This document shows positions 1 to 35,696 of a stretch of 35,696 bases of DNA, in pieces. A program made the position numbers and the translations under genes. This stretch comes from Fusobacteriota bacterium. Lineage in GTDB: Bacteria; Fusobacteriota; Fusobacteriia; JAPLKR01. Position 1 is the first letter of the stretch. Each line of letters starts with the position of its first letter. The notes under the pieces are model-generated. The model was not told where the DNA came from, ran no database searches, and saw nothing but the letters and a program-made list of their open reading frames with translations. The stretch is from contig JAPLKR010000058.1 of NCBI GenBank assembly GCA_026387965.1, forward strand, positions 1 to 35,696. Direction: 5' to 3'.

Positions 1-300
1 AAATCCGCACCCTTTCATCCTTATTTTCCTAGTGGGATTGGCGATATTTTTGTATTCAATCAAACCTATGATGAAAATCCAGAAGCTATTCTAGATATTA
101 TTAAAGGAGGATTTTCAACTGGCCTAAGGTATTTTTCACTCTATTCTGAATCTAGTGATGTTGTGCGAATTAGTGGTTATTTAGTAAAAAAAAGCGAACT
201 CTTAAAGCTTGACTTAAAAGAAGCTGTTCTTAACGATGCTACCGTTCTTGGCCAAGGCGGTCGTGACAATCTTGATTCTCTTTCTCGTAGAATAAGGTAA
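1..300 (+). CDS. yjjI: YjjI-family glycine radical enzyme, C-terminal part (partial)
   Basis: An open frame runs from base 1 to a TAA at 298-300 and encodes the last 99 residues of a protein that begins outside the window. It ends with a glycyl-radical signature, RISGY, whose glycine codon is at 175-177; the family form is RVxGY. The 3' end overlaps the next start codon (TAATG), so it is translationally coupled to a YjjW-type activase. That partner identifies the protein as YjjI rather than pyruvate formate-lyase or the ribonucleotide reductase NrdD. YjjI proteins are oxygen-sensitive radical enzymes whose substrate, as far as I know, is not settled. Their presence suggests anaerobic growth. 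The catalytic cysteine region is not in the window. Confidence 0.85.
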   Translation, partial: KSAPFHPYFPSGIGDIFVFNQTYDENPEAILDIIKGGFSTGLRYFSLYSESSDVVRISGYLVKKSELLKLDLKEAVLNDATVLGQGGRDNLDSLSRRIR

Positions 301-1124
301 TGTATATTAACTCCATTGTGACGGCTTCTAATGTAGATGGTCCAGGAAACCGAATCGCAATTTTTCTTCAAGGGTGTAATTTCATCTGTAAATACTGTCA
401 CAATCCTGAAACGATTCAGCACTGCAACCACTGTGCCCAATGTGTTAAGGTGTGCCATTCTAACGCATTGGAAATAAACAATTCTAAAGTTGTTTACAAC
501 TCCGCCAAATGTACTTCTTGTGGACAATGTGAGATTTATTGCCCAAATTTTTCATCCCCGAAAGTGCAAATTCTCACACCCATTGAGCTCTATGAAAAAA
601 TTAAGCGTTATCTCCACTTTGCAGAGGGCATTACTATTAGCGGTGGCGAAGCGACCTTACAATCATCTGATATTGAGATATTTTTTGATATTATAAAGGG
701 ATCACACCCTAACAAATCTTGCTTTATTGATACAAATGGGTCAATTTTACTTAGTGATCATCCTGAACTTTTTAAGCTTACGGATAAATTTATTTTTGAT
801 GTTAAGGCAGAAAATGAACTAGAACATATTGCCCTTACTGGAAAACCTAAAAGTAATATCCTAGAAAATATCCACTTTGCATTAAATCAACAAAAAATTT
901 ATGAAATCAGAACAGTACTTACACCACTCATAAACTGTGAAACTACCGTCTTATTTGTATGCAACCTACTTCAAAAAACGAATATACCCTATCAATTGAT
1001 TCCAGTTCAAAAACATGGGTATTTTGCTGCTCAAATTACCCAAGTCGAGCGAAGCGACGTTGATACACTTCTTGAAAAAGCCAAAGCAGTACATTATTTA
1101 TGTTATAAACGCTCCTTATTATAA
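300..1124 (+). CDS. yjjW: YjjW-family glycine radical enzyme activase (radical SAM)
   Basis: This 274-residue radical SAM protein should install the glycyl radical on YjjI using S-adenosylmethionine and a 4Fe-4S cluster. The radical SAM cysteines are C26, C30 and C33 (CxxxCxxC). An inserted ferredoxin-like segment carries two more CxxCxxCxxxC motifs, at C42/C45/C48/C52 and C71/C74/C77/C81, as in glycyl-radical activases with auxiliary clusters. A GGE motif (SAM binding) follows in the sequence ITISGGEAT. The ATG overlaps the yjjI stop by one base, so the two form an operon. A bidirectional terminator follows directly. The length is normal for YjjW, and no lesion is visible. Confidence 0.9.
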   Translation: MYINSIVTASNVDGPGNRIAIFLQGCNFICKYCHNPETIQHCNHCAQCVKVCHSNALEINNSKVVYNSAKCTSCGQCEIYCPNFSSPKVQILTPIELYEKIKRYLHFAEGITISGGEATLQSSDIEIFFDIIKGSHPNKSCFIDTNGSILLSDHPELFKLTDKFIFDVKAENELEHIALTGKPKSNILENIHFALNQQKIYEIRTVLTPLINCETTVLFVCNLLQKTNIPYQLIPVQKHGYFAAQITQVERSDVDTLLEKAKAVHYLCYKRSLL

Positions 1125-1126
1125 TT

Positions 1127-1163
1127 AAAAAACCCATTGGGATTGTATCCCAATGGGTTTTTT
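1127..1163. terminator. Bidirectional intrinsic terminator between yjjW and the adaptor gene
   Basis: A perfect 16-base inverted repeat (arms 1127-1142 and 1148-1163, five-base loop) has an A-rich left arm and a T-rich right arm, so it can stop transcription from both convergent genes. It overlaps the last codon of the minus-strand gene, whose stop is at 1162-1164. Confidence 0.9.
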
Positions 1164-2598
1164 AATTTTCAATGATTTGTTCGCCTTTTAATTTTGCTCC
1201 AGGCTTTATTAAAGATTTCAAACTCGCAATAACACGTGAGTCTGGCGCTAACCCAGAGGTTATTTCTGTCTCAGTGTCATTACTCACTCCTACTGTAACT
1301 GGGGTCTTCTCTACTGTATTATCACTTGTCAGCGTATAAACAAATTTTTCACTACCACTTGTCACTATGGTACTTTTTGGAACAACAAAAGCATTATCTT
1401 TGCTATCTAAATCAATAGTTACTTTAACTTTATAATTTGGTTTTAATAAATTTTCTTGATTCTCGACCGTTAATATCACATTAATAAAATTTCCGCTTAA
1501 ATTCTTACCATCTACTCTTGATACCACCCCACCTATTTTGCTTACTTTTGCATTAAATACGCAACTCAAATCAGATGCTTCAACTTGCGCTAAATCTCCA
1601 ATATTGACATTTCGAATATATTTTGATGGCACTAGAACTTCCAGTTCCATTTTTCCTGTATCCACTATTTCAAATATTTTACTATCTCGCGAAGTGTCAA
1701 GTACTGTTCCAGATGCCGCCGCATTTTCTATAATACCATCAACAGGAGATATGATTCCATTTAACACTTGTGAATAAGTCGTTTGCATATTAGTTAAGTT
1801 CATTTGCTGCTTTTTCAAATCATATCCTAGTTGTAGCTTTTCATAGTTATTATCTTCAACCTCTTTATCATACTCTTTTTGAGCATTCAACACGATATTA
1901 TTTTGTTGATTAATACTATGAATCGCCACAGCTATTTTAATTTGCTCCGAACTATATTTTTGATGACTCGAGTTCGCTGCCATTTCGGCAGAGTTAAGTT
2001 CTACTTGAGCACGATTAAAATCAAATTTTGTAATTAATGCCTTATCGTAAAGATTTTTTGTTGAAGCAAAGGTTTGCTCAGAAACTTGTAATTGAGATTG
2101 CTGAATTTCATTATCACGCTTAAGCAAAGGTAGACCTTGCTTCATAATTTCAAGATCGTTTTGCACTTGTACTAACTTCAGTTTCTCGTTATCTACATTC
2201 GTCGTAGGCAGTATTTTCCCAAGTTGATCAATTTGAGCCTCTATCTTTTGTAGATCTACCTGACCCGCTAAAATTTGAGTTTGAAGTGTACGTATATTTT
2301 CTGGCGTATATTCTCCAAGAACTTCACCTTGTTTAACTATATCCCCTTTGGTTACGTTAACCCTCTGAAGTGTAAACCCTGAAGTCCCATAGATTGTAAT
2401 AATGGACTTTGAAACAGTTTCACCTTGAAGAGAAATACTGTTTCCTATATTTTTGATCATAGGGGTAACCACTCTAATTTTATACTCTTGTAGTCCTTTA
2501 TTATTTTTTACAATAATCATTGACATAACGGCAATAACTACAATAATTATTACAATTAATGTAGCAGTTATACCCTTATTTTTCAGTATTTTTTTCAT
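1162..2598 (-). CDS. HlyD/MFP-family efflux periplasmic adaptor subunit
   Basis: This 478-residue protein has one N-terminal membrane anchor (about residues 10-31). Next comes the first half of a lipoyl/barrel-sandwich domain (about 70-100, including VTKGDIVKQGEVLGEY), then a long glutamine-rich alpha-helical hairpin (about 105-265). The second lipoyl half (SPVDGIIEN) and beta-barrel and membrane-proximal domains reach the C-terminus. Such adaptors link an inner-membrane RND or MacB-type ABC pump to an outer-membrane channel, although related adaptors exist in single-membrane bacteria. The RBS (GGGGGAG) lies just upstream of the ATG and the upstream gene ends 11 bases away, so it is probably cotranscribed. 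No permease or outer-membrane partner is in the window, and a terminator follows. The substrate cannot be inferred. Confidence 0.88.
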   Translation of the reverse strand: MKKILKNKGITATLIVIIIVVIAVMSMIIVKNNKGLQEYKIRVVTPMIKNIGNSISLQGETVSKSIITIYGTSGFTLQRVNVTKGDIVKQGEVLGEYTPENIRTLQTQILAGQVDLQKIEAQIDQLGKILPTTNVDNEKLKLVQVQNDLEIMKQGLPLLKRDNEIQQSQLQVSEQTFASTKNLYDKALITKFDFNRAQVELNSAEMAANSSHQKYSSEQIKIAVAIHSINQQNNIVLNAQKEYDKEVEDNNYEKLQLGYDLKKQQMNLTNMQTTYSQVLNGIISPVDGIIENAAASGTVLDTSRDSKIFEIVDTGKMELEVLVPSKYIRNVNIGDLAQVEASDLSCVFNAKVSKIGGVVSRVDGKNLSGNFINVILTVENQENLLKPNYKVKVTIDLDSKDNAFVVPKSTIVTSGSEKFVYTLTSDNTVEKTPVTVGVSNDTETEITSGLAPDSRVIASLKSLIKPGAKLKGEQIIEN

Positions 2599-2609
2599 AT
2601 TTTCTCCCC

Positions 2610-3233
2610 CTAAAACAGTTGACTTTTATCCCAATCTTTTAATCTAAATGATGCGCCATGTCCACTAAATATCATGGTCTCTTCAGGTAAAAGATCAAAA
2701 AGCCTCAAAATAGACTTTTTTAACTGTGAATGATTCGAGGTTGGCAAATCTGTTCTACCATGACCGTGTTCAAAAATTAAATCACCCACAACACACGATT
2801 TTAACTCTGGAATATAAAATACCATTTCACCTTTTGTATGACCAGGCATCTCATAGGCTATAATGCCATAATTATCTATTATGTCTTTATCTGATATTTT
2901 TTTTATATTTAATTCTTCTGTTTTTTTTGAAATAATCATTTGAAACATACCACCTAAGTTATATTCAGGCTTTTCTAGAAAATCAATCTCATTCTCACCC
3001 ATATATATAGGCATATTCTTATCTAATTTCAAAATAGCATCTATTCCCGTAATATGATCAAAATGCCCATGCGTAAAAAATACCGCTTCAAGTTTAGCTT
3101 CTTTCTTCAAAATAAAATTTAGCTGTTCTTCAATAGAAAAATCGCCCGTATCTATAAGTATCGCTTTTTCATCTATTAAAAGTACATACGAATTTGTTTG
3201 TATCACGCCTAGCTCAAAACACTGCAGTTTCAC
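2610..3233 (-). CDS. MBL-fold metallo-hydrolase (glyoxalase II-like)
   Basis: A 207-residue metallo-beta-lactamase-fold hydrolase. The metal motif THGHFDH supplies H55, H57, D59 and H60. Further ligands lie in GHTKGEM, VVGDLIF and SGHG, so the dinuclear zinc site is complete. Its small size and the start KLQCFELGVIQTNSY match the GloB-like/YcbL group rather than full-length glyoxalase II, which has an extra C-terminal domain. I chose the GTG at 3231-3233 because a GGGAGG RBS lies just upstream at 3238-3243. An in-frame TTG at 3243-3245 would bury that RBS in the coding sequence. The gene sits directly after ychF and before the adaptor gene, in an apparent operon. The substrate is unknown; a thioester is a family-based guess. 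Confidence 0.85.
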   Translation of the reverse strand: MKLQCFELGVIQTNSYVLLIDEKAILIDTGDFSIEEQLNFILKKEAKLEAVFFTHGHFDHITGIDAILKLDKNMPIYMGENEIDFLEKPEYNLGGMFQMIISKKTEELNIKKISDKDIIDNYGIIAYEMPGHTKGEMVFYIPELKSCVVGDLIFEHGHGRTDLPTSNHSQLKKSILRLFDLLPEETMIFSGHGASFRLKDWDKSQLF

Positions 3234-3245
3234 TTTTCCTCCCAA

Positions 3246-4340
3246 TTATACATTAAATCTAAAATATATGACATCGCCATCTTCAACAATATACTCTTTA
3301 CCTTCAAGTTTCATAGCACCTTTTTCTTTAACACCCGTCCAGCCGTTATATTTATCAAAATCAGCCAGTTTAGCCACTTCTGCTCTAATAAACCCGCGTT
3401 CAATATCACTATGAATTTCTGATGCTGCGGCTGGGGCTTTGGTATTTTTTTTAATCGTCCAAGCTCTAACTTCTTGCACGCCCGCTGTAAAATACGTAAT
3501 TAAATCAAGTAATTTGTACCCTGCTCTGATAAGTTTATCTAGTCCTGGCTCTTCTACACCTAAGTCAGCAAGAAACTCTATTTGCTCACTTGGAGTGAGG
3601 TCGATTAATTCTGATTCAACTTGTGCAGAAATTGTAATTACTTCCGAACTAATTGTCATTGCATATTCTTTTACTATTTTAACAAATTCATTTTCAGTTG
3701 AAAGTTCCGTTTCAGCTACATTGGCTGCAAATATCATAGGCTTTAATGTTAAAAATTGGTATGGCTTAATCAAGTCTTGCTCATCTTGAGAGAGTTTTAA
3801 TTGTTTGATAAGTTTTGAATCTTCCAGATGCTTCTGTAATTTTTCAAAAAGTTCCACTAAAGCTTTGGCCTCTTTATTTCCAGTTCTTCCAAGTTTTTGA
3901 TTTTTTAGTAGATTTCTTTCCACTGTATCTAGGTCTGCAAGAATCAGTTCTGTATTGATAATTTCGATATCTCTAATAGGATTTACATTTCCTTCAACAT
4001 GTATAATATTCTCATCTTCAAAACATCTTACAACTTGGCATAGTGCTGCTGTTTGTCTGATATTTGAAAGAAATTGATTCCCCAGTCCTTCTCCTTTTGA
4101 AGCCCCTTTTACAAGCCCTGCTATGTCGATAAATTCTACCGTTGCAGGAGAAATTTTCTTAGGCAACACTACTTTAGCCAACACTTCTAGTCTTTTATCT
4201 GGTACTGTTACAATCCCCACATTCGGTTCAATTGTACAAAATGGATAATTTTGTGATTCTGCATTCATCGCCTTGGTTATTGCATTAAAAAGTGTAGACT
4301 TGCCCACATTTGGAAGTCCAACAATCCCTATTCCTAACAT
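3246..4340 (-). CDS. ychF: Redox-regulated ribosome-associated ATPase/GTPase YchF
   Basis: A full-length 364-residue Obg-family P-loop protein. The G1 motif is GLPNVGKST near the N-terminus, the G3 region is DIAGLVKGASKGEGLGNQFL, and the usual NKxD is replaced by NVAE, the family trait linked to ATP preference. A coiled-coil insert and a C-terminal TGS domain (including IVEDGDVIYFRFNV) complete the protein. YchF binds ribosomes and is implicated in stress and redox responses. An extended -10 promoter (TGGTATAAT) lies about 30 bases upstream and a GAGGT RBS precedes the ATG. It is probably the first gene of an operon with the MBL hydrolase and adaptor. Confidence 0.97.
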   Translation of the reverse strand: MLGIGIVGLPNVGKSTLFNAITKAMNAESQNYPFCTIEPNVGIVTVPDKRLEVLAKVVLPKKISPATVEFIDIAGLVKGASKGEGLGNQFLSNIRQTAALCQVVRCFEDENIIHVEGNVNPIRDIEIINTELILADLDTVERNLLKNQKLGRTGNKEAKALVELFEKLQKHLEDSKLIKQLKLSQDEQDLIKPYQFLTLKPMIFAANVAETELSTENEFVKIVKEYAMTISSEVITISAQVESELIDLTPSEQIEFLADLGVEEPGLDKLIRAGYKLLDLITYFTAGVQEVRAWTIKKNTKAPAAASEIHSDIERGFIRAEVAKLADFDKYNGWTGVKEKGAMKLEGKEYIVEDGDVIYFRFNV

Positions 4341-4372
4341 TTTTACCTCGCTATTCTTTTCTTTTATCCCCT

Positions 4373-4381
4373 ATTATACCA
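4373..4381 (-). promoter_or_regulatory. Extended -10 promoter of ychF
   Basis: On the minus strand this reads TGGTATAAT, an exact TGn-TATAAT extended -10 box, about 32 bases before the ychF ATG. No good -35 hexamer is seen at 17 bases, as is common for extended -10 promoters. Confidence 0.6.
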
Positions 4382-4464
4382 AGTTTTCAATTATTTTGAT
4401 ATATATAGTTAAAATTTTGAGTTTAATATTTATTGCTTTTCTTACTTTATTCTCTATTTTTTAA

Positions 4465-5157
4465 TTATTGTTGCACACACAGCAATATGAACTGCAAAGG
4501 CGCCTCGGCAAGCACTTCTTTACTGTTTTTATATGCCTGATTTATACTCTGTAAAATTTTCTGGAACGGGGGGGCAATCTTACTTTCACTAAGACTCTTT
4601 AAAAGCCAAGCCATATTTTTGCCAAGATTTGTCATGGTTACCATTCCCTCTTTATCTTGCTCTACCTCTCCTGCTGCTAAACCAAATCCCATATTCCAAT
4701 AATTTGATCCCACTACGAGCATTTGGTTGATCGTAAAAAAACTATTTAGTGAGTTAAATGTGTGCATAGCACCATTTCTTCTTACTGCGACAATAGATGC
4801 TCCAATTTTTCTAGCTAATATATCAGCGTTTGCTTTTGCCATCAAACTCGTTCTATCAATAAAGCACTTCATCTGCCCTGTCATATCGGCGCAATATACT
4901 GGAGATCCGAGTATTATGGCATCCGCTTCTATCATTTTTTGAAAATATATATTCACATTATCATTTGCAATAATGCATTTTTGATTTTGATTCTCCATAC
5001 ATTTAAAACAAGCAATACACCCACGAATATTTTCTGCACCCACTTGAATGAGCTCAGTCTCAATACCCTCTTTTTCAAGTTCTTTAAATACCTTTTTTAT
5101 CATGAATTCAGTATTGCCACCCTTTCTTGGGCTTCCATTAAATGCTACTACCTTCAT
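4465..5157 (-). CDS. Flavodoxin-family NAD(P)H-dependent FMN reductase / iron-sulfur flavoprotein-like
   Basis: A 230-residue flavodoxin-fold protein. It opens with the FMN phosphate loop FNGSPRKGGNT, and the second flavin-binding stretch is GSPVYCADMTGQMKCFIDR. Between them is a compact cysteine cluster, C47, C50, C53 and C61 (CX2CX2CX7C). This matches the CX2CX2CX4-7C motif that binds a 4Fe-4S cluster in iron-sulfur flavoproteins (Isf). It probably transfers electrons between ferredoxin or NAD(P)H and an unknown acceptor, which fits an anaerobe. An AGGAGG RBS precedes the ATG. A promoter is proposed at 5234-5262, and the gene appears monocistronic. Confidence 0.85.
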   Translation of the reverse strand: MKVVAFNGSPRKGGNTEFMIKKVFKELEKEGIETELIQVGAENIRGCIACFKCMENQNQKCIIANDNVNIYFQKMIEADAIILGSPVYCADMTGQMKCFIDRTSLMAKANADILARKIGASIVAVRRNGAMHTFNSLNSFFTINQMLVVGSNYWNMGFGLAAGEVEQDKEGMVTMTNLGKNMAWLLKSLSESKIAPPFQKILQSINQAYKNSKEVLAEAPLQFILLCVQQ

Positions 5158-5233
5158 CGCTTTCCTCCTAAATAAATTACTTTCTTAATTGTGCACTCAT
5201 ATATTCATCATCAAATTTGTCCGATATCTATTT

Positions 5234-5262
5234 GGTATAAAATTAATACACATATCACTCAA
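5234..5262 (-). promoter_or_regulatory. Putative sigma70-type promoter of the flavoprotein gene
   Basis: On the minus strand TTGAGT (-35, 5257-5262) is followed after 17 bases by TATACC (-10, 5234-5239). Each box matches the consensus at about four of six positions and the spacing is ideal. It lies after the malQ terminator and before the RBS. Confidence 0.45.
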
Positions 5263-5297
5263 GTTACTTTATGACTCTTTAATGTTTTGCAAAACTT

Positions 5298-5320
5298 AAG
5301 GAGTGCTTAAAGCACTCCTT
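5298..5320 (-). terminator. Intrinsic terminator downstream of malQ
   Basis: An 11-bp inverted repeat, AAGGAGTGCTT/AAGCACTCCTT (the innermost pairs probably open to a five-base loop), starts six bases after the malQ stop. A T-rich stretch (TTAAGTTTT) follows on the minus strand. Confidence 0.7.
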
Positions 5321-5325
5321 GATAA

Positions 5326-6819
5326 CTACACTCTCGAATAAAGTTCTGTGATGTGTTTGAAAAAATCAAACATCTCTTCTGAAAGATTATCAAAATCAAA
5401 ACGCCATTGCCAGTTCCCGGATGCCACCGAAGGCACGTTCATACGTGCTTCATCACCACACCCAAGCAGATCCTGCATTGGAATAATAGAAAAAACTGCT
5501 GTTGAAGCTGTTGCTGCACGGATAAAATCCTTCAATATTGTCTCTTCTTTCGCATTCAAATAATCTCTTGCAAAAGCTTGATCTGTTTCTTTTGCTCCTC
5601 TATACCATCCTAGAAGTGTTTGATTATCGTGAGTTCCTGTATAAACAATACTGTTAAATGAATAGCTATGCGGAAGAAAATTCAGTGCAGGTTCTGCACT
5701 GTCAAATGCAAATTGTAATATTCTCATACCTGGAAAATTAAAATCATCTCTGAGTTTCTCTACATCCGATGTAATAACTCCAAGGTCTTCTGCAAGAATT
5801 GGAAGTACACCTAATTGATTTTTAATCTCAGTAAAGAGTTCATAACCGCACGCTGGTAACCACTCCCCTTTGATCGCCGTTTTCTCTTCAAAAGGGACTG
5901 CCCAGAACCCTGTAAAGCCTCTAAAATGATCAACACGAAGAAAATCAAATAGTTTAAGACCTGCCTTACAACGGTCAATCCACCATTTGAAATTTGTCTC
6001 TTTCAGTTTATCCCAATTGTATAAAGGATTTCCCCAAAGTTGCCCTGTTACAGAGAAGTAATCTGGGGGAACTCCTGCTACTTTTACTGGTTTTCTATCT
6101 TCATCAAACATAAACATCTCGGTATTGGCCCACGCATCCGAACTATCCGAAGCAACATATATTGGCATATCACCAACAATCTTTACCCCTTTGCTGTTAG
6201 CATAGTTCTTTACTTTTTCCCATTGTTCAAAAAAAAGAAATTGAATAAATCCATGAAAATCAATCTCATATGCAAGTTTATCTCTGAAAAAATCAAGTGT
6301 TTGAGACTTTCTCATTCTTAAATCTTTTTCCCACTCATGCCAAGATTTTCCACCGTGTTCTTTTTTAAGCGCCATAAAGAGCGCATAATCATCAAGCCAC
6401 TCTCTATTTTGAAGTTGGAAAAATTCCACTTTGTTTGCATTCAAATTTGATGTTCCAGCTCTAAAGTTTTCGTATGCTTTATAAAGAAGTGGAAATCTCT
6501 CATTATAAAGACGACCAAAATCTATAAAACACGCACTTGGTTGTTTTTCTGGCAAATCACCTTCAGAAAGCAAATTATACTCTACTAATTTTTCTAAACT
6601 CACAAAGTATGGATTTCCAGCAAAGGCAGAGAAACATTGATATGGTGAATCTCCATACCCTGTTGGTCCCACAGGACAAAGTTGCCAAATTTTTTGATTC
6701 ATACTCGCTAACAAATCAACAAATTCGTAAGACTCTTTTCCTAATGTTCCGATACCATACTCGTTTGGTAAGCTTGATAAATGTAATAAAACTCCACTAC
6801 TTCTTTCAAATTGAGACAT
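5326..6819 (-). CDS. malQ: 4-alpha-glucanotransferase (amylomaltase)
   Basis: A 497-residue GH77 enzyme that transfers alpha-1,4-glucan segments between maltooligosaccharides and releases glucose. The nucleophile region LRVDHFRGF, the acid/base region ILAEDLGVIT and the transition-state region TGTHDNQT are all intact, as is the N-terminal signature SSGVLLHLSSLPNEYGIGTLG. I chose the ATG at 6817-6819 because GGAGG at 6825-6829 is ideally spaced from it; starts further upstream would include the RBS in the coding sequence. It follows the ROK kinase and glgC on the same strand, so it likely processes glucans from glycogen or imported maltodextrins. A hairpin terminator separates it from the kinase gene. 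Confidence 0.97.
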   Translation of the reverse strand: MSQFERSSGVLLHLSSLPNEYGIGTLGKESYEFVDLLASMNQKIWQLCPVGPTGYGDSPYQCFSAFAGNPYFVSLEKLVEYNLLSEGDLPEKQPSACFIDFGRLYNERFPLLYKAYENFRAGTSNLNANKVEFFQLQNREWLDDYALFMALKKEHGGKSWHEWEKDLRMRKSQTLDFFRDKLAYEIDFHGFIQFLFFEQWEKVKNYANSKGVKIVGDMPIYVASDSSDAWANTEMFMFDEDRKPVKVAGVPPDYFSVTGQLWGNPLYNWDKLKETNFKWWIDRCKAGLKLFDFLRVDHFRGFTGFWAVPFEEKTAIKGEWLPACGYELFTEIKNQLGVLPILAEDLGVITSDVEKLRDDFNFPGMRILQFAFDSAEPALNFLPHSYSFNSIVYTGTHDNQTLLGWYRGAKETDQAFARDYLNAKEETILKDFIRAATASTAVFSIIPMQDLLGCGDEARMNVPSVASGNWQWRFDFDNLSEEMFDFFKHITELYSRV

Positions 6820-6846
6820 ATTATCCTCCATATTCAATGTTTTTAT

Positions 6847-6880
6847 AAAAAATGTACACGAAATACGTGTACATTTTTTT
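6847..6880. terminator. Hairpin terminator between the ROK kinase gene and malQ
   Basis: The perfect 10-bp stem AATGTACACG/CGTGTACATT (6851-6860 and 6866-6875) has a five-base loop and is flanked by A and T runs. On the minus strand it follows the kinase stop codon at once and has a six-T tail. It lies inside the 60-base gap before malQ, where I see no promoter. Confidence 0.8.
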
Positions 6881-7860
6881 TAAGCATTATGTAATTTCAA
6901 TAAAGCGCACGCCCCTACAATTCCTGACTCATTACCTAATTTTGAAGGAATAATTTTTAAGTTTTCATAAATAGCTGCCATTGTGTATTTATACATTCTA
7001 TCACGCAGACCATCAAATAGGATATCTCCCGCAAGACTTAATCCACCACCAATTATAATAATTTCTGGATTTAAAATATTGGCAATATTTGCAATTCCTT
7101 TAGCGAGATAATTTAACTCATAATCTACTAAAAGCAAACAAAACTTATCACCTTGTTTAGCACATTCAAACACAGCTTTTGCCGTTACCTGTGTTGCGTC
7201 TCCACCACAAACTTCCCAAAGCATAGTATTGTTATTTACTTCCATTCTCATACGCGCTTCTCTTTCAAGAGCTAGAGAAGAGCAATATGCTTCCCAACAT
7301 CCGTATTGCCCACATCCACATAGTTTTCCATAAAGCTCTCCCGAACTTTTTATTTTCATATGTCCAACTTCGGCGGCGGCACCATTTGCTCCAGAAACTA
7401 GCTTGCCATCAATAATAATGCCACCACCAATTCCTGTTCCAAGCATAATGCCCAAAATGTTTTTATACCCAATTCCCGCACCTAACCATGCCTCTCCCAT
7501 TGTCCCACAGTTAACATCATTTCCAACTCTAACAATCATCTTCGTCTCTTCTTCAAGGCGTTTTTGAAGCGGAAATTGTTCAAATCCCGGAATATTCGCA
7601 CAGCTAAACACAATCCCGGTATCCGTATTAGTAGGTCCAGGTACTCCCACACCAATTCCCATTACAGTATCTCTACTAGCGTCAACATCAAACATCAACT
7701 CGCTGATAACAGTTTTAATACTTTCAACAACATGATCAGCACCTGCTTTACTTGTTTTTACTTTTTTTTCACTTAAGATTTTGCCTTCTAAATCGGTAAT
7801 TCCAGCCTTTATCGTCGTTCCACCGATATCGATTCCAATTATATATTTTGCTTAATTCAT
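6880..7860 (-). CDS. ROK-family glucokinase-like sugar kinase with an in-frame TAA at codon 3
   Basis: A ROK-family kinase likely phosphorylates glucose at C6. The N-terminal ATP-binding motif GIDIGGTTIKAG lies just after the proposed start. VGNDVNCGTMGEAWLGAG carries the catalytic Asp, AAEVGHM is the ROK EVGH motif, and the zinc motif CGCGQYGCWE is complete. A strong GGAGG RBS (7866-7870) sits five bases before ATG at 7858-7860, but the reading frame is ATG AAT TAA (stop at 7852-7854) and then 323 intact codons. No ATG, GTG or TTG lies between this stop and the ATP motif. The next usable start, about 160 bases in, would remove the motif. It may be a recent nonsense mutation, a sequencing error, or unusual initiation or readthrough. 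The neighbours glgC and malQ favour glucokinase. Confidence 0.85.
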
Positions 7861-7898
7861 GTAAACCTCCTAAAGTATAATTATAATTTATTTAAAAA

Positions 7899-9203
7899 TT
7901 ATAAACTAAAAATTTTATGATAGAAATTTTCTTTCACATTTGGATGGATAGAAATTCCCGATTTGATAATGGACGTTTTGAAATCTACCACTTGAGCACG
8001 AGGCAAGATTCTGCAATTTCTCTCAATAATTGTTCGAGAAGGAATATTGACAAATTTCCCAATAATATTAAGACCTTGCGAAACTAGTGCTGGCACCTCA
8101 TAATTGGGGATTTCTACTTCTCCTACACCAATTTGGCATCCTTCACCAATAACGCAGCTTTTATCGATTATTGTATCATGAATAACACAATTTTTTTGAA
8201 TGAGAGTTTTATTTAAAATAACACAATTCTTAACCACTGCACCCTCTTCTATGATAACATCCGCAGAAATAACGCAATTTTCAATGCTTCCATTAATGAT
8301 TGCGCCACTTGACACAAGCGAATTAATACATTTTCCATGCGGACCAAATTTTACAGGAGGGGACGTTGAGGCTGTGGTTAATATTTTAACACTTGGATCA
8401 TATACATCAATTGGAGGATTTTCATTCGTAAGTTCTATGCTCGAACGCCAGTACTCTTCTACTGTACCGACATCTTTCCAAAATCCGCCAAATGTATGGG
8501 CTGATACTTTGTATTCCTGAATGATTTTAGGTAATATATCACGCCCAAAATCTGAAAGCCCTTGTGGACCACAATACTTTAATAAAACTTCTACTAATAC
8601 TTCTGTCTTGAAAATATAAATTCCAAGTGAAGCTAAATTAGATTTAGGAAAATCTGGCTTTTCTTCAAATTCAATAATCTCGTCTTTTCTATTTTTTACG
8701 ACCATTCCAAAACGCTTACTTTGCTTCTTATCTATTTCCGAGACAACAACCGTTACATCCGCATTGCGCTCTTCATGGTGTTTGAAGATAGGCCTATAAT
8801 CCATTACACAAATTTGATCCCCTGGTAAAATAAGCACATATTCAGGACGTCTTTCAATGATATATCCTAAGTTTTGATATACTGCATTAGCCGTTCCTTC
8901 ATACCATGGTTTGTTAAATTTTTGATACGGCGAAAGTATGGTTACACCATTCTCTCTATCCATATCCCAAGCTTTTCCTATTCCAATATGCTCCGTTAGC
9001 GAGCGTGGAAAATATTGCGTCAGAATTCCTACTGTATAAATATCAGAATTTACACAATTGCTTAAAACAAAATCAACAATACGATACTTTCCACCAAAAG
9101 TTACCGCAGGTTTTGCTCTATCATATGTCAACAAATCAAGTCTTGTTCCACCTCCACCAGCTAAAATCATCGCTAATGCGCGGGTTTTGAATTTTTTATC
9201 CAT
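7899..9203 (-). CDS. glgC: Glucose-1-phosphate adenylyltransferase (ADP-glucose pyrophosphorylase)
   Basis: A 434-residue enzyme that makes ADP-glucose from glucose-1-phosphate and ATP for glycogen synthesis. The nucleotide-binding signature is AGGGGTRLDLLTYDRAKPAV, with GGKYRIVDFVLSN following. The sugar-phosphate region includes EFEEKPDFPKS, and the C-terminal part (about 280-420) is a left-handed beta-helix with hexapeptide-like repeats. I chose the ATG at 9201-9203 because AAAGGTG lies six bases upstream; a GTG three codons earlier overlaps that RBS. It is the first gene of the glgC-kinase-malQ cluster and divergent from trpS. A TATAAT box is present about 40 bases upstream, but the -35 is weak. 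No glycogen synthase or branching enzyme is in the window. Confidence 0.95.
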   Translation of the reverse strand: MDKKFKTRALAMILAGGGGTRLDLLTYDRAKPAVTFGGKYRIVDFVLSNCVNSDIYTVGILTQYFPRSLTEHIGIGKAWDMDRENGVTILSPYQKFNKPWYEGTANAVYQNLGYIIERRPEYVLILPGDQICVMDYRPIFKHHEERNADVTVVVSEIDKKQSKRFGMVVKNRKDEIIEFEEKPDFPKSNLASLGIYIFKTEVLVEVLLKYCGPQGLSDFGRDILPKIIQEYKVSAHTFGGFWKDVGTVEEYWRSSIELTNENPPIDVYDPSVKILTTASTSPPVKFGPHGKCINSLVSSGAIINGSIENCVISADVIIEEGAVVKNCVILNKTLIQKNCVIHDTIIDKSCVIGEGCQIGVGEVEIPNYEVPALVSQGLNIIGKFVNIPSRTIIERNCRILPRAQVVDFKTSIIKSGISIHPNVKENFYHKIFSL

Positions 9204-9286
9204 TTTTGACACCTTTTGATTTTATTTTAATCAATTATATTATATCGAATCGTTCCTTTAAAATCTAGTGCTTTTTTCATATTTTC

Positions 9287-9315
9287 TTGATTTTATTTAC
9301 TCTGTATGTTAAAAT
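9287..9315 (+). promoter_or_regulatory. Promoter of trpS
   Basis: TTGATT (-35, 9287-9292), a 17-base spacer and TAAAAT (-10, 9310-9315), with a TGn extension just before the -10, lie 30 bases upstream of the trpS ATG. Confidence 0.7.
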
Positions 9316-9344
9316 AAATTATTAATTTTTATTTTGGAGGTATA

Positions 9345-10313
9345 ATGAAGCGTAGTCTTTCTGGTATTCAACCAAGCGGAACATTACATATAGGAAATTA
9401 CTTTGGTGCAATTAAGCAATTTTTAGAACAACAAAAAGTATATAATGGCTTTTATTTTGTTGCAAATTTACACTCTTTGACCTCCAATCCCCATAACTTA
9501 GAAGAGAATACCTATGATGTGGTACTTGATTACCTTGCTCTTGGACTTGACCCTGTGAAAACAAACATATTTTTACAATCCGATGTACCTGAGCATGTCG
9601 AACTCTACTGGTATCTTTCTAATATTACCCCTATTGGACTCCTCGAACGCGCGCACTCTTATAAAGATAAAACTGCTAGGGGGATCGCTGCAAACCATGG
9701 ACTATTTTCTTATCCTGTCCTTATGGCTGCTGATATTCTACTCTATGATGCAGATTTTGTCCCTGTTGGCAAAGATCAAAAGCAGCACTTGGAAATGGCT
9801 AGAGATATTGCTATTAAATTTAATCAGCAATATGGTGAGACGTTTAAAATACCAGAGCCGCTCATTAATGAAGCACTCCAAGCAGTCCTCGGGACCGATG
9901 GTCAGAAAATGTCAAAAAGCTATGGAAATACCATTGATATTTTTGCTCAAGGAAAAAATTTAAAAAAGCAAATTAATAATATTGTAACAGACTCCAAAGA
10001 GCTTGAAGAACCAAAGGATCCAAATTCTTGCAATATTTTTAAACTTTATGAACTTTTTGCAACATCAAAACAAATTACTGCTTTAGAAGCGAAATATTTA
10101 GCCGGAAATTTTGGATATGGTCATGCAAAAAAGGAACTTATGGATGTTATCGAATATTATTTTAAAGACGCTTATATTAAAAGAGCCGAATTAGTACAAA
10201 ATATGGATTATGTCAAAAAAGTTCTGCAAGAAGGCGCTTTAAAAGCGAGAGATGTTGCAGCTCCTAAAATGGTAGAAGTCAGAAAAAAAATCGGTATTGT
10301 GACTACACTATAA
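9345..10313 (+). CDS. trpS: Tryptophan--tRNA ligase
   Basis: A complete 322-residue class I aminoacyl-tRNA synthetase that charges tRNA-Trp. The HIGH-type motif is PSGTLHIGNYFGA near residue 10, and KMSKS is present as GQKMSKSYGNT near residue 194. The tryptophan-binding region (YPVLMAADILLYDADFVPVGKDQKQHLE) is typical of bacterial TrpS. GGAGG lies six bases before the ATG. It is transcribed alone, from a promoter divergent from glgC, and ends at a strong terminator. No T-box leader is apparent: the promoter leaves an untranslated leader of only about 25 bases. Confidence 0.98.
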   Translation: MKRSLSGIQPSGTLHIGNYFGAIKQFLEQQKVYNGFYFVANLHSLTSNPHNLEENTYDVVLDYLALGLDPVKTNIFLQSDVPEHVELYWYLSNITPIGLLERAHSYKDKTARGIAANHGLFSYPVLMAADILLYDADFVPVGKDQKQHLEMARDIAIKFNQQYGETFKIPEPLINEALQAVLGTDGQKMSKSYGNTIDIFAQGKNLKKQINNIVTDSKELEEPKDPNSCNIFKLYELFATSKQITALEAKYLAGNFGYGHAKKELMDVIEYYFKDAYIKRAELVQNMDYVKKVLQEGALKARDVAAPKMVEVRKKIGIVTTL

Positions 10314-10316
10314 ATT

Positions 10317-10351
10317 AAAAATCGAGTTGGAAATCACAACTCGATTTTTTT
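10317..10351. terminator. Bidirectional terminator between trpS and the NlpC/P60 gene
   Basis: AAAAATCGAGTTG (10317-10329) pairs with CAACTCGATTTTT (10337-10349) around a seven-base loop. The A/T-rich outer arms make it a terminator in both directions between convergent genes. Confidence 0.88.
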
Positions 10352-10358
10352 ATACCCA

Positions 10359-11564
10359 CTACACTATTACCATCATGTTACATGTCATTTCAAAAAGTGG
10401 CGAAATATCTCCTAAATGCTTTATTCCTGAATCTAAATAAGTTATATGAGAAGCGTGCTCGTGATAATTCAAACTCTCTTCTCCTGTACTAACAATCGTT
10501 CTCCAAAACTGATGAAATATTATAACACGTTTATTTTTCATGCCAAGATAGAGCATCACATGCCCAGGTCTGTGCAAAATGGTTCTAAATGGTATCCCGT
10601 TTTGTACGATAAATTCAACTTTTTCACTTTTGTTAAGCCCTTCTAATGAAAAAAAATTACCATTTTTCACTTGATCTTTCGAATTTCGGTTAATGAAATA
10701 GCCTAAACACGCAAAATAATCCTTCATCGTTGAGCTACAATCACGACCTTGATACTTCCCTCCCCAATCGTATGGTTGCCGTATTAATTTGTTTAAAATT
10801 TTAACACAGTTTTTTTTACAATATTTCATTGGAAAATCATCAGTTTTTTCCAAATCGATTTCTGCTTCAACGTAATGAGCCATGCCAGTAATTTCATTTT
10901 TTAAGGGGACAACTGCATTATTGTGGCTTATTGCCACAATACTTCCAACAAACAGCTCTGCGCAATAGTTAAAGTTATAATATAATGGCAAACTATCTTG
11001 TGTGACCACTCTATAATTTTGATGTGACGTTAGCCATTCAATATCTTTTTCTTCTATTTTAGCCACATCGCATGCCTCTATCCAAGCATAATTTTCACTG
11101 CTTGTTTTTGCAAAAAGAAATCGACCACTTTTTGTTTTTCCATATATTTTAATAGGAATCGAATAAGGGACCATACTCTCTTGAATCATATCAAATGGAT
11201 AATCTAATTCAGTTTCAAACAGTGGATGGTGCGTTGGTAATATTCTTAGATTTGAAGCTCTAGTTACCACACAACAATAACTTTTTTCTAAAAATGATTC
11301 CCTATCAATACTCGCTTTGAGTTCAGTCATAAATGCTTCACTCTGTTTTAATAAATTTTCACCACACCAATTTTTATTAGAAAATAGGGACCAATGATTC
11401 TCCATTTTTTCTAATACACTATTCTCGCTCTTTTCACACCATACAGAGTAATACCTGCTAAGATACATTTCTGCTAAAACTGAAGTTTCGCTTTCTTTCA
11501 AAAAATACGTTTCAAAATTTTGAGAAAGCTCTGCAATATCACTCAATTTTTGAAATACATTCAT
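10359..11564 (-). CDS. SH3-domain NlpC/P60-family cysteine peptidase
   Basis: A 401-residue protein with the layout of SH3b-containing NlpC/P60 endopeptidases that cut peptide stems of peptidoglycan. An N-terminal helical NLPC_P60-type region covers about 1-95. An SH3-like domain begins at TRASNLRILPTHHPLF (101) and runs to about 170, and a second SH3-like segment covers about 183-235. The C-terminal NlpC/P60 domain has Cys276 in GRDCSS, His335 in RPGHVMLYLG and a third polar residue, probably His351. There is no signal peptide or lipobox at the start, and an in-frame TAG upstream excludes an N-terminal extension. It may therefore act inside the cell on recycled muropeptides, or leave by another route. 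GGGAGA precedes the ATG. Confidence 0.85.
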   Translation of the reverse strand: MNVFQKLSDIAELSQNFETYFLKESETSVLAEMYLSRYYSVWCEKSENSVLEKMENHWSLFSNKNWCGENLLKQSEAFMTELKASIDRESFLEKSYCCVVTRASNLRILPTHHPLFETELDYPFDMIQESMVPYSIPIKIYGKTKSGRFLFAKTSSENYAWIEACDVAKIEEKDIEWLTSHQNYRVVTQDSLPLYYNFNYCAELFVGSIVAISHNNAVVPLKNEITGMAHYVEAEIDLEKTDDFPMKYCKKNCVKILNKLIRQPYDWGGKYQGRDCSSTMKDYFACLGYFINRNSKDQVKNGNFFSLEGLNKSEKVEFIVQNGIPFRTILHRPGHVMLYLGMKNKRVIIFHQFWRTIVSTGEESLNYHEHASHITYLDSGIKHLGDISPLFEMTCNMMVIV

Positions 11565-12547
11565 ATTATCTCTTCTCCCTATTTCTTTTTTCTATCTTAA
11601 CGTTTATTTTGAAATATTGCAACTATCTTAAATTTCATTTTACTTTTCTGTGTGTCCTTCTATTGATTTATTCGAATGACTATGTTATAGTAAAATATAT
11701 TAACCAAATTGAGAATTGTAATGTGAAAAATAGCACTCAAAATGAAAATTAACCGCGGAGATGCGTTCCTTATACATGCATTGTACACGGTATTCCTTTT
11801 ACAACGATCGTTGTTATCTTAAGAATTATGTACAAAAATTATTAAACGTAAAAACACTCCATTTTCAATCACTACCGCTGAATCTACTCTCTGAATCTTA
11901 CTTAGGAGTTCAAGCGTTTGATCAAACTCTTGCTACTTGTTTACAATAAATGCGTTAAAATATCTATATACCAAAACGCCAGGCGGAGGTCTTTACTGTT
12001 CTATTGGGATATATGAGAATCACTCAATTAAATCCATCCTCAACTACCGATGTATTAAAAATTTCTTTACCAACGTAAATATCATGATAGCAGTTGTGAC
12101 GTTTGAAGCATACTGATATTTACAATCACATCAGTATTTTTATTTCGACCAATAAAGGAGAATGAATCTATATTTGCAATATTTACTCCAAAATTCATAC
12201 TATTGTGCATCTACATGATATCCTCCTTTGTTGATAACCACTATCCGCTAAAGCAGATACACATGTTGTTGCAGCAACAACAAAAGTAATAACTCTTTAC
12301 ATTCATTATTCTCCCTATTAATATCTTTGCCAAGAATAATCAACTTGCCCCTCTAAGTATATAAATATTTTTTCCTATTTTCTCCAAATCCCCTCAATTA
12401 TTATCTAAAAAAATCAACTTAGATTGTGCATAATTTGACTAATTTATCAAATATTTACGAATAATTTTTAAGATGTTCACGTAAAGTTCGTAGTTAATTG
12501 ATAAAATAAAGAGTGTTTTTAAAATTCAAATCTATAAGGAGTCCTCT
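11565..12547. other. 983-bp stretch without an intact gene, apparently decayed
   Basis: Between the NlpC/P60 gene start and the POT-like transporter start, all six frames are broken by frequent stops. The longest plus-strand open stretch (11761-11949) has no RBS and looks random. On the minus strand a degraded secreted-protein gene can be traced near 12307 (see separate entry). The last 200 bases before 12548 are very AT-rich and should hold the transporter promoter, but I see no convincing -35/-10 pair. No tRNA, CRISPR or transposon end was recognised. Confidence 0.6.
11970..12307 (-). pseudogene. Remnant of a small secreted-protein gene (frameshifted)
   Basis: On the minus strand a GGGAG RBS (12312-12316) precedes ATG at 12305-12307. 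The ATG frame runs only 21 codons. Removing one base in the AAAGAG that follows codon 3 would give MNVKVITFVVAATTCVSALA, then DSGYQ: a textbook Sec signal peptide with an ALA-type cleavage site. Further minus-strand fragments follow in shifted frames, such as GGYHVDAQ, MNFGVNIANIDSFSFIGR and YVGKEIFNTSVVEDGFN, each ended by stops. This pattern suggests an accumulating-lesion pseudogene of a small exported protein. I do not recognise the family, and the downstream fragments could be chance. The signal-peptide part is the strongest evidence. Confidence 0.4.
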
Positions 12548-13987
12548 ATGATCAGCAGAAAATCTACGGCAGCCCCCATTATTGCAATGGCTGGGTATCT
12601 TTCTATTCAAATCTTTCTTATTATCAATATGGTACTCTATGCAGTACATGGCCTTGGACAATCGTGGGCATTTGCTAACGGAGTATACGGGGTTATTTGG
12701 AGTGTCAATACCATCATTGCTGTTGTCATCATCAAATTTGCTGACAAATGGGGCTATAAGGAGTCTTGCGTTATCGCTATGGTGTGTCAAATATTGGCCT
12801 TTTTCTTTCTCTCTATTGGTTCTGTTCCAGCCTTTTTAGTAGGCTCAAGCCTTTTTGGTACCGGAGCAAGTCTTTTTGTTAGCCAAAACTACGTCGTCCT
12901 TTCAAATACGATGAAAAAAGAGTATTCAGGAAGAAATAATGTATTTCTAATTAGCTATGTTGCTATGAATGGAGCCGCATTTTTTGCTGGTATTATCTCT
13001 GGTTATGCTAATATTATTGGTTATACTAATATCTTTAGAATTTCTATGGTTCTCTCAATCATCATGTTTATCTTTCTTATCACATTTTACCAAAAAACAA
13101 AAAGTGAAAAGGGAAACATCTGCTATGATCTCGATTGCCGTACACGAAAAGTGAAAGCGATGAGTTATTTATTCCTTTCTGGGGTTGCTTTTATCGCCTT
13201 TGCCATTCTACTCATATGTTGTTTTTTCTACAATGTTGTCAATTTACTCGTAATACTCTCAATTGTTGCCACATTTATCTATCTTATTGTTCTTATCTTT
13301 ATTCATAAAGGAAGAGAAAGAAAAAAGATTTTCGTTTTTACTTGGATATCACTTATCTCCATTATTTTTTGGACAGGTTATAACTTATATTCTGCAACAG
13401 CCTTTACAACCGTTTTAGATACTGCAACAAATTTACATAATTTTGCCGTTCAAGACGTACTTTCTGTTGAACCGTTGGTTATAATGACACTTGGTACTCT
13501 TGTAGTTATCACTCTATTTAGATTAGAAAAAAAGCATATTCATGTCAATGCTGCTATGAGAAGTATTATTGGACTACTTTTTTTATCTCTCGGATTTTTT
13601 CTACCAGTAATCGGCTTTCACACAAACCATTTTAGCAATCTAAATGTTGTTTGGATGATCATAGCCATCGCGTTTTGTGGTTTTGGCGAGATATTCATCG
13701 GTTCGGTATGTAATGCCATCGCAGGGGATTGTGCTACGAAAAAACTTGAAGGAATCTTCATCGCCATTGGGTTTATTGTGCTTGGCGGAAGTGGATCTAT
13801 CAGTGCTGTATTTTCAAACTGGATGGAAAACACCAGTGCGACAAACACTTTAATTATGACGCATCACTATAGCTATACTTTAGGGGTATTTGCACTCATT
13901 GCACTCATTGGAGCACTGATTTCTATTATAACATATAAAATCAGCACCAAATGGGGCGAATTCATCCCTTTTTCTCAAAAAAAATAG
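12548..13987 (+). CDS. MFS transporter, probably POT/PTR (peptide:H+ symporter) family
   Basis: A 479-residue polytopic membrane protein with about 12-14 predicted transmembrane segments spread over its whole length. The N-terminal part (GQSWAFANGVYGVIWSVNTIIAVVIIKFADKWGYK) has the MFS layout, with an acidic-glycine loop between helices 2 and 3. FWTGYNLYSATAFTTVLD resembles the POT helix-7 region FWALYEQ, and DVLSVEPLVIM resembles the POT S(I/F)NPLFII stretch, so a proton-coupled oligopeptide transporter is my best guess. The classical ExxER motif of helix 1 is not visible, so the substrate may differ. AAGGAG lies seven bases before the ATG. It stands alone next to decayed DNA and an IS remnant, which may indicate a variable locus. 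Confidence 0.75.
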   Translation: MISRKSTAAPIIAMAGYLSIQIFLIINMVLYAVHGLGQSWAFANGVYGVIWSVNTIIAVVIIKFADKWGYKESCVIAMVCQILAFFFLSIGSVPAFLVGSSLFGTGASLFVSQNYVVLSNTMKKEYSGRNNVFLISYVAMNGAAFFAGIISGYANIIGYTNIFRISMVLSIIMFIFLITFYQKTKSEKGNICYDLDCRTRKVKAMSYLFLSGVAFIAFAILLICCFFYNVVNLLVILSIVATFIYLIVLIFIHKGRERKKIFVFTWISLISIIFWTGYNLYSATAFTTVLDTATNLHNFAVQDVLSVEPLVIMTLGTLVVITLFRLEKKHIHVNAAMRSIIGLLFLSLGFFLPVIGFHTNHFSNLNVVWMIIAIAFCGFGEIFIGSVCNAIAGDCATKKLEGIFIAIGFIVLGGSGSISAVFSNWMENTSATNTLIMTHHYSYTLGVFALIALIGALISIITYKISTKWGEFIPFSQKK

Positions 13988-14025
13988 CAAAAGAGAGAGT
14001 TCAAAATTGAACTCTCTCTTTTGCT
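13986..14025. terminator. Long perfect hairpin after the POT-like transporter
   Basis: A 19-base inverted repeat (13986-14004 and 14007-14025) begins within the transporter stop codon. The 3' arm has an internal T4 but no U-run follows the stem, so it may be a weak terminator or a transcript-end stabilising structure rather than a canonical terminator. Confidence 0.6.
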
Positions 14026-14274
14026 CAGTAAAGCAAACATCGTCATTTCGCAGATGATTTTCAAAATTTTTAAATGAAAAAACTCAAATAGTTGAATGCT
14101 GACTCCTAGGAAAAAAGTTGATTTTAGAAGATTATAACAATTTTACATTTTTTTATACTCTTTTGTTATAACCAGCTGAAATATCGGCATTCATGAGAAT
14201 ATTTTTCAAAGAGTAGATTTCCGGCAATATACCGCTTCACAAAAATGAGGCAGAATTTCAAACAGAAAGAATTT
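14026..14274. other. Gene-less AT-rich stretch between two hairpins
   Basis: With the flanking hairpins, this forms a gene-less region of about 330 bases between the transporter and the transposase remnant. I see no ORF with an RBS, no RNA gene and no recognisable IS terminal repeat in it. Confidence 0.5.
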
Positions 14275-14327
14275 AAAAGATTAAGCGACAGAAAGAGTTT
14301 TTTTCTCTTTCTGTCGCTTAATCTTTT
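14275..14327. terminator. Long perfect hairpin at the 3' end of the transposase remnant
   Basis: A perfect 23-base inverted repeat (14275-14297 and 14305-14327) surrounds a seven-T loop. On the minus strand it overlaps the last codons of the transposase fragment and ends in TTTT. It may be a terminator carried by the insertion sequence or the surviving edge of the element. Confidence 0.6.
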
Positions 14328-14605
14328 GGAACTAATAATTTTTGATTGTAAACATCCATAAGTTTCAGATAACCTAAAGATTCATGGTAACGTTCAAAAT
14401 TGTAAAAGTAAATGTACTTATTGATAGCTTCTTTAAGATGTTTAATTGACTCAAAATTGAAAAAGTAAACCATCTCACATTTGGCAGAACGCCAAAACCT
14501 TTCAATGCAAATATTATCAGTAGTTCTTCCTTTACCGTCCATAGAAATTTCTATTTGATTTTCACTCATAATAAATCCTTTTAAATAGGTTTTGAAAATT
14601 TTCAC
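14318..14605 (-). pseudogene. IS3-family transposase (OrfB), C-terminal fragment
   Basis: The fragment encodes the last part of an IS3-type DDE integrase core. ISMDGKGRTTDNICIERFWRSAKCEMVYF contains the third catalytic acidic residue, in the IERFW context, and FYNFERYHESLGYLKLMDVY is the typical C-terminal helix region. Homology begins about ten residues before MSENQ. The first two catalytic Asp residues, the N-terminal half and OrfA are absent, so it cannot transpose. The nominal GTG start at 14605 is only where the open frame begins. No terminal inverted repeats or target duplication were identified. It is a scar of an older insertion beside the yfiH gene. Confidence 0.88.
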
Positions 14606-14660
14606 AGTGCACTTTGTGGCTTTGTGTCAAATATTTGCTTCAAGTTAGGCTCAAAGCACT

Positions 14661-15368
14661 TTATCTTCGATATATCAATGCATAATTTCGTCTTTTTGTA
14701 GCATCCTTTCTAAAAGAATGAAACTCTCCGGAACAGATAGTACAATGTCTGTCCACAACAATATTTTCCTCTTTAACACCATGGGCTAAAAAATGATTCA
14801 TTAAAAATTGCGCATTATCGTAGAAAACTTTTCCCTCACGAAAATAAAAAACCCCTTCTAACATAAACGGATAAGCGTCACTATACTCTTCAAAAAACTC
14901 TCTTGTAACTTCATAACAACACTTTTGAGCTGCTATACCAAGTACTATGCAAACCTCTTCCATTGTGACATTGAACTCACTTTTAAAACACGCCAAGGCT
15001 TTCTTTCCAATTCCAGCAAAGCTACCTTTCCACCCGGAATGAATGGCACCAAACACACTTCCATCTCTACTGTACATATATATAGGTAGACAATCGGCAT
15101 TTTTAATCAATATAAGCACATTTGGATCGTTTGTGATAATTCCGTCCGCTTGTCCTAACATCTCTGTCTTGTGTGCCTTTGTAACCGCTACAACCCTATC
15201 CGAATGTACTTGATGAACGGTTAAAATGGGTCGCTCTACGATTTGCAACAATTCAAATAGTTTGATATCCTTATCCACTGTAAAAATATAGGGCGTTTCA
15301 CTCGTAGTAAAACGCATTTCAATATCGCCAGCACTTAGTTGGTAAAAGTACCCCTCTTTTTTAAACAT
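14661..15368 (-). CDS. Laccase-domain/YfiH-family protein (multicopper-type purine nucleoside phosphorylase-like)
   Basis: A complete 235-residue YfiH/PgeF-family protein. The metal-binding residues lie in VHQVHSDRV, NADCLPIYMYS and AIHSGWKG, and the C-terminal signature is CTICSGEFHSFRKDATKRRNYALIY. Members have been described as polyphenol oxidases, as purine nucleoside phosphorylases/adenosine deaminases, and in E. coli as an editor of peptidoglycan precursors (PgeF). The sequence does not decide which activity applies here. Its ATG is seven bases from the stop of the upstream ttcA-like gene, so the three genes form one operon. The IS3 remnant lies just beyond its 3' end, with no clear terminator between. 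Confidence 0.92.
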   Translation of the reverse strand: MFKKEGYFYQLSAGDIEMRFTTSETPYIFTVDKDIKLFELLQIVERPILTVHQVHSDRVVAVTKAHKTEMLGQADGIITNDPNVLILIKNADCLPIYMYSRDGSVFGAIHSGWKGSFAGIGKKALACFKSEFNVTMEEVCIVLGIAAQKCCYEVTREFFEEYSDAYPFMLEGVFYFREGKVFYDNAQFLMNHFLAHGVKEENIVVDRHCTICSGEFHSFRKDATKRRNYALIYRR

Positions 15369-15375
15369 CGCTCTC

Positions 15376-16110
15376 CTAAATTTTGAGTGCAGTCTTTATG
15401 TTCGAACGCACTTGAGGATTAAATTTTGCTAAATTCTCCACAACCTCTTTCATATTCTCTCGCTGTGTATTCTTATCTGCTACATAGCGACAGTTATCCT
15501 TAAATACAGGAAATCTTCCCTTTCGCATATATTTTATCACACTACTCTCCTCTACGTGTGCCATAGGCCTAATCACCGTTACACCATGCTCCTCTGAGTA
15601 GTATTTAGGTCTCATGATATTGGTATTGCCTTGAAAAAAAAGATTCATAAAATAGGTCTCAATAATATCATCAAGATGATGACCAAGAGCTAATTTATTA
15701 CACCCATTTTTTTTCATAAAGGTATAGAGAATTCCACGGCGAAGTCTTGAACATAAGCTGCACGCGCTCTTCTCGGCATTTTGCTCTCTGATAATATTTC
15801 CAAGATTAGCTGAGATTACTTCAATGGGATGACCCATCTCTTCAAAATACTCTTGAACTTTTTTAAATCCTTCAAAATCCAAATCCGTATTATAAACATG
15901 AACAGGGAATATCTCAAATTTAAAATTCACCAATGCTTTTACCCGAAGAAGTGCATTGAAAAGTGCCACGCTATCTTTTCCACCAGATATAGCAATAGCA
16001 ACTCTATCTCCCTCCTGCACCATATCATAATCAATCATCGCTTTTCCGATTTTTCGCCACAAAGTCTTATTAAACCCTTTGAGTTCAACCCGTTCAAGAA
16101 TATTATTCAC
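15376..16110 (-). CDS. TtcA-like tRNA 2-thiocytidine biosynthesis protein (downstream paralog)
   Basis: A 244-residue PP-loop ATPase likely to thiolate a tRNA base, by analogy with TtcA and C32. The PP-loop is AISGGKDS near residue 43. The iron-sulfur cluster ligands are the CSLC pair in SACSLCSRLRRG and a third cysteine in FKDNCRYV, with LALGHHLDDIIET between them. The start is GTG (16108-16110), preceded by GGGGG, and it overlaps the stop of the upstream paralog (16103-16105) by eight bases, so translation is coupled. It is shorter than E. coli TtcA. Its exact target base is unknown; the neighbouring paralog suggests that the two have split roles or form a heteromer. Confidence 0.88.
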   Translation of the reverse strand: MNNILERVELKGFNKTLWRKIGKAMIDYDMVQEGDRVAIAISGGKDSVALFNALLRVKALVNFKFEIFPVHVYNTDLDFEGFKKVQEYFEEMGHPIEVISANLGNIIREQNAEKSACSLCSRLRRGILYTFMKKNGCNKLALGHHLDDIIETYFMNLFFQGNTNIMRPKYYSEEHGVTVIRPMAHVEESSVIKYMRKGRFPVFKDNCRYVADKNTQRENMKEVVENLAKFNPQVRSNIKTALKI

Positions 16111-16855
16111 TTTGCCCCCACATATAGTTCATATTCACATTTCTAACCGAATGAAGTAAACTCTTCTTAATTATGGGGTTTTTACTCTCTAAATCCAGCA
16201 ACATCTCTTTAATTTCACGCCGTTTAGAATCATATTTTTGACTTCCAAATTCACAATTATCATCAATGACACGCAATTCATTTGTTGAAATAAAATTGAT
16301 GATAGACTCCTCAAACACGTAGACCATCGGACGAATCAGATCAAATTTATCCGTTGTTGATTTCACGCTTGGAAGCATTGTTTTAATACTTGCGCCATAA
16401 AACATATTGATAAGTACCGTCTCAATCACATCATCTCCATGGTGTCCTAAAGCGAGTTTGTTACAGTCGAACTCCTCTGCCTTTTTATAGAGAATCCCTC
16501 GTCTCATTTTTGAGCAGAGAGAGCAAGGGTTCTTCTCACCTCTTTTTTCAAACACAATATTCCAAATATCCGTATGAAACACATGAATTTTTTGTCCTAA
16601 TACGTTTTCGCCAAGCCACTCTATATAATCAGTATCCTCTTTTTTCATCGTTCCAGGATTAAGCATAATAGGAAAAATTTCAAAATCAAAACTTCTATCC
16701 TCTTTTTTGAGTTTTGAAAGCAAATGAACCAAAGTAAGGCTGTCTTTACCGCCTGATACACCAATAGCAATTCTATCCCCTTTTTCAATTAAGTTGAACT
16801 CTTTAATCGCTCTCACAAACGGTTGCCACATTCTTTTACTATCTGTTTTTAACAT
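16103..16855 (-). CDS. TtcA-like tRNA 2-thiocytidine biosynthesis protein (upstream paralog)
   Basis: A 250-residue PP-loop ATPase paralogous to the next gene. It has SGGKDS at residues 34-39, a CSLC pair in NPCSLCSKMRRG, LALGHHGDDVIET, and the third cluster cysteine in IDDNCEFG. All features of a 4Fe-4S-dependent tRNA thiolase are therefore present. I chose the ATG at 16853-16855 because AGAGGT lies just upstream; an earlier TTG would place that RBS inside the gene. An extended -10 promoter (TGATATAAT, 16918-16926) is a good candidate for the three-gene operon. The reaction would be sulfur transfer to a tRNA cytidine or related base. Confidence 0.88.
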   Translation of the reverse strand: MLKTDSKRMWQPFVRAIKEFNLIEKGDRIAIGVSGGKDSLTLVHLLSKLKKEDRSFDFEIFPIMLNPGTMKKEDTDYIEWLGENVLGQKIHVFHTDIWNIVFEKRGEKNPCSLCSKMRRGILYKKAEEFDCNKLALGHHGDDVIETVLINMFYGASIKTMLPSVKSTTDKFDLIRPMVYVFEESIINFISTNELRVIDDNCEFGSQKYDSKRREIKEMLLDLESKNPIIKKSLLHSVRNVNMNYMWGQSE

Positions 16856-17146
16856 CTCTACCTCTTTTCTTTTTTTATTACCATTCAAAGTGGTATAAAA
16901 ATATGTATAATACTTATATTATATCAAATTTGCTCTATTTTTTCATCATAAAATCATTTTTATTTATTTGTTTTTAAATCCGATTTATTATTATATTAAA
17001 ATAATTTTGAAATTGATTTTCAAAATTTTAATGAGAAGATACGGCAGAGTTTTCACACATTTCTACCCTTCTACCACCTGTTTTGTAGAACTCTATTCGA
17101 CACATGTCCAGTCTTAAAGAACTAAAATGATATTTAGTTCTTTTCT
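16856..17146. other. Intergenic region upstream of the ttcA-like operon
   Basis: This AT-rich gap holds the ttcA operon promoter and leader. It also holds a perfect 11-bp hairpin at 17116-17143 (arms 17116-17126 and 17133-17143) just beyond the sepF terminator. No ORF with an RBS or RNA gene is evident. Confidence 0.5.
16918..16926 (-). promoter_or_regulatory. Extended -10 promoter of the ttcA-like operon
   Basis: The minus strand reads TGATATAAT, a perfect TGn-TATAAT extended -10 box, about 60 bases before the chosen ATG. The -35 region is weak. Confidence 0.6.
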
Positions 17147-17190
17147 AAAAAAAATCCCCTTACCAATTAATAGGTAAGGGGATTTTTTAT
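17147..17190 (-). terminator. Intrinsic terminator of sepF
   Basis: The stem TCCCCTTACC/GGTAAGGGGA (17155-17164 and 17173-17182), with A/T-rich extensions, starts just after the sepF stop. On the minus strand it ends in a run of eight T. Confidence 0.92.
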
Positions 17191-17715
17191 TTAGCTTAAA
17201 TCAGATGAGTAGAAATCATCTTTTGTTGCACTTTCAATTTCATTAACTTGCTTGATATGTCCTGGCAAAAGTTGAAATACATCTCTTCCCACACGTGTAA
17301 ATTTTGAATCAAGTGCATAAGAAAGCCCACTTACAAAATCTAAAGTTCTTCTCGCTTCTTCCTTTGAAAGCTTAGAAATATTGATAGTAATCATCTTATT
17401 TCCAAGTTTAAACTCATCTGCTATACGTGTTACGTCCTCAAAATACTTAGGCTCTAAAATTGAATGTTCGATAGTTACCCCCTCAGCTGAATACGACTCT
17501 CTTCTTTTAATTTCTTTTCTCTCTTTAATTTCATTGAATCCCATAACTTTTTTTGAAGCCTCTTTAGGCTGTACTGATTTTACATTATCTTGCTCTAACT
17601 CTTCCCCAAGTTCAAAATCATCTATATACTCTTCTTCAACATCGACCTCTTCAGTTACTTCCGACGTAAGGCCCATAAAATTACCTAATTTATTAAACAT
17701 GCCCTTTTTTGCCAT
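17191..17715 (-). CDS. sepF: Cell division protein SepF
   Basis: A 174-residue SepF. The N-terminal 20 residues are the amphipathic membrane-binding helix region (KKGMFNKLGNFMGL). An acidic linker follows (about 21-50), then a basic stretch, and the folded SepF core covers about 78-165 with ITINISKLSKEEARRTLDFVSGLSYAL. SepF anchors FtsZ to the membrane and supports septum formation, in place of or together with FtsA. A GGGAGGG RBS precedes the ATG. It lies 67 bases downstream of hemW, probably cotranscribed, and ends at a strong terminator. SepF is typical of Firmicutes, Actinobacteria and Cyanobacteria and occurs in a few other phyla. Confidence 0.93.
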   Translation of the reverse strand: MAKKGMFNKLGNFMGLTSEVTEEVDVEEEYIDDFELGEELEQDNVKSVQPKEASKKVMGFNEIKERKEIKRRESYSAEGVTIEHSILEPKYFEDVTRIADEFKLGNKMITINISKLSKEEARRTLDFVSGLSYALDSKFTRVGRDVFQLLPGHIKQVNEIESATKDDFYSSDLS

Positions 17716-17782
17716 CTTTCCCTCCCATAATCTACTTTAACATAATTATACCTTGATTTTATTAATTTTTCAATCACTTTTT

Positions 17783-18868
17783 TTAGTCAAAAATAATTTC
17801 TCTAATTATTTGATTCGAAAGATACCAATATTTCTTAGAAATTCTATAGTTTTTACCGATTTTTTCTATTTTCCCTAGCTTTTCAAGTGCCTCTAGACGC
17901 TTTTGATAACGCTTTGGAACTTCCGCCCCTTCAATAATTAAGCGTAGACCAAGCATTATTTTATTCTGGGCTATAGTCTCATTACTTAAAATCTCTACAT
18001 CTTCTCTTGGATATGTTAACTTTTCGATCATTTCATAATATGGATACAATTTTTTTATATTCGAATAACGCTTATTTTCGATATACCCACTCGCACCAAG
18101 TCCTACCCCAAAGTACATTTCATTTCTCCAATATACCTGATTGTGATTAGACTCATACCCTTTTTGAGAAAAATTTGAAATTTCATAATGACCATAACCT
18201 AAGGTGGAAAAAAATTCATCAATTTTAAAATACCACGATGCTTCTAACTCATCATCGACCTCTTCAACCATATTTTTTTTTAGATCAAAATGAAACTTTG
18301 TCCCCTCTTCCCAAATTAAGCTATAATATGAAATATGTGTTGGGAGGATTTTTGCGATCTCCTGTAAATCATCCTCAATATCCTTTGTCGTTTGAGTAGG
18401 AATTGCATAAATTAAATCAAGATTGATGTTCGATATTCCCACTTCTCTTGTCCACTTCACTGCGTTTCGAATATCTTCTGCCGTATGAGCCCGTCCTAAA
18501 ATTTTCAAAAGTTTATCTTGAAAACTCTGAGCGCCGAAACTGATGCGATTAATCCCAAGCGTTTTAAGAAATGTGAGTTTTTCTTTAGATACTCCAGGAT
18601 TCGATTCAATGGTTATTTCAGCATTCTCGGAAAATTCGAATGAACTAAAAATTTTTTTTAGTGATTCCCTAGAAAGCAGTGTGGGAGTCCCTCCGCCAAT
18701 ATACACCGTTTCAAATCGGTTTTTTTTATAAAGTCCTATCTCTTTTACAAGCGCCTTAACATAGCGTTCTTCTTCATGCAGAGCTCCTTGAAAGGCTGTG
18801 AAATCGCAATAAGGACACTTTTTTTCACAAAAAGGGATATGAATATAAAGGGATTTTACTTGGCTCAT
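17783..18868 (-). CDS. hemW: Radical SAM heme chaperone HemW (coproporphyrinogen oxidase-like)
   Basis: A 361-residue radical SAM protein. The motif HIPFCEKKCPYCDF gives C14, C18 and C21 with the CxF ending typical of HemW and HemN. IGGGTPTLL is the SAM-binding GG motif, and QSFQDKLLKILGRAH is characteristic of the family. HemW binds heme and delivers it to respiratory enzymes, and it lacks the N-terminal extension of true oxygen-independent HemN. With no heme biosynthesis genes nearby, a chaperone role is more likely than coproporphyrinogen oxidation. GGAGAT precedes the ATG. The gap from the upstream phosphoglucomutase contains a terminator. Confidence 0.92.
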   Translation of the reverse strand: MSQVKSLYIHIPFCEKKCPYCDFTAFQGALHEEERYVKALVKEIGLYKKNRFETVYIGGGTPTLLSRESLKKIFSSFEFSENAEITIESNPGVSKEKLTFLKTLGINRISFGAQSFQDKLLKILGRAHTAEDIRNAVKWTREVGISNINLDLIYAIPTQTTKDIEDDLQEIAKILPTHISYYSLIWEEGTKFHFDLKKNMVEEVDDELEASWYFKIDEFFSTLGYGHYEISNFSQKGYESNHNQVYWRNEMYFGVGLGASGYIENKRYSNIKKLYPYYEMIEKLTYPREDVEILSNETIAQNKIMLGLRLIIEGAEVPKRYQKRLEALEKLGKIEKIGKNYRISKKYWYLSNQIIREIIFD

Positions 18869-18889
18869 TTTATCTCCTATCTTATAAAA

Positions 18890-18916
18890 AAGAAGGGGGA
18901 TTTTCCTCTCTTTTTT
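18890..18916 (-). terminator. Terminator after the phosphoglucomutase gene
   Basis: On the minus strand AAAAAAGAGAGG pairs, with one mismatch and one G:T pair, with CCCTTCTTTTTT, ending in a T6 run. It overlaps the pgm stop codon and lies in the 46-base gap before hemW. Confidence 0.65.
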
Positions 18917-20639
18917 ATTCTACCGACAGTGCTAAGCTTTCAAAAGCCTTTTTATACACTTCTACTTTCTCTACTGCTGCTTTTTCACTATTTGCTTTTA
19001 CTGCAATATAGATTTTAAGTTTCGGTTCGGTTCCAGAAGGCCTTGCTGTTACAACTGACCCCTCTTCTAATACATACTGGATCACATTTGAAGCAGGTAG
19101 ATTAATCACTTTCGAAATGTCCGTTTTAAGACATTTTTCAACATGTGTTTTAAAATCTCTTGCCACGTCTACTTTTATCCCTGCTATGTCTGTTGGCATA
19201 TTATCTCTAAAGTGGTTTACAATTCTTCCAATTCTTTCAATTCCGGCTTTTCCCTCCATTGAGATAGCCACAATTCCCTCTTGATAGAATCCAAAACGGG
19301 TATAGAGTTTCTCAAGCTCCTCTTCTACGCTACTTCCAATGCTATCAAAGTATGCAAACATCTCGGTCACAAGCATTGCTGCGCCAACAGCATCTTTGTC
19401 TCTTGCATGCGTGCCTTTTAAATATCCATAGCTCTCTTCAAACCCAAATAGATACGTATGAGAATCATTTGCTTCTTTAAAAAGCTTAATTTTCTCGCCG
19501 ATGTATTTAAATCCAGTCAGAGTTCTCATGGCTTCAACACCGTACTCTTTACATAAAGCATCTAACATTGGAGTAGAAACAATCGTTGATACCACCACAC
19601 CATTTTTTGGCACACTCATATTTGAAATAATGTAATAAGTGAGCAAAATTCCAATTTGATTTCCATTTGGGAAATACCATTTTCCATTTTTTCCTCTTAC
19701 AGCTGTCCCAACTCTATCGCAATCAGGATCAGTGGCAATAATATACTTTGCTCCTTTTTCTTCAGCGAGTTTCATTCCAAGTTTAAACACTCTTGGGTCT
19801 TCAGGGTTTGGGTAGTCAAGCGTCGGGAAATTGCCATCTGGGGTGGCTTGTTCTTTTACAAGGTAAAGGTTTTCAACACCAATGGTTTTTAAAGCTTCTG
19901 GAACCCCTTCAATACCACATCCACACAAAGGGGTAAAAACTATTTTAAAATTTTTAACTGTTTTTACAATTCCAGGTTTTACTTGTTGACGCAAAACTTC
20001 TGCCATAAATCTAGCATCTAAATCTTTAGAAATTACATGCATAAGTCCTTTTGCAAAAGCCTCTTCCTCACTCATAAGCTTTATTTGTGAAAGATCTTCA
20101 ATTTTATTCACTTCTTTGATAATCAATGTATCATGTGGATCTGCCACTTGAGCTCCATCTGTCCAATATACTTTATATCCATTATACTCTTTTGGATTAT
20201 GACTTGCTGTAACCATTACCCCTGCAAGACACCCTAACTCTCTTACCGCGTATGAAAGTGTCGGTGTAGGTCTTAAACTCTCAAAAATAAAAACTTTTAT
20301 TCCATTTGCTGCCATTACAAGGCCAGTGTTTACCGCATACTCTCTCGAGCCAATTCTTGAATCATGAGAAATCGCAATACTTGCTCCTTGTGGCATTGCT
20401 TTTAGCATATAATTTGCTAACCCTTGCGTTGCTAGTCGAATGGTGTATTTATTGATACGGTTCGTTCCTACTCCTCGAATCCCACGAAGTCCGCCTGTTC
20501 CAAATTCTAATGATTGGTAAAAACGTTCAGTAATTTCTGCATCATTTCCTTTAATATTTTCCAATTCTTTTTTATCGTTTTCTTCGATAAAATCTGAATT
20601 TAACCATTTTTCATACATTATCTGTACCGCTTTTTCCAT
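18915..20639 (-). CDS. Phospho-sugar mutase (phosphoglucomutase/phosphomannomutase)
   Basis: A 574-residue alpha-D-phosphohexomutase. The phosphoserine loop is TASHNPKEYNGYK (Ser146), the metal loop is DPDCDRVG, the sugar-binding loop is GFEESYGYL, and the phosphate-binding loop near the C-terminus is RPSGTEPKLKIY. Its length and sequence match the PgcA-type group that interconverts glucose-1-phosphate and glucose-6-phosphate. It therefore links the ROK kinase to GlgC and glycogen, although mannose phosphates cannot be excluded. An AAGGAGAG RBS precedes the ATG. It follows gltX by 20 bases and is the last gene of the tatD-prfB-gltX cluster. Confidence 0.95.
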   Translation of the reverse strand: MEKAVQIMYEKWLNSDFIEENDKKELENIKGNDAEITERFYQSLEFGTGGLRGIRGVGTNRINKYTIRLATQGLANYMLKAMPQGASIAISHDSRIGSREYAVNTGLVMAANGIKVFIFESLRPTPTLSYAVRELGCLAGVMVTASHNPKEYNGYKVYWTDGAQVADPHDTLIIKEVNKIEDLSQIKLMSEEEAFAKGLMHVISKDLDARFMAEVLRQQVKPGIVKTVKNFKIVFTPLCGCGIEGVPEALKTIGVENLYLVKEQATPDGNFPTLDYPNPEDPRVFKLGMKLAEEKGAKYIIATDPDCDRVGTAVRGKNGKWYFPNGNQIGILLTYYIISNMSVPKNGVVVSTIVSTPMLDALCKEYGVEAMRTLTGFKYIGEKIKLFKEANDSHTYLFGFEESYGYLKGTHARDKDAVGAAMLVTEMFAYFDSIGSSVEEELEKLYTRFGFYQEGIVAISMEGKAGIERIGRIVNHFRDNMPTDIAGIKVDVARDFKTHVEKCLKTDISKVINLPASNVIQYVLEEGSVVTARPSGTEPKLKIYIAVKANSEKAAVEKVEVYKKAFESLALSVE

Positions 20640-20659
20640 CCTACTCTCCTTATATGCTA

Positions 20660-22162
20660 TTAATTTTTTTGAAGACTTGACTGAATACGAGATATGGCTC
20701 TCGTTTTTCCAATAATATGAATAATAGATCCTAAATCAGGCCCCTTCGACTCACCAGTAAGCATGATTCTAACTGGCATAATTACTCTTCCAGGCTTTTC
20801 AGCAACTTCTTCCATGACTTCATGAAGAAGTTCTTTAATTCGCTCTTGGCTAGTGTTCTCATCTTCTTTTTGAAGCTTTGAAACAAAAAGTGATATGCCC
20901 AATTTAACATTAGCATCTGATAATGTCTCATACATCTTCTCGATACTTTTAATCTCTTTTGCATCCATTCCCACTTCTACTTTAGGAAGTTCAAAAGAGT
21001 CTTTGAAAAATACCGATGATTTTTCTGCTAAATCTTTCAAATTAATCGCACTCTCTTTAGAAATATCTAATATTTTATGAAAATTCCCTTCCTCTATGGA
21101 GTTGAGTTTTTCACTATAAAATCTAGCTTCAACAAAGAAAGGTAGGGCAAGATCTGCAAGCTCAGAAGTGGTTTTCTTCTCTCTCATATAGATATTATTA
21201 ATCCAATTAAGCTTTTGGATATCAAATACTGGTCCTCCTAGAGAAATTTTATCAAAACTAAAATTTTGTGCCATCTCTTCTAATGTAAATATCTCTTTGT
21301 TATCACCATAGCTATAGCCCATAAGGGCCAAGAAATTTAGCATCGCCTCTTTTAAGTACCCATTTTCAATATACCATAAAAGTGATGTATGATTCTTTCT
21401 TTTACTAATTTTTGTCTTATCATTGTTTCGAAGTAATGGCATATGACACCAAACAGGCTCTTGCCAGCCAAATGATCTATATAGCTGAATATGTTTTGGT
21501 GTCGAAGCAATCCACTCCTCAGCACGAATTACATGGCTAATTCCCATTAAATGGTCATCTACCACATTTGCAAGATGATATGTTGGAAACCCATCTGATT
21601 TTAAAAGCACTTGATCATCAATTTTATCACTATCAAATAGAATATCCCCACGTAGGGCATCTTTAACCACAATTTGACCCTCATATGGCATTTTAAGACG
21701 TATTACATAAGACTCTTCCGCTGCAAGTTTAGCTGCCACTTCCTCTTTTGAAAGTGAACGGCACTGTCTATCATATCCTGGAGCTTTTTTCATAGCAATT
21801 TGGCGCTCTCTGAGGTTATTCAGACGCTCTTCAGTGCAGAAACAATAATAGGCTGTGCCATTATCAATCAGCTCTTGCGCATATTTTTTGTAAATATCGA
21901 AACGTTCTGACTGTCTATAAGGTCCGCTTGGCCCCCCCACATCAGGACCTTCATCCCAATTTAAACCACACCAACGAAGTGTATCAAATATCTGCTTTTC
22001 TGAACTTGCTTGTGTACGTGTTCTATCTGTATCTTCAATTCGAAGTGTAAATGTTCCACCTTTTTTTTTAGCTAGTGCATAGTTGAACAGTGCAATATAG
22101 GCCGTACCTACATGAGGATCTCCTGTTGGAGATGGGGCTATTCTTACTTTTACTTGACTCAC
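20660..22162 (-). CDS. gltX: Glutamate--tRNA ligase
   Basis: A complete 500-residue class I synthetase. The HIGH-like motif is [13 protein letters not shown] at the N-terminus and the KMSKS-type motif is KISKRKN. The zinc-type region carries cysteines in YYCFCTEE, and the C-terminal anticodon-binding domain is present. A GTG start at 22160-22162 is supported by GGAGAT at a proper distance. It could be discriminating or non-discriminating (also charging tRNA-Gln); no GatCAB genes lie nearby to decide. It is cotranscribed with the upstream DUF2993-like gene (16-base gap). Confidence 0.97.
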
Positions 22163-22178
22163 TTTTATCTCCTATAAA

Positions 22179-22838
22179 TTAATTATTTGTTGTACTTAAG
22201 ATGATTTTATCTGACCCATAACTTATCGTATTAAAATAGGTTGGAATAGGGATATTGGAAAACTTAAAAAACGGATTGGTTCGTGTAAGTATAGCATTCA
22301 CTACTTTTTTTGAAACTCCTAATCCATTCATTTGGGCTTGCGTACAAGTATAGTACATCCCGCCATTTTGAATAAACATTTGCCCTGTTAAATTAAGATT
22401 TAATGAAATAAAACCTAACTTAACTGTAGCTACTACATTCACGAGATTATTCCCCACAAAACTCACATTTACGGATTTTATATCAGGATTTTTCGTCAAA
22501 AATGCTGCTTTTAAATCCGAAAGTAACATATACGCAGTAGACGTATCTGCACTTGGAGTCGCAGTAACTTGAGAAATATTTACATCTTGAATCACAATAT
22601 TGGTAACCGTTACTGTATCTCCACTAATACTTACGCTCCCAATCGAGCTAACTTGGCCTCCTGTAAGGAGATACTGCTTAATTTGAGACGCGGTCATAAG
22701 ACCGGACCCTCCGCTCACAGCGATTGCGCTTATGCCGTTAACTTTTCCAACCCATGAGGTTGTACTGTGTGGTGTGGCTGAGAAACTCATAAAGATAATT
22801 ATCAAAAAAGTCAAACAGACTAAAATTTTATTTCTCAT
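22179..22838 (-). CDS. Secreted DUF2993/LmeA-like protein
   Basis: A 219-residue protein with a clear Sec signal peptide (MRNKILVCLTFLIIIFMSFSA). The mature part is rich in beta strands with G-D-x-V-x-V patterns (SISGDTVTVTNIVIQDVNI). It ends with NPFFKFSNIPIPTYFNTISYGSDKIIL cut across shorter motifs, resembling the end of DUF2993/LmeA-type lipid-binding proteins. I infer a bag-like lipid-binding domain in the cell envelope; the assignment is tentative. The ATG at 22836-22838 has a GGAGGAG RBS and overlaps the prfB stop (ATGA), so it is translationally coupled to prfB. A start six codons earlier would bury the RBS. Confidence 0.7.
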   Translation of the reverse strand: MRNKILVCLTFLIIIFMSFSATPHSTTSWVGKVNGISAIAVSGGSGLMTASQIKQYLLTGGQVSSIGSVSISGDTVTVTNIVIQDVNISQVTATPSADTSTAYMLLSDLKAAFLTKNPDIKSVNVSFVGNNLVNVVATVKLGFISLNLNLTGQMFIQNGGMYYTCTQAQMNGLGVSKKVVNAILTRTNPFFKFSNIPIPTYFNTISYGSDKIILSTTNN

Positions 22839-23939
22839 GACTCCTCCTTTTTCCATTTTAAATAAGCAAAAATATATTTATCAATTTTTCCATCCATAAC
22901 AGAATCTACATTTCCTTCTTCATAGTTCGTTCGATGATCTTTCACCATCATATACGGTTGAAACACATAACTTCGAATTTGATTACCCCATGAAATTGAG
23001 GCATTTGAACCCTTTATTTTTAGAAGTTCTTCCTCACGTCTTTTAAGTTCAAGTTCTATAAGTTTTGAACGTAAAACCTTCATCGCTGTCTCGCGATTTT
23101 GAATCTGTGAACGCTCATTTTGGCATGTTACCACAATTTTTGTAGGCAGATGTGTAATTCGAACTGCCGAATCCGTTGTATTAACGTGCTGGCCACCTGC
23201 TCCTGTAGAGCGATAAACATCAATTCTGATATCTTTTGCCTGAATTTCAAGCTCTTCACTGTCCTCTATCTCTGGCATGATATCAATGGAAGCAAAGGAT
23301 GTATGTCGGCGCTTATTCGCATCAAAGGGCGATATTCTAACAAGCCTGTGCACCCCTTTTTCACCTTTTAAATTACCAAATACATACTCACCTTTTACAA
23401 GCAGTGTTGAAGATTTTATTCCCGCACCATCGCCAAGTTGTCTATCTAGTATTTCAACTTTATACCCATTTCTTTGACACCAACGCAGATACATTCTCTC
23501 TAACATCTCTGCCCAATCGCACGCCTCTTGCCCTCCGGCACCTGAATGCACCTGAACAATCGCATTGTTGAAATCATACTCACCACCCAGTAGCATTTTC
23601 AGCTCTAAAGTCTCTATCTTTGTAGCAATGATCTCAACATTTTTAATTAGCTCGACTTCAGAGTCGTTGTCCCCTGTTTCCACAAATTCAATAAGGACAT
23701 TAATTTCATCTAAAGAGGATTCTAAACTATAATACTCTTGAAGCAGTGCTTTTTTCATCGTTAACTCTTTAGTAATATGAGATGCTTCACGAGCAGAATC
23801 CCAAAAACCTTGCGAAAACGCTTGTTCTTCTAATTTTACTATGTCATTTTTCAATCCATCTAAGTCAAAGATAACCCCTAATATCACTTACTTTCGCACG
23901 GTATAGTGCCATCTCACGTTTTATCTCTAATATATCCAT
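22835..23939 (-). CDS. prfB: Peptide chain release factor 2, with programmed +1 frameshift
   Basis: RF2 reads UGA and UAA stop codons. The ATG at 23937-23939 opens a 24-codon frame ending in CTT TGA C (CTT 23868-23870, TGA 23865-23867). Reading resumes in the +1 frame at GAC (23864-23866), giving about 367 residues. An internal Shine-Dalgarno-like AGGGGT lies three bases before CTT, as in E. coli prfB. The codon-recognition motif SPF is in VRISPFDANKRR and the catalytic GGQ is in STGAGGQHVN. The frameshift autoregulates RF2: low RF2 slows UGA termination and favours the shift. A GAGG RBS precedes the ATG. It follows tatD by 16 bases and overlaps the next gene by four. Confidence 0.97.
23864..23880 (-). 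promoter_or_regulatory. prfB programmed +1 frameshift site
   Basis: The minus strand reads AGGGGTTATCTTTGAC: an internal SD, a three-base spacer, the slippery CTT, the in-frame TGA and a following C. It differs from the E. coli site at one base of the SD (GGGGGT versus GGGGTT context). Confidence 0.95.
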
Positions 23940-23955
23940 AAAATCCTCTTTCAGC

Positions 23956-24720
23956 TTAGTTTGCAATATTAAATATCTTTTTGGTATTCATAACCGTTTG
24001 ATTTATAACTTCTTCTACTGAAATAGCTTTGATTTCAGCAATCATCTTAGCTACATATATCACATATGCGGGTTCATTTCTTGTACCTCTAAATGGAACC
24101 GGTGTTAGATAAGGAGAGTCTGTTTCAATTAATATTCTCTCTAGAGGAATTACTTTTACAACTTCTCTCGTTGGCGCCGCGTTTTTAAATGTAATCGGGC
24201 CAGAAAAAGAAAAATAAAACCTATCGATCAAACGTTTCGCCGTTTCATAACTTCCCGAATAACTGTGAAGCACTCCACGCACTTTCGAAAATTTTCCCAA
24301 TATCTCTATAGTATCTTTTGTCGCATCACGCATATGAACTACCACTGGAACATCTAACTCTTCTGCTATTTTTAACTGCTTTTCAAAGGCGAAAATCTGC
24401 TCTTCGCGTGTTGAATAATTATAATAGTAGTCAAGTCCAATCTCCCCTAACGCAACCAACTTCTTTTCACACTTAAATGACGCTCTTAAAAATTCCTCAA
24501 ATTCTGCAGTATAATACTTTGCATTATGTGGATGTAGCCCTATTGTAGCATAGATAAAGTCATATTGATTTGCTAGTTTTAAAGCACGATTAGAAGAGTC
24601 GTAGTCACATCCTATGTTCACGATGCACTCTAAACTCTCCTGAATTCTCTCTATTACCTGAGGCAAATCACTCTCAAATTGTTTATCATCAATATGAGCA
24701 TGTGAATCAATTGGTTTCAT
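23956..24720 (-). CDS. tatD: TatD-family hydrolase (metal-dependent DNase)
   Basis: A 254-residue TIM-barrel metallo-hydrolase. The metal ligands are in IDSHAHID (HxH), ALGEIGLDYYY (Glu), VVHMRDA (His), VLHSYSGS (His) and ILIETDSPYLTP (Asp), so the full TatD set is present. TatD proteins are 3'-5' exonucleases active on single-stranded DNA and RNA. The ATG at 24718-24720 has GAGGT at 24725-24729. A start two codons upstream overlaps the RBS. A consensus-like promoter lies about 30 bases upstream. It is the first gene of the tatD-prfB-DUF2993-gltX-phosphomutase cluster. Confidence 0.95.
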   Translation of the reverse strand: MKPIDSHAHIDDKQFESDLPQVIERIQESLECIVNIGCDYDSSNRALKLANQYDFIYATIGLHPHNAKYYTAEFEEFLRASFKCEKKLVALGEIGLDYYYNYSTREEQIFAFEKQLKIAEELDVPVVVHMRDATKDTIEILGKFSKVRGVLHSYSGSYETAKRLIDRFYFSFSGPITFKNAAPTREVVKVIPLERILIETDSPYLTPVPFRGTRNEPAYVIYVAKMIAEIKAISVEEVINQTVMNTKKIFNIAN

Positions 24721-24749
24721 TAGCACCTCAAAAAATTTTCTTATCTATA

Positions 24750-24778
24750 ATTATACAACGATTACTCTGATTTTGCAA
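24750..24778 (-). promoter_or_regulatory. Promoter of the tatD operon
   Basis: The minus strand has TTGCAA (-35, 24773-24778), a 17-base spacer and a perfect TATAAT (-10, 24750-24755), about 30 bases before the tatD ATG. Confidence 0.75.
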
Positions 24779-24880
24779 ATAAAAAAACATGATTTTTTCA
24801 AGAATCCCTTGATATTCCTATTGTAGCACTAAAAAGGAATACACTTTCCCATCATCCATTCATTTTTTATAACTCTAAAA

Positions 24881-24914
24881 AAAATCCTAGTCGAAATGGT
24901 TCTACTAGGATTTT
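24881..24914 (-). terminator. Terminator downstream of the small ORF
   Basis: An 11-bp stem (AAAATCCTAGT/ACTAGGATTTT) with a 12-base loop is followed on the minus strand by a run of eight T, beginning 10 bases after the small-ORF stop. It indicates that a transcript crosses 24925-24987. Confidence 0.85.
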
Positions 24915-24924
24915 AATTATTATA

Positions 24925-24987
24925 TTAAATAAAGTACTCCAACGGGACACACGTGAGTGTATATCCATCACACTTCGAAGTTGCCAT
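24925..24987 (-). CDS. Possible 20-residue peptide (small ORF)
   Basis: The ATG at 24985-24987 has a strong GAGGGG RBS (24995-25000) with seven-base spacing, and the frame closes with TAA at 24925-24927. The peptide contains two cysteines in CDGYTLTC and an aromatic end (EYFI); there is no signal or membrane segment. A dedicated terminator follows 10 bases later and the symporter terminator precedes it, so it looks like a small transcription unit. A weak promoter candidate is TTGCCA, 17 bases, TATTCA, overlapping the upstream terminator. I do not recognise the peptide. The segment could instead be the edge of a mobile element, and other frames are also open across part of it. Confidence 0.35.
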   Translation of the reverse strand: MATSKCDGYTLTCVPLEYFI

Positions 24988-25023
24988 TATTTGACCCCTC
25001 AATCTTGAATATCACTTTAAAAA

Positions 25024-25049
25024 AAGCTTGGCAATTTAGCCAAGCTTTC
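25024..25049 (-). terminator. Terminator after the distal sugar symporter gene
   Basis: A perfect 10-bp stem (AAAGCTTGGC/GCCAAGCTTT) with a six-base loop ends in seven T on the minus strand, eight bases after the symporter stop codon. Confidence 0.92.
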
Positions 25050-25056
25050 AAATAAA

Positions 25057-26448
25057 TTATGCACCGATATTTTTAAGTTTTGCACCACTTCTAAGTTTAA
25101 GTTCCATCTCTTCAAGTGTTACACCTTTTGTCTCTGGAACGAACATCATTGTGAAGAATACGCAAACTACGCAGACCGCTCCAAATGCAAAGAATGTATT
25201 TCCAGGGTGATATGTTAACCAAATAACAGCATATGTTCCTAAAATTGCATTACAAATCCAGTTAGTCATAGTTGAAACCGTAATTCCTAAATCTCTTCCC
25301 TCTAATGGTTGAATTTCTGAACAGATAATCCAAATGATTGGTCCCATTGAAATAGCAAATCCAAAGATGAAAACAAGACAGAAGAAAAGTGTTGACCACT
25401 GAAGTGCTGCAGAAAGATGCATAATTCCCACACCGTTTACCACGTGATAATGTGTTTTGAATACAAATCCTACGAAGAAGGCTGAAATAAATAGAAGTGT
25501 AAGCCCAAAATATAAAATTGGCTTTCTTCCGAATTTATCTACATATTTAATCGCTAAGATTGTTGTTAGCATATTTACAAGTCCAACTACGATTGTCGCA
25601 ACCGCTGGATTTGAAAACCCTGCTTGTTGGAAAATTTGCGTTGAATAATACATAAATGCATTCATCCCTGTAAATTGCTGGAACGCTTGAAGCATTGCTC
25701 CAAGAATAAGAACTTTCCAAAACCATTTGTGTTTAAGCAATTTCAATGCGCTTGCTTTATCTTTAGTCGCTTCTTTCATTTCAGACATTTCAAGATCAAC
25801 TTCTTCTTTAGTGTTTCTAATTTTAGTTAAAACTATTTCTGCTTCACCATGTTTGCCTTGAAGGATAAACCATCTTGGTGATTCTGGTAGTGTTAGACAC
25901 CCAATAAGCATAATAGCTGCCGGAATAACTACCACTAAAAGCATTATTCTCCAAGAGTTTGTGCTTGCAAGTGCCGAGTTAGACAGAAACATTAAGAAGA
26001 TACCAATAGTAATCATAAATTGATACATAGCTATAAGTCCACCACGAATTTTTGGTGGCGCCACTTCAGATAGATAAAGTGGGGCTACAAACGATGCAAT
26101 ACCAACAGCAAGTCCAACGATAAAACGTGAAATTAGAAAGATTTCAAAAGTTGGAGCTACAACACCAAGTAAAATAAAAACAGTAAAAATAAGTGACGCT
26201 AGAATCAGTACTTTTTTACGTCCGAATTTTCTTGAAAGGGTTCCTGAAAATAGAGCTCCAATAGCAGCTCCGATAAGTAGCATTCCCGCTACTTCACCTT
26301 TTGTTGCTGTAGTTAAATGAAATGTTTTTGAAATTAAATCAAGTGATCCATTTACATAAGCTATATCTAGTCCAAATAGTAATCCTGCTAAGGCTGCGAT
26401 AACACTGACTCTAATGGCAAGTGATCCGCCTGTTCTTGCTTGCGACAT
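25057..26448 (-). CDS. Sugar:H+ symporter (MFS sugar porter family), distal copy
   Basis: A 463-residue, 12-helix sugar porter related to XylE, GalP and AraE. Family motifs are the N-terminal GLLFGLDIAYVNGSL, GRKKVL between helices 2 and 3, RFIVGLAVGIASFVAPLYLSE split across helix 4, PESPRWF before the central loop, QQFTGMNAFMYYS in helix 7, and PETKG after helix 12. It should import a monosaccharide with protons. GGAGA precedes the ATG. It follows a paralog on the same strand with an 80-base gap holding a hairpin, and a strong terminator follows. The specific sugar (xylose, arabinose, galactose or glucose) cannot be read from the sequence. Confidence 0.93.
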   Translation of the reverse strand: MSQARTGGSLAIRVSVIAALAGLLFGLDIAYVNGSLDLISKTFHLTTATKGEVAGMLLIGAAIGALFSGTLSRKFGRKKVLILASLIFTVFILLGVVAPTFEIFLISRFIVGLAVGIASFVAPLYLSEVAPPKIRGGLIAMYQFMITIGIFLMFLSNSALASTNSWRIMLLVVVIPAAIMLIGCLTLPESPRWFILQGKHGEAEIVLTKIRNTKEEVDLEMSEMKEATKDKASALKLLKHKWFWKVLILGAMLQAFQQFTGMNAFMYYSTQIFQQAGFSNPAVATIVVGLVNMLTTILAIKYVDKFGRKPILYFGLTLLFISAFFVGFVFKTHYHVVNGVGIMHLSAALQWSTLFFCLVFIFGFAISMGPIIWIICSEIQPLEGRDLGITVSTMTNWICNAILGTYAVIWLTYHPGNTFFAFGAVCVVCVFFTMMFVPETKGVTLEEMELKLRSGAKLKNIGA

Positions 26449-26489
26449 GTTTTCTCCAATGTTTTTTATTTAGTACTGAATTTTTACAT

Positions 26490-26521
26490 AAACATAGATA
26501 TCCAAAAGGATATCTATGTTT
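26490..26521. terminator. Hairpin between the two symporter genes
   Basis: A perfect 14-bp inverted repeat (AAACATAGATATCC/GGATATCTATGTTT) has a four-base loop. On the minus strand only TTTATG and then A-runs follow, so it may be a partial terminator or RNA-stability element that lets the distal gene be expressed at a lower level. Confidence 0.65.
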
Positions 26522-26528
26522 GTCTAAA

Positions 26529-27917
26529 TTATTGACCAATTTTTCTTAATGGAATACCTTTTTTAAGATCCGTTTCAATCTTCTCTAATGTAATTCCTTT
26601 TGTCTCTGGTACGAAGAATTTTACGAAAATAAATGATAGTATACAGAAACCGGCAAATAAGAAGAAGATCGATGCATTACCAAAAGTGTGCATAAAAGAT
26701 AATGATGATGACATTACGATTCCAGCAAATAGCCAGTTTACCATTGTTGTCACAGTCATTCCCGTTTCACGTCCTGCAATTGGGAATATTTCTGAACATA
26801 TTAACCATGCAACTGGTCCCCATGAACATGCGAATCCAAAAATATATAGAATCAATGAAATTAGAAGTAGTGCTTTAAGCCCCATTCCAGGGTGAGCCAC
26901 ATGAGAGATCTGTACGAAAGCAAATCCTGCACCTAACATTGTGATTAACATTACTGTCGAACCAAGATATAGAAGTTTCTTTCTTCCCATTTTTTCTACC
27001 CATTTAAATGCTGGAATAGTAAAAAGCATATTTACTATCGGAATGGTCATCATTCCAACAAATCCCGTGATACTTCCATATCCAAAAATAGTTGGAGCAT
27101 AATAGATCATCGCATTGATACCAACTAATTGCTGGAACATTTGAAGCACAACGCCCACAATTAAAATTTTAATGAAGTATTTATTCATAAATTTACCTTT
27201 ATTAGTACCAATTACTAATGCGATTTCATTTAATTCAGCTTCAATTTCTTCTGTTGAATTAAGGGTTCTTCCGAGAACTGTCACCGCATCTTCTCTCCTA
27301 TTTTTAAGCATTAACCATCTTGGTGATTCTGGAATTAAGAAACATCCAAAGAACATAATTAGTGCAAATACCGCAATTACTAAAAACATTAATGGCAGTG
27401 CAATGTGTGGTGCTGAAATAAGTCTTGCAATAAACACATTTGTAAGTGAAATTAAGAATATTCCGATTGTGATCATAAATTGGTAAAGTGTTCCCATTGA
27501 TCCACGAATAGATGCTGGAGCTGTCTCAGAAAGGTATAGAGGCACGATAAGTGAAGCCACTCCTACTGCAAATCCAAGTCCAAATCTACATCCTGTTAAT
27601 ACGCCAACTGGTGGAAGTAACGCTGAAATAATCGTTAATGCCGAAAACAGGAATCCTGCAATCAGTAGACTTTTCTTTCTTCCAAAAAAACGTGCAAAAA
27701 CTCCTGATAGTAGTGCCCCAAGAATTCCTCCCCATGCAAGTACACCTGCGTAGCTCTCTCCACCTTTAAATCCCAGATGATATACCCCTTCAATGCTGGG
27801 GAGCGAATTGGCAATAAACCCTTGGTCAAGACCGAATAAAAGTCCTCCCAAAGCCGCTATTGTACAAATTACAATTACCACCCCTTTGTAACTTTTAACA
27901 ACGTAGTTTGATGTCAT
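26529..27917 (-). CDS. Sugar:H+ symporter (MFS sugar porter family), proximal copy
   Basis: A 462-residue sugar porter clearly paralogous to the next gene. It has GLLFGLDQGFIANSL at the N-terminus, GRKKSLL, GFAVGVASLIVPLYLSETAP, PESPRW, QQLVGINAMIYYAP in helix 7, and PETKGITLEKIE at the end. GLDQG in helix 1 and INAMIYYAP resemble GalP and AraE. An AAAGGAGA RBS precedes the ATG, and a near-perfect promoter lies about 40 bases upstream. Tandem duplication followed by divergence is likely, possibly with different sugars or affinities. Confidence 0.93.
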   Translation of the reverse strand: MTSNYVVKSYKGVVIVICTIAALGGLLFGLDQGFIANSLPSIEGVYHLGFKGGESYAGVLAWGGILGALLSGVFARFFGRKKSLLIAGFLFSALTIISALLPPVGVLTGCRFGLGFAVGVASLIVPLYLSETAPASIRGSMGTLYQFMITIGIFLISLTNVFIARLISAPHIALPLMFLVIAVFALIMFFGCFLIPESPRWLMLKNRREDAVTVLGRTLNSTEEIEAELNEIALVIGTNKGKFMNKYFIKILIVGVVLQMFQQLVGINAMIYYAPTIFGYGSITGFVGMMTIPIVNMLFTIPAFKWVEKMGRKKLLYLGSTVMLITMLGAGFAFVQISHVAHPGMGLKALLLISLILYIFGFACSWGPVAWLICSEIFPIAGRETGMTVTTMVNWLFAGIVMSSSLSFMHTFGNASIFFLFAGFCILSFIFVKFFVPETKGITLEKIETDLKKGIPLRKIGQ

Positions 27918-27960
27918 TTTAAATTCTCCTTTATAATTTTATTTTGTTAATGACTTTCAC

Positions 27961-27989
27961 ATTATAAACGTTAATTATTGCTTTGTCAA
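27961..27989 (-). promoter_or_regulatory. Consensus promoter of the symporter pair
   Basis: The minus strand carries TTGACA (27984-27989), exactly 17 bases, and TATAAT (27961-27966), matching the sigma70/sigmaA consensus at all 12 positions. Direct GTTAAT repeats at 27947 and 27970 (plus strand) flank the -10 and could be operator half-sites, though this is speculative. Confidence 0.9.
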
Positions 27990-28118
27990 TATTTTTACTT
28001 AAAAAATTTTCATTATTTTATTTTTATTTTATTAACTTTCTCCACAAGTGACAATCGAGAGTTTATGCATGTTTTATAATATAGCACGTGCACAAACTTT
28101 AATCCCTCAACATCTCCT

Positions 28119-28156
28119 CAAAAAATTCCCCATCTTAGTATTTAAGGGGAGAATTT
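28119..28156 (-). terminator. Terminator after the GerMN gene
   Basis: On the minus strand AATTCTCCCC pairs, with one bulged base, with GGGGAATT around a loop of about 14 bases, and six T follow. It lies just downstream of the GerMN stop. Confidence 0.65.
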
Positions 28157-28163
28157 AGCATTA

Positions 28164-28748
28164 TTAATTTGATGAACCTGATACACTGGTCAGGTCACTT
28201 GTAAAAAATTGTTGATTATTAGTAAATTTAGAAATCACACTACTGACTTGTCCGTTGATTAACAAAGCTACTTGAGAAATATTGGTATCATTTTGAATAA
28301 TTGAATTTACGATCCCATTGATAATGAGTTGTGCATGGTCTGAAGTATCCATTTTACTTGTAAATCCACTCGACAAATTGAGATATACTGTGCCATTTTG
28401 AACAAATACATTCAACACTTGTGTCGATGGATCTACCCAACCACTATCCTGAGCTATATAGGTTGTCGCTATTAATTTTACCAAATCATAGTCTTGATAA
28501 CCTGAAGCGATTTGAACCGTTGATGTTATGGGTTGAAGTGCACTCCCTTGGGAGTTGGGGTTATAAAAGGTCACGTTGATGGTCGAAGTCTGCGAACCAT
28601 TAACACCAGATATATTCGCCATTGCGACATTTTTTTTATGTTTAAGAAGATCCATACCAATATTTTTTTGTGCCACTAAGTAATACACATAATATCCAAT
28701 CATCACAATTAGTACTACTACGAGTATTGTATTCCATTTTTTACCCAT
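28164..28748 (-). CDS. Membrane-anchored GerMN-domain protein
   Basis: A 194-residue protein with one N-terminal membrane anchor (about residues 8-27) and a C-terminal GerMN domain (about 55-180). The typical pattern is DYDLVKLIATTYIAQDSGWVDPSTQVLNVFV, then VYLNLSSGF, then AQLIINGIVNSIIQNDTNISQVALLINGQ. The domain is named after the spore-germination protein GerM but is widespread in non-spore-formers and is usually linked to cell-wall metabolism. The gene lies 11 bases after the amidase gene with an AAGGAGC RBS, so the two form an operon and probably act together on peptidoglycan. Confidence 0.85.
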   Translation of the reverse strand: MGKKWNTILVVVLIVMIGYYVYYLVAQKNIGMDLLKHKKNVAMANISGVNGSQTSTINVTFYNPNSQGSALQPITSTVQIASGYQDYDLVKLIATTYIAQDSGWVDPSTQVLNVFVQNGTVYLNLSSGFTSKMDTSDHAQLIINGIVNSIIQNDTNISQVALLINGQVSSVISKFTNNQQFFTSDLTSVSGSSN

Positions 28749-28759
28749 CTTGAGCTCCT

Positions 28760-29821
28760 TTATAAATTATAATATTTTTCAACCCCTTGAGCAATCGCAC
28801 TTGCTATTTCTAGTTGGTAGACCGGACTATTTAAATTTCTAGCCTCTATGCTATTTGTGACAAATCCCACTTCAACAAGCACTGAGGGCATCTCACTTCC
28901 ACGTAAAACAGCAAAATTAGCGCCATAAATACCTCTATTTTGCTCTCCAGTTGCCGCTGCAATATCTTGTGTAAGTAGTGCTGCCATTTGAGCTGCTTTA
29001 TCTTGATTGATTTGATAAAAGATGTCATTTACAATTAAATCCGTATAACTATCTTGAACGCCAAACCTTTTATCCACGCTATTTTCATAGGCCGCAATCG
29101 TTTGGGCATACTGTGATGGTGTCTTTGAGAAATAAAATGCTTCCACACCTTTCATTATACCTGTTTGACTTGTTGCAGCATTAGCGTGAATGCTGATAAA
29201 AAAATCCGCACTGCTTGTATTAGCTATTCGACTTCTTCCTGGAAGTGTCACAAACTTATCTGTATTACGTGTCATAACAACATTGAAATTATCTTGCAGT
29301 AGAATTTTTTGAAGATCCATTGCAATAGCGTAAACTACATTTTTTTCTTGTATTCCGCCTATTCCCACGGCGCCTGGATCTTTCCCTCCGTGTCCAGGAT
29401 CAAGCACAATCGTTATTTTTTTATTAGGAATATTCACTTTCGTAAATGTAAATTGAAATTGCTTACTACTCCCGCTTAGTACATACTGATACTTAACACC
29501 GGGATTTAGGTAGATAAAAATAGTTACGTCATTTTCATACCCATTCAGCGCATCCATTTTTTTTATATACTCTGAATTATTTATCGACTGTTTCAAAGCA
29601 AGTGAGCTAAGTGTGGTATCTGGTATATCAATATATATCATATTTTTATCGGAAATGTATTTAATAAATGGGGCTGGCGGTATTTTATAGTTTAAATTAA
29701 TAGCTAACATATTCGAATTTAAAGAATAATTAGTCACTGTTGTCATTTGCGAATCTGCCAGCGAAATTGAAGATACCATCACTATAAACAAACTAAAAAC
29801 AATGCCTTTAATTTGACCCAT
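28760..29821 (-). CDS. N-acetylmuramoyl-L-alanine amidase (Amidase_3, secreted)
   Basis: A 353-residue exported amidase that cleaves the bond between N-acetylmuramic acid and the stem peptide. A signal peptide covers about 1-22, and an AMIN-like beta domain covers about 25-130. The Amidase_3 domain begins at KKITIVLDPGHGGKDPG, whose His is a zinc ligand. It also has IQEKN (Glu ligand), FISIHANA (second His) and the catalytic Glu in SVLVEVGF. It matches AmiC-like enzymes used in septum splitting. AGGAAG precedes the ATG. It has its own promoter and is cotranscribed with the GerMN gene. Confidence 0.93.
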   Translation of the reverse strand: MGQIKGIVFSLFIVMVSSISLADSQMTTVTNYSLNSNMLAINLNYKIPPAPFIKYISDKNMIYIDIPDTTLSSLALKQSINNSEYIKKMDALNGYENDVTIFIYLNPGVKYQYVLSGSSKQFQFTFTKVNIPNKKITIVLDPGHGGKDPGAVGIGGIQEKNVVYAIAMDLQKILLQDNFNVVMTRNTDKFVTLPGRSRIANTSSADFFISIHANAATSQTGIMKGVEAFYFSKTPSQYAQTIAAYENSVDKRFGVQDSYTDLIVNDIFYQINQDKAAQMAALLTQDIAAATGEQNRGIYGANFAVLRGSEMPSVLVEVGFVTNSIEARNLNSPVYQLEIASAIAQGVEKYYNL

Positions 29822-29842
29822 TTCTCACTTCCTTTCTTTGTC

Positions 29843-29871
29843 ATTTTATCACAATTTTAACAAATATACAA
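29843..29871 (-). promoter_or_regulatory. Promoter of the amidase-GerMN operon
   Basis: The minus strand has TTGTAT (29866-29871), a 17-base spacer and TAAAAT (29843-29848), with a TGA extension before the -10, about 20-30 bases before the ATG. Confidence 0.65.
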
Positions 29872-29885
29872 TTTATCCCATGGTA

Positions 29886-29917
29886 AAAAAAAAACAGTGC
29901 TTAGAGCACCGTCTTTT
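29886..29917 (-). terminator. Terminator of yajC
   Basis: The stem AAAACAGTGC/GCACCGTCTT (29891-29900 and 29906-29915), with two G:T pairs, has a five-base loop and ends on the minus strand in a run of about 10 T. Confidence 0.85.
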
Positions 29918-30214
29918 TTATGAGTTGTTAGGTAATCTTCCTCCGATTGCAGAACGCTTAATCGTTAGTTTTACCCCTTTATCTACACGTATATATATAA
30001 ATTGATCATCCTTATCACCCGCATATTCTCCACGAACTCCACCTATTGTTACAATAACATCTCCATCTTTCAAATCAGAAAAAAGAGCTTGTTGTTTTTG
30101 TTTTCTTTTCTTTTGTGGCACCACTGAAATAAAGTAAAAAATAGCAATCCATACAATAATGATAATAACAAATGTAATCATCTGTGTATGTCCGCCTTTT
30201 GCAAGTCCAAACAT
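29918..30214 (-). CDS. yajC: Preprotein translocase accessory subunit YajC
   Basis: A 98-residue protein with a single transmembrane helix (about 12-31) followed by the family core VVPQKKRKQKQQALFSDLKDGDVIVTIGG and a small basic, beta-rich tail. YajC associates with SecDF-YidC in the inner membrane. secD and secF are not adjacent here, unlike in many genomes. AAGGAGG precedes the ATG, and an extended -10 promoter sits in the short gap after dnaJ, so it has its own start site as well as possible readthrough from dnaJ. Confidence 0.92.
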   Translation of the reverse strand: MFGLAKGGHTQMITFVIIIIVWIAIFYFISVVPQKKRKQKQQALFSDLKDGDVIVTIGGVRGEYAGDKDDQFIYIRVDKGVKLTIKRSAIGGRLPNNS

Positions 30215-30248
30215 ATAATAGCCTCCTTAAAATTTTAACACTAATGTT

Positions 30249-30257
30249 ATTATACCA
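30249..30257 (-). promoter_or_regulatory. Extended -10 promoter of yajC
   Basis: The minus strand reads TGGTATAAT in the 48-base gap between dnaJ and yajC, identical to the ychF box. The -35 is poor. Confidence 0.55.
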
Positions 30258-30262
30258 TAACT

Positions 30263-31411
30263 TTAACTATTTTTTAATCTTTTTTTTAATTTTTCGAAAA
30301 AATTAGTTTTATTTTTATAGTTTTCACCTTTTAAGCTCGATTCAAACTTCTCTAAAGACTCTCTTTGAGTCGCATTTAAATTTTTAGGAACCTCAATAAA
30401 TACCGATACAAGCTCATCTCCATGACCTCTTCCATGTACATCCGGAATCCCTTTTCCTTTGAGTTTAAATACTTTGCCATTTTGTGTCCCCGCGGGTATT
30501 TTCATTGTTGTAGTGCCATCAAGAATAGGGATTTCAATATCTCCACCTACACTTGCCACAAAATAACTGATCGGCACTTCACAAATAATATCGTTATCAT
30601 GTCTTTCAAAGATTTCATCTTCTTTAACATGAATAAAAACATATAAATCACCCAAAGTTCCATTGTAAGGCCCTGCATTCCCCCCTTGACTTACACGCAT
30701 TCTTTGACCATCAGCTATTCCTGCTGGGATTTTCACCTCTTTTGTTACTGTCTCTCTTATAATTGTCTTTCCATGACACTCCGAGCATTTCTCTTTATGA
30801 ATTTTTCCACGACCGTTACACTCCGGGCATGTACTACTTTGCATCATATTTCCAAATACGCTTCTTACTACTTTACGAATCTCTCCGCTACCTTTACACA
30901 TCGGGCAAGATTCTTCTTTACTTTCAGGTTTCCCACCGGTTCCCTTACACGTTTTACAGTGTGCCATCCTCGCATATTTTGCCTCTTTAATGCACCCTTT
31001 AGCAGCTTCTAAAAATGTGATTGTCACATCATAGCGAAGGTCGCTTCCTTCATGCACTTGTGGTCCCTGACGGCGATTTCCACCACCACCAAACATTCCA
31101 CCAAACATATCTCCAAGTCCACCACCGAAAATATCAGATAAATCTTCATAGTTAAAGTTTGAGAACCCGCCACCTGCATTCATCCCATCAAAAGCTTGAT
31201 GGCCAAACTGGTCATATTGAGCCTTTTTTTGTTCATCTGAAAGCACTTGATATGCTTCGGTAACTTCTTTGAACTTATCTTCAGCCTCTTGATTGCCTGG
31301 ATTTTTATCCGGGTGAAACTCCATTGCTAATTTTCTATACGCTTTTTTTAACTCTTCCTTAGTGGTAGATTTAGATACGCCAAGGACTTCATAGTAATCT
31401 CTTTTTGCCAT
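30263..31411 (-). CDS. dnaJ: Chaperone protein DnaJ (Hsp40)
   Basis: A full-length 382-residue type I DnaJ. It has a J domain with HPD in MEFHPDKN, a Gly/Phe-rich region (about 75-115), and a zinc-finger domain with four CxxC repeats ([32 protein letters not shown]). C-terminal substrate-binding domains follow. The fourth repeat ends in KT instead of the usual glycine, but its cysteines are kept. DnaJ stimulates DnaK ATPase and delivers clients. I chose the ATG at 31409-31411 ([11 protein letters not shown]), which matches the family start; a GTG three codons upstream is possible. It is separated from grpE-dnaK by ogt and a galM-like gene and has its own promoter. Confidence 0.97.
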
Positions 31412-31442
31412 TTCACTCACTCTTTCTTTAAAATCTTTCTAT

Positions 31443-31471
31443 ATTGTACTACATTTTTGTATTTATCTCAA
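31443..31471 (-). promoter_or_regulatory. Promoter of dnaJ
   Basis: The minus strand has TTGAGA (31466-31471), 17 bases, and TACAAT (31443-31448), about 30 bases before the dnaJ ATG. It is a vegetative-type promoter; no CIRCE inverted repeat is seen around it. Confidence 0.7.
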
Positions 31472-31485
31472 TTCATTTATTTGAG

Positions 31486-32349
31486 TTAATTAATCTCTAT
31501 TGGCATATCTATGGAAAATGTATTGTCTTTTTCCAAAAATACAACCCCTTCTTTCTCTCTTAAATCTCTTGAATGACCAATAAAATCAGCAATCCCGCAC
31601 CAAGGTTCTACACACACATAAGCCGCTCCTGGCTTTGACCAAAAGGCTAAATATTCAAATCCTTTAACCCCTATTTTAATCTCTGAGTGATCATATATGT
31701 TTTTGATTTTTACATAGTCTGACTTTAAGTTCTTAAAAATCCAAGCATCATTTTCAAAAATAGTTTTAGATAGGAACATCTTTTTTGATTTTTCAAGGCC
31801 TGGTAACATTGTCCGAGAAATATACATACCCTCCACAGGATAGCGCCTTGTCGTTTCTTCTTTTTCAAACTCAATAAAGTATCCATCAATGGTTCTTCCA
31901 GAATCTAAAGGGCATGCAAAGCCAGGATGACCACCTACAGAGAAAATCATCACTTCGCTACCCCTGTTTTCCACTCTGTATTCAACATTAAGGCTTCTAC
32001 CTTTGAGCGTATAAATGAGTGAAAACTCAAATTCAAAAGGAAATATTTTTAAGCTCTCCTCGCTACTTTTTAAAACAAAATGGACAAAATTTTCACTGTG
32101 TGCTCTCATTTCAAACTCAACGCCTTGGGCAAACCCATGCTTTGCCATCGCATACTCGTTTCCATTTAAAGTATATCCTCCATCAATAAGGCTCCCAATA
32201 ACAGGAAATAGCACTGGCGAAGTTTTTTTCCACACTTCGCCACGCCACATATATTCTTTTTGTGTTTTCACGTCTTTAAAACTCACAAGCTCTGCACCTA
32301 AGCTCTTAATTTTTGCTACTACTTCACTATTTTCCAATATAATATCCAT
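31486..32349 (-). CDS. Aldose 1-epimerase family protein (LacX/GalM-like)
   Basis: A 287-residue galactose mutarotase-fold protein, shorter than GalM and closest in layout to LacX-type proteins. It begins with the family strand ILENSEVVAKIKSLGAELVSFK, then KKTSPVLFPVIG, KHGFAQGVEF and GGHPGFACPL (catalytic His region), and YVCVEPWCGIADF with the catalytic Glu. It probably interconverts anomers of a hexose or hexose phosphate, but the substrate is not fixed by the sequence. AAAGGGG precedes the ATG. It lies 11 bases after the ogt stop, so the two are cotranscribed. Confidence 0.88.
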   Translation of the reverse strand: MDIILENSEVVAKIKSLGAELVSFKDVKTQKEYMWRGEVWKKTSPVLFPVIGSLIDGGYTLNGNEYAMAKHGFAQGVEFEMRAHSENFVHFVLKSSEESLKIFPFEFEFSLIYTLKGRSLNVEYRVENRGSEVMIFSVGGHPGFACPLDSGRTIDGYFIEFEKEETTRRYPVEGMYISRTMLPGLEKSKKMFLSKTIFENDAWIFKNLKSDYVKIKNIYDHSEIKIGVKGFEYLAFWSKPGAAYVCVEPWCGIADFIGHSRDLREKEGVVFLEKDNTFSIDMPIEIN

Positions 32350-32360
32350 ATTAAACCCCT

Positions 32361-32834
32361 TTACTTTATACTGTTTTTTTCAAAATTTAGCAGCCTCTCT
32401 TTTATATCAAGGCCACCGGCAAACCCCGTCAACTTTCCATTTTTGCCAATAACTCTATGACATGGGTATATAATAGCAATAGGGTTTTTAGCATTTGCTC
32501 CCCCTACAGCTCTTACAGCTTCAGGGCTTCCCACTTTAATGGCCTGCTCTTGATAAGAGTGCGTCTCTCCATAAGGAATCTCAAAAAGAGCATTCCAACA
32601 TCTCTTCTGAAAAGGCGTTCCTTTCAGATTTACGGGGATCTTTGACATATCAAACGACTTGATTTCACCTGAAAAATAAGCTTCTAACTGACTCTTCACC
32701 TCTTCAATAAGTGGGCTATTCTCATTTTGTTCTTGAGGTTTAAAAGATAAAAACTCAAGCTTTGTAAGAGAACCCTCACTATCTATTATTTCGAGCCATC
32801 CTACGATTTTATTAAAAAAACACCCTTTTGTCAT
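32361..32834 (-). CDS. ogt: Methylated-DNA--protein-cysteine S-methyltransferase
   Basis: A 157-residue suicide repair protein that moves the methyl group from O6-methylguanine to its own cysteine. The active-site motif is IIYPCHRVIGKNGKLTGFAGG, shown here in parts as PCHRVIG and LTGFAGG. The helix-turn-helix region is YGETHSYQEQA with the arginine finger in GSPEAVRAVGGANAKNP. The short N-terminal domain indicates the Ogt type, not the bifunctional Ada type. AGGAGG lies just before the ATG. It sits 57 bases after dnaK, and that gap contains a terminator but no visible promoter, so expression may depend on readthrough. Confidence 0.95.
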   Translation of the reverse strand: MTKGCFFNKIVGWLEIIDSEGSLTKLEFLSFKPQEQNENSPLIEEVKSQLEAYFSGEIKSFDMSKIPVNLKGTPFQKRCWNALFEIPYGETHSYQEQAIKVGSPEAVRAVGGANAKNPIAIIYPCHRVIGKNGKLTGFAGGLDIKERLLNFEKNSIK

Positions 32835-32852
32835 CTATCCTCCTAACTTTAA

Positions 32853-32883
32853 AAAAGGAAATAGATAGGCTCTATTTCCTTTT
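32853..32883 (-). terminator. Terminator between dnaK and ogt
   Basis: A 13-bp stem (AAAAGGAAATAGA/TCTATTTCCTTTT) with a five-base loop ends in six T on the minus strand, starting 8 bases after the dnaK stop. Confidence 0.85.
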
Positions 32884-32891
32884 AAATTTTA

Positions 32892-34763
<1,872 letters not shown>

Positions 34764-35366
34764 TTAACTGTTTTTCACTACTTTTACCATACTTGGACGA
34801 ATTACTTTACCCTTCATCTCATAGCCTGTTTGAAGTTCTAAAATAATTGTATCCTCTTCAATTTCACCACTTATCTCGGACATCACCGCATGATGCTTGT
34901 AAGGATCAAATTTCTGTCCCACAGCATCAATTTTCACAACGCCTTCTCCACCAAGTACTTTTTCAAACTGCCCTGCTATCATCTCCACACCTTTACATAG
35001 CGAATCAAAATCGCCTGTTTGTTTTGACGCCTCTACCGCTCTTACAAGATTATCTTGAATTTCGAGTACTTTTAATATCAACTTTTCAGAAGCAAACTTA
35101 ATAAACTCCTCTTTGTCGCGTTCGATACGTTTTTTAATATTTTCGTATTCTGCAATTTTTCTAAGAAAGCCATCCTTTGCACAAGCAAGCTCTCCTTCAA
35201 GTTCTGCCACTCTTTTTTCAAGTTTTTCTTCGTTTGAACACTCAATCTCTTCAACTAATTCAGCATTTTTCTCTACTATTTCAGCTACTTTGTCATCGCA
35301 TGTAGTACATTTTTCCTCTAACTCTTGTTCTTCACATATCTCGCATTTTTTTTCTTTTTTCAACAC
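34764..35366 (-). CDS. grpE: Nucleotide exchange factor GrpE
   Basis: A 200-residue GrpE. It has an unusually cysteine-rich, acidic N-terminal stretch (C8, C11 and further cysteines to about residue 45), then a long coiled coil (about 48-110, with FLRKIAEYENIKKRIERDKEE). The C-terminal beta domain contains GQKFDPYKHHAVM and LQTGYEMKGKVIRPSMVKV. It releases ADP from DnaK. The cysteine pairs CEICEE and CTTCDD near the start are not a general GrpE feature and could bind a metal. It lies 10 bases after the DUF1844 gene and directly before dnaK. Confidence 0.97.
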   Translation of the reverse strand: MLKKEKKCEICEEQELEEKCTTCDDKVAEIVEKNAELVEEIECSNEEKLEKRVAELEGELACAKDGFLRKIAEYENIKKRIERDKEEFIKFASEKLILKVLEIQDNLVRAVEASKQTGDFDSLCKGVEMIAGQFEKVLGGEGVVKIDAVGQKFDPYKHHAVMSEISGEIEEDTIILELQTGYEMKGKVIRPSMVKVVKNS

Positions 35367-35376
35367 TCTTTCTCCT

Positions 35377-35655
35377 TTAATTTGCTAAATTCTTCGGCTC
35401 TATCATTTCAAGGGTTATTTCAGTATAATTTAATTCTAAATCCGTTAAAGCACGATTTAAAAAAACATTTTCCGAACTGTTTAAATTACCTTTGGTTTTC
35501 TCTTGAATCATTTTTAAAATATCAATATTGATCCGAGCAAATTCAATATTTTTTTCCATTTGGCCCGTTATAGGATTCGTTAATTTTCCCATTGAGATCA
35601 TTGCCTGCATTTCAATCCCATAGACCAGATTTTGAAACATATTTGGATTATCCAT
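35377..35655 (-). CDS. DUF1844 family protein
   Basis: A 92-residue soluble protein with the DUF1844 pattern: an N-terminal helix (MFQNLVYGIEMQAMISMGKL), NPITGQMEKNIEFARINIDILKMIQEKTKGNL, then a helix ending in the C-terminal region. The function of the family is unknown. GAGGTGA precedes the ATG, and its stop lies 10 bases before grpE, so it is probably the first gene in view of a heat-shock operon. An hrcA gene, the usual neighbour, is not in the window but could lie just beyond the right edge. Confidence 0.85.
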   Translation of the reverse strand: MDNPNMFQNLVYGIEMQAMISMGKLTNPITGQMEKNIEFARINIDILKMIQEKTKGNLNSSENVFLNRALTDLELNYTEITLEMIEPKNLAN

Positions 35656-35696
35656 TATTCACCTCTTAAATAGTTTTGATATGATTTTCTAACTCT

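Follow-up and report, generated by a model that had tools for sequence, protein, structure and literature searches.

In silico analysis of the window, i.e. the whole stretch of 35,696 nucleotides considered here, has revealed a ROK family glucokinase gene that carries an in-frame stop at its third codon and is otherwise intact. The best explanation, given a probability of about 0.88, is a single nonsense substitution in an intact gene, be it an error in the consensus or a loss of recent date. One nucleotide change would have turned codon 3 of an ordinary glucokinase gene, lying between glgC and malQ, into a stop; such a change may be a base miscalled in the consensus of a draft assembly of 141 contigs, or it may have happened very recently in the sampled strain as a nonsense mutation. 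Should the TAA be genuine, translation would end after two residues with release of the ribosomes, and the gene would yield no functional kinase, as the phosphate-binding motif lies upstream of the next canonical start.

Start, stop and open reading frame

The minus strand reads AGGAGG-TTTAC-ATG-AAT-TAA-GCA-AAA-TAT-ATA-ATT-GGA at the site. It comprises a Shine-Dalgarno sequence (AGGAGG, 7866-7871), a spacer of 5 nt (TTTAC), the best candidate start codon (ATG, 7858-7860), a single sense codon (AAT, 7855-7857) and the in-frame TAA (7852-7854). The ATG is a credible start, since 5 nt is the most frequent spacing between the Shine-Dalgarno sequence and the start (69 of 280 ORFs) in the genome sample, which consists of the window and the sampled contigs (486,619 bases in total). 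Behind the TAA, the frame stays open for 323 sense codons up to a terminal TAA at 6882-6880 (open part with its stop 6880-7851, minus strand). Coding bias is normal along all 323 codons, and no further lesion has been found among them. Every sequence detail of the preliminary description (Shine-Dalgarno sequence, ATG, AAT, TAA and 323 codons) is thus correct.

The earliest in-frame ATG, GTG or TTG past the TAA is a TTG found at codon 52 after the stop (position 7698); the first 51 codons contain none. The phosphate-binding motif DIGGT (7816-7830, minus strand) precedes every canonical in-frame start left, which bears out the earlier claim that no such codon lies between the stop and the ATP-binding motif. 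With TAA at codon 3 and the next start past DxGGT, the glucokinase frame is not translatable from a canonical start. Mechanical ORF calling begins the gene at the TTG at 7698 and cuts off the motif.

Gene identity and neighbourhood

The open remainder matches the ROK family glucokinase model TIGR00744 with 266.4 bits (curated cut-off 260.35) over profile positions 1-309 of 318, PF00480 at 3.5e-73, and solved glucokinases, e.g. PDB 2qm1. All the motifs DxGGT, EVGH and CxCGxxGCxE are present, at residues 8, 161 and 178 of the remainder, respectively; the ROK zinc motif reads CGCGQYGCWE (7291-7320, minus strand). Judged by these matches, the gene is an ordinary ROK glucokinase on the same strand as its two flanking genes. 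According to their profile matches, both neighbours are intact; upstream lies a glucose-1-phosphate adenylyltransferase of the GlgC/GlgD type (7899-9212, minus strand) and downstream a 4-alpha-glucanotransferase, MalQ (5326-6837, minus strand), with trpS divergent and upstream of the three genes. A neighbouring glucokinase fits here, since MalQ (amylomaltase) releases free glucose. The "glycogen cluster" of the preliminary description holds for the adjoining glgC, ROK and malQ genes and has to be limited to them; the glycogen synthase gene, glgA, is on a different contig.

Other features of the window include two adjoining sugar-porter genes (PF00083; 25057-27917, minus strand), a phosphoglucomutase-family gene (18915-20639) and an aldose epimerase gene (31486-32349). 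A segment of about 1 kb (11565-12547; G+C 30%) has neither a long ORF nor an Rfam match.

Frequency of the arrangement in the genome

The genome sample was searched for a Shine-Dalgarno sequence of at least 5 bases, followed by a start, a stop within 12 codons and then at least 150 open codons. This arrangement occurs once in 486,619 bases, at the glucokinase gene only; the open frame is therefore a real gene and its stop differs from the usual chance pattern. The shorter pattern GGAGG-N3-9-ATG-NNN-TAA is not enriched, with three matches genome-wide against six in the reversed control. The other two matches share one sequence, and the copy on L091 lies in a transposase-type fragment with more stops. 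Among ORFs lacking a start with a Shine-Dalgarno sequence in their first 60 codons, the latest first in-frame starts belong to the glucokinase gene and one transposase-like fragment; the others look like normal genes whose start is weak or lies further in, or like remnants of transposase type. Where long open segments are parted by one stop, a start always follows within 17 codons downstream, as in neighbouring genes. No convincing in-frame nonsense pair has been found among the long ORFs of the 487-kb sample, and the sampled contigs show no excess of lesions of the kind expected from a generally poor assembly. As the site is unique in the sample and the short pattern is not enriched, there is no sign of general recoding or of a recurrent minigene device.

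A remnant of an integrase-core (rve) transposase, represented by its C-terminal part only, is located in the window at 14318-14605 (minus strand); related transposase-type fragments lie on L065 (13622-14149) and on L091 near position 1500.

Relatives and age of the stop

The assembly comprises 1.79 Mb and is 95.5% complete. Relatives were sought in 98 genomes of the class, in which the order is represented by this genome alone. The nearest orthologues, 47-56% identical, are all intact. Position-by-position comparison places an ATG exactly at the TAA codon of the window in five of the closest ones, L006 and L007 (56%) and L093, L094 and L095 (47-52%); in most other relatives of the class the start is found one codon downstream of this position. 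No class relative compared has a stop between the start and the phosphate-binding motif. The order trpS, divergent from glgC-ROK, is retained in G027 (56% identical), and glgC-ROK in G040; with this conserved gene order, the window gene is very probably a vertically kept orthologue. A scan of named genomes gave relatives at 28-42% only, and a search of viral contigs gave no match.

Because the class relatives compared are open from start to motif, the most likely place for the origin of the stop, or for its miscalling, is the lineage that ends in this single assembly. Random substitutions in the ORF would produce a stop in about 5% of cases (144 of 2907); a frame free of further stops therefore suggests few neutral changes since the event. 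Its age is bounded only loosely in this way, and the clean frame fits a young mutation and an error alike.

Possible bypass of the stop

The preliminary description offered a recent lesion, an assembly error or a bypass, be it by readthrough or by initiation at a non-AUG codon. These are the right alternatives, and the first two are favoured; bypass, which has no positive support, is disfavoured by the tRNAs, the release factor and the distance of the near-cognate codons. Readthrough of the TAA by a suppressor tRNA or an altered code is scarcely credible. Nothing in its support has been found, TAA is the main stop codon of the genome (213 of 348 long ORFs), no stop-reading anticodon occurs among the 33 of 35 tRNAs typed, and recurrent in-frame stops, as expected from reassignment, are absent from the 487 kb. 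The window also encodes release factor RF2, which reads UAA as well as UGA; its gene, prfB (23939-22835, minus strand), has the classical +1 frameshift site AGGGG...CTTTGAC near 23870. Owing to this programmed frameshift, automatic ORF calling loses the N-terminus of prfB.

The other route around the stop would treat ATG-AAT-TAA as a minigene, with the glucokinase reinitiated behind it at ATA or ATT and expressed at a low, regulated level. Its anatomy is like that of known two-codon UAA minigenes, e.g. ATGactTAA in axe-txe (PMC8708949), and both codons, the only in-frame near-cognates ahead of DxGGT, would retain the motif. However, the distance from the Shine-Dalgarno sequence to the downstream ATA and ATT is 23 and 26 nt, respectively, which is probably too much for direct initiation; the described minigenes precede ordinary starts (PMC8708949); and the arrangement has not been seen in any orthologue compared, the nearest being 56% identical. 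This reading is accordingly held improbable, and its stricter form, a minigene conserved in a poorly sampled order and keeping the glucokinase at a controlled low level through AUA or AUU reinitiation, more improbable still. If the stop did prove conserved, it would represent a rare case of non-canonical initiation.

An upstream start in another frame combined with a frameshift was considered and rejected; the ATG is already in the kinase frame, which a single-base indel would break. No RNA family or leader element was matched by Rfam in the window, and the predicted fold of the leader is weak (-4.9 to -7.7 kcal/mol). A sigma-70-like sequence on the minus strand, TTTACA-16-TATAAT (11 of 12; 7865-7838), overlaps the glucokinase start and stop. 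It is likely a chance match, since the window holds five others of 11 or 12; promoter-like matches in the region number 19, close to the shuffle mean of 15.5 (sd 3.6).

Origin of the stop codon

Under the preferred reading of a single nonsense substitution, its two possible sources are considered about equally probable. A consensus or assembly error, in which case the organism has a sense codon and a fully functional gene, stands near an even chance. The draft state of the assembly, the isolated, single-codon nature of the event and the intact state of glgC, malQ and the orthologues speak for it, whereas other obvious errors are absent from the sampled contigs. A real and very recent nonsense mutation, with the glucokinase lost and glucose use covered by other kinases or PTS uptake, falls somewhat below an even chance. 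The genome does encode such substitutes, namely three more ROK kinases (one of them scoring close to the model for glucokinases) and a single PTS EIIB domain, and its transposase remnants show that gene decay occurs. Against this, a use for the kinase is to be expected, since its gene adjoins malQ, the source of free glucose, in a conserved neighbourhood, and the window also contains two sugar-porter genes.

Consequences for glucose and glycogen metabolism

The loss of the gene was expected in the preliminary description to matter to glucose use, the gene being the only kinase of its cluster. Among the four ROK proteins identified in the genome by similarity, the window gene alone does score above the TIGR00744 cut-off. 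Yet a second glucokinase-like ROK protein reaches 222.6 bits, below 260.35, and two further ROK kinases and the EIIB domain are encoded as well. The loss, if real, would thus be likely to have an effect, without necessarily putting an end to glucose use. In the whole assembly the glycogen phosphorylase model TIGR02093 has no match, despite the glgC-type, glgA and malQ genes.

The site also calls for caution in annotation. A gene caller would either drop about the first 50 residues, including the phosphate motif, or report a pseudogene, and metabolic models would lose the best glucokinase candidate of the genome over one codon in a draft assembly.

Comparison with known systems

The gene shares with the ROK family glucokinases (TIGR00744; PF00480; 2qm1) the full-length match and the DxGGT, LGTGIG, EVGH and CxCGxxGCxE motifs, and differs from them, in this assembly, by having codon 3 as a stop. 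Two-codon minigenes that tune downstream genes have been described as mg2 of axe-txe and in the B. subtilis ycbK leader (PMC8708949). The Shine-Dalgarno sequence, the start, one sense codon and the UAA stop are common to them and the window site. In contrast to the window gene, which has no canonical in-frame start before codon 52, the main gene in these systems has a canonical start of its own.

A term-based literature search found no published work on nonsense errors in draft assemblies. With a start-proximal nonsense allele, i.e. a young pseudogene or a sequencing error, the window gene agrees in its one stop, intact frame, intact orthologues and uniqueness in the sample, and it differs in nothing tested. 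Nothing points to a new mechanism; the feature is ordinary in kind.
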